A DNA stretch of 64,000 bases, taken from positions 86,589-150,588 of the forward strand of contig NZ_JADQDB010000005.1 of assembly GCF_015694405.1 (NCBI RefSeq). Direction: 5' to 3'. A model generated the notes under the pieces. It worked only from the letters and a program-made list of their open reading frames with translations. It had not been told where the DNA came from and ran no database searches. Made by a program: the position numbers and the translations under genes. Of this stretch, positions 1 to 64,000 are shown in pieces (positions within the stretch are counted from its first letter, which is position 1; each line of letters begins with the position of its first letter). The DNA is from Pelagibacterium limicola (GTDB lineage Bacteria; Pseudomonadota; Alphaproteobacteria; Rhizobiales; Devosiaceae).

Positions 1-517
1 ACACGATCGCATCCGTACCGTGACGCCGCGCATGATACTGCGCCCAAGCCGCGATCCATTCGACGGGATTGTCCTTGCTCATGGTGAACAGCAGACGGCG
101 ACCCCGGAACCGTTCCACGAGGCTGGGCTGCACCGGCATCTCGAAGGCGATGCCGGCGAAATCAACCGCTATGGCATCCGTGCCCGCTGGAACATCATCG
201 AGCGCGGTGATCATGGTGGAAAGGGACGGAAAGAAGCGTGCATATAGAGGCGTATTGCTCGGCTTTGCCCAAAATCGCGCGGAGCGGAAATGACGGCCGA
301 GATTGAGCGGGGGCGGGCCGACCAGCAGCACACGGCGAGGCTCGGCCGCAAAAAATGCGTCGTAGAATAAAATTCTGTCCTCGAACCGTTCTGCGAAGCT
401 GTCGGGGCGCTGCCGCCATCCCCAACGTGGTTTGCGTCGCAATTGGCCATCTTGAGGAAGCGAGGCCGGCGAGCTTTCTGGGAATATGTCGGATACGGAC
501 ATGCCGCTCGCCTTCAT
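1..517 (-). CDS. Glycosyltransferase-like protein, partial (3' end beyond left edge)
   Basis: The frame starts at an ATG at 517-515 and stays open to the window edge, giving about 172 N-terminal residues. The ATG overlaps the TGA of the upstream glycosyltransferase (ATGA), so the two genes look translationally coupled. The product is clearly related to its neighbour: both share FEDR-LFYD, an LV-PPP-N stretch, STM(I/V)T, GRRLLFTM-KDN and W-A-W-A---A-HGT-AIV, in the same order and spacing. The part that should hold the DNGS and DxD motifs lies outside the window. It is inferred to be a second copy of the same GT92/DUF23-like glycosyltransferase family, perhaps acting on a surface polysaccharide. 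The acceptor cannot be read from sequence. Confidence 0.8.
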   Translation of the reverse strand, partial: MKASGMSVSDIFPESSPASLPQDGQLRRKPRWGWRQRPDSFAERFEDRILFYDAFFAAEPRRVLLVGPPPLNLGRHFRSARFWAKPSNTPLYARFFPSLSTMITALDDVPAGTDAIAVDFAGIAFEMPVQPSLVERFRGRRLLFTMSKDNPVEWIAAWAQYHARRHGTDAIV

Positions 518-1707
518 CCCTTATTGCTCCCGGCGCAAAATCTCGCAATCTCGGCATCGAGATCGACAAGCCGTCTATGCCTTGTCGGGTCTAGAAGTTC
601 GGTGCGCCGACGGCTGGATTTCCAGTTGGTATTGATGGCCTTGAAGTGCCAGAAAGGGAGCTTGGGCGCTCGGCGTCCCCACGATTTCGGGATGCCATAT
701 AGTCTGTGCACGCTCGGCATTACCTGCATATCCGCGCACCAATCGCGGGAGGGATCGAGGGCCCATTTGCTGGCGCAAACGGCCTTGAGCGCGTTTTTAT
801 CCCGGTAGCGATAAGCCAAGTGCCCCGTATCGCCATCTTCAGTCGCTCCAACCACACATTCAACCCAGGTCCCCTTGCATGTGACCAAGCCGTTGGGGCT
901 GGATAAGGCCCGGTCGTAGGCGCTGGCGCCACCCTCGTTGCCGATCAGTTCGTCGATGTCGCAATTGACGATGGCGGCGGCGCGCCGCGCCAGACGGCGA
1001 AACAGCATGGTATAGCTCGAGACCTGCAGGAAATTCGCCCAATAACGATGGAAAACGACCGCCGGGTCGTGGGGTCCATAACGATAGGGCCAACTGACGA
1101 CACAAACCAAGTCGATCCCATCTATCTCCGAGATGAGGTCTTCGAGCGCCTGCGTATCATAGACCGTGGAACCGTTGTCGAAGATCACGATTGCGTTGGT
1201 GCCATGCATAGCGGCGTACCACCGCGCCCAGGTGGAAATCCATCCCAGATCATTGTCCTTGTTCATCGTGAACAGCAGACGCCGCCCGGCAAATACATCG
1301 CAGTGATTTGGCTGTACGGTCAGGACGTGCCGTTGCCCCGCAATCGTGAACTCCAGCGATTGTGTGCCAGCGGGTGCTCCGGACACTATGGTTACCATCG
1401 TGGATCGAGCCGGTCGAAGTGACAGCGAAACGCGTTTCCCCGATGGTATAGCCCGAACGATTGCCCTCCTATATTCTTTGAGCAGATTCCGTGGGGGTGG
1501 GCTTACGAGAACAATGTCCTGCCCATCCTCGTGCCAAAAACAATCATAGAATAGCGCACGGTCCTCGAATTGGGCCCAGTACTCGGGTGGCCGCTTGCGC
1601 TTGGGTGCTCGCGGGAGACGGCGCAACTCGCCTTCCTCCGACAGGAAAGCCGAAGAATGGTCGAGTCTGACCACCCGTGCCCTTTGCGCTTCCCGGGTAT
1701 CACCCAC
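514..1707 (-). CDS. Glycosyltransferase (GT2/GT92-like, DUF23 type)
   Basis: A protein of about 397 residues. The middle carries GRRLLFTMNKDN, HGTNAIVIFDNGST and later NCDIDELI, a DxD-type nucleotide-sugar/metal motif, as in the Glyco_tranf_2_4/GT92 group of GT-A transferases. No signal peptide or membrane segment is evident, so it is probably cytosolic. The frame is open back to an ATG at 1758, but that start would overlap pheT by 59 bases. A GTG at 1707 with a G-rich Shine-Dalgarno-like stretch about 8 bases upstream (1716-1720) is preferred, with a GTG at 1716 as alternative. It follows pheT in the same direction and overlaps the next, related gene by ATGA. Donor and acceptor are unknown. 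Confidence 0.75.
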   Translation of the reverse strand: MGDTREAQRARVVRLDHSSAFLSEEGELRRLPRAPKRKRPPEYWAQFEDRALFYDCFWHEDGQDIVLVSPPPRNLLKEYRRAIVRAIPSGKRVSLSLRPARSTMVTIVSGAPAGTQSLEFTIAGQRHVLTVQPNHCDVFAGRRLLFTMNKDNDLGWISTWARWYAAMHGTNAIVIFDNGSTVYDTQALEDLISEIDGIDLVCVVSWPYRYGPHDPAVVFHRYWANFLQVSSYTMLFRRLARRAAAIVNCDIDELIGNEGGASAYDRALSSPNGLVTCKGTWVECVVGATEDGDTGHLAYRYRDKNALKAVCASKWALDPSRDWCADMQVMPSVHRLYGIPKSWGRRAPKLPFWHFKAINTNWKSSRRRTELLDPTRHRRLVDLDAEIARFCAGSNKG

Positions 1708-4120
1708 GCAAGACACCCCCGGTGGCCTTCTCGACCGCCGCGACGACCTTTCCGCCAACCGCCTCGATCTCCTCGTCGGTCAGCGTTTTATCGCGGGGCT
1801 GGAGAGTCACTTCGATGGCCACCGATTTCTTGCCCTCCCCGACATGGGCGCCGGTGAAGACATCGAAAATCGTCACGTCACCGATAAGCGTCTTGTCGGC
1901 CCCGCGTGCAGCCCGGAGGATCGCGGCGGCTTCGACGCTCTCGTCGACCACGAAGGCAAAATCGCGGCTGACCGCCATAAGCTGCGAAATTTCCAGCGCC
2001 GGCTTCGAGCGCGTGGGCTTTTTTCTGGGCTCGGGCAGCGCATCGAGATCGAGCTCGAACGCCACGACTGGACCATCGAGATCAAATTTCGAAATGAGCG
2101 AAGGATGAAGTTCTCCGAACCATCCAAGGATGACCTTAGGCCCGAGCTGGATACGGCCGCCGCGGCCCGGGTGGCTCCAGGAAGCAGGTTCGGCAACGAT
2201 TTGCAGCTTTTCAATGTCGGCGCCCAGCGCATCGAGCACGGCGGCAAGATCGGCCTTGGCATCGAAAACCGAGACCGGCTGGGGCTTTTCCTGCCAATGG
2301 CGACCAGCGCCGTTAATCCCGGCAGTTGCCGTGCGGATGCCAGTTGCGTAGGTGCGCTGACCCTCCGGCAAATCGGAAAGGAAAACCTGCCCCACCTCGA
2401 ACAGCGCGACATCGGCATGACCCCGGTTCTGGTTGCGCATCGCGCCCGAGAGCAGGCCGGGCAGCAACGAGGGGCGCATGTCGGTCATATCGGAAGCGAT
2501 GGCATTGGCGAGCTTTAGTTCCGGCTTGCCGCCGCCGAAGCTCTCGGCCAGATCGGCAGAAATGAACGACCAGGTGATGGCCTCGCCCAGCCCTCGCGCG
2601 GCAAGCGCGCGGCGTGCAAGGCGGCGGCGGTTCTGAATGGTGGTGAGAATGCGAGGGGCCACATGAGCCAGTCGCGGAAGTGGCTCGACCGGCACGTTGT
2701 CGATGCCGACCATGCGCATGACTTCCTCGACGAGATCGGCCTTTTGCGTCACGTCGGGTCGCCACGAAGGCACCTTGACGTGGCGGGTTGCGCCCGTGCC
2801 GGTCATTTCGAAGCCGAGGCGCGCAAGGATTTCGCCGATGCGTTCGGCCGAAACGTCAAGACCCGTGAGGCGCCTGGTTTCCGACAGCGGAAACTCGATT
2901 TTCGTATCGGGGAAGACGTCCTCGCCTGAAATGGCGGGCTCCATCGGCTCGCCGCCGCAAAGCTCGAGGACGAGGCGGGTGGCGAGTTCCATGCCGGGCT
3001 CGGTCAGCGCAGGATCGACGGAGCGCTCGAGGCGATAGCGCGCGTCCGAAATAATGCCGGTCTTGCGGCCTGTCTGGGCGATGAGATCGGGGTCCCAGCT
3101 CGCGCATTCCATGAAGACGTTGATGGTTTCATCGGTGACGCCAGACCGGATGCCGCCCATGACGCCACCCAGGCACAGCGGTCCCTTGTCGTCGGCAATG
3201 ACGGTCATCGACTCGTCGAGCGTATAGATCCTGTTGTCGAGCGCATCGAAGGTTTCACCATGCGCGTTGCGCAGCACCATTTCGCCTTCGACCTTGTCGG
3301 CGTCATAGGCATGGAGCGGCCGGCCCCATCCCAACGAAACGAGATTGGTGATGTCGACGACGGTATTGATGGGTCGCAGGCCGACCGCGCGCAGGCGTTG
3401 CTGCAACCAATCGGGAGAGGGACCATTTCCGATACCCTTGATATAGCGCCCGGCGAACTTGCGGATCGCCTTTGGTTCACCTTCGGCAAACCGGTGCGGG
3501 AGCGGGGGAATAGGGCTCGGGCCTTTGGACGGCACCGGCGAAAAATCGGTCTGCTTGAGTGTACCAAGTCCGAAGGCGGCAAGATCGCGCGCGATGCCGT
3601 AAACCCCGGTTGCATCACCTCGGTTGGGGGTGATGGACACATCGATCACCACTTCGTCTATGCCCGCATAATCGGGATAGGAGACGCCGATGGGAGCATC
3701 GTCGGGCAATTCGATGATGCCTTCGTGATCGTTAGAGATTTCGAGCTCGGCGGCCGAACACAGCATCCCGTTCGACACCTGACCCCGGATATTGCCCTTG
3801 CCGATGGTGATATCCTTGCCCGGAATATACGTCCCGGCAAAGGCAAAGACCGATTTCAATCCCGTACGCGCATTGGGCGCGCCGCAGACGACATCGATCA
3901 ACTCGCCCGTGCCCGCATCGACCTTGCAGACGCGGAGCTTGTCGGCATTGGGGTGCTGCTCGGCGGAAACCACGTGAGCGGTGACGAAGCTCTTTAGTCG
4001 CGCCGCTGCATCGGCAACGCCTTCGACCTCGAGCCCGATCATGGTGAGCGTTTCGACGACTTCGTCGACGCTCGCAGCGGTTTCGAGATGTTCCTTGAGC
4101 CAGGAGAACGTGAATTTCAT
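1700..4120 (-). CDS. pheT: Phenylalanine--tRNA ligase beta subunit
   Basis: An 806-residue protein of normal length for bacterial PheT. It begins MKFTFSWLKEHLET; the EMAP/OB tRNA-binding domain lies at about 40-150, the B3/B4 editing domain at about 210-390, and B5 and the catalytic-like core follow. The C-terminal 90 residues form the ferredoxin-like anticodon-binding domain (FAFVVDESVEA, VAIEVTLQPRDKTLTDEEI). It makes the alpha2beta2 enzyme with PheS, charges tRNA-Phe in the cytoplasm and hydrolyses mischarged Tyr-tRNA. It lies 33 bases after pheS in the same operon. Identification is secure. Confidence 0.97.
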   Translation of the reverse strand: MKFTFSWLKEHLETAASVDEVVETLTMIGLEVEGVADAAARLKSFVTAHVVSAEQHPNADKLRVCKVDAGTGELIDVVCGAPNARTGLKSVFAFAGTYIPGKDITIGKGNIRGQVSNGMLCSAAELEISNDHEGIIELPDDAPIGVSYPDYAGIDEVVIDVSITPNRGDATGVYGIARDLAAFGLGTLKQTDFSPVPSKGPSPIPPLPHRFAEGEPKAIRKFAGRYIKGIGNGPSPDWLQQRLRAVGLRPINTVVDITNLVSLGWGRPLHAYDADKVEGEMVLRNAHGETFDALDNRIYTLDESMTVIADDKGPLCLGGVMGGIRSGVTDETINVFMECASWDPDLIAQTGRKTGIISDARYRLERSVDPALTEPGMELATRLVLELCGGEPMEPAISGEDVFPDTKIEFPLSETRRLTGLDVSAERIGEILARLGFEMTGTGATRHVKVPSWRPDVTQKADLVEEVMRMVGIDNVPVEPLPRLAHVAPRILTTIQNRRRLARRALAARGLGEAITWSFISADLAESFGGGKPELKLANAIASDMTDMRPSLLPGLLSGAMRNQNRGHADVALFEVGQVFLSDLPEGQRTYATGIRTATAGINGAGRHWQEKPQPVSVFDAKADLAAVLDALGADIEKLQIVAEPASWSHPGRGGRIQLGPKVILGWFGELHPSLISKFDLDGPVVAFELDLDALPEPRKKPTRSKPALEISQLMAVSRDFAFVVDESVEAAAILRAARGADKTLIGDVTIFDVFTGAHVGEGKKSVAIEVTLQPRDKTLTDEEIEAVGGKVVAAVEKATGGVLRG

Positions 4121-4153
4121 TGTGTTCGGTACCCTTTTGTCTGGCTCAACGCA

Positions 4154-5275
4154 TCAACTCGACAGACCGCCGAACAAGGTCGGCAGATCGAAGGGGCGGA
4201 AGCCGTAGTGGTCGATCCAGCGCTTGTCGGCGTCAAAGAACGCCCGCAAATCCGGCATGCCGTATTTGAGCATGGCGATGCGGTCGATCCCCATGCCCCA
4301 GGCAAAGCCCTGATAGACGTCGGGGTCGAGCCCCGCATTGCGGATGACATTGGGATGGACCATGCCGCAGCCCAGAATCTCGAGCCAGTCGCTCCCCTGT
4401 CCGATCTTGACCTCATTGCCCGAGCGGTCGCACTGGACGTCGACTTCCATCGAGGGCTCGGTGAAGGGGAAGAAGGAGGGGCGGAAGCGCAGCTTGACGC
4501 TTTCGACTTCGAAGAAGGCCTTCAAGAACTCCTCGAGCACCCAGCGGAGCTGGCCTATATGGCTCGACTTGTCGATGACCAGCCCCTCGACCTGATGGAA
4601 CATCGGCGTGTGGGTCTGGTCACTGTCGTTGCGATAGGTGCGGCCCGGCATGACGACACGGATGGGAGGATCGATGGGCGCGGTGAGATATGCCGCGCTC
4701 GGCGGCTCATTGGTCTTCTGCATCACCCTGATCTGGACAGGGGAGGTGTGCGTACGCAGGAGCTTGCGCGTCCCGTCTGCGCCAGGGCTGAAGAAGAAGG
4801 TGTCATGCATTTCCCGCGCAGGATGGCCTTCGGGAAAGTTCAGCGCGGTGAAATTGTAATAGTCTGTCTCGATGTCCGGGCCTTCTGCTATCGCAAACCC
4901 CATATCCGAGAAGATGGCGGTGATTTCGTCGATCACCTGACTGACCGGATGAATACGGCCGGCGGCCGCAGGTGCGGGGCGCAAGGGGAGCGTAATATCG
5001 ACCTTCTCGGCGGCGAGGCGCTTTTCGAGGGCATAGGCTTCAAGCTCGGCGCGCCGGGCTTCGATCAGGACGGTGATCTCGTTCTTGAGCCCATTGATCG
5101 CTGGGCCCTTTTCCTTGCGCTCCTCGGGGGACATCTGCCCCAGGGTCGCCAGCAGCGCGGAAATCGAACCCTTTTTGCCCAGCGCGGAAACCCGTACGGC
5201 TTCGAGGGCCGCCTGAGTATCGGCATCGGCAATCGCCTTTTTGAGCGAAGCGGACATTGGAGCAAGGTCGGTCAT
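4154..5275 (-). CDS. pheS: Phenylalanine--tRNA ligase alpha subunit
   Basis: A 373-residue class II aminoacyl-tRNA synthetase subunit. An N-terminal coiled coil occupies about 1-100. Motif 2 is visible as [20 protein letters not shown] and motif 3 as [18 protein letters not shown]. It activates phenylalanine and forms the heterotetramer with PheT. An intrinsic-terminator-like hairpin (5326-5370) separates it from rplT, and no good promoter is visible in the 50 bases between that hairpin and the ATG, so expression probably relies on read-through or attenuation. The length is typical. Confidence 0.97.
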
Positions 5276-5325
5276 TGGGTGAACCTGGAATCTCGGTGGT
5301 ATTCGGTGCGAAGCGGTAACAAACG

Positions 5326-5370
5326 AAAAAGCCCCGCGCCACCCCTAAACGTGGGATGGTGCAAGGCTTT
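5326..5370 (-). terminator. Strong hairpin plus U-run between rplT and pheS (terminator or attenuator)
   Basis: On the minus strand an 18-position stem can form (AAAGCC...CATCCC with GGGGTGG...GGCTTT; one mismatch, three G-T pairs) around a loop of about 7 bases, followed directly by five T. This has the form of an intrinsic terminator. It lies 31 bases after the rplT stop inside a cluster that must be expressed into pheST, so it is probably leaky or regulated. No Phe-rich leader peptide fits between the rplT stop and the hairpin. Confidence 0.75.
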
Positions 5371-5400
5371 ATGTTCCGGCCTCAGCTAAAGCTGGGAGCG

Positions 5401-5802
5401 TTAAGCGGAGACCCGCTGACGGGTCGTTGCTTCGATATCGCCCAGATAGGCGAGCGCACCCTTGGCCTTGGCAACGAGCGCCTCGAAAGCGGCAGGCTCG
5501 TGCACAGCCAGATCGGCAAGGACCTTACGGTCCACCGCGACCTCAGCCTTGCCGAGGCCGTCGATAAATCGGCCATAGGTCAGCCCGTGCTGGCGGACGG
5601 CGGCGTTGATGCGCTGGATCCAGAGCGCACGGAAATTGCGCTTCTTGGTCTTACGGTCGCGATAGGCGTACTGTGCGGCCTTCTCGACCGACTGCACCGC
5701 GGCGCGATAAGTCGTCGAGCGGCGGCCATAGTAACCCTTGGCGGCCTTGATAACCTTCTTGTGGCGGGCGTGGGCGGTGACGCCTCTTTTTACACGTGAC
5801 AT
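5401..5802 (-). CDS. rplT: 50S ribosomal protein L20
   Basis: A 133-residue basic protein beginning [17 protein letters not shown], with the L20 core [32 protein letters not shown] and [10 protein letters not shown]. It binds 23S rRNA early in 50S assembly. The C-terminus (about 15 residues ending TRQRVSA) is longer than in E. coli, as is common in alphaproteobacteria. It follows rpmI by 15 bases in one transcript. Identification is secure. Confidence 0.98.
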
Positions 5803-5817
5803 GTCATGGCTTCCTTA

Positions 5818-6018
5818 TCAGCGGTCGTAGGGCATGTACTTCTTGACAATCTTGGCGTCCTGGTCCGAGAGGACCGAGGTGCCGCGATTGGAGCGGATGT
5901 ACTTTGCATTGTGGCTGATGAGGCGGTGACGCTTGCCGGCCGCGCCAACGAGAACCTTGCCCGTCGCGGTGACCTTGAAACGCTTCTTGGCGCCCGATTT
6001 GGTCTTCATCTTCGGCAT
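5818..6018 (-). CDS. rpmI: 50S ribosomal protein L35
   Basis: A 66-residue basic protein with the L35 signature [14 protein letters not shown] at the start and the usual short C-terminus after [15 protein letters not shown]. It is a component of the 50S subunit. It is the first gene of rpmI-rplT, behind a promoter at 6129-6157. infC, which lies directly upstream in many bacteria, is not next to it; the neighbour is a chemoreceptor gene. Confidence 0.98.
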
Positions 6019-6128
6019 TTTGCTTTTCCTTGTTTATTCGGACCCGCAAGGCAAGCTCGGGGTCTTTTTCGCATTCTGGAACCGCCACGGCATGCCTTTT
6101 GGCCGGGCGGCCCGTTCAAGAACGCCGC

Positions 6129-6157
6129 GTTATAGGGGGGAGAAGGGAGAATGGCAA
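6129..6157 (-). promoter_or_regulatory. Sigma-70 type promoter for rpmI-rplT
   Basis: On the minus strand a -35 TTGCCA (6157-6152) and a -10 TATAAC (6134-6129) are separated by exactly 17 bases. This leaves a leader of about 100 bases before rpmI, which contains a small hairpin (GACCC...GGGTC, about 6036-6062). The boxes are close to the housekeeping consensus and sit just upstream of a highly expressed operon. Start site and strength are inferred. Confidence 0.65.
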
Positions 6158-6184
6158 GAGGCTTGGGGCGGATCGCCCCACGTG

Positions 6185-8425
6185 TCAAGCTGCAGCCCTT
6201 CCCTCTTCGGCATCGGCATGGAGCTCGAGGATGAAGGTATCGGCGATGCGGTCGATTTCGCTGGCCTGACTTTCGGTCTGCTCGATTGCCGCGTTCGTTT
6301 CTTCGACCAGAGCGGCATTGTGCTGTGTCATCTCGTCGAGCTGGCGGACGGCCGCAGAAACCTCTTCGATTGCCGATGCTTGCTCACGGGAGGCCATCGA
6401 GATGGTTTTCATAAGTTCGGTATTCTCGGTTACGGCCTTGCGGATATCGAGCAGCGCAGTGGCGGCCTGGGCCACCAGTTTCGTGCCACTGCCGACCTCG
6501 TTGGCCGATTGTTCGATCAGCAACTTGACCTCGTTGGAAGCCTGCGCTGCTGACTGCGCCAGGCGCCGCACCTCAATGGCGACGACGGCAAAGCCCTTGC
6601 CCGCCTCCCCGGCTCGCGCCGCTTCCACCGACGCATTGAGGGCCAGAAGATTGGTCTGGAAAGCGATATCGTCGATCAACTTGATGATATCGGAGACCTT
6701 GGCCGAGGATGCGGTGATCTTTTCCATCGCAGCATTGGCCTCGCTCATCACCGCGCCGCCCTTGTCTGCAAGTTCGGCGGCAGCCCGGGTCTTGCCGAGG
6801 GCATCGCCGGCTGCCTCGGCATTGGCGAGAACCGTGCGAGAGAACTGTTCCATCGCGGCTGAAGTTTCTTCGATGGTTGCCGCCTGACGCGTGGTGCGGT
6901 CGGCAAGATCGTTGGAGCCGTGCAGAATTTCACTCGTTGCGGTCTTGAGGGCACGCGACGTTACCTGCAATTGCCCCACGATCGCGGCAAAGGTGTCGGC
7001 CATTGCGTTGGCATCCGACTTGAGCTTGGCAAAAGCGCCTTGATAATCCCCTTTCATGCGCCGGGTGAGATCAGCCCTTGCCATTGCTGCCAGAACTTCG
7101 CCGGTCTCCGAAACGCCGTTGTCGACAGTCTGCATCAAGGTGTCGACGCTGTCGGCCAGGTTCTGAAGCTCGGGATCGTCGTAATTGGCCGCAATGCGCA
7201 CCGAAAAATCGCCGGCGACAGCCGAAGTGACCACCGCGCCCACGCGGGACTGGAGGTCGGCGCGCAAAGCGTTTTCCCTTGCATCGCGTTCGGCGGAAGC
7301 AGTTCTTTCGGCGTCCAGATCGCGCATGGCCTTCCCATTGTTGCGGAAGACGGCCAGAGCCTCGAGCATCGTGCCGATCTCATGGCCATAGCCGTCATCG
7401 AGCTCAAGGTCGAGGTCGCCCTGGGCGAGCCGGCGCATATGGTTGGCAATCGACTTGACGGCAGAAGACAGGCCGCGTCCGATGAGAAGGGCCAATCCGA
7501 ACCCCGCGACCAGCGCAAGGAGGCCCGCGCCGAGCACGGTCCAGACGGTCGCGTCAGCGAGCGCTGCCCCTTCGGGCCCGAGCCGATCCTGCCGCTCGCG
7601 GATTGTCTGGAGCATTGCCCCGAACGCAACCTGCATTTGCGGGCCGAGAACATCGAGTTCCCCAGTCATGATACGGTTGCGCGCAAACATGGCCTCCGCC
7701 ACATCTTCGGCCAGGGCCATATAGGTGTCGAGGTCGGCAATCATGCGATTGGCAGTAGCCTTCTGGGAATTGCCCAGCACTGCGTCGTGCAGCGAGCGGA
7801 GATTATCCTGCGCGGTGGCGCGATTGGCATGGGCGCTTTCGAGGACAGCGGGATCTGCCGTCAGAAGGAACCGCTCGACATCGAACTGGGTGAGGATGGT
7901 CGCCTGAACGGCGAAACCGGCTGCGCCCGTGGCGTTGAAGTTTCCGCTCACGGCGCGCAGGGCCGCGTTGGCATCAGCGCGCAACTTTTCCCCGATTGTC
8001 CGAAGCTCGACAATCTTTTCATCGACCTGGGTCTGTAACCCGGTCATCGCGACAAAAGCGGTTTGATAAGCGCTGGCCGAGGCGGAAAACTGTTCGAGCG
8101 CCGCAAGCCCTTGGGCATCATTTTCAAAGAGCGCCAGCACTTCGGGATCGCGCAGCATCAGCGTCTCGATACGGCTCGCCAGTTCGCTCGCTTTGCCGGC
8201 CGAGGTTTCCAGCCGGTAGTCGAGATCGGCGAGCCGCGTCGCGGACAGTGCTTCCACAAATTCCGAAACGGCCAAGGTTTGCCGCGCCGCCTGCCTGTAG
8301 TCGTTGAAGGTCTGCGAGATACCGTTCACGCCCAAATAGGCAAATACGACAATCGCCGCGAGGAGAGCCATCAAGGCGCCGAACCCCGCATAGATGCGCT
8401 GAGCGATACTGAGTCTCGAAAACAT
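6185..8425 (-). CDS. Methyl-accepting chemotaxis protein
   Basis: About 746 residues from the ATG at 8425; a TTG at 8443 would add six. A first membrane helix lies at about 12-35, a periplasmic sensor of about 260 residues follows, then a second helix near 300-325 and HAMP segments. The signalling domain has the conserved hairpin tip (DDIAFQTNLLALNASVEAARAGE, seen around 6590-6680). The two helices with a periplasmic loop fit a transmembrane receptor feeding CheA/CheW. The ligand is unknown. No C-terminal NWETF-type CheR tether is present (the end is alanine-rich). It is monocistronic, and divergent from the ROK kinase across about 250 bases in which no further gene is seen. Confidence 0.93.
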   Translation of the reverse strand: MFSRLSIAQRIYAGFGALMALLAAIVVFAYLGVNGISQTFNDYRQAARQTLAVSEFVEALSATRLADLDYRLETSAGKASELASRIETLMLRDPEVLALFENDAQGLAALEQFSASASAYQTAFVAMTGLQTQVDEKIVELRTIGEKLRADANAALRAVSGNFNATGAAGFAVQATILTQFDVERFLLTADPAVLESAHANRATAQDNLRSLHDAVLGNSQKATANRMIADLDTYMALAEDVAEAMFARNRIMTGELDVLGPQMQVAFGAMLQTIRERQDRLGPEGAALADATVWTVLGAGLLALVAGFGLALLIGRGLSSAVKSIANHMRRLAQGDLDLELDDGYGHEIGTMLEALAVFRNNGKAMRDLDAERTASAERDARENALRADLQSRVGAVVTSAVAGDFSVRIAANYDDPELQNLADSVDTLMQTVDNGVSETGEVLAAMARADLTRRMKGDYQGAFAKLKSDANAMADTFAAIVGQLQVTSRALKTATSEILHGSNDLADRTTRQAATIEETSAAMEQFSRTVLANAEAAGDALGKTRAAAELADKGGAVMSEANAAMEKITASSAKVSDIIKLIDDIAFQTNLLALNASVEAARAGEAGKGFAVVAIEVRRLAQSAAQASNEVKLLIEQSANEVGSGTKLVAQAATALLDIRKAVTENTELMKTISMASREQASAIEEVSAAVRQLDEMTQHNAALVEETNAAIEQTESQASEIDRIADTFILELHADAEEGRAAA

Positions 8426-8679
8426 GGTCGTCCGGCCCCACAAACAGTTCGATCTCTCCCCGGCGTCATCAAAGGCGCGCGGCCGTTAAAGAACCCTCAA
8501 TTTGGAGGCTGGCGGTGACGATTTTTGCCCATTGAATCGCCGACGAACGGAAGTGTTCAAATTTTGGGCAGTATCTAGAACATTCGGTAGGCAACCAAAA
8601 GGGGCGCTGAACGTCCTGGATGGCTCAATTGTCGATTTGCCCGCTTGTAAGGCGCAGGACGAAGTCTAGTCTCTGCTCC

Positions 8680-9591
8680 ATGATTCTGACATTCGACATC
8701 GGCGGCAGTGCAATCAAATGGAGCTATGCTGAAACGCTGGCTGCAATTACGCCTACTGAGCGCGTGCCCACGCCCCGCACCGACTTCGAGGCCTTTTGCG
8801 CCGTGCTCGAAGGGGCACTCGCCGCCGCGTCCGACGCCGTACGCGGCATCGCGATTTCGGTCACCGGCATCACGACCGATGGGCGCATGATCTGCGCCAA
8901 TGTTCCCGCCATCGATGGACGCGATCTTGCCGGCGATCTTGAATCCCGCCTCCATGTTCCGGTCGTCGTTGCCAACGACGCCGACTGTTTTGCTCTGGCG
9001 GAAGCCCGGCTTGGCGCGGGGCGTGGCCACGATACCGTCTTCGGAATCATTCTTGGCACAGGCGTTGGAGGGGGGCTTGTTGCGGGCGGGAAATTGATCA
9101 ATCCCAGGGGGGGTTATGCGGGCGAATGGGGACATGGCGCGATCGTTCCGACCCTTGTCGCGAACGAACCGGAACCGATACCTCATTTTTCCTGTGGCTG
9201 CGGGCAGTCGGGCTGCGTCGATACGGTCGGGGGCGCGCGCGGCCTTGAAAGACTGCACGCTCACCTGGCGGGCCAATCGCTCGACAGCATGGGGATACTG
9301 GCCCGCTGGCGGCAGGGGGATAAAACCGCCAGCCGCACTGTAGGTGCCTGGCTTGCGCTTGTGGCACCACCACTTGCCCTTGCCATCAATATAACCGGCG
9401 CCAGCATCGTTCCGGTTGGTGGCGGGTTGGGACATGACACGGCCCTCGTCGCCGAGCTTGACCTGGCTGTGCGCGAAAGAATTCTCGCACGCACGACAGC
9501 GCCGCTTGTCGTTCCCGCAAAATCGGGACCCGATGCAGGCCTCATCGGTGCCGCCGCAATGGGGCTTGATTTCTGGATGGGCGACCGATGA
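8680..9591 (+). CDS. ROK family sugar kinase (N-acetylglucosamine kinase-like)
   Basis: About 303 residues starting MILTFDIGGSAIKW, the ATP-binding phosphate-1 motif of ROK proteins. Other motifs are NDADCFALAE (catalytic Asp region), ILGTGVGGGLV, GYAGEWGH and the zinc-type CGCGQSGCVDT. No N-terminal helix-turn-helix is present, so it is a kinase rather than a ROK repressor. The open frame reaches back to 8620, but the family's N-terminus fits the ATG at 8680. It overlaps cutC by 4 bases, implying co-translation. The substrate is probably an amino sugar or hexose; GlcNAc is only a family guess. Confidence 0.85.
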   Translation: MILTFDIGGSAIKWSYAETLAAITPTERVPTPRTDFEAFCAVLEGALAAASDAVRGIAISVTGITTDGRMICANVPAIDGRDLAGDLESRLHVPVVVANDADCFALAEARLGAGRGHDTVFGIILGTGVGGGLVAGGKLINPRGGYAGEWGHGAIVPTLVANEPEPIPHFSCGCGQSGCVDTVGGARGLERLHAHLAGQSLDSMGILARWRQGDKTASRTVGAWLALVAPPLALAINITGASIVPVGGGLGHDTALVAELDLAVRERILARTTAPLVVPAKSGPDAGLIGAAAMGLDFWMGDR

Positions 9592-10310
9592 GCGTGCTCG
9601 AAGTCTGCGTCGACGATCCCGAAGGGCTGGCCACCGCGATTGAAGGCGGGGCGGACCGTATCGAGCTATGCGCCGCGCTCGCGCTCGGCGGATTGACGCC
9701 TTCACCAGGCCTTTTGGCCGCGGCGCGTTCCGCCCCGGTCCCCGTTTACGTCATGATCCGGCCGCGGGCGGGCGATTTCGTTTTCGCCGCTGCCGAGATC
9801 AATGCAATGATCGCCGAGATCGATCATGTGCGCGCGCTGGGATTCGCGGGCGTGGTATTGGGCGCCAGCCGCCCCGACGGGCGCCTCGATACCGGAACGC
9901 TCGCAGCGCTCTGCGGACGTGCCAGGGGGCTCGGCACCACCTTGCATCGCGCGTTCGACCTCGTACCCGATTTTGCAGAAGCCATCGAACTTGCCGTCGC
10001 CCTGGGCTTTGAGCGCATCCTCACGGCGGGCGGCGCAGAAAATGTCGATAAGGGCCTGAAAGCGCTGACGGACATTACACGTTTGGCCGGAAATAGAATC
10101 TCGATCATGCCGGGCTCCGGCGTCACCGTTACCAACGCGCCCGAATTGATTGCGCGCCTTGGTGTCAGGGAACTTCACGCCTCGGGATCACGCCGTAGGG
10201 CGGCGGATGGCGGGCCGGCCGGAGCGCTGGGTTTCGAACTGCCGGGCCGCAAGATTACCGATGCGGATACCATCCGCGCGCTCAAGTCGGCGATGATCGC
10301 CGCGCAGTAA
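9588..10310 (+). CDS. cutC: CutC family protein
   Basis: A 240-residue TIM-barrel protein of the CutC family: an early VCVDDPEGLATAIEGGADRIELCAAL, then VMIRPRAGDF, HRAFD and LTAGGAENVDKGL. The length matches the family. CutC was linked to copper tolerance in E. coli, but the biochemical role is doubtful. Its tight coupling to a ROK sugar kinase here suggests a carbohydrate-related role may be as likely. It overlaps the kinase stop by ATGA. Confidence 0.9.
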   Translation: MSVLEVCVDDPEGLATAIEGGADRIELCAALALGGLTPSPGLLAAARSAPVPVYVMIRPRAGDFVFAAAEINAMIAEIDHVRALGFAGVVLGASRPDGRLDTGTLAALCGRARGLGTTLHRAFDLVPDFAEAIELAVALGFERILTAGGAENVDKGLKALTDITRLAGNRISIMPGSGVTVTNAPELIARLGVRELHASGSRRRAADGGPAGALGFELPGRKITDADTIRALKSAMIAAQ

Positions 10311-10456
10311 CGGCTACCGCGGCAACGCATCAGACGCCCGCTTCAAAAGCTCAGTTGGGGTTTGGGTGATTTCTGAGTCTCGCTAGAGACCGGTCGCTTG
10401 CAGATTCGCGTTTTGGGGCACTTGCCTTGGGGAGCCAAAACCGCAAGAGAGGGGCA

Positions 10457-12913
10457 ATGACCGAGTCCCGCGACGCGCTTCCCATCGACGATACCCTCCC
10501 GGCGCTCAAATCGGCGCTGGAGAACGGCACGCGCGCGGTGCTGGTCGCCCCGCCCGGCGCGGGCAAGACGACCCGCGTTCCCTTGGCCCTGCTCGATACG
10601 GCGTGGCGCGGCGAGGGCAAGATCGTCATGCTCGAACCCCGCCGCCTCGCTGCCCGTGCCGCTGCGCGCTACATGGCGGCAATGCTGGGGGAGGCCGTGG
10701 GCGAGACTGTCGGTTATCGCGTGCGGCTCGATACCAGGGTGTCCGGCCGAACCCGGATCGAGGTCGTTACCGAAGGTGTCTTTACGCGCATGCTCCTCGA
10801 CGACCCCGAACTCACGGGCATCGCGGCGGTGCTGTTCGACGAATTTCACGAACGAAGCCTGGACGGCGATCTGGGGCTGGCGCTAACACTCGATGCCACC
10901 GCCTTGCGCGAAGATTTGCGCATTGTCGTCATGTCGGCGACGCTCGACAGCGCAAACGTTGCAGCACTGTTGGGCGAGGCGCCAATCATTGAAAGCAAGG
11001 GCCGGTCATTTCCGATCGAGACCCGACACATCGCACCCATGCCCAATACGCCAATCGTTGATAGCGTGGTCTCTGCCACGCTCGCAGCATTGCGCGAGGA
11101 AACGGGCTCGCTGCTGGTCTTCCTTCCCGGTCAGGCTGAAATCCGCCGCGTTGCCGAGGCGCTGAACGGGCGGGTAGGGCACGATACCGATATTGCCCCG
11201 CTTTTCGGACAGCTTTCGGGGGCCGAACAGGATCGCGCGATCCAACCCGCGCCGCCCGGACGACGCAAGATCGTTCTGGCAACGGCCGTCGCGCAAACCT
11301 CGCTGACCATCGAAGGGGTTCGGGTCGTTATCGACAGTGGACTGTCGCGCCTTCCGGTCTACGAACCCGATACCGGACTTACCCATCTCCAGACCCGCCG
11401 TGTCTCCCGCGCCGCCGCCGACCAGCGCCGGGGCCGTGCCGGACGCACCGAGCCCGGAATCTGCTACCGGCTCTGGCACGAAGGCCAGACGGCTGGGCTT
11501 GTCCCTTTCGATCCGCCCGAAATTACGGAAGCCGATCTTTCCGGGCTGGTGCTCGATCTGGCCAATTGGGGTGTGTCCGACCCTGCGGCCCTCAGCTTCC
11601 CCGATCAGCCACCGGCCCCTGCTTGGGCTGAAGCCGTCACCCTTCTAAAAATCATCGACGCGCTCGATGAGGAAGGTCGCATCACTGCACACGGCAGATT
11701 GCTTGCAAAGTTGCCGCTTCATCCCCGCCTGGGGCACATGGTGGCGCTGGCATCGCAGGAGGGAGCGGCGTTGGATGCCGCCCTTGTCGGTGTTGTCTTG
11801 GGCGAGCAAGGTCTAGGCGGCAGCGACACCGATCTTGCCATTCGGGTGCAACGCGTTCGCAGCGACAGCTCGAAACGCGCCGCAGAAGCGCGCCGCCTCG
11901 CACAAAACTGGGCTCGCCTCGTCGGCGGGGGAACCGGGACCGGCCAATCTGAAATCGGCCATCATCTCTCCCGCGCCTTTCCCGATCGAATCGCGCAGGC
12001 ATCGGGCGCCCGCGGGACCTTCCGCCTCGCCAATGGGCGCCAAGGCCGGATCGATGAGACGGACGCGCTGGCGCGCGAAGCCTTCATTGTCGTCGCCGAC
12101 ATGACGGGCAAGGCGGTCAACGCCAAGATCCGCTCTGCCGCAGCTATCGACCGCCAGACCATCGAGGATGTCTTTGCGGGAAAGATTGTCGAGAAAACAA
12201 CACTTGCCTTCGACCGTACGGCAAAGGCCGTCCGCGCCAGAAAACAGCGGATGCTCGGCGCGGTAAGGCTCGATGACGCGCCCGTACCGATCAAAGACAA
12301 GGCGGCCGCAGCCACCCTTCTTGCCGAGGGGATCGCGGAGATCGGTGTCCAGGCGTTACCCTGGTCCAAGGACCAGGTCGCACTGCGTGAACGCGCAAGC
12401 TTCCTCTTTCAGCATCTCGGAGAGAACTGGCCCGATCTCTCCGATGACGCGCTGGCCAAAGACGGAGCAGCCTGGATCGTTGCTCACATTAAGGGGCTCT
12501 CCCGTCTCGACGAGATCACTGCCGAACATCTGTCGGCGGCGCTTTACGACTTCCTCCCTTGGGACAGGCGTGGCGCGATGGACAGGCTCCTGCCCTCGCA
12601 TTTCGATGCCCCCTCGGGCAGCCGTGTGCCAATCGACTACGGCGCCGAAAACGGCCCCGTGCTGGCCATCCGGGTGCAGGAACTTTTCGGGCTCGATACG
12701 CATCCCGCAATCGCCGGCGGCAAGGTCAAACTGCTTCTTTCGCTACTTTCACCAGCCCATCGCCCCATCCAGACGACCCGCGATCTCCGCGGTTTCTGGC
12801 GCGGGAGTTGGAAGGACGTGGCCAAGGACCTGAAAGGCCGCTACCCCAAGCATTACTGGCCCGACGACCCGCTCACCGCGTCTCCAACCAACCGGGCAAA
12901 GCCGAGGGTTTAG
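10457..12913 (+). CDS. hrpB: ATP-dependent helicase HrpB
   Basis: About 818 residues, the usual size of HrpB. Motif I is APPGAGKTTRVPLALL, motif II is DEFHERSLDGD, motif III is MSATLD and motif VI is QRRGRAGRTEPG. The HrpB-specific C-terminal region with WDRRGAMDRLLP and YPKHYWPDDP follows. It is a DEAH-box helicase presumed to act on RNA; its exact role is unsettled. The start is placed at the ATG at 10457 with a GAGAGGGG Shine-Dalgarno directly upstream, rather than at the earlier 10427 start. Confidence 0.95.
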   Translation: MTESRDALPIDDTLPALKSALENGTRAVLVAPPGAGKTTRVPLALLDTAWRGEGKIVMLEPRRLAARAAARYMAAMLGEAVGETVGYRVRLDTRVSGRTRIEVVTEGVFTRMLLDDPELTGIAAVLFDEFHERSLDGDLGLALTLDATALREDLRIVVMSATLDSANVAALLGEAPIIESKGRSFPIETRHIAPMPNTPIVDSVVSATLAALREETGSLLVFLPGQAEIRRVAEALNGRVGHDTDIAPLFGQLSGAEQDRAIQPAPPGRRKIVLATAVAQTSLTIEGVRVVIDSGLSRLPVYEPDTGLTHLQTRRVSRAAADQRRGRAGRTEPGICYRLWHEGQTAGLVPFDPPEITEADLSGLVLDLANWGVSDPAALSFPDQPPAPAWAEAVTLLKIIDALDEEGRITAHGRLLAKLPLHPRLGHMVALASQEGAALDAALVGVVLGEQGLGGSDTDLAIRVQRVRSDSSKRAAEARRLAQNWARLVGGGTGTGQSEIGHHLSRAFPDRIAQASGARGTFRLANGRQGRIDETDALAREAFIVVADMTGKAVNAKIRSAAAIDRQTIEDVFAGKIVEKTTLAFDRTAKAVRARKQRMLGAVRLDDAPVPIKDKAAAATLLAEGIAEIGVQALPWSKDQVALRERASFLFQHLGENWPDLSDDALAKDGAAWIVAHIKGLSRLDEITAEHLSAALYDFLPWDRRGAMDRLLPSHFDAPSGSRVPIDYGAENGPVLAIRVQELFGLDTHPAIAGGKVKLLLSLLSPAHRPIQTTRDLRGFWRGSWKDVAKDLKGRYPKHYWPDDPLTASPTNRAKPRV

Positions 12914-13039
12914 CACTCACCGCGCCAGGCTGCTGATTTCCCATATCCTGGTTCGAGCGCTATCATCTTGTTTGCAAAAAACAAAAGGCGTCAGCGAGAA
13001 GGGAAAGGCCCGCAGCATTCAGTGCGGAAAGGCGCAAGT

Positions 13040-13306
13040 ATGGATAAGGACTTTCTTCGTCAGATCAGCGGCTACGGGCTCACCACGGCCGAAATTCACT
13101 ATCACATGCCCGACCAGCCCTCGCTGCTCCAGCTTTTCATCTGGCAGCACCACGACCTGGCCCCGGACTTCCCCTCCTTGAGGAAATTTCTAGATTTCTG
13201 GCAGCGCGAGATCGAGGGCCCGCTCCACTCGATCCGCATCGCGCACCAGCGCCTGATCCGGCCGGCCGAATTCCAGGCTGTGGATGGCATCATCACGGTG
13301 CATTGA
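13040..13306 (+). CDS. Usg family protein
   Basis: An 88-residue protein (MDKDFLRQISGYGLTTAEIHYHMPD...LRKFLDFW...EGPLHSIRIAHQRLIRPAEF) matching the small Usg family found across alphaproteobacteria. Function is unknown. The ATG at 13040 is chosen because the family begins there; the longer frame from 12968 adds a lysine-rich stretch without family resemblance. It is monocistronic, between hrpB and dld. Confidence 0.85.
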   Translation: MDKDFLRQISGYGLTTAEIHYHMPDQPSLLQLFIWQHHDLAPDFPSLRKFLDFWQREIEGPLHSIRIAHQRLIRPAEFQAVDGIITVH

Positions 13307-13394
13307 GCGAGCGGCAGGGCGCGACAAAAGAGAGGCTATTATTGTGCCGTGGCGGCGTTATGGTCCTGCGCCTTAGTTTGCCGTTGGACCCGCC

Positions 13395-15080
13395 ATGACC
13401 GACACCCTCATTCCGGCGCTCTGCGCCATCACCGGCCCGCGTCACGTGCTCGTAGGGGATCGCGCCACGCGGCGTTTCCGCAAGGGATACCGGTTCGGCG
13501 ATGGAGAGGTGCTGGCCGTTGTCAGGCCCGGAACGCTACTCGAGCAGTGGCGCGCTTTGAAAGCCTGCGTCGAGGCCGGGGTCATCGTCATCATCCAGGC
13601 CGCCAATACCGGCCTGACCGGGGGTTCGACGCCTTTTGGCGACGGTTATGACCGCCCCATCGTCATCATCAATACCATGCGCATAAAGCGCATCGATCTG
13701 ATCGACGGCGGCAAGCAGGTCATCGCCCTGCCCGGCGCGACGCTCGACGCGCTCGAAAAAACGCTGCGGGCCATTGGCCGCGAACCGCATTCGGTGATCG
13801 GTTCGTCTTGCATCGGCGCTTCGGTCACCGGAGGCGTCTGCAACAATTCTGGCGGCTCGCTCATCCAGCGCGGACCAGCCTACACACAGTTCGCGCTCTT
13901 TGCCCAACTGGGCGCGGATGGGCAGTTGCGGCTGGTCAATCATCTGGGCGTCGAACTCGGTGAGAGCGCAGAAACGATTCTCGCGCGCCTCGACAGCGGC
14001 CAATATGCCGAAAGCGATATCACATACGACACCAATCAGTGGGCGTCAGACCATCAATACTGCGATCATGTTCGGGATATCGATGCATCGACCCCCGCAC
14101 GGTTCAATGCCGATCCCCGCCGGCTTTATGAAGCGTCCGGCAGCGCTGGGCGGCTCGCGGTATTCGCCCTGCGGCTCGATACCTTCGAAGCCGATAAGGA
14201 GAGCCAGGTTTTCTATATCGGCACCAATGACCCGGCTGAACTGGTTGCCATCCGTCGCCATATGCTGGGCAACTTCGCCAACCTGCCCATCCAGGGCGAG
14301 TATTTCGACCGCGATGCCTATGGCACCACGCGCAAATACGGCAAAGACGTGTTCCTCCTGATCAAGTATCTGGGCACCGACCGCGTACCCCAGGCGTTCA
14401 TGGTCAAGAGCTGGTTCGACGGGCTAAGCGAAAAGCTGGGGCTCGGCGGGGCCGTCACAGATCGAATCCTGCAGGCGCTCGTCAACCTCCTGCCCGAACA
14501 TCTGCCCGAGCGGATGAACGATTATCATCGGCGCTACAGCCACTACCTCATGATCAAAATGGGCGGCGAAGGGATTGCCGAAGCGCGGCACTACCTTTCT
14601 TCGATCTTTCCATCGCAGAACGGGGACTTTTTCGAGTGTTCGCCCGGCGAGGGCGCCGACGCCTTCCTCCACCGCTTTGCCTTTGGTGGGGCAGGCGGGC
14701 GCTATCGTGCCGTGCATCCAGATACTGTCGAGGACATTCTTGCGCTCGACGTCGCCCTGCCCCGAAACGCCACGCAATTCGTTCCCCAATTGCCACCGGA
14801 ACTCGATGCGGAAATGGTCCACAAGGGCGCCTGCGGGCACTTTTTCTGCCATGTGCTCCATCTGGACTACATGGTGAGAAAGGGCGGGGACGTCGAGGCG
14901 ATCAAGAAAAAACTGCTCGGGCTATTTGACGCCAGCGGCGTCGAATACCCCGCCGAGCATAATGTGGGGCACTTGTACCCGGCGAAGCCTGCCCTGGAAG
15001 ACTTCTACAAATCGCTCGACCCTACCAACAGCTTCAATCCCGGCATCGGCAAGACGTCGAAACTCAGGAACTGGTCCTGA
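13395..15080 (+). CDS. dld: Quinone-dependent D-lactate dehydrogenase
   Basis: A 561-residue FAD enzyme of the E. coli Dld type. The N-terminal FAD-binding PCMH domain shows IIQAANTGLTGGSTPFG and SSCIGASVTGGVCNNSGGSLIQRGPAYT. The cap region FKQ/Dld type follows, and the end (HNVGHLYPAKPALEDFYKSLDPTNSFNPGIGKTSK) is typical. It oxidises D-lactate to pyruvate and passes electrons to quinone at the inner membrane face. Its last 17 bases overlap the convergent gene at 15064. Confidence 0.95.
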   Translation: MTDTLIPALCAITGPRHVLVGDRATRRFRKGYRFGDGEVLAVVRPGTLLEQWRALKACVEAGVIVIIQAANTGLTGGSTPFGDGYDRPIVIINTMRIKRIDLIDGGKQVIALPGATLDALEKTLRAIGREPHSVIGSSCIGASVTGGVCNNSGGSLIQRGPAYTQFALFAQLGADGQLRLVNHLGVELGESAETILARLDSGQYAESDITYDTNQWASDHQYCDHVRDIDASTPARFNADPRRLYEASGSAGRLAVFALRLDTFEADKESQVFYIGTNDPAELVAIRRHMLGNFANLPIQGEYFDRDAYGTTRKYGKDVFLLIKYLGTDRVPQAFMVKSWFDGLSEKLGLGGAVTDRILQALVNLLPEHLPERMNDYHRRYSHYLMIKMGGEGIAEARHYLSSIFPSQNGDFFECSPGEGADAFLHRFAFGGAGGRYRAVHPDTVEDILALDVALPRNATQFVPQLPPELDAEMVHKGACGHFFCHVLHLDYMVRKGGDVEAIKKKLLGLFDASGVEYPAEHNVGHLYPAKPALEDFYKSLDPTNSFNPGIGKTSKLRNWS

Positions 15081-15876
15081 GCGACAGCCCTGAGGATAGC
15101 GCGATGAGCTCTTCGCGGGCGCCGGGCGCTGCCGCAAGGATCGCGTCGCCCTTCGAAAGCTCGCCGTCAGGGCAATAAGGCGCCACATAGCCTCCCGCTT
15201 CCTCGACCATCAAGATCGCCGCAAGGCAATCCCAGGCATTGATGTGCGGCTCGAAATAGCCCGCCAGACGGCCTGCGGCCACATAGGCGATCATCAAGGC
15301 GCCCGATCCGTTGCGATAGAACATGCCGCCGGCGTCGAGCAGGCGTTCGGCGAAAGTGGTGATATAGGAGCGCGGAATCCGGTAGTTGGCGCCCATGCCA
15401 ATTAGGCCCGATTGCACAGTGCGCGCGGGATCGACGGCAAGGCGTCGCCCGTTGAGCCATGCCCCACCGCCCTTGACCGCGTGATAGAGATCGTCCACCC
15501 GCGGGGCAAAAATAGCGCTGGCAACCACCTCGTTACCATCGTGAACGGCAATCGAAACGCACCAGTCCGGCATCCCCATGACGAAGGGGGAAGTGCCATC
15601 GATCGGATCGATCACCCAGGTCAGCCCCGAGCGCGTCGGCACCGGATCGTGTTCCTCGCCCATGATCCCGTCCTCGGGGAATTGGGCGGCGATCTTCTCG
15701 CGGATAAGGGTTTCCACATTGCGGTCGGCGATCGAGACCACATCCTGGGGTCCTGCCTTGGCCTCGATCACCAGCGTTTCACGGTTGAGGAAATAGTCGA
15801 GCGCCACAGCGCCGGCGGCTTTGGCAATTTCCTGCACCGCCACGTGGCGGCTCTGATGGTCGGGATTAACGCTCAT
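15064..15876 (-). CDS. Inositol monophosphatase family phosphatase (HisN/SuhB-like)
   Basis: About 270 residues from the ATG at 15876. The metal-binding motifs of the family are present: GEEHD near residue 75, DPIDGTSPF near 95 and WDCLAAILMVEEAGG near 215. It hydrolyses a small phosphate ester in a Mg2+-dependent way. Histidinol-phosphate is a common substrate of related alphaproteobacterial proteins, but inositol phosphate or 3'-phosphoadenosine phosphate are not excluded. The start overlaps the end of trmB by 11 bases, so it is probably co-transcribed with trmB; the 3' end runs into dld. Confidence 0.85.
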   Translation of the reverse strand: MSVNPDHQSRHVAVQEIAKAAGAVALDYFLNRETLVIEAKAGPQDVVSIADRNVETLIREKIAAQFPEDGIMGEEHDPVPTRSGLTWVIDPIDGTSPFVMGMPDWCVSIAVHDGNEVVASAIFAPRVDDLYHAVKGGGAWLNGRRLAVDPARTVQSGLIGMGANYRIPRSYITTFAERLLDAGGMFYRNGSGALMIAYVAAGRLAGYFEPHINAWDCLAAILMVEEAGGYVAPYCPDGELSKGDAILAAAPGAREELIALSSGLSLRTSS

Positions 15877-16585
15877 TTGTCCTGTCCGTACGAAAAAATT
15901 CGAAATAAAAACTTGTAGACCGCCCCTGCCTGCGCGCCTTGATCTCATACCGCGTCGGCACCCAGCCTGGATAGGGCGTATGCCATGCGCCGGGGGCCGA
16001 GATCGGCCAGACGAATTCCGGTGTTCTGAGGACATGAGCCAGCGTCCAGTTGGCATAGTCCTCGATATCGGTCGCAAACCGGAACGTTCCGCCGGGCTGG
16101 AGCACCCTGGCGAATTCGGCGAGCACCGGAAACTGGATCAGCCGTCTCTTGTGGTGGCGCGGCTTGGGCCAGGGGTCGGGATAAAGAACGTAGAGGAGGT
16201 CGATGGATGCATCCGGCATCACGGCAAGCAGCTTGATCACGTCATCGGGAAAGAGCGCTATATTGCGCAGGCCCTCGGTGTCGATAGTTTCGAGCAGCTT
16301 GCCGATCCCGCCCGTAAAGACCTCGCAGCCGATGAAGCCGTCACCCGGATTTTCCCGCGCCATCCGTGCCAGATGCTCGCCCCCGCCATAGCCGATCTCA
16401 AGATGGATGTGTTTGGCGTCCGGGAACAGGGCGCGCGGATCGAAGGGGGCGGAAATATCGAGGGAAAGCTCAGGCAACAGCGTCTCGAAGAGCGCTTGCT
16501 GGCCTTTGTGCAGCTTCTTGCCGGCCCGCCGCCCGAAAAAGGCACGCGGCCCGCGCGGATCCTGAGGAATGGGTTTGAGTGTCAT
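15866..16585 (-). CDS. trmB: tRNA (guanine-N7-)-methyltransferase
   Basis: A 239-residue SAM-dependent methyltransferase. The SAM site is HLEIGYGGGEHLARMA, and the TrmB signature YPDPWPKPRHHKRRL is complete, followed by FRFATDIEDYANW and the C-terminal T-RYE-KA-R-GR stretch. It makes m7G46 in tRNA. It lies downstream of metK, separated by an intrinsic terminator (16604-16633). The metK-trmB neighbourhood is common in this order. Confidence 0.96.
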   Translation of the reverse strand: MTLKPIPQDPRGPRAFFGRRAGKKLHKGQQALFETLLPELSLDISAPFDPRALFPDAKHIHLEIGYGGGEHLARMARENPGDGFIGCEVFTGGIGKLLETIDTEGLRNIALFPDDVIKLLAVMPDASIDLLYVLYPDPWPKPRHHKRRLIQFPVLAEFARVLQPGGTFRFATDIEDYANWTLAHVLRTPEFVWPISAPGAWHTPYPGWVPTRYEIKARRQGRSTSFYFEFFRTDRTNER

Positions 16586-16603
16586 GGTTGAGACGCTCTA
16601 GGC

Positions 16604-16633
16604 GAAAACAAAAGGCGCGGCAAGCGCCGCGCC
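16604..16633 (-). terminator. Intrinsic terminator after metK
   Basis: On the minus strand a perfect 8-bp stem GGCGCGGC/GCCGCGCC with loop GCTT is followed by TTTTGTTTT. It sits in the 75-base gap between metK and trmB, so trmB probably depends partly on read-through or its own promoter. Confidence 0.78.
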
Positions 16634-16660
16634 CTCGGGATTGATCCATCGCGTTGGCGA

Positions 16661-17830
16661 TCAGGTCAACTCCGCCGCGATCGCTTCGGCGAGATCGGTC
16701 TTTTCCCATGAGAACCCGCCATCGGCATCCGGCGTACGCCCGAAATGCCCGTAAGCGGCGGTGCGTTCATAGATGGGCTTGTTGAGACCGAGATGCTCGC
16801 GGATGCCGCGAGGGGAGAGGTCCATCACCTTCTGGAGCACCGGTTCGAGCTTGTCATCCTCCACCTTGCCCGTGCCGTATGTATCGATAAAGATCGAAAG
16901 CGGCTTGGAAATGCCGATGGCATAGGAGAGCTGGATAACGCATTTGTCCGCCAATCCGGCAGCCACGATGTTCTTGGCAAGATAACGCGCGGCATAGGCA
17001 GCCGAGCGGTCGACCTTGGTGGGGTCCTTGCCCGAAAACGCGCCACCCCCGTGCGGAGCGGCCCCACCATAGGTATCCACGATGATCTTGCGCCCGGTAA
17101 GCCCAGCGTCCCCATCCGGTCCTCCGATGACGAAGGCGCCAGTCGGGTTGACGTAGAATTCGTCTTCCGGCGGCATCCAGCCTCTGGGCAGGGTGGACTC
17201 AACGAAAGGGCGCACCAGTTCGCGCACTTCGTCCTGGCTGGTATTTTCGGTGTGCTGGGTAGAAACGACCACCGAGGTTGCCCCAACCGGGCGGCCATTT
17301 TCATAGCGCAGTGTCACCTGGCTCTTGGCGTCCGGCCCGAACGCCGAGACCTCGCCCTTATGGCGCGCTTCGGCCATTCTGCGCAGGATGGTGTGCGCAA
17401 ACATGATCGGCGCGGGCATCAATTCGGGCGTCTCGTTGACGGCAAAGCCGAACATGATGCCCTGATCGCCTGCGCCCTCGTCCTTGTTGCCCGACGCATC
17501 GACGCCCTGCGCAATATGGGGGGATTGCTCATGGACATGGCAGGCGACATCGAGGGTCTTCCAGTTGAAGCCCTCCTGCTCGTAACCAATCCGCCGCACA
17601 ACCGTGCGCGCGATTTCTTCCATTTTCTGCGCATCGATTTGCTTGGGCCCGCGCACTTCACCCGCCAGAACGACGCGGTTGGTGGTCGCCAGCGTTTCGA
17701 GCGCGACGCGCGAATAGGGATCTATGGCAAAAAACGCATCGACAATCGCGTCGGAAATCTGATCACAGACCTTGTCGGGATGCCCCTCGGAAACCGATTC
17801 CGAGGTGAATAGGTAGTTCGTACTGGCCAC
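16661..17830 (-). CDS. metK: S-adenosylmethionine synthase
   Basis: About 389 residues. Diagnostic motifs: [13 protein letters not shown] near the N-terminus, [12 protein letters not shown], and [19 protein letters not shown] in the central domain. It makes SAM from methionine and ATP as a cytosolic tetramer. A GTG start at 17830 ([12 protein letters not shown]) is preferred: it matches the family N-terminus and has AAGAGG six bases upstream. The frame runs back to 17905 with unrelated sequence. The 130 bases up to lnt hold no gene, and no SAM riboswitch is recognisable there. metZ at 61168 does carry one. Confidence 0.97.
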
Positions 17831-17959
17831 GTTAAACCTCTTGGCGTGTGGGCGGAGGGCGCACGATGGGATGCGCGTGCGCGGGCCGTTCCCGCGCACT
17901 TTCAATCGCGCTTTTCGCAGGTTGGTGTGCTGAAATCAAGAGTAGATATAAAGAGTTCC

Positions 17960-19579
17960 TTATATCCTTTTTCGCCTGCCGACCCAAAGACCCGCGGCAG
18001 GAAGCAGCAAGCCTGCGAGGATGAATCCGAAAAACGGGATGTTGCGCACCTGGGCAAAGAACGTAGCCTCGACAGGCCGGGCCGGCACACCTTTGAGCAC
18101 GCCGACTTCCTCTTGCCCCAGCATACCTCCGATGCGCCCAAGCGGATCGACAAAGGCTGAAATACCCGAATTGGCCGCCCGAACCATGCTCTTGCCTTCT
18201 TCCACGGCGCGCAGGCGTGCGTGGTGGAAGTGCTGGGCCGGGCCGATCGATCCGTCGAACCATGCATCATTGGTTACAACAAGGATGAAGGCTGCGTCCG
18301 CGACCAGGGCGCCCAATCCGCCGGAATAGACGATCTCATAGCAGATGAGGGGCAGAACGGCCGGCAAGCCGGGCAATTCGATCAGCCGGCGCGCTTCCCC
18401 CGCTGCCCAGCCGTCCGACCCGTAGACAAACTGGCCGATACCAAAGCGCGAGAAAAAGCTTTGAAAGGGGAGGTATTCTCCGAAGGGGACAAGATGGGTC
18501 TTGTCATAGCTTGTGACCACCTCGCCATCCGCATTGATCGCAAGGATGGCGTTGTAGGGTTGTGCGCCCGGTATGATCGTTCCATCCGGGCCGTAGGGCT
18601 CTCGCGGCGCTCCGGTCAAAAGAACGGTGCCTTCAGGCAGCATCCGCGCAATCTGGGCGAGATATTGCGGCTCCTGGGACAAAAAGAACGGTAGAGCGGC
18701 TTCAGGCCAGAGAAGAATATCCACATCCTCGAGCCCCCTATCATCAGGGCCGGTGCGCATGGTGGACAGATCGATCAGCCGCGTCACGATCTCCTCACGG
18801 GCAAAGACCTGCCATTTATCGTCCTGTGGCACTGCCGGCTGGACGAGGCGGATGACGGTATCATCATAATATTCGATCGTGGTATTGGCGAGTCGCTGAT
18901 ATCCCCAGCCCAATTGGAGCGCGATAAGCCCGAACCCCCCGAACAGCGGCAGCAATCGGCTGACAATTGATCTGTCCGCGCCGGGCCACACCAGCGCCGG
19001 CGTCGCCGCAACAAGGATGGCGGCAAAGGTGAGGCCATAAATGCCAACGAGGCTGGCGGCCTGCATCATCTCGGCATTGGCCGTTAATGCATAGCCCAGG
19101 AGGTTGAAGGGAAAGCCGGTGAAAAGTGTACCCCGTGCGAGTTCCGCCAGCGAAAGGCAGGCGGTCAGCGCGAAGATGCGGGTGGCGCCTGCCGCCCATA
19201 ACAAATGCGCAACGGCCGTTCCCAAGCCCCAGAAGATCGAAAGGATCGCCGCCAGCCCGGCAATCGCGAGCGGCATCGCCCCGATCAGCCAACCGCCATC
19301 GACGAAAAAGGCAAAACCGAGCCAGTGAAGCGAAGCGGTGAAGTATCCCAACCCGAACCAGAATCCGATCCGGAATGCCGGGCCAAAAATCCTGCCGAAA
19401 ATCCCTTTGCGCCGCTCGGCACCGTCCAGCGTCCAGACCAGTAGCGGCAGCCCGATGAACAGCGCGGGCAGTATAAAAAGCGGCGCCACCGAAAGCGCTG
19501 CTATTGCACCGGCCAAAATCATTAGAAGCGCGCGTCGCCAGCCGTGGCTGAGCATGGCGAATTCGGCCAGTGCGGTCAT
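17960..19579 (-). CDS. lnt: Apolipoprotein N-acyltransferase
   Basis: About 539 residues. The N-terminal half is a run of hydrophobic membrane helices (about 15-215), followed by a periplasmic nitrilase-like domain. The catalytic triad is visible as Glu in LLWPEAALPFF, Lys in YDKTHLVPFGEYLPF and Cys in LICYEIVYSG. It adds the third acyl chain to lipoproteins in the inner membrane. The start at 19579 (MTALAEFAML) has GGAAG upstream. One further membrane helix is seen at the C-terminus. Confidence 0.95.
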   Translation of the reverse strand: MTALAEFAMLSHGWRRALLMILAGAIAALSVAPLFILPALFIGLPLLVWTLDGAERRKGIFGRIFGPAFRIGFWFGLGYFTASLHWLGFAFFVDGGWLIGAMPLAIAGLAAILSIFWGLGTAVAHLLWAAGATRIFALTACLSLAELARGTLFTGFPFNLLGYALTANAEMMQAASLVGIYGLTFAAILVAATPALVWPGADRSIVSRLLPLFGGFGLIALQLGWGYQRLANTTIEYYDDTVIRLVQPAVPQDDKWQVFAREEIVTRLIDLSTMRTGPDDRGLEDVDILLWPEAALPFFLSQEPQYLAQIARMLPEGTVLLTGAPREPYGPDGTIIPGAQPYNAILAINADGEVVTSYDKTHLVPFGEYLPFQSFFSRFGIGQFVYGSDGWAAGEARRLIELPGLPAVLPLICYEIVYSGGLGALVADAAFILVVTNDAWFDGSIGPAQHFHHARLRAVEEGKSMVRAANSGISAFVDPLGRIGGMLGQEEVGVLKGVPARPVEATFFAQVRNIPFFGFILAGLLLPAAGLWVGRRKRI

Positions 19580-20008
19580 CGAGGCTTCCTGCAAAAACGG
19601 CGAATCAATCGATTTTGAACGGTGAACGCGGCAGGGGGTGGGCGTCAATCGATCCGTAACCTGTCCGGCGAGACATTTCGGGACAAAGAAATGCCCCGTA
19701 CGCCTCGCGAACGTACGGGGCTGTGAGATTGTGGTGCAAACAACCTCTGCCGGAGGACATCCGGCATCGCCAATCTACTGGAGTCGACTGCACTTGTCAT
19801 GGCGCAAATGCCCGATTCTTGTGCATTCTTTGGCGCCATTGTGAAATAGCTGCTCGTTTTTTGAGCACGACCCCGATTATCCGCCGACGGCCTTGGAGCC
19901 AGCGGGGCACCGCGGACGCTGATACGCACTCCATCGGGCAGCCTGCTCTACCTAAAGTCCTTTATTTATAATTTGTTAACCCAATGCTTGAGCCGAAACG
20001 TTCAGGCC
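19580..20008. other. Structured non-coding region between lnt and urtA
   Basis: No convincing protein gene lies here. It contains a perfect 10-bp stem GCCCCGTACG/CGTACGGGGC (19693-19702 with 19712-19721), a 6-bp stem GCCGGA/TCCGGC (19749-19765) and a 7-bp stem ATGGCGC/GCGCCAT (19799-19839). Read leftward, the first hairpin is followed by ATTTCTTTG, which would suit the terminator of a small minus-strand RNA of about 150-250 bases. I could not match it to a named RNA family. It may also hold NtrC sites for urtA (a GGTGCA half-site at 19733-19738). Confidence 0.4.
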
Positions 20009-20025
20009 TTGGCACGCTTCTTGCG
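20009..20025 (+). promoter_or_regulatory. Sigma-54 promoter of urtA
   Basis: TTGGCACGCTTCTTGCG matches the -24/-12 consensus (TTGGCACG-N4-TTGC) with exactly 10 bases between the GG and GC doublets. It lies 42 bases before the urtA ATG, so transcription should begin near 20036. This predicts activation by an enhancer-binding protein, most likely NtrC under nitrogen limitation. The same core, GGCACGCTTC, is found before ureE. Confidence 0.85.
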
Positions 20026-20066
20026 ATTCCTTGCGGCGGTGTAATCAGCAACTGTCGGAGGGACAA

Positions 20067-21359
20067 ATGACAGACTGGACCAAATATAGGAACTTGACGC
20101 TGGCGGGGCTTATGGGCGCGAGCCTTCTTTCCATGCCGGTAGCAGCACAAGAAGGCGAGCCGATCAAGGTCGGCATTCTTCACTCGCTATCGGGCACGAT
20201 GGCGATTTCTGAAACTACGCTCAAGGACACGATCCTGTTCATGATCGAACAGCAGAACGCCGCCGGTGGTGTTTTGGGCCGTCCGCTCGAAGTCGTGACC
20301 GTCGACATCGCATCCGACTGGCCTCTGGCCGCCGAACTCGCACGGCGCCTGATCGAAGTCGATGAAGTCGACGTCGTCTTTGGCTGCTGGACATCGGTCT
20401 GCCGCAAGTCGGTTCTGCCGGTATTCGAAGAGCTCAACGGGCTGCTCTTCTACCCCGTCCAGTACGAGGGTGAAGAATCCCAGCGCAATGTGTTCTACAC
20501 CGGCGCATCCCCCAACCAGCAGGCTATCCCTGCCGTCGACTACCTCATGAACGAGGAAGGCGTCGAACGCTGGGTGCTTGCCGGCACCGACTATGTCTAC
20601 CCCCAGACCACCAACCTCATCCTCGAGCAATATCTCAAGGATGCCGGTGTTGCTGCCGAAGACATCATGATCAACTACACCCCGTTCGGGCATTCGGACT
20701 GGCAGACGATCGTTTCCGACATCGTCGCTTTCGGTTCGGAAGGCAAGAAGACGGCAGTGGTCTCGACCATCAATGGCGACGCTAACGTGCCGTTCTACCG
20801 CGAACTGGGCAATCAGGGCGTGGCCGCTGAAGACATCCCGGTCGTTGCGTTCTCTGTGGGTGAAGAAGAGCTTTCGGGCTTCGACACCACCCCGCTGGTC
20901 GGCCACCTTGCCGCCTGGAACTACTTCATGAGCGTCGATACGCCTGAAAACGCGGAATTCATCGCCGCTTGGCATGACTTCATCGGCGATGACAGCCGCG
21001 TCACCAACGACCCGATGGAAGCCCACTATATCGGCTTCAACCTCTGGGTTAAGGCCGTGGAAGCTGCCGGCACGACCGATGCCGATGCCGTGATCGACTC
21101 CATCGTCGGCCAGGAAACACCGAACCTGACCGGTGGCATCGCGACCATGCTGCCCAACCACCACATCACCAAGCCTGTCCTGATCGGCGAAATCCAGGAA
21201 GACGGACAGTTCTTTGTGGTCTGGGAAACAGACGGTCTGGTCGAAGGCGACGCATGGTCCGACTTCCTGCCCGGCTCGATGGACCTGATTGCCGATTGGA
21301 CCGATCCGATCAACTGCGGCAACTACAACACCGTCACCGAAACCTGCGGCGGCAGCTAA
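20067..21359 (+). CDS. urtA: Urea ABC transporter, substrate-binding protein
   Basis: About 430 residues from the ATG at 20067, which has GGAGGGAC upstream. A signal peptide ends near VAAQEGEP. The mature part is a type I periplasmic binding protein of the branched-chain amino acid/urea class (VGILHSLSGTMAISE, FGCWTSVCRKSVLPVFEE, LFYPVQYEGEE, MEAHYIGFNLW), a pattern specific to UrtA. It binds urea in the periplasm for UrtBCDE. It is the first gene of the locus, behind a sigma-54 promoter, and is followed by a hairpin at 21386-21409. Confidence 0.96.
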   Translation: MTDWTKYRNLTLAGLMGASLLSMPVAAQEGEPIKVGILHSLSGTMAISETTLKDTILFMIEQQNAAGGVLGRPLEVVTVDIASDWPLAAELARRLIEVDEVDVVFGCWTSVCRKSVLPVFEELNGLLFYPVQYEGEESQRNVFYTGASPNQQAIPAVDYLMNEEGVERWVLAGTDYVYPQTTNLILEQYLKDAGVAAEDIMINYTPFGHSDWQTIVSDIVAFGSEGKKTAVVSTINGDANVPFYRELGNQGVAAEDIPVVAFSVGEEELSGFDTTPLVGHLAAWNYFMSVDTPENAEFIAAWHDFIGDDSRVTNDPMEAHYIGFNLWVKAVEAAGTTDADAVIDSIVGQETPNLTGGIATMLPNHHITKPVLIGEIQEDGQFFVVWETDGLVEGDAWSDFLPGSMDLIADWTDPINCGNYNTVTETCGGS

Positions 21360-21385
21360 GCCATCGCTCTGACGATCACGAACGC

Positions 21386-21409
21386 GAAAGGGCGGCACGC
21401 CGCCCTTTC
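21386..21409 (+). terminator. Hairpin between urtA and urtB
   Basis: A perfect 11-bp inverted repeat, GAAAGGGCGGC/GCCGCCCTTTC, with almost no spacer lies 27 bases after the urtA stop. No T-run follows, so it is more likely to protect the 3' end of urtA mRNA or partially terminate than to stop transcription fully. This would favour the binding protein over the membrane components. Confidence 0.5.
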
Positions 21410-21452
21410 CTCAACGACCCTCCCCGACCGAAAAACGGATTGCTTTCCGACA

Positions 21453-23063
21453 ATGCGCACAGCCCATCCGTTCAGGCTTTTTCTTGTTACAATCCTTGTG
21501 GCGATCCTTGCCGGGCTTTCTTCCGGCGCGCGCGCCCAGACGGTTTCAGAGATCGTCCCGACAATGGCCGACACCAATCTGCGCGGCCTAGCCGCTGCGG
21601 TCGAGGCCCTTGCTGCAACAGGTGAACCGCAGGCGGTTGCCGTTCTTGAGGCGCTTGGTGCGGGCAATCTTTACGAGACAGCTGACGGCGGCATCTATAT
21701 CCGCGCCGGGTCCGGCCCCATCAGGGACGCCGCCACCGGCGAAACCGCCGAGGGCGTTGCGCCCGGCGATCTCAAACTCATTCGCATCAACAATTCCCTG
21801 CGCCGCGACATCCGCGCCGCCATCGGCAATCTGACGCTCCTGAGCGACGATGCCAATGTGCGCCTGCGCGCCGCGCGCGAAATGTTCGGCACTGCCGATC
21901 CGGCCAATATCGAGCTGCTCGATGAGGCGCTTGCCGAGGAAACCAATCCCAGTGTCCGCACGGTGATGGAGCAGGCCCGCGCGGCCGCCATCCTCAAGAC
22001 CGATGTCAGCGAGGAAGAGTTTGCCGCAGCCGTCGCGGTTATCGCAGCGCGTGGCGACCGGCAGGCGCTCGGCATTCTCAACTCCAACCTTGCCAATGCC
22101 TCGGAGATCGAACGCGTCAATATCGAGGCCGGTATCGCCCGCATCAACCAGGCGCTCGCGCTGCAGGGGATCGGGCAGAATGTCTGGTATGGCATATCAT
22201 TGGGCTCGGTGCTGCTCTTGGCGGCCATCGGGCTGGCCATCACCTTCGGGGTCATGGGCGTCATCAACATGGCGCACGGCGAGATGGTGATGATCGGGGC
22301 TTATGTGACTTTTGTGGTGCAGGAAATCATCCGCACGACGAATCCGGGCCTGTTCGATTATTCCCTCGCCATTGCCGTGCCTGCGGCGTTCCTCATAACC
22401 GGATTGATCGGTGTCGGGATCGAGCGCGGCATCATCCGCTGGCTTTATGGGCGTCCGCTTGAAACTCTGCTTGCGACCTGGGGGCTTTCGCTGGTCATCC
22501 AGCAGGGCGTGCGCACCATATTCGGTGCCACCAACCGCGATGTGGGCAATCCCAGCTATATGTCCGGCGCCTTCGAGTTCTTTGGCATCGCCCTGACCTG
22601 GAACCGGTTCTGGATCGTCATTTTCGCGCTGGTCGTCTTTGCGCTGCTACTGCTTGTTCTCAACAAGACACCGCTGGGCCTCCAGATGCGGGCGGTGACC
22701 CAGAACCGGCGCATGGCTTCGGCCATGGGGATCAGGACGCCCTGGATCGATGCCATGACCTTCGGGCTTGGCTCTGGCGTTGCGGGACTGGCGGGTGTGG
22801 CGCTCAGCCAGATCGACAATGTGTCGCCAAATCTTGGCCAGGGCTATATCATCGACAGCTTCATGGTGGTGGTGTTCGGCGGGGTGGGCAATCTCTGGGG
22901 CACGCTGGTCGGCGCCATGACACTGGGCATCGCCAACAAATTCCTTGAGCCCTATGCCGGGGCGGTGCTCGCCAAGATCGTCATTCTGGTGCTCATCATC
23001 CTCTTTATCCAGCGCAGGCCGCGCGGCCTGTTCGCGCTCAAGGGACGGGCGGTGGAGCAATGA
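21453..23063 (+). CDS. urtB: Urea ABC transporter, permease UrtB
   Basis: A 536-residue protein with a signal-like N-terminus (FRLFLVTILVAILAGLSSGARAQ) and about 220 residues of soluble, probably periplasmic, alpha-helical repeat-like sequence. A LivH-type permease domain follows (from about 245: GLAITFGVMGVINMAHGEMVMIGAY). This long N-terminal extension is typical of UrtB compared with LivH. It forms the membrane channel with UrtC, and its stop overlaps the urtC start by ATGA. Confidence 0.95.
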   Translation: MRTAHPFRLFLVTILVAILAGLSSGARAQTVSEIVPTMADTNLRGLAAAVEALAATGEPQAVAVLEALGAGNLYETADGGIYIRAGSGPIRDAATGETAEGVAPGDLKLIRINNSLRRDIRAAIGNLTLLSDDANVRLRAAREMFGTADPANIELLDEALAEETNPSVRTVMEQARAAAILKTDVSEEEFAAAVAVIAARGDRQALGILNSNLANASEIERVNIEAGIARINQALALQGIGQNVWYGISLGSVLLLAAIGLAITFGVMGVINMAHGEMVMIGAYVTFVVQEIIRTTNPGLFDYSLAIAVPAAFLITGLIGVGIERGIIRWLYGRPLETLLATWGLSLVIQQGVRTIFGATNRDVGNPSYMSGAFEFFGIALTWNRFWIVIFALVVFALLLLVLNKTPLGLQMRAVTQNRRMASAMGIRTPWIDAMTFGLGSGVAGLAGVALSQIDNVSPNLGQGYIIDSFMVVVFGGVGNLWGTLVGAMTLGIANKFLEPYAGAVLAKIVILVLIILFIQRRPRGLFALKGRAVEQ

Positions 23064-24277
23064 TTACGGCTGCAATCCTACGCGCACTCGACAAGAAGGC
23101 CATCTGGGTCATCTCGATCCTCTTGCTGGCAGCGATCCTAGTGCCGCTCTCCAATCTGATGCTGCCCGTCGGCCATCCCTTGCGCGTGCCCAACTATCTC
23201 GTGCCGCTGATGGGCAAATATCTGTCCTATGCGATGCTCGCGCTCGCGCTCGATCTCATCTGGGGCTATTGCGGCATTCTTTCGCTCGGCCACGGCGCAT
23301 TTTTTGCGCTGGGCGGCTATGCCATGGGCGTCTATCTCATGCGCCAGATCGGCACGCGCGGGGTCTATGCCCATCCCGAATTGCCCGATTTCATGGTGTT
23401 TCTCGGCTGGCCTGAACTGCCCTGGTACTGGCTGGGCATGGACCAGTTCTGGTTTGCCGCCATCATGGTCATGCTGGTGCCGGGCATCCTTGCCTTTGTC
23501 TTTGGCTGGTTTGCCTTCAGAAGCCGGGTGACGGGCGTTTATCTCTCGATTATCACCCAGGCCATGACCTTTGCGCTCATGCTCGCCTTCTTCCGCAACG
23601 ATATGGGCTTTGGCGGCAATAACGGGCTGACCGATTTCCGTGACATCCTCGGCACGCCGATTGCGGCGCCAACGACGCGGGCGATCCTCTTTGCCGCAAC
23701 AGCAATTGCACTGGCTCTGTCCTTCCTTGTGTGCTCGATGATCGTCAAGTCCAAGCTGGGCAAGGTGATGGTTGCGGTACGTGACGCAGAAAGCCGGACG
23801 CGGTTCATTGGCTACAGGGTCGAAAACGTAAAACTGTTGGCCTTTACCGTCTCGGCGGTCATCGCCGGTATTGCCGGTGCGCTGTACGTACCTCAGGTCG
23901 GTATCATCAACCCCGGCGAGTTTGCTCCGGCCAACTCCATCGAGGTTGTCATCTGGGCGGCAGTGGGCGGTCGCGGCACGCTGATCGGCCCGATTATCGG
24001 GGCCATCATCGTCAATGTCGGCAAGTCCTATTTCACCGCGGCACTGCCCGATTTCTGGCTCTTTGCGCTGGGTGGGCTGTTCATCTTCGTGACGCTTTTC
24101 CTCCCCAAGGGCGTGGTCGGATTGTTCACGTCGGTCTGGAATGCCATTCAGGCGCGACGTGCCTCATCGAGCGCCCAGAAGGGCGTCGGGCCCGCACCCG
24201 GCCCTGAAACCGACTTTCCGATAACGACGGAATCGGACGCAGGGAATGCGCAACCCAAAACAAATCCGGCGGAGTAA
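23060..24277 (+). CDS. urtC: Urea ABC transporter, permease UrtC
   Basis: A 405-residue LivM-type permease. Motifs: DLIWGYCGILSLGHGAFFALGGYAMG and RDAESRTRFIGYRVENVKLLAFTVSA, with about ten hydrophobic segments. A hydrophilic C-terminal tail of about 45 residues (SSSAQKGVGPAPGPETD...) is present. It pairs with UrtB and overlaps it by 4 bases. Confidence 0.95.
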   Translation: MITAAILRALDKKAIWVISILLLAAILVPLSNLMLPVGHPLRVPNYLVPLMGKYLSYAMLALALDLIWGYCGILSLGHGAFFALGGYAMGVYLMRQIGTRGVYAHPELPDFMVFLGWPELPWYWLGMDQFWFAAIMVMLVPGILAFVFGWFAFRSRVTGVYLSIITQAMTFALMLAFFRNDMGFGGNNGLTDFRDILGTPIAAPTTRAILFAATAIALALSFLVCSMIVKSKLGKVMVAVRDAESRTRFIGYRVENVKLLAFTVSAVIAGIAGALYVPQVGIINPGEFAPANSIEVVIWAAVGGRGTLIGPIIGAIIVNVGKSYFTAALPDFWLFALGGLFIFVTLFLPKGVVGLFTSVWNAIQARRASSSAQKGVGPAPGPETDFPITTESDAGNAQPKTNPAE

Positions 24278-24283
24278 CGGACA

Positions 24284-25039
24284 ATGGTCGACACCCTGCG
24301 CACCGACTCCCTGCTTTACCTCGATGGCGTCACGGTCTCGTTCGACGGCTTTCGCGCGCTTAATTCCCTCTCGCTGATCGTCCAGCGCAATGAATTGCAG
24401 GCCATTATCGGGCCGAATGGCGCAGGCAAGACGACGATGATGGACATTATCACCGGCAAGACAAAGCCCGATACGGGCGAGGTCTATTTCGAGGGCTCGG
24501 TCGATCTCACCAAAAAGGACGAGACCGAAATCGCCAATATGGGCATCGGACGCAAATTCCAGAAGCCGACGGTGTTTGAAAGCCATACGGTCTGGGACAA
24601 TGTCGAATTGGCGCTCAAAAAGCCGCGCGGCGTCTTTTCGGGGCTGTTCTATACCCGCGACACCGCCGATACCGACAGGATCGCGGAAATCCTCGATATC
24701 GTACGCCTCACCCATCGCAAGAATGAGTATGCGGCCAATCTCTCGCACGGCCAGAAGCAATGGCTCGAGATCGGCATGCTGCTCGCCCAGGATCCCAAGC
24801 TGATGCTGGTCGATGAGCCGGTGGCCGGGATGACCGATGCCGAGACGATCGAAACCTCCAAATTGCTGGCCGATATTGCCAAGACCCGTTCGGTCGTCGT
24901 CGTCGAGCACGACATGAGCTTTGTCCGCGATCTCGATTGCCGCGTCACCTGCCTTGCCGAAGGCGCGGTGCTGGCGCAGGGCTCGCTCGAACATGTTTCC
25001 GCTGATCCGCTGGTCATCGAACGCTATCTGGGACGCTGA
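24284..25039 (+). CDS. urtD: Urea ABC transporter, ATP-binding protein UrtD
   Basis: A 251-residue LivG-type ATPase: Walker A GPNGAGKTT, signature NLSHGQKQWLEIG, Walker B LMLVDEPVAGM and H-loop VVEHDM. The LSHGQ variant of the signature is normal for UrtD. It sits 6 bases after urtC and 3 bases before urtE, and energises urea import as a heterodimer with UrtE. Confidence 0.95.
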   Translation: MVDTLRTDSLLYLDGVTVSFDGFRALNSLSLIVQRNELQAIIGPNGAGKTTMMDIITGKTKPDTGEVYFEGSVDLTKKDETEIANMGIGRKFQKPTVFESHTVWDNVELALKKPRGVFSGLFYTRDTADTDRIAEILDIVRLTHRKNEYAANLSHGQKQWLEIGMLLAQDPKLMLVDEPVAGMTDAETIETSKLLADIAKTRSVVVVEHDMSFVRDLDCRVTCLAEGAVLAQGSLEHVSADPLVIERYLGR

Positions 25040-25042
25040 AAA

Positions 25043-25744
25043 ATGGCGCAACTGACCGTATCCGAAATCGATCTCCATTATGGCGCAGCCCAAGCGCTCA
25101 AGAAAATCTCGATCGAGGCCAGACCCAATGCGATCACCTCGGTGCTGGGCCGGAATGGGGTTGGCAAATCCTCGCTGCTGCGCGCCATAACCGGCATTCA
25201 GCCGATCAGCGCGGGCAGCATTTCCTTTGATGGCACCGATCTCAAGAAATCCGCGCCCTATAACCGTGCCCGTGCCGGTATCGGCTATGTCCCGCAGGGG
25301 CGCGAAATCTTTCCGCTCCTGACGGTCAAGGAAAACCTCCAGACCGGCTATGCGCCTTTAAAGGCAAAAGATCGCAATATCCCCGAGACGATCTTTGAGC
25401 TTTTCCCAGTGCTCAAATCCATGCTTTCGCGGCGCGGCGGAGACCTCTCGGGCGGCCAGCAGCAGCAACTCGCAATCGGTCGCGCGCTGGTCACCCGACC
25501 CAGATTGCTGGTGCTTGACGAGCCAACCGAAGGCATCCAGCCCTCGATCATCAAGGAGATCGGGCGCGCCTTGCAGTTTTTGCGCGATGAAATGGGGATG
25601 ACGATTCTTCTGGTCGAACAATATCTCGATTTCTGCCGCGAATTGTCAGACCATATCTACGTCATGGATCGCGGTGAAGTCATGCATTCGGGGCCCGCCA
25701 GCGATCTCGACGATCCACAGGTGAAACGGCATTTGATGGTCTGA
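25043..25744 (+). CDS. urtE: Urea ABC transporter, ATP-binding protein UrtE
   Basis: A 233-residue LivF-type ATPase: Walker A GRNGVGKSS, Q-loop region GYVPQGREIFPLLTV, signature LSGGQQQQLAIGRAL and Walker B LLVLDEPTEGIQP. It partners UrtD. Its stop (TGA) overlaps the ureD ATG by one base, so the importer genes and urease genes are read as one unit. Confidence 0.95.
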   Translation: MAQLTVSEIDLHYGAAQALKKISIEARPNAITSVLGRNGVGKSSLLRAITGIQPISAGSISFDGTDLKKSAPYNRARAGIGYVPQGREIFPLLTVKENLQTGYAPLKAKDRNIPETIFELFPVLKSMLSRRGGDLSGGQQQQLAIGRALVTRPRLLVLDEPTEGIQPSIIKEIGRALQFLRDEMGMTILLVEQYLDFCRELSDHIYVMDRGEVMHSGPASDLDDPQVKRHLMV

Positions 25745-26577
25745 TGCTCGACACAATCGCCCAAGAGACACTCCGGCCTCCGCGCCTCCAACGCGCGCGG
25801 GGAGTAGGCCGCATCACGGCCAAAGCGCGGGACGGACGGAGCGTCATCGATACACTCTACCAGGAGGGCTGCGCCAAGATTCGCGTGCCCAAGCCGCAGG
25901 GAACCTGGCTCGATGCCGTACTCATCAATTCCTCCGGCGGCCTGACCGGCGGTGACGGCGTGCTGTGGTCCGCCGAAGCCTCCCAGCATACCCATCTCGT
26001 CGTAACCACCCAGGCCTGCGAGCGAGTCTATCGCTCGGTCGGAGGCTCAGCCCGGGTTTCCTCGAAACTCACCATCGACAAGGGCGCGCGCCTCGACTGG
26101 CTGCCTCAGGAAACCATCCTTTTCGATGGCGCCGAGCTCGAACGGCGGCTTGACGTGGAAATGGCAGCGGATGCTACCTTCCTGGGGCTCGAAGCGGTAA
26201 TTATGGGCCGCGAAGCCCGGGGCGAGGACGCGCTCTCGGCGCGGCTCAAGGACGATTGGCGCGTGCGCCGCGGTGGCGTGCTTGTGCATGCCGAAGCCAG
26301 CCGGCTCGATGCCAACTGCCTCGTCGCGCGCAACAATGTCGCCTTGCTCTATGGCGCGCGCGCCTACGCTACGCTCTGCTATGTTGCAGCCGATGCCGAA
26401 CGCCAGATCGGTCCGGTCAAGGCATTGCTCGAAGGCGCGGAAAATGCCGGCGCATCCCGGATCGGCGAAAAGCTGGTCGTACGTATCTTGGCAGAATCGG
26501 GCTATCGCTTGCGCAAGATCATAATGCCCGTCATCGCGCAGTTCGCCGGTGCGGTGCCCAAACTCTGGACGCTATAA
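25744..26577 (+). CDS. ureD: Urease accessory protein UreD
   Basis: A 277-residue protein with the family landmarks [16 protein letters not shown]-like, [24 protein letters not shown] and [16 protein letters not shown]. It scaffolds the UreDFG complex on apo-urease for nickel delivery. Its position between urtE and ureA, with no gap, shows that uptake and hydrolysis of urea are coupled genetically. Confidence 0.95.
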
Positions 26578-26587
26578 GGGGGAGAAT

Positions 26588-26890
26588 ATGAACCTTACAC
26601 CGCGGGAGAAGGACAAGCTGCTCGTCTCGATGGCAGCCATGGTGGCGCGGCGCAGGCTCGAGCGCGGGGTCAAGCTCAATCATCCCGAAGCCATAGCGCT
26701 GATCACGGACTTCGTCGTCGAGGGCGCGCGCGATGGCAGGGCAGTGCCTGACCTGATGGAGGCCGGCGCTCATGTCATTACCCGAGAACAGGTGATGGAA
26801 GGGGTCGCGGAAATGATCCACGACATCCAGGTCGAGGCGACGTTCCCCGACGGCACCAAGCTCGTCACCGTCCATAACCCCATCCGTTAG
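26588..26890 (+). CDS. ureA: Urease gamma subunit
   Basis: A 100-residue protein, [20 protein letters not shown]..., containing [11 protein letters not shown] and [12 protein letters not shown] and ending with [18 protein letters not shown], the classical UreA pattern and length. The start at 26588 has GGGGGAGA upstream. It assembles with UreB and UreC into the (alpha-beta-gamma)3 enzyme. Nine bases separate it from ureB. Confidence 0.97.
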
Positions 26891-26899
26891 GAAGAACCG

Positions 26900-27205
26900 A
26901 TGATCCCCGGAGAAATCATCACCGCGCCCGGCGAAATCGAACTCAATGCGGGCCGGGGCACGGTAACCCTGACCGTCGCCAATACGGGCGACCGTCCCAT
27001 CCAGGTGGGTAGCCACTATCATTTCTACGAGACCAACGAAGGCCTGCGCTTTGATCGCGAAAAGGCCCGGGGTTACAGGCTCGACATTGCTGCGGGTACC
27101 GCGGTTCGGTTCGAGCCCGGCCAAACGCGCGACGTTACTTTGGTCCCCTTGGCCGGAAGCCGTACGGTTTTCGGCTTCAACAACAAAGTTGCAGGCACGC
27201 TGTGA
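26900..27205 (+). CDS. ureB: Urease beta subunit
   Basis: A 101-residue protein ([19 protein letters not shown]...), with the conserved [17 protein letters not shown] and [16 protein letters not shown]. The length is standard. Unusually, ureC does not follow directly: an antisense gene lies between, and ureC begins 775 bases later. Confidence 0.97.
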
Positions 27206-27242
27206 CCGGTCTATCGGGGTCTTGCTTCTCGCCGTTGGGCGC

Positions 27243-27273
27243 AAAAAAAGAGCGGGTAGCAGATGCTACCCGC
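27243..27273 (-). terminator. Intrinsic terminator of the antisense gene between ureB and ureC
   Basis: On the minus strand a perfect inverted repeat GCGGGTAGCA/TGCTACCCGC is followed by TCTTTTTTT. The T-run is present only on the minus strand, so it should stop the leftward gene (27301-27840) while letting rightward urease transcription pass. Confidence 0.87.
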
Positions 27274-27300
27274 CCCATGGGCGCTATTCGTGGTGAGGGA

Positions 27301-27840
27301 CTAGGCATCCACGAACAGCACGACGTCACCCGAACCATGCATCCAGACGGCAACGACGTCGTCCGCCGCATAACCTTCGGCTTCAAGCGCGGCGACGAGT
27401 TCGGTCTTGGCCGCGATGTCATCCTGCAGGGCCGAAATGTCGCCCTCGAACTGGGCGCGCGTGTCGGCAACTACGGAAGCATCGCCACCGTCATTGGCCG
27501 CAAGATCGGAAATTGCCACGACCTCGATATTGGCCGTACCGTTGATCACATCGAGGTTAAGCGCACCAGACGACTGAATGGCCGCCTCAAGGTCGGCATG
27601 GGTCAATTCGTCGACATTCACGCCGGCCTCTGCGCCGGCATCGATAGCTCCGTCGACCGTACCAGCGCCAACACCGGCATCCACGCCGATACCGGCATCG
27701 ACCCCACTATTGTCGCCACCCAATTCGACGCCAACACCGCCGTCAAGACCAACCCCGAGGTCGGTATCCTGCGCATTGATAGCGATAGGGGCCGCAAGGG
27801 CCATGGCAGTGCCAAGTGCAAGAGCAGAGAGCTTCTTCAT
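27301..27840 (-). CDS. Secreted acidic Gly/Val/Asp-rich protein of unknown function
   Basis: A 179-residue protein with a clear signal peptide (MKKLSALALGTAMALAAPIAINAQD). Residues 25-70 are a low-complexity run of short units such as GVG, VDAGIG and VDAGVGAG. The remainder is acidic and alpha/beta-like (TANIEVVAISDLAAN, ALEAEGYAADDVVAVW), ending in VVLFVDA. It has almost no basic residues, as expected for a periplasmic or extracellular protein of a salt-adapted cell (inference). It is encoded opposite to the urease genes and has its own terminator. Not recognised as a named family. Confidence 0.75.
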   Translation of the reverse strand: MKKLSALALGTAMALAAPIAINAQDTDLGVGLDGGVGVELGGDNSGVDAGIGVDAGVGAGTVDGAIDAGAEAGVNVDELTHADLEAAIQSSGALNLDVINGTANIEVVAISDLAANDGGDASVVADTRAQFEGDISALQDDIAAKTELVAALEAEGYAADDVVAVWMHGSGDVVLFVDA

Positions 27841-27980
27841 TGTTTGTCTCCATTGTTTCCAGAGGTTTTTGCCCCCCTCTCGATGAACAAACGTCGACGG
27901 TCCCGCAGCGTTGCAAGGTCATTTTGTGGCAAGCCGCCCACCTCTCGTCACATTCGCCCTCAACCCGGAGGAGTTGATCC

Positions 27981-29693
27981 ATGCCTGCCAAAATAGCCCG
28001 AACGCTTTATGCCGACATGTACGGTCCGACCACCGGCGACAAGGTGCGCCTGGCCGATACCGAGCTTTTCATTGAGGTTGAGAAGGACTTCACCATCTAC
28101 GGGGAAGAGGTGAAGTTCGGCGGCGGCAAGGTCATCCGCGACGGAATGGGACAATCCCAAGTGACGCGCGCCGATGGCGCCGTCGATACCGTCATCACCA
28201 ATGCGCTGGTGCTTGACCATACCGGCATCTACAAGGCCGACATCGGCCTGAAGGATGGACTGATCGCTGGTATCGGCAAGGCCGGCAATCCAGACACGCA
28301 GCCCGGCGTCAGCATCATCGTGGGGCCCGGAACCGAAGCGATCGCAGGCGAGGGCAAGATCCTGACCGCCGGTGGATTCGATGCTCATATCCACTTCATC
28401 TGCCCACAGCAGATTGAGGAAGCGTTGATGAGCGGGCTCACCACCATGCTCGGCGGCGGCACCGGCCCTGCACATGGAACGCTGGCCACGACCTGCACGC
28501 CCGGCGCCTGGCATATCGGAAAGATGATCCAGAGCTTTGACGCCTTCCCCATGAACATTGCGCTTGCCGGCAAGGGCAATTCCTCCAGGCCCGAAGCGCT
28601 CGTTGAAATGATCCTGGGCGGCGCGGCGGCACTCAAGCTCCACGAAGATTGGGGGACGACACCGGCGGCAATCGACAATTGCCTGTCGGTGGCCGACGAT
28701 TACGACGTTCAGGTGATGATCCACACCGACACGCTCAATGAATCGGGATTCGTCGAGGACACTATCGCCGCCTTCAAGGGCCGCACTATCCACGCCTTCC
28801 ACACCGAAGGCGCCGGGGGCGGCCATGCACCCGATATCATCAAGGTTTGCGGGCTGGAAAACGTCATCCCCTCATCGACCAACCCCACCCGTCCCTATAC
28901 GGTCAACACGCTGGCCGAGCATCTCGACATGCTGATGGTCTGCCACCATCTCGATCCCTCGATCCCCGAAGACGTCGCCTTCGCGGAAAGCCGCATCCGC
29001 AAGGAAACCATCGCTGCCGAAGATATCCTCCACGACATGGGCGCGTTCTCGATCATTTCGTCGGACAGCCAGGCGATGGGGCGGGTCGGCGAGGTGATCA
29101 TCCGCACCTGGCAGACCGCAGACAAAATGAAGCGCCAGCGGGGACGGCTGCCTCAAGAGACAGGCGACAACGACAATTTCCGCGCCAAGCGCTATGTGGC
29201 CAAATATACGATCAACCCCGCCATTGCGCATGGCATTGCCGAGCATATCGGTTCGGTTGAGGTCGGCAAACGTGCCGATCTGGTTCTCTGGAGCCCTGCC
29301 TTTTTTGGCGTGAAACCGGAAATGGTGCTGCTGGGCGGCATGATAGCGGCGGCCCCAATGGGCGATCCCAACGCCTCGATTCCAACGCCGCAGCCCATGC
29401 ACTACCGCCCCATGTTCGGCGCCTACGGCAAGGCGATTGCCAATACCTCCATCACCTTTGTCTCCAAGGCCGCGTTCGAAAGCGGTCTCCAAGAGAGGCT
29501 CGGTGTAGACAAGGGGATGCTCGCGGTCGGCAACACCCGAGGCGGCATCGGGAAAAAAGCGATGATCCACAACAGTGCGACCCCGCAGGTAACGGTCGAT
29601 CCGGAAACCTATGAGGTCCGTGCCGATGGAGAACTCCTCACCTGCGAGCCTGCCGAGGTGCTTCCCATGGCGCAGCGGTACTTCCTGTTCTGA
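27981..29693 (+). CDS. ureC: Urease alpha subunit
   Basis: A 570-residue protein of standard length. The nickel ligands and catalytic residues are in place: [11 protein letters not shown], the carbamylated lysine in [33 protein letters not shown], the flap [13 protein letters not shown] with catalytic His, and the aspartate ligand in [12 protein letters not shown]. It hydrolyses urea to ammonia and carbamate in the cytoplasm. GGAGGAGTTG precedes the ATG. Transcription probably comes from the urt/ureDAB transcript, as no sigma-54 site is seen in 27841-27980. Confidence 0.98.
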
Positions 29694-29800
29694 AAGATAT
29701 CGCCATATTGAATTAAATTGCTCCTCCGGTCTTTCCACCACTTGCACTGCGCTATCCGATGTTGAGGGTCCGGTAAAAGCGTCAGCTAGAGGCGAAGCTT

Positions 29801-30454
29801 GTGAGCGATGTCGCGATCTTGGTAATAATTGCCGCAGTGGCGATTGTAGCTTTTCTGGCTATGTCCGACCGAAAACGAGGCAACAAGCCCTTCAAGCAAG
29901 GTTGGACGCCGAGAACCGTATCCCAAAATTTCAATACCGCGTCCGTCATCCGCGACGCGCACGATCAACTGCGTGTTGTCACCAATGCCAAGTTCGAAGT
30001 GTCCAAAGTAATGAACGCTTCGGAATACCGCGTGTTTAGGATTATTGAGAACGAAATTCGCAGACAGTGGCCGCGATATCGGGTCTTTTCTCAGACATCT
30101 CTTGGGGAGATCATCAGATCTCCGGATCCCCAAGCCCATAGTTGTATAAATTCCAAGCGGGTTGATGTCGTGGTAATTTCTCCTTTGGGGACACCTGCAT
30201 TGGTCGCTGAATATCAGGGCGGCGGACACTTTCAGAATAGTGCCGCTGCACGCGACGCCGTAAAGAAAGAGGCATTACGCCGGGCGGGTGTCGCTTATCT
30301 GGAAATACTAGAATCATCTTCGGACACCGACATTATCACCTTGATCCGTCGTGAGATGGTTCAAGAATCTGATGGTTCACGAGCTCAAGCTCCGGCATTT
30401 AGACAGCTGAATTCGCCCCAACCGACATGGAAAGGAGCGACGGCGCGAGAGTAG
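29801..30454 (+). CDS. DUF2726 domain protein, membrane-anchored
   Basis: 217 residues from a GTG start. An N-terminal hydrophobic helix (about 4-22, VAILVIIAAVAIVAFLAM) is followed by a soluble domain resembling DUF2726. Its conserved part, SKRVDVVVISPLGTPALVAEYQGG, has the D...E-x-Q arrangement of PD-(D/E)XK nuclease folds, then KKEALRRAGV. It is visibly more AT-rich than neighbouring genes, suggesting later acquisition. It lies between ureC and azlC without clear linkage to either. Nuclease activity is only a fold-based guess. Confidence 0.72.
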   Translation: MSDVAILVIIAAVAIVAFLAMSDRKRGNKPFKQGWTPRTVSQNFNTASVIRDAHDQLRVVTNAKFEVSKVMNASEYRVFRIIENEIRRQWPRYRVFSQTSLGEIIRSPDPQAHSCINSKRVDVVVISPLGTPALVAEYQGGGHFQNSAAARDAVKKEALRRAGVAYLEILESSSDTDIITLIRREMVQESDGSRAQAPAFRQLNSPQPTWKGATARE

Positions 30455-30531
30455 CAGAATAATTTCAGCTATCGAGAGCGCGAATGACCTGCTAGGTATC
30501 AGACACCGGCAGTTCGATATATCCCATCCCA

Positions 30532-31239
30532 ATGCCCCAATCTTTCCCCCTCGATAGTTTTCGCTCGGGCATGCGATCCAGCCTTGCCGTAACGCTGGGC
30601 TATTTTCCGGTTGGTATCGCTTTTGGCATTGCAGCGGCACGGGCCGGATTTTCGGTTTTTGAGGCCGGGTTCCTCTCGGCCATCATCTATGCCGGATCGA
30701 GCCAGTTTCTGGTGGTAGCCTTGCTCGGTTCCGGCGCACCGCTAGTCGTTACGGCGCTCTCCATTCTGGCGACCAATCTTCGCCACGTGCTCTATGCGCC
30801 CGCCATTCTTGAAAAGGCACGCGACCGGGCCGCGACCCGTTATGCCTGGGGTTGGTCCGGCGGGTTGAGCGACGGCGTGTTCGGGGCCGCAATCGTTGCG
30901 CTCAATAAATCCCGCGAGCATTTCTCCGAGCGCTTCATGTTCGGGCTCGGCCTGGGACCATATTTGTCATGGCTTTTCGGCACCATCGCCGGGGCGCTTT
31001 TTTCAGGCGCGGTGTCAGGCTATCCGGTGGTCGATGCCGCGCTCGGCTTTCTGATGCCCGCCTTGTTTCTTGCCATGCTGCTGGCAATGGTTTCGCGGCG
31101 CACGCTTGGCGTCGTCGCCGTCACCATTCTGGCGGCCATTCCTTTGACGCTGTTTGTCTCGACCACCGTCGGCATTGTTGGCGGCATGGTGGCCGGGGCG
31201 CTTTCCGGCCTTGTTGACTGGAGGAGGCTCGGCAAATGA
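30532..31239 (+). CDS. azlC: AzlC family branched-chain amino acid exporter, large subunit
   Basis: A 235-residue membrane protein with the family's opening LGYFPVGIAFGIAAARAGFSVFEAGFLSAIIYAGSSQF and LATNLRHVLYAPAI. About five or six hydrophobic helices are seen. With AzlD it forms a two-component exporter of branched-chain or other amino acids. It overlaps azlD by ATGA. Its place inside a urease cluster is unusual; the cargo is unknown. Confidence 0.9.
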   Translation: MPQSFPLDSFRSGMRSSLAVTLGYFPVGIAFGIAAARAGFSVFEAGFLSAIIYAGSSQFLVVALLGSGAPLVVTALSILATNLRHVLYAPAILEKARDRAATRYAWGWSGGLSDGVFGAAIVALNKSREHFSERFMFGLGLGPYLSWLFGTIAGALFSGAVSGYPVVDAALGFLMPALFLAMLLAMVSRRTLGVVAVTILAAIPLTLFVSTTVGIVGGMVAGALSGLVDWRRLGK

Positions 31240-31556
31240 ATACCGATCTGCTCATCACCGCCCTGATTGTCGGCATTGGCACCTGGCTGATGCGCTTTCT
31301 GCCCACGCGGATCGATACAAGTGCCATCACGCCGGACGGCCCCGTCAGCCGGTTTCTCGATGCTACCGGCCCGGCGGCCATCGCGGCATTGTGCGTGGCA
31401 TCCTTCTTGCCCATGATGGAAGCAGATTGGAGTGCATTGACGATGCTGGCCGCAGGGGTGGCTGGAACATTTCTGGGCTTCCGCTTGCGCCGGGATATAT
31501 CGCTGGCCTGCGTTTGCGGTGCGGCGGCCTATGGGCTGGCATATTGGCTGGTGTGA
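31236..31556 (+). CDS. azlD: AzlD family transporter, small subunit
   Basis: A 106-residue protein with three to four hydrophobic segments. It shows the AzlD pattern GIGTWLMRFLPTRID, then FLDATGPAAIAALCVASFLP. It is translated from an ATG overlapping the azlC stop, as usual for this pair. Confidence 0.88.
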   Translation: MNTDLLITALIVGIGTWLMRFLPTRIDTSAITPDGPVSRFLDATGPAAIAALCVASFLPMMEADWSALTMLAAGVAGTFLGFRLRRDISLACVCGAAAYGLAYWLV

Positions 31557-31632
31557 CACGCCGCCTTGGACTCGTCATCGAACTGGATTAGGTTTCGTTC
31601 AATCGTCATCCGGTCCTTGAGGAGAAGGTCCC

Positions 31633-32001
31633 GTGAAAAAATTCATTGTAGCGGCAGCGTTGGGCTTGGCCGCCTTTCCAGCGCCAGCCGTCGAAACGTC
31701 GATGCAGCTCGTCCTCACCCTTGAGGGCAACGCGCAACGGGATGTCGTTATCTATCAGTGCCAGGGGATCGATGACTCCTTGACGGTCGAATACGTCAAT
31801 GCCCACCCGATCTTCCTCGCCATTGTGCCGGTCGACGGTGAACGCCTGATTTTCGTCAACGTCATTTCTGCCTCGGGCGCCCGTTATGCCTCCGGCCAAT
31901 ACGTGTGGTGGTCGCGTGGCAACGATGCCCAGCTTTTTGACGAGATGGCCGGCGAGGATGCCGAGCCGGTCTCATGCTTTGCCGACGCCGATACGCCCTG
32001 A
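31633..32001 (+). CDS. MliC-like lysozyme inhibitor / periplasmic protein
   Basis: A 122-residue protein with a signal peptide ([21 protein letters not shown]; no lipobox cysteine seen). The mature part carries the MliC pattern: [28 protein letters not shown], then [21 protein letters not shown] and a late cysteine. MliC proteins inhibit c-type lysozyme in the periplasm. A sigma-54 promoter for ureE begins six bases after the stop codon. Confidence 0.78.
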
Positions 32002-32006
32002 GGGCA

Positions 32007-32023
32007 CTGGCACGCTTCGTGCA
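32007..32023 (+). promoter_or_regulatory. Sigma-54 promoter of ureEFG
   Basis: CTGGCACGCTTCGTGCA fits the -24/-12 consensus, again with exactly 10 bases between GG and GC. Ten consecutive bases (GGCACGCTTC) are identical to the urtA promoter. It would start transcription near 32034, 27 bases before the ureE ATG. This gives the nickel-insertion genes their own nitrogen-controlled promoter, although they are separated from ureABC by other genes. Confidence 0.8.
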
Positions 32024-32060
32024 TCGGCACAACGGACATTGGATCAGTCGGGGGAAGAAG

Positions 32061-32525
32061 ATGCGTGTGGTAGGACACGATCACAAGGGACATAATCGCG
32101 GAACGCCGTTCGATGTGGCCGTACTCGCCCATGACGAGCGGGTTTTGCGCCGCAAGCTCATAACGCTCCGGAATGGCCATGAGGTTCTCGTGGATCTCCC
32201 CCACACAGTCGCCTTCGAAACCGGCGATGTGCTTGTGCTCGAAGATGGCCGGGTCGTTGAAATCGTCGCCGGTGAAGAGGCCCTTTATGAGGTGAGAGCG
32301 CGCGACGCCCAGCACCTGGCCGAACTCATCTGGCATATCGGCAACCGCCACCTGCCCTGTCAGATCGAAGCGCAAGGCGGCCGCCTTCTGATCGGGCGCG
32401 ACCACGTAATCAGGCAGATGCTGGAAGGCCTGGGCGCCTTTGTTCGCGACGTTATCGAACCCTTCTCTCCGGTCCGGGGCGCCTATAGCGGTGACGGTCA
32501 TCATCATCACCATCATCATGGCTGA
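32061..32525 (+). CDS. ureE: Urease accessory protein UreE (nickel metallochaperone)
   Basis: About 154 residues from the ATG at 32061 ([12 protein letters not shown]). It has the UreE middle region ([17 protein letters not shown]) and ends in a run of seven histidines plus glycine, a typical nickel-binding tail. It delivers Ni2+ to UreG. A frame running back to 31974 overlaps mliC and is not used. The last 8 bases overlap ureF, and the histidine codons carry ureF's start region. Confidence 0.94.
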
Positions 32526-33198
32526 GCACGACCGGCTTTTGCGGCTGTTCACATGGCTTTCGCCGGCCTTTCCCATCGGGGGTTTCGCCTATAGCCAAGG
32601 GCTCGAAACCGCGATTGCAGACGGGCGGATCGCTGACGCGCCAACATTGGTCCATTGGCTCGAAGGCCAGCTTCACCTCGGCTTCATCCGCGCCGATGCC
32701 TATTTTCTTGCCATCGCTGCCCGCGCCGTGAGCAGCGTTGACGCGCAAGCTTTCGCCGAAACTGCAGAGCTGGCGCTTGCACTTCAGGTTACCGCCGAAC
32801 GCCATCTCGAAACATGCGAACAGGCGCGTTCGTTTCTTTTCGCTGCCGCAGCCTGGCCGGTAGAAACACCCCCCTGGCTTGATGCCGCGCTGTCCAAGCC
32901 GGTTGCGCTGCCCATCGCCTTTGGCGCGCTGGTGTCTGCGCATGGGATCGGGACACGCGCCGCAGTGCTCGGATTCATCAATGCCGCGATCGGCCAGCAG
33001 ATATCCGTTGCCGTCCGGCTCGTCCCGCTCGGCCAGACCCAGGGGCTCGCCGTCCAGGCGCAGCTGGAACCGAGGGTTACAGCACTTGCCGATGACGCTG
33101 CCGTCGCGAGTCTCGAGGATATTGGCGGTATCGCCTACGGCTCCGATATTGCCGGGATGCGGCATGAAGATCTCAACGTAAGGATATTCCGCTCATGA
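32518..33198 (+). CDS. ureF: Urease accessory protein UreF
   Basis: About 226 residues from the ATG at 32518 ([30 protein letters not shown], the hallmark start of UreF). The C-terminal helices end [18 protein letters not shown] as in the family. It bridges UreD and UreG in the urease activation complex. Its start lies inside the 3' end of ureE and its stop overlaps ureG by ATGA. Confidence 0.95.
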
Positions 33199-33827
33199 GC
33201 ACATCCAATGGTCCGCTTCGCGTCGGCATCGGTGGTCCGGTCGGCTCGGGCAAGACAACCCTCACCGAAAAGCTGTGCAAGGCCTTACGCGAGCAGTATT
33301 CGATCGGCGTCGTCACCAACGATATCTATACAAAGGAAGACGCGCTGATGCTGGCGCGGCTTCAGGCGCTGCCTGAGGAGCGTATCGTGGGGGTGGAAAC
33401 CGGCGGCTGCCCGCACACCGCGATCCGGGAGGATGCATCCATCAATCTGCGTGCCATCGCCGAGCTCGGTAGCCGCATCCCCGATCTCGATATCGTTTTC
33501 ATCGAATCTGGCGGGGACAATCTGGCCGCGACCTTCTCGCCCGACCTTGCGGACCTGACGCTCTATGTCATCTCGGTCTGCCAGGGCGAGGAAATCCCGC
33601 GTAAGGGCGGCCCGGGTATCACGCGCTCAGACCTTCTCGTCATCAACAAGGCCGACCTCGCGCCTTATGTCGAAGTCGATCTCGATGTGATGAATACCGA
33701 CGCCGCACGGATGCGGGGGGGCAAACCCCACGTTTTCACCGACCTCAAGCGTTCCAAGGGCGTCGAGGAGATCGTCGCCTTTCTCGAAAAACATGGCGGG
33801 CTCGCACGGCGGAAAACCGTGGCCTGA
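33195..33827 (+). CDS. ureG: Urease accessory GTPase UreG
   Basis: A 210-residue SIMIBI GTPase: P-loop [25 protein letters not shown], the metal site motif [15 protein letters not shown] (Cys-Pro-His), [15 protein letters not shown] and NKADLAPYV. It binds nickel and uses GTP hydrolysis for insertion. It is the last gene of the urease locus. Confidence 0.97.
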
Positions 33828-33877
33828 TTCCGGCAACGTTTGAGCCCCGTTTCGGCTTCTGCTATCGTTTGTCCATT

Positions 33878-34339
33878 ATGGCCGAACCGATCCAAATGCG
33901 CAGAGACCTGTCGGCGGATTTTCCGGAGCCGTCCTGGCCCGAGGGCGTAGTGCCGGTGCTGTTTTCCGAAACGATGGCTCCAGAACTCCATACGCTTCTG
34001 ACGGCTGCCTATTGCAAGGGCGAAGGCGACGTGTCCGATTTTGAAACGTGGTGGCATGCGACCCGTACGGATCCCGAATACGACGCTGAGTTGATGCTGG
34101 TCGCGCAAGGGCCGAATGGCGCACTGGTTGGTCTCGCCCATTGCTGGAACTCGGCATTTCTCAAGGATTTCGCCGTCCTACCCGGCTGGCGCCGGCAGGG
34201 GATTGGCGAGGCTCTTCTCTTGCGGTCTTTTGAAGCCTGCCGCAATCGCTACCGTACGGCGATCGATCTCAAGGTTAAGCCGGATAACCTCGCGGCCATC
34301 CGGCTTTACAGGCGCGTAGGTTTTGTGCCGCTCGACTGA
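33878..34339 (+). CDS. GNAT family N-acetyltransferase
   Basis: About 153 residues. The acetyl-CoA motif A is FAVLPGWRRQGIGEALLLRSFEAC, followed by LKVKPDNLAAIRLYRRVGF (motif B). The ATG at 33878 is preferred to a TTG three codons earlier. The acceptor is unknown. It lies 50 bases after ureG and may receive read-through, but nothing ties it to urease. Confidence 0.85.
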   Translation: MAEPIQMRRDLSADFPEPSWPEGVVPVLFSETMAPELHTLLTAAYCKGEGDVSDFETWWHATRTDPEYDAELMLVAQGPNGALVGLAHCWNSAFLKDFAVLPGWRRQGIGEALLLRSFEACRNRYRTAIDLKVKPDNLAAIRLYRRVGFVPLD

Positions 34340-34343
34340 GCGC

Positions 34344-34625
34344 TCAGCAGGCGGCAAATCGAGTGCACCCATCCACAGAGGGTTCCTGGGGCCGTTGGGC
34401 TTTCCCTTTTGGCCATAGCGCCCTCTCGTCGTCGGGCCGGGCGCCGCCCAAGTTGTAGATGCTGACCAAGGCTTCTTCCCGGGCGGCTTGGGCGGCGACA
34501 GTCGCCAGATCGGCGTCGGTCAGTCCGAGATCTTCTTGAAGTCGCGGGTCGAGTTTTCCAAGTGTGCGAAGCGTATGGCGGTAACGCCGCCATTGGCGGA
34601 ATGCGGCAAGCGCTGCATAGAGCAT
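34344..34625 (-). CDS. DUF1127 domain protein
   Basis: About 93 residues; the N-terminal part (YAALAAFRQWRRYRHTLRTLGKLDPRLQEDLGLTDADL) is the DUF1127/YjiS domain, here with an extended C-terminus of about 45 residues. The ATG at 34625 fits the family start. Short DUF1127 proteins affect RNA turnover and phosphate or stress physiology in Agrobacterium and Rhodobacter; this longer one is uncharacterised. It is divergent from mmcB across about 265 bases where no gene is seen. Confidence 0.8.
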   Translation of the reverse strand: MLYAALAAFRQWRRYRHTLRTLGKLDPRLQEDLGLTDADLATVAAQAAREEALVSIYNLGGARPDDERALWPKGKAQRPQEPSVDGCTRFAAC

Positions 34626-34891
34626 TGTGGTAATCCTTTTCTTGCGGAGCAGCATGGCGTCTCAAAGACAGCCATTTCTGCAATACGTTTCCGGATCGTT
34701 TGAGAAGAGCTACGGTCCGGATGAACAAGAATTGCGCATATCCAAGGGGCTGCGCTACGGAAACAAACGCAATATTCTTTTCAGGAATGAAAAACATTCG
34801 CCGCGCGACAGACCGCTTCAACCGCGATCACAGGCGTCCCGGCTCAGGTCACGTATTTGCAGGCAAGCGCCTGCGAGCGTAAACTGGCGTA

Positions 34892-35362
34892 ATGAGCCAG
34901 TACGATTCCAACGAGCCACTACTTGTCGATGGCCGCCAGTCGCCCACGGCCCTGGGTGTGCAGCGCGGCGTGATGCGGTTCTTGCGCTCGGTCCACGATA
35001 TGGCGTGCTACGCCGAAGTGCCGCTCGTCAACGGGCGACGGGCAGACGTTCTCGCGGTCGGCGCTAGGGGAGAAATCTGGATTGTCGAGATCAAGTCGAG
35101 CCTCATCGACTACCGCGTCGATGCCAAATGGCCGAACTACAAGGATTTCTGCGACCGCTTCTTTTTCTGCAAGCCGCCTGAACTCGACCCCGGGATATTC
35201 CCATTTGAGGAGGGGCTGATGGTCGCGGACGGGCATGGCGGGGACATTTTACGCCCCGCCCCCCTCGATACGCTTGCCCCTGCCCGCCGCAAGGCAATGA
35301 TGCTCAAGCTGGCCCGGCTGGGGGCCGACCGGGTCCATACGCTCATGGACCCCGGTCTCTAA
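34892..35362 (+). CDS. mmcB: MmcB family DNA repair protein
   Basis: 156 residues. The conserved block YAEVPLVNGRRADVLAVGARGEIWIVEIKSS gives the E...D...E-x-K core of PD-(D/E)XK enzymes, and the family tail ARRKAMMLKLARLGADR is present. In Caulobacter MmcB is SOS-linked and contributes to mitomycin C survival. It is convergent with the META gene (5-base gap). Confidence 0.88.
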   Translation: MSQYDSNEPLLVDGRQSPTALGVQRGVMRFLRSVHDMACYAEVPLVNGRRADVLAVGARGEIWIVEIKSSLIDYRVDAKWPNYKDFCDRFFFCKPPELDPGIFPFEEGLMVADGHGGDILRPAPLDTLAPARRKAMMLKLARLGADRVHTLMDPGL

Positions 35363-35367
35363 GGCGC

Positions 35368-35784
35368 TTATTGCGCCGAAAGAGTGGCCAGTTCCCTGTC
35401 GTCCGCATCGAGCAGCGTCAGGGTTCCGTCTTCGAGCACGTACCGGGTCGCCGCGCTGAGCGCTTCAAAGAAGGCGCGCTCTTGTTCCATTGCCGGATCG
35501 TCGCAAGCCATCATGGTCGAAAAGACCTCCGTGATCGCGATCCCGCTTTGGCCTGTCAGGGCCAGCGAGCCGCCATAGACATTGCATCCGCCTTCGCCAC
35601 CCACTGCGCCTTCGTCGATGTTGAGCGTTGTCGTCACCCCATCGCTCACCGCCGAGTCGCCCAAGGCGACAAGGCGCCAACTGGTACCATCGAGAGAGCC
35701 GCCCTGCCCCCCGGCAAACGCCGTGGCCCCCAAGGCAAGTGCCGCAAATACCGAAATCGTCAAAATGCCCATGCGATACGCCAT
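35368..35784 (-). CDS. META domain (HslJ-like) secreted protein
   Basis: 138 residues with a signal peptide (LTISVFAALALGATAFAGG). A META domain follows: LDGTSWRLVALGD, GGCNVYGGSLAL, then STMMACDDPAMEQERAFFEAL and LTLLDADDRELATL. HslJ relatives are outer-membrane or periplasmic proteins linked to heat or novobiocin resistance. No lipobox is seen. Two copies of CTGAACCCGC (35814-35823 and 35841-35850) lie just upstream. Confidence 0.82.
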   Translation of the reverse strand: MAYRMGILTISVFAALALGATAFAGGQGGSLDGTSWRLVALGDSAVSDGVTTTLNIDEGAVGGEGGCNVYGGSLALTGQSGIAITEVFSTMMACDDPAMEQERAFFEALSAATRYVLEDGTLTLLDADDRELATLSAQ

Positions 35785-36024
35785 CTCAATGTCCTTTCAT
35801 GAAATTTGAAATGCTGAACCCGCCTTTTAGTGCTCGCCCCCTGAACCCGCGCTGAATACTGTTGGTTCCCCCACCTTCCTGAAGACATGAATTGCGACGC
35901 TTCCAGCCAGGCAGCCGAATGCCATGCGCCACGCCGGGCGCCACCTTGATCGCCACGTCCGATTTCCGTTGAACGGGCGTCACGCTCTCTGGCAAAAGGG
36001 GTTCTGGTATCTGGAGGAAGCTGA

Positions 36025-36930
36025 ATGATCGTCGTTTACGGGTCCATCAATATCGACGTTGTCGGACACGCGCCCACGCTCATGCGACCGGGCGAAACGG
36101 TCATGGGTACGACGCTCGAATTTGCGCCGGGAGGCAAGGGAGCCAATCAGGCACTCGCGGCGTGCCGTGCCGGCGGCGAGGTGAGGATGGTCGGCTGCGT
36201 GGGGCAGGATGATTTTGCCAACCGAGCCCTTGCGCTGTTGAGCGAAGCGGAAATCGACCTTTCCTTCGTCCGCGTCATGGACCGGCATACCGGCACGGCG
36301 CTGATCGTCGTCGACGATGCGGGCGAGAACATGATCACCGTGCTCCCGGGTGCCAATTCGCGCCTCACCTGCACTGCGCTCGAACAGGCCGGGCTCCAGT
36401 CCGGCGACTGGCTGCTCCTTCAGCTTGAAACGCCGCTCGACGGCGTGCTCGCGGCAGCCCGTTATGCGCGCCGACAAGGAGCAAGGACAGTGCTTAACCT
36501 TGCTCCCTTCATGGCTTTCCCGGCACCACTGCTCGACGAGATCGATATTCTCGTCGTCAACGAAACCGAACTCGAAGGCGTGCTCGACATGCTCGGCGCC
36601 CCGGCTCTTGACCGCGGATCGTCCGTTCGCTGGCTGGCCGAACGGCTGGATGTCACCGTGGTCGCAACCCTCGGCGCGGAGGGCGCCCTGGCTGTGTCGG
36701 AAAGCGAAGCGATTCACGTGCCCGCGATCAAAATAACCCCCCTCGACACCGTGGGAGCGGGCGATACTTTTGTGGGTTATCTCGCGGCCGGACTTGCTGG
36801 CGGACTTGATATCAGGTCTTCGCTCAATCGCGCTTCGGCCGCAGCCGGCCTTGCCTGCCTCAAATCGGGGGCACAGAATTCCATCCCTGAACATTTCGAG
36901 GTGGACGACTGGCTGGCCCGATTGGCATGA
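36025..36930 (+). CDS. rbsK: Ribokinase / PfkB family sugar kinase
   Basis: 301 residues. The opening YGSINIDVV and GGKGANQALAACRAGG (PfkB signature 1) are followed by NLAPFMAFP, VNETELEG, ATLGAEGAL and the catalytic DTVGAGDTFVGYLA. These fit ribokinase better than fructokinase. The preferred sugar cannot be fixed, and no ribose transporter lies nearby. The stop overlaps the next gene by ATGA. The 240 bases upstream are non-coding. Confidence 0.88.
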   Translation: MIVVYGSINIDVVGHAPTLMRPGETVMGTTLEFAPGGKGANQALAACRAGGEVRMVGCVGQDDFANRALALLSEAEIDLSFVRVMDRHTGTALIVVDDAGENMITVLPGANSRLTCTALEQAGLQSGDWLLLQLETPLDGVLAAARYARRQGARTVLNLAPFMAFPAPLLDEIDILVVNETELEGVLDMLGAPALDRGSSVRWLAERLDVTVVATLGAEGALAVSESEAIHVPAIKITPLDTVGAGDTFVGYLAAGLAGGLDIRSSLNRASAAAGLACLKSGAQNSIPEHFEVDDWLARLA

Positions 36931-38126
36931 CCCCTGCGCAAACGCTAGAAATCATCGGGCTTGGCCATCGGGGCGAGGGAATAGCGTATGTCGAGGGGGC
37001 GCCGGTGTTCGTGCCCCATACGCTGGCGGGCGAGACCATTATCGCCGAGGTCAGCGGCAATCGCGGACGCCTTCTCGACATTGTTGAACCTTCTCCGGAC
37101 CGCGTCGCTCCGTTCTGCCCCCATTTCGGTCGTTGCGGGGGCTGCCAGCTCCAGCATATGGCGCCCTCTTCATATGGCGCTTTCAAGCGTGACCTCGTGG
37201 TGTCAGCGCTCGCCCATGCAGGGGTCGAAGCGGACGTTGCTGAACCGGTGATCGCTCACGGCACCGGGCGCCGCCGCGTGACGCTCCACGCGACAAGGCA
37301 TGGTGCGGGCTTCATGGGCCTGCGCAGCCACGACATCCACCCGATTGAAGCCTGTCCGATCCTCGTGCCCGCCCTTGTCAAGGCGCCCGAGATCGCTGCG
37401 AGGATCGCGGCGCTTCTCGGTCCCTGCGATGTCGCCTTCACGGTGGCCGATACCGGCCTCGACGTCGCAATCAAGGGCAAGGGTTTAAAGCCATCCGCCG
37501 CCATTGCCGAACTTGCACGCCGCTACGATATTGCGCGCGTATCGCTCAACGGGGAACCACTCTATTCGGTTCGCGCGCCCTTGCTCGCCCTCGGCAAGGC
37601 CGGCGTCGCTCTCCCGGTTGCGGGTTTCCTGCAGGCAACCGCCGCAGCTGAAGCCGAACTCGCCACGCGCGTTACCGATGCCGCCCGAGGGCTCAAATCC
37701 ATGGCCGACCTTTTCTCCGGCATTGGCCCCTTCGCCTTGCGTCTTGCACAAATCGCACCTGTTTTTGCTGCCGACAGCGACAAGGCGGCAATCGATGCGC
37801 TGGCCAAGGCGGTACGCACAACGACCGGCCTCAAACCGTTGTCCGCGGAATGCCGCGATCTCTTCCGCGAACCGCTGACACCGTTTGAACTCAACCGGTT
37901 CGATTGCGTCGTCCTCGATCCGCCGCGTGCGGGGGCGAAAGCCCAGGTGCTGGAGCTGGCAAAGGCAAAGGTCAAACGCGTCATTTATGTCGCGTGCGAT
38001 CCCCAGAGTTTCGGCCGAGACGCTGCGATCCTCGTCGCTGCCGGATACCGCATCGGAACGGTCACCCCGGTCGACCAGTTCGCCTTTTCGGCCCATATCG
38101 AACTTCTTGCCGTTTTCGACCGTTGA
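36927..38126 (+). CDS. RNA (uracil-5-)-methyltransferase, TrmA/RlmD family
   Basis: 399 residues: a TRAM-like N-terminal domain (1-60), the iron-sulfur cysteines FCPHFGRCGGCQLQH plus a later EACPIL, the SAM site ADLFSGIGPFAL, LDPPRAGA, the catalytic cysteine in YVACDPQSFGRD, and the base-catalysing Glu in FSAHIELLAVF. It makes m5U in rRNA or tRNA; 23S U1939 or U747 are the likely targets, which sequence alone does not decide. Confidence 0.9.
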   Translation: MTPAQTLEIIGLGHRGEGIAYVEGAPVFVPHTLAGETIIAEVSGNRGRLLDIVEPSPDRVAPFCPHFGRCGGCQLQHMAPSSYGAFKRDLVVSALAHAGVEADVAEPVIAHGTGRRRVTLHATRHGAGFMGLRSHDIHPIEACPILVPALVKAPEIAARIAALLGPCDVAFTVADTGLDVAIKGKGLKPSAAIAELARRYDIARVSLNGEPLYSVRAPLLALGKAGVALPVAGFLQATAAAEAELATRVTDAARGLKSMADLFSGIGPFALRLAQIAPVFAADSDKAAIDALAKAVRTTTGLKPLSAECRDLFREPLTPFELNRFDCVVLDPPRAGAKAQVLELAKAKVKRVIYVACDPQSFGRDAAILVAAGYRIGTVTPVDQFAFSAHIELLAVFDR

Positions 38127-38327
38127 AATCCAAGTGCGTTTTTCACAGACGGCCGCTTTGATTTCGCACACGTGTGCAAAGTCGTTGCCAAGGGCGGATC
38201 GGGTTGTCACAATGGCGTCATGGTAGACGCAAAAATGCGCTGCCATCGGCATACGAGCCGGCCGGGGAGGATGTTGAAGCGACTGGAGGGCGCAGTACGG
38301 CGGGCATGGAGTCCGGCAGGTTTTCAA

Positions 38328-38357
38328 CCGTCATACAATTGTCATCCAAATGTCACC
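38328..38357 (+). promoter_or_regulatory. PHO box (three 11-bp repeats) upstream of ugpB
   Basis: GTCAT, GTCAT and GTCAC start at 38330, 38341 and 38352, exactly 11 bases apart, within CCGTCATACAA, TTGTCATCCAA and ATGTCACCCGT. This is the arrangement bound by PhoB, so the ugp operon is probably induced by phosphate starvation. The rest of the 325-base gap (38127-38451) holds a 12-base perfect palindrome GCACACGTGTGC at 38166-38177 and no visible gene. Confidence 0.8.
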
Positions 38358-38451
38358 CGTGGTTTATCACCACGGTCTAGGCATCCCTCCCGACGGCGTG
38401 TTGCCGCCTGGCCCCTGCGGCCAGCGTTTTAACAATGATCGGGAGACTATC

Positions 38452-39771
38452 ATGCTGAAATCTCTTTTGGCCTCAGGTGTCGCGCTGGCGGCACTCTCGG
38501 CCGGCGCGGCCCAGGCCCAGACCGAAATCCAGTGGTGGCACGCCATGGGCGGCGAACTGGGGCAGAAGCTCGAGGCCGTTGCCGAAGCTTTCAATGAAAC
38601 CCAGGGCGATTACCGCATCGTGCCTGTGTACCGCGGTACCTATCCGGAGACCCTGACCGCGGCAATCGCGGCATTCCGCGCCAACGAACAGCCAGCGATC
38701 GTACAGGTCTTTGAAGTCGGCACCGGCACCATGATGGCTGCCCAAGGCGCCGTCTACCCGGTCTACCAGCTCATGGCCGATCACGATAAGCCCTTCGATC
38801 CTGCCGATTATCTCTCCTCGGTGGTGGGCTATTATTCTGACACCGAAGGCAACATTCTGTCGCTGCCCTTCAACTCGTCCACCCCGATCATGTACTACAA
38901 CAAGGAAATCTTTGAAGCTGCCGGTCTCGACCCCGAGACACCTCCGGCCACCTGGGCCGAAATGGAAGCAGCGATGAACCAGATCGTTGAAAGCGGCGCC
39001 GCACCGTGCGGGCTGACCACAGCCTGGATTTCCTGGATCCACACCGAAAACTTCTCGGCACTTCACAACTCCCCCATCGGCACCCTGGAAAACGGCTTTG
39101 GCGGCCTCGGCACCGAGTTCACGCTCAACAACGAAATCGTCGCCCGCCACTGGGACAATTTCAAGCGCTGGCAGGATGAAGGTCTTTATCGCTACGGCGG
39201 TCCGGTAGGCGGACCCGATGCCCAGCCCATGTTCTTTGCCGGCGAGTGCGGCATCTTCATGAACTCCTCGGCCGGCCGTGCCGCGGTCGTCGCCAACACC
39301 GATTTCGAAGTCGGTTTCGCTCCGCTTCCCTATTACGACGACATCGTCGACAGCCCGATGAACTCGATCATCGGCGGCGCAACCCTGTGGGTTCTCCAGG
39401 GGCGTCCGGCCGAAGAATATCAGGGTGTCGCCGAGTTCTTTGCCTATCTCAGCCAAGCCGATGTCCAGGCCTCCTGGCATCAGGATACGGGCTATCTCCC
39501 GATCACCAACGCCGCTTATGACCTTGGCGTCGAGCAGGGCTACTATGAAGCCAATCCGGGTTCGGACGTTTCCATCCTGCAAATGACCCGCGTTGAACCC
39601 AATGAAAATTCCAAGGGCCTGCGCTTTGGGTCCTACACCCAGATCCGTACGATGATCGACGAAGAGTTCGAAGCCGTGCTCTCTGGCGACAAGACCGGCA
39701 TCGAAGCGCTCAACTCGCTGGTTGAACGCGGCAATGCGCTCCTGCGTGAATTTGAAGCTGCAAACAGCTAA
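38452..39771 (+). CDS. ugpB: sn-glycerol-3-phosphate ABC transporter, binding protein
   Basis: About 439 residues from the ATG at 38452. A signal peptide ends at AAQAQ. The mature start TEIQWWHAMGGELGQKLEAVAEAFNETQGDY is characteristic of UgpB, with FNSSTPIMYYNKEIFEAAGLDP and an end at LVERGNALLREFE. It binds glycerol-3-phosphate (or glycerophosphodiesters) in the periplasm. It is the first gene of ugpBAEC, behind a PHO box. Confidence 0.94.
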   Translation: MLKSLLASGVALAALSAGAAQAQTEIQWWHAMGGELGQKLEAVAEAFNETQGDYRIVPVYRGTYPETLTAAIAAFRANEQPAIVQVFEVGTGTMMAAQGAVYPVYQLMADHDKPFDPADYLSSVVGYYSDTEGNILSLPFNSSTPIMYYNKEIFEAAGLDPETPPATWAEMEAAMNQIVESGAAPCGLTTAWISWIHTENFSALHNSPIGTLENGFGGLGTEFTLNNEIVARHWDNFKRWQDEGLYRYGGPVGGPDAQPMFFAGECGIFMNSSAGRAAVVANTDFEVGFAPLPYYDDIVDSPMNSIIGGATLWVLQGRPAEEYQGVAEFFAYLSQADVQASWHQDTGYLPITNAAYDLGVEQGYYEANPGSDVSILQMTRVEPNENSKGLRFGSYTQIRTMIDEEFEAVLSGDKTGIEALNSLVERGNALLREFEAANS

Positions 39772-39786
39772 ACGCTGATCAACCAA

Positions 39787-39826
39787 AGGGGCCCGCGTCC
39801 GGCTGACGATGCGGGTCCCCTATCCG
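39787..39826 (+). terminator. Hairpin between ugpB and ugpA
   Basis: AGGGGCCCGC can pair with GCGGGTCCCCT (one bulged T), with a loop of about 14 bases, 15 bases after the ugpB stop. A weak T stretch (CCGTTTTACGG) follows. Probably an mRNA 3'-stabilising element or partial terminator that raises ugpB over the permease genes. Confidence 0.5.
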
Positions 39827-39868
39827 TTTTACGGACAATAAGAACAACGAGACTAATTGCGGGGCGTC

Positions 39869-40753
39869 ATGCAGACCAAGCGCACGATCTTTTCCAACAA
39901 GGGGCTGCCATATCTGCTGCTGGCGCCGCAATTGGCAATCACCATCGTCTTTTTCATCTGGCCGGCAGCGCAGGCGGTAAAGTCGAGCTTCGAGCGCGAA
40001 GATCCCTTCGGTCTACGCACGAGCTTTGTCTGGTTCCAGAACTACACACGGCTGTTCACCGACCCCAACTACCTCAATTCCTTCGGTCGTACGCTGATCT
40101 TTGCCGTTTCGGTTACCTTTCTGGCGATGGCCATTGCCCTTCTGCTGGCCGCTGCCGTCAACCGTCTGATCCGATCCTCCAATGTCTACACAACCCTGCT
40201 GGTCTGGCCGTATGCGGTCGCGCCGGTTGTGGCCGGTATCCTGTGGTGGTTCATGTTCAACCCCTCGATCGGGATTCTGCCTTATGCGCTCGGCCAGTTC
40301 GGGATCACCTGGAACCACCGCACCAGCGGCACCGACGCGATGATCCTCGTCATCATCGCGGCGACTTGGAAGCAGATTTCCTACAACTTCCTGTTCTTTC
40401 TCGCCGGCATGCAGTCGATCCCCAATTCGCTCACCGAAGCTGCGGCGATCGACGGAGCGGGGCCGTTCAAGCGGTTCTGGACCATCGTCTTTCCGCTGCT
40501 CTCGCCGACGACCTTCTTTCTCATGATCATCAACATCAACTATGCCATGTTCGATACCTTCGGCATCATCGACGGCACGACCTCGGGCGGCCCCAATCAG
40601 GCGACCAATATTCTGGTCTACAAGGTCTATGACGACGGCTTTTTGGGATTGAACATCGGGTCATCGGCCGCCCAGTCGGTCATTCTCATGCTCATCGTCA
40701 TCGCGCTCGTGTTCGTGCAGTTCCGCTTCATCGAGCGGCGCGTGCAGTATTGA
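39869..40753 (+). CDS. ugpA: sn-glycerol-3-phosphate ABC transporter, permease UgpA
   Basis: About 294 residues with six hydrophobic helices. The ABC-permease EAA loop is visible as [27 protein letters not shown]. It is MalF-like and forms the channel with UgpE. The ATG at 39869 (MQTKRTIF) is preferred to a TTG four codons earlier. Confidence 0.93.
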
Positions 40754-40765
40754 GGAGAGTGACCC

Positions 40766-41614
40766 ATGGTTGAAAATCGTCCCTTCCTCAATGTCCTGAC
40801 CCATCTGGTTCTGATCCTCGGGGTCGCCGTTGTCGTCTTTCCGGTCTATGTGGCCTTCATTGCCTCAACCCAGGCACCGGGAACCTTCTTCCGCGGCGTG
40901 ACCCCACTGTTGCCGGGCCCGGCGATGGTCGAGAACTATGCCCACATGCTGACCGAGGGCATGTCGACCTCCGGCGCACCGCCGCTTTGGCTGATGCTGA
41001 TCAATTCCACCTGGATGGCCATCATCATCACTGGGGGCAAGATCGCTATTTCGATCATTTCGGCCTACGCCATCGTCTATTTCAAGTTTCCCTTTCGGAC
41101 TCTGGCCTTCTGGATCATCTTCGTGACGCTGATGCTGCCGGTCGAAGTGCGCATCATTCCCACCTTCGCGGTTGTCTCTAACCTGGGACTGCTCAACTCC
41201 TATGTCGGTCTCACGCTGCCGCTGATCGCGTCAGCGACAGCCACATTCCTGTTCCGTCAGTTTTTCCTGACCATTCCGGACGAATTGATGGAGGCGGCGC
41301 GAGTCGATGGGGCAGGACCAATCAAGTTCTTCAAGGACATCCTGCTTCCGCTGTCGCGCACCAATATCGCCGCACTCTCGGTCATCATGTTCATCTATGG
41401 CTGGGTGCAGTATCTGTGGCCGCTGCTCGTGACCACCGACAGCCGCTATTATACCATCGTCATGGGCATCAAGCGCATGGCCGCCTATGCCGACCAACAG
41501 CCGCAATGGCATCTCGTCATGGCCGCCGTAATCCTTGCCATGCTCCCTCCTGTCCTCGTCGTCATCTTCATGCAGCGCCTGTTCGTCAAAGGCCTTGTTG
41601 AAACGGAGAAATAA
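40766..41614 (+). CDS. ugpE: sn-glycerol-3-phosphate ABC transporter, permease UgpE
   Basis: 282 residues, six helices, EAA loop [25 protein letters not shown]. The UgpE pattern [19 protein letters not shown] is at the N-terminus. It starts 12 bases after ugpA with GAGGAGAG upstream, and is MalG-like. Confidence 0.93.
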
Positions 41615-41619
41615 GAACA

Positions 41620-42675
41620 ATGGCAAGAATAGAGATTTCCGGCGTCTCCAAGGTCTATCCCGGTAATGTCGAGGCCATCAAAGACCTCAGTCTCTCGATC
41701 AATGACGGTGAGCTTGTCGTGCTCGTCGGGCCGTCGGGCTGTGGGAAATCGACGCTGCTGCGCATGATCGCGGGGCTGGAGACCATTACCGGCGGCACGA
41801 TCAGCATCGGGGAAACAGTGGTGAACAAGCTCGAGCCTGCCGAGCGCGATATCGCCATGGTGTTCCAGAACTACGCGCTCTATCCGCATATGAGCGTGCG
41901 CGGAAACCTCGAATACGGCCTCAAAAACCGCGGCACGCAGCGCGCAGAGATCGACAAGCGCGTGGCCGATGCCGCCCGCATTCTCGAGATCGAGGCCTTT
42001 CTCGATCGCAAGCCGCGCCAGCTTTCCGGTGGTCAGCGTCAGCGCGTCGCCATGGGTCGGGCCATCGTGCGCCAGCCCAAGGCGTTCCTGTTCGACGAAC
42101 CGCTATCGAACCTCGATGCCAAGCTGCGCGCCCATATGCGGGTCGAAATCCGCCGCCTGCAGCGCGCATTGGGCACGACCTCGGTCTATGTCACCCATGA
42201 CCAGCTCGAAGCCATGACGCTGGCCGACAAGCTCGTGGTGATGAATGGCGGGGTGATCGAGCAGGTAGGCAAGCCGCTCGACGTCTATTCCGATCCCCAA
42301 TCGCTTTTCGTCGCCGCCTTCATGGGGTCGCCGGGGATGAATCTCATCGATATCGAAAGCCTGCGTGCAATCGGCGCCGATCTGCCCGGCTCGATCCCGA
42401 CAGCGACCGGAACCGTTGGCGTCCGGCCCGAAGACATCGTACTCGAAAAGCCCGCAGGACCGCATCTGACGATCGCTGCGACCCTCGACGCGGTCGAACT
42501 GGTGGGGTCCGAGAGCCTCGTTTACGCCAACGCCAAAGGAATTGAAAAGGATATCATCCTGAGGAGTTCCGGCATTCATCGCGGCAATCCGGGCGACGTG
42601 CTGGCGCTTCATATTCCCCATTCCGCGCTCCATAGCTTTGCGCGCGAGTCGGGCCGCAAGGTTGCGGCTGCCTGA
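41620..42675 (+). CDS. ugpC: sn-glycerol-3-phosphate ABC transporter, ATP-binding protein
   Basis: 351 residues. All nucleotide-site motifs are canonical: Walker [10 protein letters not shown], signature [15 protein letters not shown], Walker [12 protein letters not shown] and H-loop [11 protein letters not shown]-terminal TOBE/OB regulatory domain follows (VGVRPEDI). One ATPase gene implies a homodimer, unlike the paired ATPases of the glp transporter in this window. It lies 5 bases after ugpE. Confidence 0.94.
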
Positions 42676-42742
42676 CACGGCTACGCCTTTCGTGCTAAGG
42701 ACTTCCGCATTCCGGTGGTATCGACGTGTGGAGGTCCATGCG

Positions 42743-43375
42743 ATGAAGTGGTTGATGGCGGTAGCTTTGGTGGCGCTTGCGGGTTTTTCGGCGAGCGTTG
42801 CCGCCGAGGACGCCGATTCCTCCCCTTACTTCAAGACGCTGTACAAATCCCTGCCCGAAGGCAGCTATGAGGCGCTGGACGGTTGGGAGGAAGCGCTGCG
42901 CGACCACCTCAAGATGATGCTTGAGGAACATGGCGACGCCGAAAACAGGGCGGGTGCCGAGGCTATACTGGAACTGGCCGATGCGCCCCGGATCGATATG
43001 GAAAGCGACGACGAGTTGATCGGGAACTGGCGGGTACGCAGCCTGCAAACCGACGCTCTCGGTGCTTACGTTTATTCCTGGTTTCCGGCTCGCATCTACC
43101 AGGAAGGCCAGGCGCTGGTCTTTGATAAGAATTCGGGTAGCCAGCGCCATCGCGGATTGATGGCCCGCGCCAGTGCCGGCACGGTCTTTTTCGCAGGCGC
43201 GCTCTATTATGGTTATCAAGAGCCACGCCTGCACAGCGTCCACATGGCCCCGGAGGCTAATGCCGATCCCGAAATGGACGCCACTGCCCTCATCTACAAA
43301 CTCGCACCCGAGCGTTATCTGATGGTGTTCGATTACGCACCCAGCTATTTCCGCTTCTACGAAATCGCGAAATAG
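42743..43375 (+). CDS. DUF4893 domain protein, secreted
   Basis: About 210 residues with a signal peptide (MKWLMAVALVALAGFSASVAAED). The rest resembles DUF4893: GNWRVRSLQTDALGAYVYSWFPARIY, then LVFDKNSGSQRHRGLM, and LIYKLAPERYLMVFDYAP near the end. Function is unknown. It follows ugpC by 67 bases and could be co-transcribed. A 7-bp hairpin TTGCGAG/CTCGCAA (43381-43403) lies just after its stop. Confidence 0.8.
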   Translation: MKWLMAVALVALAGFSASVAAEDADSSPYFKTLYKSLPEGSYEALDGWEEALRDHLKMMLEEHGDAENRAGAEAILELADAPRIDMESDDELIGNWRVRSLQTDALGAYVYSWFPARIYQEGQALVFDKNSGSQRHRGLMARASAGTVFFAGALYYGYQEPRLHSVHMAPEANADPEMDATALIYKLAPERYLMVFDYAPSYFRFYEIAK

Positions 43376-43403
43376 CTTCCTTGCGAGTCAAATCGCCTCG
43401 CAA

Positions 43404-43792
43404 TTGACCGCTCTCGTGCCCCGGCGATCCACGGTCGGCCCCCGAAAGCCACTGTATGTATTTGCCATCTAGGCCGCGACGCTACCGACGGCATTTGGCG
43501 GACTCGGCTCGGTTCTTACCCTAGCTCTCGGCGCGCGACGAGGTCAGGATGAACGTTGCGGGCAATCCAGAACAACGCTTTGCCCAGAAATAAGTCAGGC
43601 CGTCCACACTAGAGCAGCGATAGCGTGAAAGATTGCGACCATCACCACTACGGCAGGGTCCTTGGTTCGCAGCGCAGTAGCGCCTGCCCCCTGCCCGTCG
43701 ACGAGCAAGGGGCCGAATTACAGGGTGACCAACCACCGGTACCGCCGGGCCGAACTGCAAGCAAAGCAAAAGCGACAAGCCAGGAGTTGTCC
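43404..43792. other. Non-coding gap before ubiT
   Basis: About 390 bases with no supportable gene: the short frames on both strands lack ribosome-binding sites and family resemblance. No repeat or RNA gene was recognised. The only notable element is the Fnr-like box at its right end (43793-43806). Confidence 0.5.
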
Positions 43793-43806
43793 TTGACCTA
43801 TCTCAA
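43793..43806 (+). promoter_or_regulatory. Possible Fnr/FnrL box upstream of ubiT
   Basis: TTGACCTATCTCAA resembles the Fnr consensus TTGAT-N4-ATCAA (inner positions C and C differ). Control by an oxygen-sensing regulator would fit the anaerobic role of UbiTUV. It lies only 25 bases before the ATG, closer than usual for an activator site, so it may act differently or be chance. Confidence 0.4.
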
Positions 43807-43830
43807 ATACAACCGTGGTGAGGCCCCTTA

Positions 43831-44370
43831 ATGTCGGGCAACATCTTCAGCCCGGTAGTCAGCATGTCCCTTCCTGCTCCACTTGCTCAGGCACTGGCAA
43901 TGGTGCCCGCCCGATTGGCAGCTCCCGCCGCCGATTGGGCCTTCAACGCCGTGCTCGGCCGACACCCGCTTCTGCTGGACAGGATGGGGAAACACGCCTC
44001 AGCGAGCTTTCTCATCAAACCAACAGATCTCCCCCACGGCTTCCTTTTGCACCCCGACAAGCATCAGATTTCGGTCGTCAAGGGCCGTAAGATGCCCAAG
44101 GCCGACGTGACGATAAGCGGTCCCATTCTCACCCTGCTGGCATTGCTCGAAGGCAGGCTCGACGGGGATGCCGCGTTCTTTTCCCGCAAACTGTCCATTG
44201 AAGGCGACACTGAAGCCGTCCTCGCCTTGCGCAATGCGATTGACGATGCGGCCCTCGACCTGCCCACTGAACTTTCAGCGCAAACAGGCCCTTTTGCCCC
44301 GGCGATCAAGCGACTGCTTGAGCGCATCCGCAGCAAGGCCCTTGGCAAGGAGGGCGGTGCATGGAACTGA
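43831..44370 (+). CDS. ubiT: Ubiquinone biosynthesis accessory factor UbiT (SCP2 domain)
   Basis: 179 residues with an SCP2 sterol-carrier lipid-binding domain (HASASFLIKPTDLPHGFLL, VTISGPILTLLALLEGRLDGDAAFFSRKLSIEGDTEAVLALRNAID). Together with ubiU and ubiV it supports oxygen-independent hydroxylation of the ubiquinone ring in other proteobacteria. The start at 43831 has GGTGAGG upstream. It overlaps ubiU by 10 bases. Confidence 0.9.
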   Translation: MSGNIFSPVVSMSLPAPLAQALAMVPARLAAPAADWAFNAVLGRHPLLLDRMGKHASASFLIKPTDLPHGFLLHPDKHQISVVKGRKMPKADVTISGPILTLLALLEGRLDGDAAFFSRKLSIEGDTEAVLALRNAIDDAALDLPTELSAQTGPFAPAIKRLLERIRSKALGKEGGAWN

Positions 44371-45338
44371 TCTGCCCCGCCGGAACGCCTTCGGCCTACA
44401 GGGACGCCGTCGATGCCTGCGCCGATGCTATCTATTGCGGATTCCGCGACGAGACTAACGCCCGCAACTTTCCCGGTCTCAATTTCTCGCGCCGGGAAAT
44501 GGCCGACGCAATCGCCTACGGGCGGCACCGAGGCGTCAAGACGCTGGTGGCCATCAATACGTTCATGCGCGCAGGAGAGGAAGGCCTCTGGTACCGGGCA
44601 GTGGACGACGCAGTGGAATTCGGAGCCAGCGCTGTCATTCTCGCCGATTTGGGTCTCATGGCCTATACGGCCTCTGCGCACCCCGATCAGCGACTGCACG
44701 TTTCGGTGCAAGCTGCCGCGACCAATGCCGAAGCCATCGCGTTTCTTGCGGCCGCGTTCGGCGCCCGCCGGGTCGTCCTGCCGCGCGTCCTGACCCTCAA
44801 CGAAGTGGCGGCTATAGCGAGCACGGTTTCATGCGAGGTCGAGGTCTTCGTCTTCGGGGGATTGTGTGTCATGGCGGAAGGCCGATGCTCGCTCTCATCC
44901 TATGCCACGGGCCAATCCCCTAACATGCATGGCGTGTGCTCGCCCGCGAGCCATGTACGCTACCGGGAGGATGGCACCCACATGGTGTCCGAGCTCGGCG
45001 GCTACACCATCAATCGTTTTTCCCGCGATGAGCCGGTCGGCTATCCCACGCTGTGCAAGGGCCGTTTCAACATCGGCGATGCCAATGGATACGCGTTCGA
45101 AGACCCAGTGAGCCTCGACATCCTAAAGGAAATCGACGTTCTTCGCAAAGCCGGGGTAAAGGCCCTGAAGATCGAAGGCCGCCAGCGCGGGCGAGCCTAT
45201 GTCGCAAGCGTGGTTTCCACCATCCGCAAAGCCCTGGCCGCTCCGCCAGAAGCCGTTGCGGACGTGACGGCCGGTCTTAGGGAATTCAGCGAAGGCCAGA
45301 AGACGACCAGCGGTGCTTACAAAAAGAGATGGCGATGA
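44361..45338 (+). CDS. ubiU: Ubiquinone biosynthesis protein UbiU (U32 peptidase-like, Fe-S)
   Basis: 325 residues beginning MELICPAGTPSAYRDAVDA. Cysteines at 169, 176, 193 and 232 match the spacing of the [4Fe-4S] ligands described for E. coli UbiU (GGLCVMAEGRCSLSS, HGVCSP, YPTLCKG). With UbiV it forms the O2-independent hydroxylase complex for ubiquinone. It overlaps ubiV by 10 bases. Confidence 0.94.
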   Translation: MELICPAGTPSAYRDAVDACADAIYCGFRDETNARNFPGLNFSRREMADAIAYGRHRGVKTLVAINTFMRAGEEGLWYRAVDDAVEFGASAVILADLGLMAYTASAHPDQRLHVSVQAAATNAEAIAFLAAAFGARRVVLPRVLTLNEVAAIASTVSCEVEVFVFGGLCVMAEGRCSLSSYATGQSPNMHGVCSPASHVRYREDGTHMVSELGGYTINRFSRDEPVGYPTLCKGRFNIGDANGYAFEDPVSLDILKEIDVLRKAGVKALKIEGRQRGRAYVASVVSTIRKALAAPPEAVADVTAGLREFSEGQKTTSGAYKKRWR

Positions 45339-46243
45339 ATACTCGGGCGATGAACATAACCCTCGGCCCCGTTCCCTATCTCTGGGCGGTGGACGAGTGG
45401 CGCGATTTCTATTTCAGGATCGCCGACGAAGCCCCGGCCGATACCGTCACAGTTGGCGAATTTGTCTGCTCCAAGCGCCTGCATTTTTTCGATTCCATGC
45501 TCGATCAAGTGATCAGCCGGCTCGAACGCGGCGGCAAGAAAGTTCATCTCGCCGGTCTGGGGTTGTTGACCCTTGAACGCGAGCATCGCGCCCAACGCCG
45601 CCTGATTGGGGGGCACGACCAGATCGTCGAGGTCTCCGACCTCTCGACGCTGATGCAGGTGAAAGGGCGCCCCCACGCCATCGGCCCGCTGGTCAACATC
45701 TACAACGTCGCTACCACGCATCTATTTGCCGCCAATGGGGCGATCTCGATTTGCCTGCCGCCTGAATTGCCTATGCGCTCGGTCGAAATTATCGCTGCAG
45801 ATTTTCCGGATCTGACGATCGAGGTTCTCGCCTTCGGGCGCACCCCGCTCGCCATTTCCGCGCGCTGTGCCCACGCTCGCGCCAAAGGCAATACCAAGGA
45901 CAACTGCCAGTTCGTCTGCGGCGAGGAGCCCGACGGGCTGGTCGTCCAAACCCTCGACCGTCAGCCCTTCCTGGTTCTCAACGGCGTCCAGACCATGTCC
46001 TACACCTGCCATGTGGTTCTGGCTGAACTGCCTACACTTGCCGCAGCGGGGGTCAGAAGTATCCGTCTCTCACCCCAGCGTTGTGACATGGTGGCCGTCG
46101 CCCGGACCTATCGCGCCCTGCTCGACGGCGCGTTGGAGGCCGGCGCCGCACGAGAAGAACTGGCCACGATCTATCCCGGCGTCCCGTTCTCCAACGGGTT
46201 CATTCACGGCATTGCCGGTGCGGAGTGGGTCGATGCCGCCTGA
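45329..46243 (+). CDS. ubiV: Ubiquinone biosynthesis protein UbiV (U32 peptidase-like, Fe-S)
   Basis: 304 residues. Cysteines in GEFVCSKR and in ARCAHARAKGNTKDNCQFVC (C-x12-C-x3-C) match the UbiV iron-sulfur ligands. It is the partner of UbiU. Alternative starts at 45335 and 45350 would shorten it by 2 or 7 residues. Downstream lie a decayed frame and a DUF6455 gene. Confidence 0.93.
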   Translation: MAMNTRAMNITLGPVPYLWAVDEWRDFYFRIADEAPADTVTVGEFVCSKRLHFFDSMLDQVISRLERGGKKVHLAGLGLLTLEREHRAQRRLIGGHDQIVEVSDLSTLMQVKGRPHAIGPLVNIYNVATTHLFAANGAISICLPPELPMRSVEIIAADFPDLTIEVLAFGRTPLAISARCAHARAKGNTKDNCQFVCGEEPDGLVVQTLDRQPFLVLNGVQTMSYTCHVVLAELPTLAAAGVRSIRLSPQRCDMVAVARTYRALLDGALEAGAAREELATIYPGVPFSNGFIHGIAGAEWVDAA

Positions 46244-46245
46244 TC

Positions 46246-46497
46246 GAACGCCCAGCAGGACAGCTATGCCTATATCGGTTGCTACAAGGGATCGCCCATC
46301 GGCTTTCCGACATGATCGGCATCGATCCCGGCTGGCTTCCTCGGGCCGAGCTGCGCGAAGAGTCCATGATACAAGCATCTGAGTATGAGGACGGCTAGCC
46401 CGCCCAGGCCTATCTGACGTTCCCGGGCCAATGAAAGACCTTCGCGAACAGCGGGGGAATTGATCTACCTCAAAGAGTGCGCCGACGTAGAGGGTTA
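46246..46497 (+). pseudogene. Probable decayed reading frame after ubiV
   Basis: Gene-like translation is broken over several frames: one stretch reads HRLSDMIGIDPGWLPRAEL then REESMIQASEYEDG before a TAG at 46396. A second frame then gives PAQAYLTFPGQ and a third ELIYLKECADVEG ending at TAA 46495. There is no start site for the later pieces. It looks like a small gene inactivated by frameshifts and stops. The family is not recognised, so this is a tentative call. Confidence 0.4.
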
Positions 46498-46527
46498 AGG
46501 TACCCAGAGTTTATCTGGAGGCTGGCT

Positions 46528-46800
46528 ATGTTCGATTTTCCGAGACTTGATCGCAGTATGGAGCAAATGAACCGCATGTTGTCCGCCAATCGGCGAGACG
46601 TTGCGGGGGCATTCATCGCGGGGACCCTCAGCGGCGATCAGTTCCGCAGCGCCGCCTTCCGGTGCATGGGCTGCGGCCACAAGGCCGCATGCGATCAATG
46701 GCTTTCGAACCACGAAGATCTACCGACACCGATGCCGCCCGCCTATTGCCGCAACCGGGAAACGATCCTCTCGATGCCCCTGCAGGCATCCGACCTCTAG
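46528..46800 (+). CDS. DUF6455 family small cysteine protein
   Basis: About 90 residues from the ATG at 46528, with CTGGAGG upstream. The C-terminal half has FRCMGCGHKAACDQWLSNH and PPAYCRNRETI, a four-cysteine pattern that suggests metal binding. Members of this family are often found near denitrification or anaerobic genes in alphaproteobacteria, which fits the ubiTUV neighbourhood. Function unknown. A small GCCGC/GCGGC hairpin follows the stop. Confidence 0.72.
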   Translation: MFDFPRLDRSMEQMNRMLSANRRDVAGAFIAGTLSGDQFRSAAFRCMGCGHKAACDQWLSNHEDLPTPMPPAYCRNRETILSMPLQASDL

Positions 46801-46822
46801 AAAAAGCCGCTCATGCGGCGCC

Positions 46823-47097
46823 CGGCAAGTTAAAGCGCACGTGCGGAGACCTGTCCCAGGCCCAGGCGAAGGACACGAACGCGTCGACATTGGGCTATGC
46901 GACGCGATCCCCGTCATATAGGTCAAAAACGGCTAGCATGCAGAATTGTCGCAGTTAGTTTTTGTCAACAAAATGGCACGGCCGTCATTTGCAGGATCAA
47001 ATCATTAATGAATTAAATCTTTCGATGTAAAAATGGCTTCCCTATATCTTAGGTCTGTATTTGTATTTATGGAGAATAACGACAAGTAGATCGAAAT
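46823..47097. other. AT-rich non-coding gap before proX
   Basis: No gene is supported. The second half (from about 46960) is strikingly AT-rich for this window, with runs such as ATTAATGAATTAAATC, and probably holds the control region of the osmoprotectant operon. No recognisable operator was found apart from the promoter listed separately. Confidence 0.5.
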
Positions 47098-47126
47098 TTG
47101 ACATGCTTGCCTCATATTGCTAGCGT
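47098..47126 (+). promoter_or_regulatory. Possible sigma-70 promoter of proX
   Basis: A consensus -35 TTGACA (47098-47103) and a poor -10 TAGCGT (47121-47126) are 17 bases apart, 27 bases before the proX ATG. The -10 is weak, so this is tentative. Confidence 0.38.
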
Positions 47127-47153
47127 CCGACCACCTTAAACATTGTTGGAGGC

Positions 47154-48197
47154 ATGAATATGCTTTTTAAATCCGGTGGCGTTGCCGCCGCGATGGGTGT
47201 TGTCGCGCTCTCAGGGACGCTTTTTGCGGCCACATCCATACCGGCTCTCGCGCAGGAGACGACGTGCGGAACAGACCGTAACATCGATATTGCCGAAATG
47301 ACCTGGCCGTCTGCCGCTGCTCTGGCACACATCCATGCGATCATTCTCGGGGAGGGCTTTGGCTGCAATGTTGAGATCGTGACCGGCGACACGGTGCCGA
47401 CTTCGGCCTCCATGCTCACACGCGGCACGCCTGCTGTGGCGCCCGAACTCTGGACCAGTACCATTGAGGATGCCTGGGCTGAAGGCATCGAAGATGGTCT
47501 TGTGGTGCAGCTAGCGGACGCCATCACCGACGGCACTATCGAGGGTTGGTTCATCCCCCGCTATATGCAGGAAGAGCACCCCGAGCTAACGACCGCCGAG
47601 GCGGTTATCGCGCGGCCCGACCTCTTCCCCGATCAGGAAAACCCTGAGCTGGGTCGACTCTATTCTTGCCCTCCGGGCTGGGCATGCGAGCTGTCGACGA
47701 CAGCGCTTTTTGAAGCCTATGACATGGAAAGCCAGGGCTGGACATTGTTCTCGCCGGGTTCCGGGGGTGCACTCGATGCCTCGATTGCGCGCGCATTCAC
47801 CCGCGAAGAGCCGATCCTTTTTTACTATTGGGGGCCGACCTCCATCCTCGGCCAGTATGACGCCGTTCAGCTCGATCTGGGCGAGGTCGACATGGCGATC
47901 TATGCCTGCAACACCAATACCGATTGTACCGATCCGGCGGGCATCACAGCCTATCCGTCATCGCCGGCGGTGATCGGTGCAGCCGCATGGGTGCCTGAGG
48001 AAGCGCCTGAAGTCGCCGAATATCTCGCCAAGGCAGGCCTGACCAACAACCAGATCAGCGGGCTGCTGGTCTATGGCGAAGAGAACATGGCCGGCGCTGC
48101 CGAAACGGCTGAGAACTTCCTCCTCACCGAACAGGATCTCTGGACCTCCTGGGTTCCGGCCGATGTTGCCGAGCGCGTTCTGGACAGCCTCAGCTGA
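47154..48197 (+). CDS. proX: Glycine betaine/proline-type ABC transporter, binding protein
   Basis: 347 residues with a signal peptide ending near ALAQE. The mature part is OpuAC-like (NIDIAEMTWPSAAALAHIHAIILGEGFGCNVEIV, then LFSPGSGGALDASIARAF and FYYWGPTSIL). Tryptophan and aromatic residues suggest a cation-pi box for a quaternary amine. It is the first gene of proXWV, with GGAGGC before the ATG. A strong terminator separates it from proW. Confidence 0.9.
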   Translation: MNMLFKSGGVAAAMGVVALSGTLFAATSIPALAQETTCGTDRNIDIAEMTWPSAAALAHIHAIILGEGFGCNVEIVTGDTVPTSASMLTRGTPAVAPELWTSTIEDAWAEGIEDGLVVQLADAITDGTIEGWFIPRYMQEEHPELTTAEAVIARPDLFPDQENPELGRLYSCPPGWACELSTTALFEAYDMESQGWTLFSPGSGGALDASIARAFTREEPILFYYWGPTSILGQYDAVQLDLGEVDMAIYACNTNTDCTDPAGITAYPSSPAVIGAAAWVPEEAPEVAEYLAKAGLTNNQISGLLVYGEENMAGAAETAENFLLTEQDLWTSWVPADVAERVLDSLS

Positions 48198-48223
48198 GCC
48201 AGGCCGTCAGGCATATCTGGTTT

Positions 48224-48255
48224 TGCGACCGGGCCACGCGCCCGGTCGCATTTTT
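48224..48255 (+). terminator. Intrinsic terminator between proX and proW
   Basis: A perfect 10-bp stem TGCGACCGGG/CCCGGTCGCA with a 7-base loop is followed by TTTTT, 26 bases after the proX stop. It should cut most transcripts after proX and let a fraction continue into proWV, giving excess binding protein. Confidence 0.87.
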
Positions 48256-48280
48256 CCATTTTCGGCCAATCGCGTGAGGG

Positions 48281-49156
48281 ATGGCGATGTTTCCCCAACT
48301 GTTTGATACTAGGCCCATGCGCAGGTCTGTGGATGAGGCTCTCAATTGGGTCGTCCGCAACTGGGGCGGTGAACTCGAGGCGGCGGCGTTTCCACTCTTG
48401 ATGCTTCTTAGTTCCATCGAGCGCCTGTTGATTGCCATTCCATGGTGGGCAGTCATCGGCATTCTCGTGGGTTTGGCCTGGCTGGCCACGCGCACCTGGA
48501 AACTGCCCTTAATTGTCTTTGTGTCGCTCATGTTTTTGGGCGTGATGGAGCTGTGGCGCGATGCCATGGTGACCACCGCGTTGATGCTGACCGCGACGCT
48601 TACGGCGATTGTCATATCCATCCCTGTCGGGGTGTGGATGTCGCGGTCAACCCGCGTTCGCCAGATCGTCACCCCCGTGCTCGATCTCATGCAGACCATG
48701 CCGAGTTTCGTTTATCTCATTCCGACTGTCATGATATTCGGACCCGGCAAGATTCCGGCATTGTTGGCAACCATCGTTTATGCGTCGCCCCCTTTGATGC
48801 GACTCACCGATCTTGGTCTGCGCAATGTCGATCCCGCAGTTATGGAGGCGAGCCGCGCCTTTGGCGACACCCCGACCCAACGCCTTTTCGGCGTGCAGAT
48901 ACCTCTCGCACTGCCCACCATTCTCGCAGGGGTCAACCAGACCACCATGATGGCGCTCGCCATGGTCGTTATCGCTTCAATGATCGGGGCAGGCGGGCTT
49001 GGTTATCAGGTGCTTCAGGGCATCGGCAGACTTGAAGTCTCACGCGGCCTTTTTGCGGGTCTCGGGATTGTTGTTCTGGCCATCGTTTTTGACCGTATCA
49101 CGCAAGCCTATGGCAAACGTCTCCAGGCGCGCTTCGGACTGTCGGAGGTACGCTGA
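48281..49156 (+). CDS. proW: Glycine betaine/proline-type ABC transporter, permease
   Basis: 291 residues with about six to seven hydrophobic segments. The ProW/OpuAB core is present: TPVLDLMQTMPSFVYLIPTVMIFGPGKIPALLATIVYASPPLMRLTDLG, with the EAA-like loop AVMEASRAFGDTPTQRLFGVQIPLALP. The last base overlaps the proV ATG (TGATG). Confidence 0.92.
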   Translation: MAMFPQLFDTRPMRRSVDEALNWVVRNWGGELEAAAFPLLMLLSSIERLLIAIPWWAVIGILVGLAWLATRTWKLPLIVFVSLMFLGVMELWRDAMVTTALMLTATLTAIVISIPVGVWMSRSTRVRQIVTPVLDLMQTMPSFVYLIPTVMIFGPGKIPALLATIVYASPPLMRLTDLGLRNVDPAVMEASRAFGDTPTQRLFGVQIPLALPTILAGVNQTTMMALAMVVIASMIGAGGLGYQVLQGIGRLEVSRGLFAGLGIVVLAIVFDRITQAYGKRLQARFGLSEVR

Positions 49157-50205
49157 TGGACGTTTTGGGAAATACCGATCTCGCCATCGCCATGAGGGGT
49201 GTCACAAAAATCTTTGGCCCCGATCCGCAATCGGCTTTGGCGCTTATGCGCAAGGGAAAATCCAAGGATGAGGTACAGGCCGAAACCGGCCACGTCGTCG
49301 GTCTCGACGATGTCACCCTTGATGTCGAAAAGGGACAGATTTTCGTGGTCATGGGCCTTTCGGGGTCGGGAAAATCAACCCTTATCCGCCACGTCAACCG
49401 CCTGATTGATCCAACCTCCGGCGAGATCGTCGTTGATGGCGCCGATGTCACCCAGATGAGCCTTGATCAGTTGCGGACATTCAGGCGTACGCAGATCGCA
49501 ATGGTATTCCAGAAATTCGGCCTGTTGCCGCATCGTTCGGTGCTCGACAATGTCGCCTATGGTCTTGAAATCCGGGGCATAAAGAAAGCCGAGCGACTGG
49601 AAAAGGCTGCGCACTGGATCCACGTCGTCGGCCTTTCGGGCTACGAAAAAGTACGACCCCGTCAGCTCTCCGGTGGCCAGCAGCAGCGGGTTGGTCTGGC
49701 CCGCGCGTTGGCGATGGACACCGAAATCCTCTTGATGGATGAGGCCTTTTCCGCGCTCGACCCGCTCATCCGTTCGGGGATGCAGGATCAGTTGATCGAA
49801 CTGCAATCTTCCCTCAACAAGACCATCCTCTTCATCACCCATGATTTCGATGAAGCGCTCAAGATCGGCAACCGCATTGCGGTGCTCAAGGACGGCGCTG
49901 TCCAGCAGGTCGGCAAACCCGAGGAAATCGTGCTCCACCCTGCCAATGAACACATTGAGGAGTTCGTCCGCGATGTGAACAAGGCACGGGCCATCCATGT
50001 CCGCACCATTATGGACCGCACCAATCTCGAACCATGCGAATTGATGGTGCCCGAAGACGCGCGTTGCGAGGATGTGCTGCCGCTATTTGCGGAACATAAA
50101 TGGGTTGGCGTCGCCAATGCCGAGGGCAAGCAGATCGGCCAGATCACCGCAAAGCAGGTGATTACCGCGCTGGCACGCTACTCGCCCGACGTTCCCACTC
50201 AATAG
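49156..50205 (+). CDS. proV: Glycine betaine/proline-type ABC transporter, ATP-binding protein
   Basis: 349 residues: the ProV-specific N-terminus (IFGPDPQSALALMRKGKSKDEV), Walker A GLSGSGKST, signature LSGGQQQRVGLARALA, Walker B ILLMDEAFSALDP and H-loop FITHDFDEAL. The C-terminal region is CBS-like but short, with one CBS repeat apparent. ProV CBS domains sense ionic strength in related systems. Uptake of compatible solutes fits a salt-exposed organism. Confidence 0.93.
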   Translation: MDVLGNTDLAIAMRGVTKIFGPDPQSALALMRKGKSKDEVQAETGHVVGLDDVTLDVEKGQIFVVMGLSGSGKSTLIRHVNRLIDPTSGEIVVDGADVTQMSLDQLRTFRRTQIAMVFQKFGLLPHRSVLDNVAYGLEIRGIKKAERLEKAAHWIHVVGLSGYEKVRPRQLSGGQQQRVGLARALAMDTEILLMDEAFSALDPLIRSGMQDQLIELQSSLNKTILFITHDFDEALKIGNRIAVLKDGAVQQVGKPEEIVLHPANEHIEEFVRDVNKARAIHVRTIMDRTNLEPCELMVPEDARCEDVLPLFAEHKWVGVANAEGKQIGQITAKQVITALARYSPDVPTQ

Positions 50206-50213
50206 TTGGCATT

Positions 50214-50402
50214 TCAGGCGAGCGTCGCCGCCTCGACAACGATGCGATAGTTGTCATCGCCCTTGAGCGTCCGCCCACATGCGGTGTTGATATCGCACAT
50301 CGCGATCACCTCCACCTCCGAGGTAATCCCGTGCTCGCCGCAGAAGTCTGGCATTTCCTTGGCCTCCGGCACGCCGTTGATCGATGAACGCGACATTGAT
50401 CG
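50214..50402 (-). pseudogene. C-terminal remnant of a zinc alcohol dehydrogenase
   Basis: About 62 codons on the minus strand encode SMSRSSINGVPEAKEMPDFC, GEHGITSEVEVI, DINTACGRTLKGD and YRIVVEAATLA. This lines up with the last 62 residues of the intact alcohol dehydrogenase at 58780-59835 (IGGIPETAEMLAFCGEHGIVSDVEVI, EINTAYERMLKGD, YRFVIDMATL). The catalytic and cofactor domains are missing. The DNA is clearly diverged from the intact gene, so it is not a recent copy. It lies directly 3' of tRNA-Gly. Confidence 0.82.
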
Positions 50403-50476
50403 GCGCTTGCACACCAGAAAAGCGCCGGAGCGCACCTGGGCTGCAGGGAAACCTAAGGACGGACGAGAGCAAGGGA

Positions 50477-50550
50477 TGGAGCGGGTGAAGGGAATCGAAC
50501 CCTCGTCGTAAGCTTGGGAAGCTTCTGCTCTACCATTGAGCTACACCCGC
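50477..50550 (-). tRNA. tRNA-Gly (anticodon CCC)
   Basis: A 74-base tRNA on the minus strand: acceptor stem GCGGGTG paired with CACCCGC, D-arm GCTC/GAGC, anticodon loop TTCCCAA (CCC), T-arm GAGGG-TTCGATT-CCCTT, discriminator T and an encoded CCA. It is very close to E. coli tRNA-Gly(CCC). It is adjacent to a truncated gene. Confidence 0.95.
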
Positions 50551-50893
50551 ATAATGGGACCTGCGTTGTCCAGCATCGCCCCTGCTTTCAGGGCAAGGAC
50601 AGCTGCTGAGAAGCTTCTAGCGCCTTATGATTCGAGGGGCAAGTGGGATTGCATCTGGGTCGAAAGTGCGACGAAGCCGCGGGCACGGTTTGGCGAAAGC
50701 CCATCCACCGCAATGGCATTAAAATGCCCCCTACGCCCTGTCGGCTGCAAGATCCAATTCGAAAAAAGGCGGGCGGAGAGCCTTGGGATTGGCGTCGCTC
50801 CGCCAACCGCATGGGGTTCGGCCTAGCTTTGGCCGGGCCATCGCAATGTTTGCGGTTCGCTTCGCGTTGATAAGCGGTTGACACGCGACTGGT

Positions 50894-50940
50894 TTCGATA
50901 GAAGTTCGCTTTGCTTTCGTTTTAATAAGAACAGAATTCG
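50894..50940 (+). promoter_or_regulatory. 11-bp-spaced TTCG direct repeats upstream of glpD (candidate GlpR operator)
   Basis: TTCG occurs at 50894, 50905 and 50916, exactly 11 bases apart, and again at 50937, within TTTCGATAGAA, GTTCGCTTTGC and TTTCGTTTTAA. DeoR-family repressors such as GlpR bind tandem TTCG-containing repeats in helical phase. A TTGACA box lies just upstream (50878-50883). The rest of 50551-50893 contains no supportable gene. No glpR gene is in the window. Confidence 0.55.
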
Positions 50941-50959
50941 AAAGCGAGGGAGAGTCTTC

Positions 50960-52525
50960 GTGCCTGAAGAGCAATACGACATATTCGTCGTTGGAGGCGG
51001 CATCAATGGCTGCGGCATCGCGCGCGATGCGGCGGGACGCGGCTTCTCGGTGTTCCTGGCCGAGATGCACGATCTGGCCAGCGGGACGTCATCAGGCTCA
51101 ACCAAGCTGGTTCATGGTGGCCTGCGCTATCTTGAGCACTACGAATTCAGGTTGGTGCGCGAGGCGCTCAAGGAGCGCGAAGTGCTCTGGGCCATGGCGC
51201 CGCACATCATCTGGCCGCTCCGGTTCATCCTGCCACACCACAAGGGCCTCCGGCCTGCATGGCTGCTGCGGCTCGGACTCTTTATCTATGATAATCTCGG
51301 CGGCCGGAAGCTCCTGCCGGCCACGAGGGTTCGCGATCTCCGATCGGACAGCATCGGCAGCGTCCTTAAACCCGGATACGGCAAAGCGTTCGAATATTCC
51401 GATTGCTGGGTGGACGACGCCCGCCTCGTTGTCCTCAATGCGCAGGATGCGGCGGCCAGGGGAGCTGAAATCCGCACGCGCACGCGCGTCGTTTCCGCCC
51501 GACGCGAGAACGAACTGTGGGTCGTCACGATCGCCGATGACGCGTCGGGCGAAACCGGGACGGTGACGGCAAGGATGCTGGTCAACGCTGCCGGGCCATG
51601 GGTCTCGGAGGTCTTGACCGGTTCGATCGGCTCAAACGAAACGCACAAGGTCCGCCTGGTCAAAGGCAGCCATATCGTAGTCAACAGGCTCTACGACGAC
51701 GCGCGATGCTTCTTTTTTCAGAATAGCGATGGCCGCATCTTCTTTGCCATTCCCTACGAAACTGATTTTACGCTTATCGGCACCACGGATGAAGACTTCG
51801 AGGGCGACCCCCAGGGCGTGGCAATTTCCGATAGCGAAATCGACTATCTCGTCGCCGCAGCCAGCTCTTATTTCGCCGCTCCCATAACGCGCGACGATAT
51901 CGTATGGACCTATTCCGGCGTTCGCCCGCTCTACGACGATGGGGCCCCCAAAGCGCAGGAGGCGACGCGGGATTATGTTCTCAAGCGTTCGGGCGGCGGT
52001 GGCACGGCTGCGCTTCTCACCGTAATCGGCGGAAAGATCACGACCTATCGCCGGCTGGCGGAAGCCGCTCTCGAACACATCGAAGCCGCGCTCGGTAAAC
52101 GCGGAAAGCGATGGACGGCCGCTTCCCGCTTGCCGGGTGGCGATTTCGGAACTCAGGAGGTTGAGGCCCAGGTCGCCGCTCTCGCCACAGCCTACCCTTT
52201 TCTGAACGCCGGTCATGCCGCCGCATTGTTACGCCGCTACGGCACGCTGACCAGGACCATCCTGGGCGAGGCAGAGGCATATGCGGACTTGGGGGATCAT
52301 TTCGGTGCGGGACTTTACGCCGCCGAAGTCCGCTATCTTGTCGAGCGGGAGTGGGCGCGGTCAGCCGAGGATATCCTCTGGCGGCGGACCAAGCTGGGAC
52401 TGCGGTCCAGCGTGATAGACGGAAAGAAGTTGGAGATGTTTATCGCCGAACTGTGCAGGGAGCGGGATACCGCCGACGGGCGGGGGCGCTCGGGAGGGGA
52501 GGATATAAAGCATGCTCGAGCTTAG
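50960..52525 (+). CDS. glpD: Glycerol-3-phosphate dehydrogenase (FAD, GlpD)
   Basis: 521 residues from a GTG start with GAGGGAGAG upstream. The FAD dinucleotide motif VVGGGINGCGIARDAAGRG is followed by GTSSGSTKLVHGGLRYLEHYEF, INAAGPW-type and TVIGGKITTYRRLAE. It oxidises glycerol-3-phosphate to DHAP at the membrane and feeds quinone. It overlaps glpS by 14 bases and heads a glycerol-uptake operon. The partner kinase GlpK is not in this window. Confidence 0.96.
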   Translation: MPEEQYDIFVVGGGINGCGIARDAAGRGFSVFLAEMHDLASGTSSGSTKLVHGGLRYLEHYEFRLVREALKEREVLWAMAPHIIWPLRFILPHHKGLRPAWLLRLGLFIYDNLGGRKLLPATRVRDLRSDSIGSVLKPGYGKAFEYSDCWVDDARLVVLNAQDAAARGAEIRTRTRVVSARRENELWVVTIADDASGETGTVTARMLVNAAGPWVSEVLTGSIGSNETHKVRLVKGSHIVVNRLYDDARCFFFQNSDGRIFFAIPYETDFTLIGTTDEDFEGDPQGVAISDSEIDYLVAAASSYFAAPITRDDIVWTYSGVRPLYDDGAPKAQEATRDYVLKRSGGGGTAALLTVIGGKITTYRRLAEAALEHIEAALGKRGKRWTAASRLPGGDFGTQEVEAQVAALATAYPFLNAGHAAALLRRYGTLTRTILGEAEAYADLGDHFGAGLYAAEVRYLVEREWARSAEDILWRRTKLGLRSSVIDGKKLEMFIAELCRERDTADGRGRSGGEDIKHARA

Positions 52526-53591
52526 GAACGTCTCGAAAACTGTCGGGGCGGAAACCCATATCGATGCTGTTGATCTGACCCTTGAACATGGAAGCCTCAA
52601 CGTGCTTCTAGGCCCGACGCTTTCCGGCAAGACAACGCTCATGCGCATCATGGCTGGGCTCGAGCGGCCGACGTCGGGAAGCGTATGGTTCGATGGCGCC
52701 GATGTTACCGGCATTGCCCCGCAGCGGCGAAACGTGGCCATGGTCCATCAGCAGTTCATCAACTACCCCTCGATGAGCGTTTACGAAAACATCGCCTCCC
52801 CGCTCCGCCTTGCCGGGCTGGACCGAAAGACGATCGATGCCAAGGTGCGCAAGGCCGCGGATCTGATGAAACTGACTCCCATGCTCGACCGGTTGCCGCT
52901 CAATCTCTCTGGCGGGCAGCAGCAGCGCACGGCGCTCGCGCGCGCAATCGTAAAAGATGCAGCACTTGTGCTGCTCGATGAGCCCCTTGCCAACCTTGAC
53001 TACAAGTTGCGCGAGGAACTGCGCGCCGAACTGCCGCGCATCTTTGCCGAGGCGGGATCGATCTTCGTTTACGCAACGACCGAGCCTTCCGAAGCCTTGC
53101 TCCTGGGCGGCAACACGGCAACCCTTTCTCAGGGGCGGGTTACACAATTCGGACCAACCATCGAGGTGTTCCGGCGCCCGAACGATCTTCTGACGGCCCA
53201 GACTTTTGCCGATCCGCCCCTCAATACGATCTTGCTGGACAAGAAAGGGAACAGGTTCCTCCTGGATGGTGGGGTTGGACTCCCGGTTCCCGTCGAAGCG
53301 ACCTCCGCGCCCGACGGGTCCTATACGATCGGGTTTCAACCTCACCATCTTTCCCTCGCACCGGCAGGACCCGATGCAGTCGGGGTCACGGCCCGGGTGA
53401 CCATAACCGAGATCACCGGGTCGGAAAGCTTTGTCCACCTCGCTTACGGCGATGCAGCCTGGGTCATGCTAACCCCGGGAATCCATACCTTTGAAGTCGA
53501 TGAGACCATAGAGGTGTTCATCGATCCACGGCATCTCATGGTGTTCGATCCCGCAGGCCGGGCGGTCCATAGTCCGCCGCTGGCGGCATAA
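52512..53591 (+). CDS. glpS: Glycerol ABC transporter, ATP-binding protein GlpS
   Basis: 359 residues. Walker A GPTLSGKTT, signature LSGGQQQRTALARAI and Walker B LVLLDEPLANLD are intact. The H-loop is not: where family members have VTHDQ-EA this protein has ATTEPSEA, so the switch histidine is replaced by threonine. A C-terminal TOBE-like domain follows. It is inferred to pair with GlpT, which has the opposite defect. Related to the Rhizobium leguminosarum glycerol transporter GlpSTPQUV. Confidence 0.92.
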   Translation: MLELRNVSKTVGAETHIDAVDLTLEHGSLNVLLGPTLSGKTTLMRIMAGLERPTSGSVWFDGADVTGIAPQRRNVAMVHQQFINYPSMSVYENIASPLRLAGLDRKTIDAKVRKAADLMKLTPMLDRLPLNLSGGQQQRTALARAIVKDAALVLLDEPLANLDYKLREELRAELPRIFAEAGSIFVYATTEPSEALLLGGNTATLSQGRVTQFGPTIEVFRRPNDLLTAQTFADPPLNTILLDKKGNRFLLDGGVGLPVPVEATSAPDGSYTIGFQPHHLSLAPAGPDAVGVTARVTITEITGSESFVHLAYGDAAWVMLTPGIHTFEVDETIEVFIDPRHLMVFDPAGRAVHSPPLAA

Positions 53592-53614
53592 GGCCGGAGA
53601 GGGAGGAAACCACA

Positions 53615-54685
<1,071 letters not shown>

Positions 54686-54688
54686 CCA

Positions 54689-55555
<867 letters not shown>

Positions 55556-55556
55556 C

Positions 55557-56486
55557 ATGACCAATTCCACCCAACCGGGTATCCTCAAGGGTGAGGCCAT
55601 GATGCGGACGCAACCGGCGGCTGCAGCGCCAAAGCGTGCGCCGTTCGACGAGGCACTGGCGCGCAAAATGCGGCGCCGAGGTCAGAAGTCCCGATATTCC
55701 TGGCTGGTGCCCACACTCTATATCATCTTCCTCATGTTGCCGATCTATTGGCTGGTCAACATGAGCTTCAAGACAAACCAGGAGATTCTGGGCAGCTTTA
55801 CCCTGTTCCCCAGCAACCCCACATTGCGCAACTACATGGTGATCTTCACCGACTATTCCTGGTACTCGGGCTACATCAATTCGATCATTTATGTCGTGAT
55901 GAACACGGTGATCTCGGTGGCCGTGGCACTTCCTGCGGCCTACGCATTCTCGCGCTACAGGTTCCTGGGCGACAAGCATCTGTTTTTCTGGCTTCTCACC
56001 AACCGAATGGCTCCCCCGGCCGTGTTCGCCTTGCCATTCCTGCAGCTCTATTCGGCGTTCGGCCTGGTCGACACCCATATTGCAGTGGCCCTGGCGCACT
56101 GTCTTTTCAACGTGCCCTTGGCCGTATGGATCCTCGAGGGCTTCATGTCGGGCGTTCCCAAGGAGATCGACGAGACCGCCTATATCGACGGCTATTCCTT
56201 CCCGAGATTCTTCGTCAAGATCTTCATGCCACTCATCTCCTCGGGCATCGGGGTGGCGGCATTCTTTTGCTTCATGTTCTCCTGGGTCGAACTCCTGATC
56301 GCGAGAACGCTGACGACGACTGCGGCCAAGCCGATTGCTTCGACCATGACCCGAACGGTCTCGGCCTCTGGCCTCGACTGGGGTGTACTGGCGGCGGCCG
56401 GCGTGCTCACCATCATCCCGGGCGCACTCGTCATCTACTTTGTCCGCAACTACATCGCCAAGGGCTTTGCCCTGGGCCGGGTATAG
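55557..56486 (+). CDS. glpQ: Glycerol ABC transporter, permease GlpQ
   Basis: About 309 residues, six helices, with EIDETAYIDGYSFPRFFVKIFMPLI as the EAA loop. MalG-like. The ATG at 55557 overlaps no gene and follows the glpP stop by one base. The hydrophilic N-terminus (about 50 residues) is longer than in most partners. Not related to the phosphodiesterase GlpQ. Confidence 0.9.
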   Translation: MTNSTQPGILKGEAMMRTQPAAAAPKRAPFDEALARKMRRRGQKSRYSWLVPTLYIIFLMLPIYWLVNMSFKTNQEILGSFTLFPSNPTLRNYMVIFTDYSWYSGYINSIIYVVMNTVISVAVALPAAYAFSRYRFLGDKHLFFWLLTNRMAPPAVFALPFLQLYSAFGLVDTHIAVALAHCLFNVPLAVWILEGFMSGVPKEIDETAYIDGYSFPRFFVKIFMPLISSGIGVAAFFCFMFSWVELLIARTLTTTAAKPIASTMTRTVSASGLDWGVLAAAGVLTIIPGALVIYFVRNYIAKGFALGRV

Positions 56487-56498
56487 GAGGCAGACGCC

Positions 56499-56780
56499 AT
56501 GAATTTTGCATGGATGGCCTGGACGTGGCCCACAGCAATTTTCTTCATCACGATTTTCGCGCTCATCGCTGCCATGGGGGTCTGGGAATATTTCCGGCCC
56601 GGCGGCGATCCGCGTGTCGGCATCCTGCGCTTTGAAACGACGCGAGGGGACAGGCTGTTCATCTCGCTTCTCGGAAGCTCATTCATCAACCTCGCATGGT
56701 TGGGTCTCGTTGACACCAACCTGTGGTGGTCTCTCGCTCTCAGTGTGGCCTACGCGATCCTCGTGTTTCGCTACGTCTAG
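56499..56780 (+). CDS. glpU: DUF2160 small membrane protein GlpU
   Basis: 93 residues with two to three hydrophobic helices (MNFAWMAWTWPTAIFFITIF; FISLLGSSFINLAWLGLV; LWWSLALSVAYAILVF). DUF2160 proteins are regularly found between the permease and binding-protein genes of this transporter class. The role is unknown; an auxiliary membrane subunit is plausible. GGAGGC precedes the ATG. Confidence 0.88.
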   Translation: MNFAWMAWTWPTAIFFITIFALIAAMGVWEYFRPGGDPRVGILRFETTRGDRLFISLLGSSFINLAWLGLVDTNLWWSLALSVAYAILVFRYV

Positions 56781-56851
56781 AGCAGGGAGGAGCGGACGTG
56801 GTCAGACGCCCGCTCCCGATATCGCACTCGCAATCCAAAGGGAGGATTTTT

Positions 56852-58588
56852 ATGCGACGGTATCTTTTAGCATCGACAGCGGCCGCTGTCCTCATGGGCG
56901 CGGCAACCGTGCCGGCATGGGCGGACATGAACGCCGCCCGCGCCTTTCTCGACGCGGAGATCGGCGATCTTTCGAGCCTGAGCCGGGCCGAGCAGGAAGC
57001 CGAAATGCAGTGGTTCATCGACGCGGCCGAGCCCCTCAGAGGCATGGAAATCCGCGTCGTGTCGGAAACCATCACCACCCACGAATATGAAAGCCAGGTG
57101 CTTGCACCTGCTTTTTCCGCCATCACCGGTATTCGCGTCACCCATGATCTGATTTCCGAAGGCGACGTCGTTGAGCGCCTGCAGAGCCAGATGCAGACGG
57201 CCGAAAACCTCTATGACATGTACATCAACGACTCGGATCTGATCGGCACCCACTGGCGCTATGATCAGGTACGCAACCTCACCGACTTCATGGCGGGAGA
57301 CGGTGCGGACTTCACCAACCCAGATCTCGATCTTGACGATTTCGTGGGCCTTTCGTTCACCACGGCCCCCGATGGCAAGGTCTATCAACTGCCGGTCCAG
57401 CAGTTCGCCAACCTCTACTGGTTCCGCTACGACTGGTTTACCGATCCCGAGATCATGGCTGAATTCGAGGCCGAGTACGGTTATGAACTAGGGGTGCCCG
57501 TCAACTGGTCGGCCTATCAGGACATTGCCGAGTTCTTCACCGGCAAGCAGATCGACGGACGCACGGTCTATGGCCATATGGACTATGGCCGCAAGGACCC
57601 CTCGCTCGGATGGCGGTTCACCGATGCCTGGCTCTCGATGGCCGGAAACGGCGATCGTGGCCTGCCCAACGGTTTGCCGGTGGACGAATGGGGTATCCGC
57701 GTCAATGAGGCCGGTCAGCCGGTCGGTTCCTGCGTCGCGCGCGGCGGCGATACCAATGGTCCAGCTTCGGTCTATGCCATTCAGAAATATCTTGACTGGC
57801 TGTCCGCCTACGCTCCGCCGGAAGCCCAGGGCATGAACTTCTCGGAATCCGGTCCGGTACCCGCTCAAGGCGGAATCGCCCAACAGATCTTCTGGTATAC
57901 CGCCTTCACCGCCGACATGGTTGGCGAAGGTGCAACCGCCGTGCTTAACGAGGACGGCACGCCCAAATGGCGTATGGCACCTTCACCCCATGGCGTCTAT
58001 TGGGTCGATGGCATGAAGCTGGGTTATCAGGACGCCGGTTCGGTAACCCTGATGCAGTCCACGCCGCTCGATCGGGCGCAGGCCGCCTGGCTTTACGGCC
58101 AGTTCATCGCCTCCAAGACTGTCGACGTGAAAAAGAGCCATGTCGGCCTTACCTTCATTCGTGAATCGACCATCCAACACGACAGCTTTACCGAACGGGC
58201 TCCCCTGCTCGGTGGCCTGATCGAGTTCTATCGGTCTCCGGCCCGCGTCCAGTGGTCGCCGACCGGCACGAATGTTCCTGACTATCCGCGTCTGGCACAG
58301 CTCTGGTGGCAGCATATCGGCGATGCCTCCTCGGGCGAAAAGACCGCTCAGGAAGCGATGGACGCGCTTTGCGCCGAGCAGGAAGCAGTCATGGCGCGCC
58401 TGCAGGCGGCAGGGGTTCAGGGCGAATACGGCCCCATGCTCAACGAAGAGCAGTCACTTGAGTACTGGGTCGAACAGGCTGCGGCGGACGGCACCCTCGC
58501 TCCCCAGCCCAAAAAGGACAACGAAGAAGAAGAACCCATTACGATCAGCTATGACGAGTTGATCCAGAGCTGGGCTGCAATCCAGTAA
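56852..58588 (+). CDS. glpV: Glycerol ABC transporter, binding protein GlpV
   Basis: About 578 residues with a signal peptide (MRRYLLASTAAAVLMGAATVPAWAD), an unusually large extracytoplasmic solute-binding protein as in rhizobial GlpV. The mature chain has MEIRVVSETITTHEYESQVLAPAFSAITGI and many tryptophan/tyrosine residues. An acidic linker DNEEEEP lies near the C-terminus. The start has AGGGAGGA upstream; an earlier frame to 56723 overlaps glpU. A strong terminator follows, so it ends the operon. Confidence 0.93.
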   Translation: MRRYLLASTAAAVLMGAATVPAWADMNAARAFLDAEIGDLSSLSRAEQEAEMQWFIDAAEPLRGMEIRVVSETITTHEYESQVLAPAFSAITGIRVTHDLISEGDVVERLQSQMQTAENLYDMYINDSDLIGTHWRYDQVRNLTDFMAGDGADFTNPDLDLDDFVGLSFTTAPDGKVYQLPVQQFANLYWFRYDWFTDPEIMAEFEAEYGYELGVPVNWSAYQDIAEFFTGKQIDGRTVYGHMDYGRKDPSLGWRFTDAWLSMAGNGDRGLPNGLPVDEWGIRVNEAGQPVGSCVARGGDTNGPASVYAIQKYLDWLSAYAPPEAQGMNFSESGPVPAQGGIAQQIFWYTAFTADMVGEGATAVLNEDGTPKWRMAPSPHGVYWVDGMKLGYQDAGSVTLMQSTPLDRAQAAWLYGQFIASKTVDVKKSHVGLTFIRESTIQHDSFTERAPLLGGLIEFYRSPARVQWSPTGTNVPDYPRLAQLWWQHIGDASSGEKTAQEAMDALCAEQEAVMARLQAAGVQGEYGPMLNEEQSLEYWVEQAAADGTLAPQPKKDNEEEEPITISYDELIQSWAAIQ

Positions 58589-58612
58589 GGGTTGACGCCA
58601 GCGCAACCTGTC

Positions 58613-58643
58613 GTGCCGGGGCCCTGGGCTCCGGCACTTTTTT
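58613..58643 (+). terminator. Intrinsic terminator of the glp operon
   Basis: A 7-bp perfect stem GTGCCGG/CCGGCAC with a G/C-rich loop that can pair further is followed by TTTTTT, 25 bases after the glpV stop. It closes the glpD-STPQUV unit and shows that no glpK follows. Confidence 0.9.
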
Positions 58644-58779
58644 GTCTGCGGCCTGGCTGCCTATGCACCGTTGATCAAGCCAGCGGTTTGAGCGTTCTGG
58701 CGGCACGGGGAATAGCGACGGCGCGCGTACAACAACGTTCGCGGCTAAAAGCGAATGCCGACGTTGCCGTCCGGTTCGA

Positions 58780-59835
58780 CTAAAGCGTCGCCATGTCGAT
58801 GACGAACCGATACCTGACATCGCCCTTGAGCATGCGCTCATAGGCGGTGTTGATCTCGTTGGCCGCGATCACCTCGACATCGGAGACGATGCCATGCTCT
58901 CCGCAAAAGGCCAGCATTTCAGCGGTCTCGGGGATTCCGCCGATCGTCGAACCCGCAATCGAGCGCCGCGCGCCGATGAGTTGGCCCACCGAAAGCGGCG
59001 GGGGCGCGTGTTCGGGAATGCCGAGCATCACCAGAACCCCGTCACGGGTCAAAAGCCGGACATAGTCATTGAGATCGTGCTGGCCCGAAACCGTATCGAT
59101 AATCAGATCGAAGCTGCGGCGATGCGCACCCATCTGTGTCTTGTCGGTCGACACAACCACGTCTTGCGCGCCGAGCTTTTCGGCATCTGCCGCCTTGGAT
59201 GGCGATGTGGTGAACATGACGACGTGCGCACCCATCGCGCGAGCGAATTTGACGCCCATATGTCCAAGCCCGCCCAGACCCACAACGCCGACCTTCTTGC
59301 CCGGCCCAGCGCCCCAATGCCTGAGCGGAGACCATGTGGTAATCCCCGCGCAAAGCAGGGGCGCCGCCGCGGCAGGATCGAGATTTTCGGGGATGGCCAG
59401 TACGAAATGCTGGTCGACGACGATGCGCTTTGAATAGCCGCCATAGGTGACGCCGCCCGAAAACTTGTCGGCGTCATTATAGGTGCCGGTAAACCCTTCG
59501 TCGCAATAGGCTTCCAGACCCTCGCGGCACGATGGACAGGTGCGGCAGCTATCGACCATCACGCCGACGCCGACCATGTCGCCGACCTTGTAGCGCGATA
59601 CAGCGCCACCCATCCGTGAAACGCGACCAATGATCTCGTGCCCCGGCACGACCGGATATTTGGCTCCGCCCCATTCGTTACGCACCGTGTGCAGGTCCGA
59701 GTGACAGACCCCACAATAGAGAATGTCGATTTCGATATCACCCTGCCCGGGCTCACGGCGTTCGATCGTAAGGGCTGCGAGCGGAGCAGTAGCGGCGCTG
59801 GCGCCGTAGGCGGCTATGGTCTGCATCGTGGTCAA
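58780..59835 (-). CDS. NAD(P)-dependent zinc alcohol dehydrogenase
   Basis: 351 residues of the YahK/cinnamyl-alcohol-dehydrogenase-like group: catalytic zinc CGVCHSDLH and GHEIIGRV, structural-zinc cysteines in CRTCPSCREGLEAYCD, and the Rossmann GVVGLGGLGHMGVKFA. It reduces aldehydes or oxidises alcohols; the physiological substrate is unknown. The ATG at 59826 is an alternative start. A C-terminal remnant of a relative lies at 50214-50402. Confidence 0.92.
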   Translation of the reverse strand: MTTMQTIAAYGASAATAPLAALTIERREPGQGDIEIDILYCGVCHSDLHTVRNEWGGAKYPVVPGHEIIGRVSRMGGAVSRYKVGDMVGVGVMVDSCRTCPSCREGLEAYCDEGFTGTYNDADKFSGGVTYGGYSKRIVVDQHFVLAIPENLDPAAAAPLLCAGITTWSPLRHWGAGPGKKVGVVGLGGLGHMGVKFARAMGAHVVMFTTSPSKAADAEKLGAQDVVVSTDKTQMGAHRRSFDLIIDTVSGQHDLNDYVRLLTRDGVLVMLGIPEHAPPPLSVGQLIGARRSIAGSTIGGIPETAEMLAFCGEHGIVSDVEVIAANEINTAYERMLKGDVRYRFVIDMATL

Positions 59836-59836
59836 C

Positions 59837-60946
59837 TCAGTTTTGCGGAAACGGCTTGAAGTGCTTTGACAGTTTTAGGCTCTGCGCCTGGTAATTGGAT
59901 CCGAGCGCCGAACCGTAAAGCGTATCGGGCCGCTCTGCCATCTTTTCATAGAGCAGCCGCCCCACCGTCTGTCCATGCCCCAGAAGGAACGGCACCTCGC
60001 GGCTCCTGACTTCCAGAACCGCACGGGATCCCTCGCCGCCCGCCGCCGAATGGCCGAAGCCGGGGTCGAAGAACCCTGCGTAATGTACCCGGAATTCGCC
60101 AACCAGGGGGTCGAACGGCACCATCTCGGCGGCGTAATCGGGGGGCACATGCACGCTTTCGCGGGACACGAGAATATAGAACTCGTCGGGGTCGAGGATC
60201 AGTTCATTGTCGCCGCGATTGTACAGTGGCTCCCAATAATCGAGCACGTCGAGCGCGTTCTTTTTGTCCACATCGACCACTGCCGTGTGACGCTTGGAGC
60301 GGAAACCGATCAGTCCTCCACGTCCATCGCCCCTGAGATCGATTGAAAGCGACACGCCCTCGCCCACATCCATGTTGGGCTCGAACACCAGCGTCTCCTT
60401 CTTGTGAAGCGCCTTGTGCTGGGCGACCGATAGACGCGGGTTGCCCGAACGGAACCGCATCTGGGAGAGGCGCGATCCGGTTCGCACCAAAACGGGAAAT
60501 GTGCGCGGTGAAATCTCGAGATAGAGCGGGCCTTTATAGCCGGCGGGAACGGTATCGAAGCTGCGCGCGCCGTCGGTTATGACACGGGTGAAGATATCGA
60601 GCCGCCCCGTCGAGCTCTTGGGATTGGCCGCCGCTGCCACTTCCCTCGGCAGGTCGAGGCTTTCAAGCAAAGGGACGATGTAGACGCAGCCGCGTTCGAG
60701 CACCGCTCCCTTGGTCAGGTCGATCTCGTGAAGCTTGAGATTTTCGACCCGCGCAGCGACGGTCTTTTCCGGGCCGGGGAGAAAGCTCGACCGCACGCGT
60801 AGCGCCTTCTCGCCCAGGCGCAGGTCAAGGCTCGCCGGCTGAACCTGATCGGCGTCGAATTTCTTGCCCGAAGCAATTGCGCCTGTCTTGGCCAAGGCCT
60901 TGATGAGCCGGGTCGAGAAGATACCCTGTGGCCACGCTTCACCCAT
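59837..60946 (-). CDS. dcd: 2'-deoxycytidine 5'-triphosphate deaminase, long two-domain form
   Basis: About 369 residues from the ATG at 60946, nearly twice the length of E. coli Dcd (about 190). Both halves look like dUTPase/Dcd folds: the first with NPKSSTGRLDIFTRVITDGARSFD and GPLYLEISPRTFPVLVRTGSRLSQMRF, the second with the later MVPFDPLVGEFRVHYAGFFDPGFGH. It should deaminate dCTP to dUTP. The single-chain duplication is a known alphaproteobacterial form and is often next to metZ, as here. Confidence 0.9.
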   Translation of the reverse strand: MGEAWPQGIFSTRLIKALAKTGAIASGKKFDADQVQPASLDLRLGEKALRVRSSFLPGPEKTVAARVENLKLHEIDLTKGAVLERGCVYIVPLLESLDLPREVAAAANPKSSTGRLDIFTRVITDGARSFDTVPAGYKGPLYLEISPRTFPVLVRTGSRLSQMRFRSGNPRLSVAQHKALHKKETLVFEPNMDVGEGVSLSIDLRGDGRGGLIGFRSKRHTAVVDVDKKNALDVLDYWEPLYNRGDNELILDPDEFYILVSRESVHVPPDYAAEMVPFDPLVGEFRVHYAGFFDPGFGHSAAGGEGSRAVLEVRSREVPFLLGHGQTVGRLLYEKMAERPDTLYGSALGSNYQAQSLKLSKHFKPFPQN

Positions 60947-61048
60947 GATGCGGCTCCGCCTCCCGTGAACTCTCCGGTTCAGGCTTACCAACGCTTGCGA
61001 TTGACGCCAAGCCGCATTTGGCGGTAAGTCACCGCTGACTGCGCGTGT

Positions 61049-61112
61049 CGCGGTCAGGTGGTGATTTGGCCGGTCAGATTGCAGGCCACCTAAAACAAGT
61101 TGCTAAAGCGAC
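61049..61112 (+). ncRNA. SAM-II riboswitch (metA/metZ type) of metZ
   Basis: The stretch carries the SAM-II landmarks in order: a P1 half AGGTGG, GTGATTTGGCCG, then TTGCAGGCCACCT closing P1, an A-rich AAAACAAGT, and TGCTAAAGCGACC forming the pseudoknot with the loop. It lies 56 bases before the metZ ATG and is followed by an intrinsic terminator. When SAM is plentiful the aptamer should shut off metZ. Confidence 0.92.
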
Positions 61113-61121
61113 CTATCTTTC

Positions 61122-61154
61122 GCACCGGCCGCGTCATACGCGTGCCGGTTTTTT
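61122..61154 (+). terminator. Terminator in the metZ leader
   Basis: ACCGGC (61124-61129) pairs with GCCGGT (61144-61149), and the inner CGCGT pairs with ACGCG around a CAT loop (one bulge). TTTTTT follows at 61149-61154. It sits directly after the SAM-II aptamer and before the Shine-Dalgarno GAGG, and is likely part of riboswitch control. Confidence 0.8.
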
Positions 61155-61167
61155 GTTGAGGTGACCC

Positions 61168-62373
61168 ATGTCGAAAGAAAAGAACCCGCTTTTTGACCAC
61201 ACGCGCCGCAAGGCGCAGACGATGCTGGTTCACGGCGGCATGGAGCGCAGCCAGCACGGGGAAACCTCCGAAGCGATCTTTTTCAATTCCGGCTTCGTCT
61301 ACCCCACTTCGGCTGGCGCCGAAGCACGGTTCAAGGGCGAAGAGCCGGGCCATATCTATTCGCGCTTTTCCAACCCTACCGTCGAAATGTTCCAAAAGCG
61401 CGCCGCGTTGCTCGAAGGCGCCGAAGCTGCTCGCGGTACGGCCACAGGCATGGCCGCTGTGACCACCGCCGTAATGAGCCAGGTGCGCGCGGGCGATCAT
61501 GCTGTCGCGGCACGCGCGCTCTTTGGGGGCTGCCGTTATGTTGTCGAGGACTACCTGCCGCGCTGGGGGGTGGAGTCGACGCTGGTCGATGGCCGGGACC
61601 CGGAAAACTTCGCCCGCGCCATGCGGCCCAACACCAAGGTGGTGTTCGTCGAAACGCCGACTAACCCGACGCTCGAACTGGTGGATTTGAAGGCCGTTGC
61701 CGATATCGCTCATGCCCACGGCGCCGTGCTGATCGTCGACAACGTCTTTGCCACTCCGATCTGGCAGAAACCGCTCGAGCTTGGCGCTGACCTTGTCACC
61801 TATTCGGCCACCAAGCACATGGATGGGCAGGGCAGGGCGCTGGGCGGAGTAATCCTTGGCCGCAAGGAACTGATCGAGGCTGACGTTCATACCATCATCC
61901 GGCAGACCGGGCCCTCGATGAGCCCGTTTAATGCGTGGGTGTTTCTCAAGGGTCTCGAAACCCTGCCCTTGCGCGTAAAGGCGATGACGGAAAGCGCGGC
62001 CAAGCTCGCGGATTTCTTTGCCGGTCACCCCAAGATTGAACTGGTGAGCTACCCCTTTCATCCCTCGCACCCGCAATACGACCTCGCCAAACGACAGATG
62101 GGCGCCGGATCGACGCTCGTTGCAATTACCGTCAAGGGGGGAAAAGAGGCGGCGTTCAAGGTTGCCGATGCATTGGCGGTGGTTGCCATTTCCAACAATC
62201 TGGGCGACGCCAAATCGATCGTCTCCCACCCCGCCACCACTACGCACCAGCGGTTCTCGGACGCCGACAAAGCCGAAATGGGCATTACCGAGGGCCTGCT
62301 ACGCCTCTCGGTCGGCCTGGAGGATTCCGAAGACCTCATCGCCGACTTTGCTTACGCGCTCGATCAGGCCTAA
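61168..62373 (+). CDS. metZ: O-succinylhomoserine sulfhydrylase
   Basis: 401 residues of the Cys/Met metabolism PLP family. The PLP lysine is in TYSATKHMDGQGRALGG, with ETPTNPTLELVDL, IVDNVFATPIWQKPLELGAD and the C-terminal RLSVGLEDSEDLIADFAYALDQA. It makes homocysteine directly from O-succinylhomoserine and sulfide. The SAM-II leader supports the methionine-pathway assignment (cystathionine gamma-synthase is the less likely alternative). GAGG precedes the ATG. Confidence 0.94.
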   Translation: MSKEKNPLFDHTRRKAQTMLVHGGMERSQHGETSEAIFFNSGFVYPTSAGAEARFKGEEPGHIYSRFSNPTVEMFQKRAALLEGAEAARGTATGMAAVTTAVMSQVRAGDHAVAARALFGGCRYVVEDYLPRWGVESTLVDGRDPENFARAMRPNTKVVFVETPTNPTLELVDLKAVADIAHAHGAVLIVDNVFATPIWQKPLELGADLVTYSATKHMDGQGRALGGVILGRKELIEADVHTIIRQTGPSMSPFNAWVFLKGLETLPLRVKAMTESAAKLADFFAGHPKIELVSYPFHPSHPQYDLAKRQMGAGSTLVAITVKGGKEAAFKVADALAVVAISNNLGDAKSIVSHPATTTHQRFSDADKAEMGITEGLLRLSVGLEDSEDLIADFAYALDQA

Positions 62374-62395
62374 AGAGAGCGCGCGCTGGCGGGAC

Positions 62396-64000
62396 CTATT
62401 CCGCCGGCGCCACCTGCGGCGCTTCATGGTGCCGGCCCGCGATCATTTCACGAAAGGTCGGGGCATTGGGGGTCATGAAGGCCCAGCGCAGGAAGGCCGC
62501 GATGTCTGCGCCGATGCCAAGAATGGCGGGCACGAGGAACAGGACCAGCAGCGTTGCAAGGCTTAGCCCCGAGACGATGGTGAGTGCCATCGGGATCAGG
62601 AACTGAGCTACAAGGCTCTTCTCGAAAAGGAGTGGCGTCAGCCCTCCGATCGTCGTCAATGATGTGAGGATAACCGCCCGCAACCGGTCCTTGGAAGCGC
62701 CGATGGAGGCCTGCCGCAACCCTTGTCCGTCGGCCAGCCTTTCGTTCATGCGTGCGATCATGACGATGGAAGCGTTGACCAGAATGCCGCCTAATCCCAG
62801 CATTCCCATCATCGAAACGACAGTCAACGGATAGCCGAGGAGGAAATGCCCCCAGGCCGCTCCCGCGATGCCGAAGGGGATGATGGCCATCACCGCAAAG
62901 GGCGTGAACCACGACGCGAAAATCCACGAGATGATGATATACATCACCGCCAGCGCGAATACGGCGCCGATGCCGAGATCGGCGAAGGCGGCGTTCTGTT
63001 CGGCCCGGCGTCCACCGAATTCGTAGGCTATGCCATAACGTGCCGTGATCTGTGGCAGGTAGTCCGATGCCAGCCGCGCAAGGATGGCGCCCGAGTCGGC
63101 ACCCTCATCGACGTTAGCCCTGACCGACACCGCCGTCCGCCCATTCTCGCGCGCAATAAAGGCAAAGCCTTGCCGCTCGGAGAAATCGACGATCGAGGCG
63201 AGCGGGACATAGGTCCCCGAGGGCGCGCGCACCCACATTTCGCGCAGCGCCGCCGAGCCGGACCGTTCGTTCTCCCGTAGCAGCTTGACGGCTATTTCGT
63301 CTTCATGGGCTGCGATGGTTCCCACAGTCCGCCCCTCGAAGGCGTCTCGTACCTGGGTGCCCAGCGTGTTGAGGTCAAAGCCGAGCGCAGTCCCCCGGGC
63401 GTTGAGGTTCATGATCAGCTCGGGACCGCCGTAAAAGAGCGTATCGGAGGTCGAACTGACTTCAGGAAAGCCCTCGAGCACGTCCTGAAGCGCTTCTGAT
63501 GCCTGCTTGAGCACACTCGCCGAAGCGCCGATGAAGCGGATATCGATGGCCTGCCCCTGCGGGCCGCCCCGGAACTCGCGCACGCCGATGCTTGAAACGC
63601 CCGCAACGGCTGGCAGGTTGTCCCTGAGCGCCTGGGTTATGACGGCAGTGCGCACCGAACGCTGTTCGGACGGCGTAAGGTAGACGTTGAAATCCGCCCG
63701 GCCCTCTTCGAGGTCGAGGCTTGCATAGGTCGTGACGATCAGCGTTTCGCCATTGGGCGCGAGGTTTCGCTCGACCTCGGCGACCGAGCGCTCGATATCT
63801 TCGATGATCGCTGCCATTTCGCTCTGCGGCGTTCCGGCCTGGAACTGGGCAGATACGTTGAAGCTTTCGCCTTCGGCGGTCGGGAAGAATTCGAACCGTA
63901 ACTGGTTCGAGCCGAGCAGCCCCAGCGCGCCGATGCAAATGGCAAGCGCGATCGCGGCGGTCAGATAGCGCCAAGAATAGGACCATTCGGCGAGGGTCCC
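62396..64000 (-). CDS. RND family efflux permease, partial (5' end beyond right edge)
   Basis: The frame is open to the window edge; at least 534 C-terminal residues are present. It has the second half of an AcrB/MexF-like permease: the start of a membrane helix (LTAAIALAICIGALGLLG), a large periplasmic porter/docking region, then the helices IGAVFALAVMYIIISWIFASW, FAVMAIIPFGIAGAAWGHFLLGYPLTVVSMMGMLGLGGILVNASIVMI and a final pair. Proton-driven export is expected; the substrate and partners lie outside. It ends 22 bases from metZ (convergent). Confidence 0.9.
   Translation of the reverse strand, partial: GTLAEWSYSWRYLTAAIALAICIGALGLLGSNQLRFEFFPTAEGESFNVSAQFQAGTPQSEMAAIIEDIERSVAEVERNLAPNGETLIVTTYASLDLEEGRADFNVYLTPSEQRSVRTAVITQALRDNLPAVAGVSSIGVREFRGGPQGQAIDIRFIGASASVLKQASEALQDVLEGFPEVSSTSDTLFYGGPELIMNLNARGTALGFDLNTLGTQVRDAFEGRTVGTIAAHEDEIAVKLLRENERSGSAALREMWVRAPSGTYVPLASIVDFSERQGFAFIARENGRTAVSVRANVDEGADSGAILARLASDYLPQITARYGIAYEFGGRRAEQNAAFADLGIGAVFALAVMYIIISWIFASWFTPFAVMAIIPFGIAGAAWGHFLLGYPLTVVSMMGMLGLGGILVNASIVMIARMNERLADGQGLRQASIGASKDRLRAVILTSLTTIGGLTPLLFEKSLVAQFLIPMALTIVSGLSLATLLVLFLVPAILGIGADIAAFLRWAFMTPNAPTFREMIAGRHHEAPQVAPAE

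Follow-up and report, generated by a model that had tools for sequence, protein, structure and literature searches.

NtrC control of ureABC and of the urt genes has been predicted for the Rhizobiales (PMC5343134), and the Ure proteins of alpha- and beta-Proteobacteria, including UreE, have been predicted to be under sigma-54 (PMC12316311), in both cases according to the parts of these papers that were available to us. In the accessible parts of the literature on Pelagibacterium urease, on sigma-54 at urease and urt genes and on Devosia small RNA, we found no account of a promoter before ureE. The kind of signal that we describe here is ordinary and already known; its place before ureE is instructive. 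It lies in a window of 64,000 nucleotides from Pelagibacterium limicola, the whole stretch of DNA that was analysed, and window coordinates below refer to this stretch.

The urea transporter and urease genes of the window all lie on the plus strand, in the order urtA-urtE, ureD, ureA, ureB, ureC, a DUF2726 gene, azlC, azlD, mliC, ureE, ureF and ureG (Table 1). An earlier note on this DNA, made from the sequence alone, had counted four unrelated genes separating ureEFG from ureC; that count is too high, as mliC is an old neighbour of ureE and the newcomers are the DUF2726 gene, azlC and azlD. The genus set comprises 13 genomes, that of the window included, and ureE is present in 11 of them; in all 11 its start is ATG and an mliC match stands immediately 5' of it by synteny. 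Outside the genus ureE was found in 30 family genomes, 27 of which were compared (G032, G042 and G047 were left out); in 23 of these, ureC and ureE have an mliC match between them.

Table 1. Coordinates of the two sigma-54 cores and of the genes around them in the window.
Feature	Position	Strand	Basis or remark
urtA sigma-54 promoter core TGGCACGCTTCTTGC	20010..20024	+	11/11 consensus letters
urtA, urea ABC transporter substrate-binding protein	20067..21359	+	
ureC	27981..29693	+	
DUF2726 gene	29801..30454	+	match among fetched cluster loci only here and in G013
azlC, between ureC and mliC	30532..31239	+	synteny
azlD, between ureC and mliC	31236..31556	+	synteny
mliC-family lysozyme-inhibitor-like gene, old ureE neighbour	31633..32001	+	PF09864, synteny
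sigma-54 (-24/-12) promoter core before ureE TGGCACGCTTCGTGC	32008-32022	+	10/11 consensus letters
ureE, urease accessory protein, His-rich tail	32061..32525	+	Pfam UreE_N, UreE_C
ureF	32518..33198	+	
ureG	33195..33827	+	UreG by gene order; Pfam CobW/HypB/UreG

Two further features of the layout were observed in passing. An antisense gene (27301-27840, minus strand) lies between ureB and ureC in a layout that resembles a noncontiguous operon; it encodes a predicted secreted protein of 179 aa without a Pfam match, is accompanied by a minus-strand terminator-like site (27276-27249), and has relatives of matching place and strand in all but two of the 10 other genus genomes, the exceptions being G003, where ureB and ureC adjoin, and G012, where the contig ends. 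The distance between ureA and ureB (window 26591-27205) is 9 bases here, against about 600-780 bp in all ten other genus genomes.

The core before ureE follows the mliC stop codon (TGA, 31999-32001) after five bases and C32007, and its end is separated by 38 bases from the ureE ATG at 32061, which is preceded by GGGGGAAG. The sigma-54 consensus is TGGCACG-N4-TTGC; measured against it, the core has GG at 32009-32010 and GC at 32021-32022 with 10 bases between them (GG-N10-GC), and its one departure is in the -12 element, which reads GTGC, the first T of TTGC having become G. A form close to this consensus, TGGCACN5-7TTGCT, is printed in the part of PMC12316311 available to us. The earlier note had reported a correctly spaced sigma-54 core before ureE that starts 6 bases past the mliC stop, and in the window both its sequence and its place are as reported. 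The ureEFG transcript is predicted to start near 32034, about 12 bases past the GC and some 27 nt ahead of the ureE ATG. In the window sequence the same letters also form a perfect inverted repeat, GCACG-CTT-CGTGC, so that the site might be taken for an operator dyad and not a promoter; we regard this as extremely improbable, since the repeat is absent from the sites of the relatives, whereas the -24/-12 letters are kept in them.

A single site of this kind is weak evidence, and loose matches to the motif are uninformative: at up to 2 mismatches there are 29 matches in the window against 26.4 expected, and the genome, with no more than 1 mismatch allowed, has 391 where the control has 411. In its exact form, TGGCACGN5TGC, the motif has 18 occurrences in the genome of 3.47 Mb (a raw count). 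The shorter core GGCACGCTTC occurs twice in the window, at the ureE site and at 20011 before urtA, where the expected mean is 0.25, and two copies were reached in 5 of 100 shuffles. The genome-wide counts, with their 18 exact forms and no excess over the control at up to 1 mismatch, are what would be seen if the site were a chance match in a GC-rich genome and ureEFG were transcribed by read-through from azlCD-mliC; such read-through would suit a run of genes that lie on one strand with short gaps from 29801 to 33827, and a terminator listing that holds no plus-strand terminator-like site in the mliC-ureE gap.

What raises the ureE site above chance is its conservation among the genus genomes. 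For each of the 11 ureE loci the analysis took in as much as about 15 kb of upstream sequence (the G012 locus is truncated at contig ends) and scanned for sites, with GG and GC required. In 10 of the 11, azlCD stand before mliC, and all 10 carry a site with 9-10 of the 11 letters in the mliC-ureE gap, starting 49-77 bp upstream of the ureE start. A comparison of promoter and gene order in relatives, which the earlier note had proposed, thus finds the site kept, within the genus, wherever azlCD splits ureEFG from ureC. It is kept as well where ureEFG are detached from urt-ureDABC, namely in G003, which has the urt-ureDABC block on the opposite strand, and in G006, which has urtA about 73 kb away on the other strand. 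Shuffling of the mliC-ureE gaps (4000 times each) gave a probability of 0.0025-0.02 per genome for a site with at least 9 of 11 letters, and these values were not multiplied because the genomes share ancestry; over the genus loci, and with the real sites counted in, the site rate per 60 bp of one strand is 0.0145 for 9/11 letters and 0.0033 for 10/11.

Pairwise identity was computed over eight genomes, leaving out G004, which has no site, and the near-duplicates G011 and G012. It is 0.735 at the consensus positions with the required GG and GC excluded, 0.634 in the 4-base spacer and 0.439 in the 10 bases upstream, and downstream of the site it is 0.514 over bases 1-5 and 0.277, close to random, over bases 6-25, part of the excess being built in by a scan that itself picked the sites. 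With position and sequence kept in 10 genomes while the downstream flanks have diverged, a chance match together with read-through is quite improbable. In 8 genus genomes ureF itself contains a further site with 10/11 letters, TGGCACCGATATTGC, at 57-60 bp from ureG; it was taken as coding sequence, by analogy with the Gly-Ser-Asp-Ile-Ala stretch of the window, in which a different Ser/Thr codon is used at that place. We consider it likely that the ureE site is a working -24/-12 RpoN promoter of ureEFG and a feature of the genus; its transcription, its activator and its control by nitrogen we infer.

In the remaining genome, G004, the layout is compact (ureC-mliC-ureE, with no azlCD), the last mliC codon is followed by ureE after 18 bases, stop codon included, and the mliC-ureE gap holds no sigma-54 site. 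This is the only genus genome with the compact layout, so the layout contrast depends on one genome, and one of uncertain tree position. The trees cover 21 of the 38 clusters. In that of urt-ureDABC, G004 stands beside G000 (SH-aLRT 80), inside a clade at 99, which makes loss of the site in G004 the simpler reading; in that of ureEFG it is not firmly placed and may be the earliest branch of the genus; its compact layout might then be ancestral. We put forward tentatively, and with somewhat less than even confidence, a history in which the sigma-54 promoter arose before ureE, in this genus, when azlCD split the cluster, was retained by selection through the rearrangements of G003 and G006 and those that gave G007, G008 and G011 another urtA leader, and was lost from G004 on the rejoining of the genes; it would need no nearby NtrC enhancer like that of urtA, and promoter gain and loss would track gene order.

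Beyond the genus the picture is different: in the 300 bp ahead of ureE, a 10/11 site is absent from all 27 family genomes, and two of them have a 9/11 match. In 24 of the 27, ureC and ureE lie 0.5-4.7 kb apart and ureE has no 10/11 site in front of it; a cluster can thus be split and do without a ureE promoter, and among the 38 clusters examined the ureE-type promoter is limited to one genus. A general rule by which sigma-54 sites would mark every cluster break was set aside as weakly supported: of 57 genes outside the genus that lie behind a gap of 600 bp or more, a single one (ureD of G022) is preceded by a 10/11 site. Further sites outside the genus stand before ureD, there the first gene, in G018 and 158 bp before mliC in G046.

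A sigma-54 site stands before urtA in 8 of the 11 genus genomes, with 9/11 letters in G004 and 10-11 of 11 in the others. In G007, G008 and G011 no sigma-54 site lies within 800 bp of urtA, although the ureE site is present; these three genomes have a different urtA leader (L144-L146), which carries the dyad TACGTCAATCGACGTA. The 'matched pair' of promoters described in the earlier note survives in part, in that the core is common to both; the flanks differ, and the two sites occur together in 7 of the 11. The presence of the core in both promoters reflects their common consensus and not duplicated sequence; duplication of the urtA promoter to ureE was rejected, as only the core is in common and the flanks differ by eye.

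The genome contains one RpoN match, above its curated cut-off, together with nine strong and three weak matches to the sigma-54 activator domain (Sigma54_activat); NtrC and NtrX are above their NCBIfam cut-offs, and the kinase before NtrC has NtrB as its best family at a score below the NtrB cut-off (NtrB-like). About 200 bp before the urtA site lies a block conserved in eight genomes, which in 6 of the 8 reads TGC-N11-GCA, the geometry of an NtrC site, and in which TGA replaces TGC in G009 and G012. The E. coli-type NtrC consensus, at up to 3 mismatches, is found in 4 of the 11 urtA regions (shuffled mean 1.2, maximum 4). Before ureE, in a search that covered essentially one motif type, an NtrC-like enhancer of the urtA type was found in 0 of 10 genomes at up to 3 mismatches (shuffled mean 1.14); none was found in 250, 350 or 800 bp, and the best matches to a matrix from the urtA sites over 800 bp lie within the shuffle range (p 0.165-0.925). 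Use of the same sigma factor at urtA and ureE has good support; for a shared activator the support is not good. Since no urtA-type enhancer was found before ureE, the co-regulation of ureEFG with urtA-ureC claimed in the earlier note keeps its common sigma factor and is otherwise something that we can only infer.

These results have a bearing on which activator would serve the promoter. The nine strong activator-domain matches, the lack of a detected urtA-type enhancer before ureE and the keeping of the ureE site where the urtA site is missing would all accord with a sigma-54 promoter that uses NtrX or another enhancer-binding protein in place of NtrC, and in that event ureEFG would answer a signal other than that of urtA. 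An enhancer before ureE may, however, be weak or of different sequence, the search having covered essentially one motif type, and there is little known use for urease helpers where urease is lacking; we think a non-NtrC activator unlikely, though not negligible. On our preferred reading, RNA polymerase with RpoN (sigma-54) would read the ureE site and start the ureEFG transcript, most likely under activation by NtrC. With azlCD between ureC and mliC-ureEFG, the gap before ureE would have acquired and kept a sigma-54 promoter of its own, and cells short of nitrogen could make the nickel-insertion helpers without depending on transcripts that run through from urtA.

Sites of the form TGGCACGCTTNNTGC number 4 in the genome of the window against 0 in the control, and stand before urtA, ureE, a small RNA and the gene of an NMT1-like transporter protein; over the 13 genus genomes the count is 18 against 12 in the control, and we do not claim the form as a marker of nitrogen sites. 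The NMT1-like ABC transporter protein, which has a TAT signal, is encoded about 200 bp after TGGCACGCTTTATGCA (L001 1501-1516), and its gene is possibly another sigma-54 target.

The 17-mer TGGCACGCTTCGTGCAT recurs in identical form at C8:136912 of the same genome (L013 1501-1615), where it precedes a predicted small RNA (about 85 nt) that has a UCCGG...CCGGA hairpin and an intrinsic terminator and lies here between TerB and YggT genes. A DNA search with the promoter in the query found the predicted RNA in 16 of 61 genomes, including 12 of the 13 of the genus, and TGGCACG-N5-TGC is kept in all 15 aligned loci. Rfam gave no family match up to E 1, the fold in the genome of the window is modestly better than that of shuffles (z -1.88), and covariation is slight, 2 of 15 pairs having changes on both sides. 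When a covariance model was built from 13 sequences of the RNA alone, leaving out the promoter, 70 of 151 genomes gave matches with E no higher than 0.001; many of these matches are weak, perhaps terminators that fit by chance. Among the best 30 matches (L189-L218), 29 have a sigma-54 site with at least 9/11 letters, 24 of them with 11/11, and the sites start 20-22 bases before the model start in 29 of 30, the exception being G051, which has no sigma-54 site at its match. The model had been built from 13 of the 30; the site is present in 16 of the 17 that were new to it, one of which (G012) had been found earlier by the query that included the promoter.

The RNA promoters of this set show no fixed base ahead of TGC in their -12 element, and GTGC at ureE is therefore a credible variant. 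Upstream of the RNA, exact TTGCA-N3-TGCAA dyads occur in 14 of 29 regions (a raw count); they are unlike the urtA dyad, and the activator of the RNA may thus differ from that of urtA. The RNA is predicted to be sigma-54-driven and is found across the family. In its description it resembles MmgR / alpha-r8 of Sinorhizobium meliloti, likewise a short alphaproteobacterial RNA (MmgR is 77 nt). In the parts of the reports available to us, MmgR is NtrC-activated, with RpoD and RpoN listed for its promoter (PMC8401924, PMC7143759), and most alpha-r8 copies, though not in all species, adjoin an N-formylglutamate amidohydrolase gene (PMC12559287); the predicted RNA in the genome of the window differs in having its TerB and YggT neighbours in place of that gene.

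Together, these observations illustrate, in a small and clean case, how a regulon might persist after its operon has been broken up: across eleven related genomes the cluster is compact, interrupted, inverted or dispersed, and the promoter is present or absent accordingly. They further pointed to a small RNA, predicted to be driven by sigma-54 and found across the family, from which studies of its regulation could begin. Compared with the NtrC-controlled sigma-54 promoters of urea uptake and urease genes, the ureE site stands apart in lying inside the cluster, in the absence of a recognisable urtA-type enhancer from the regions searched and in its restriction, among the 38 clusters, to one genus; it is like them in its consensus, in GG-N10-GC, in the kind of target and in the presence of both RpoN and NtrC in the genome.
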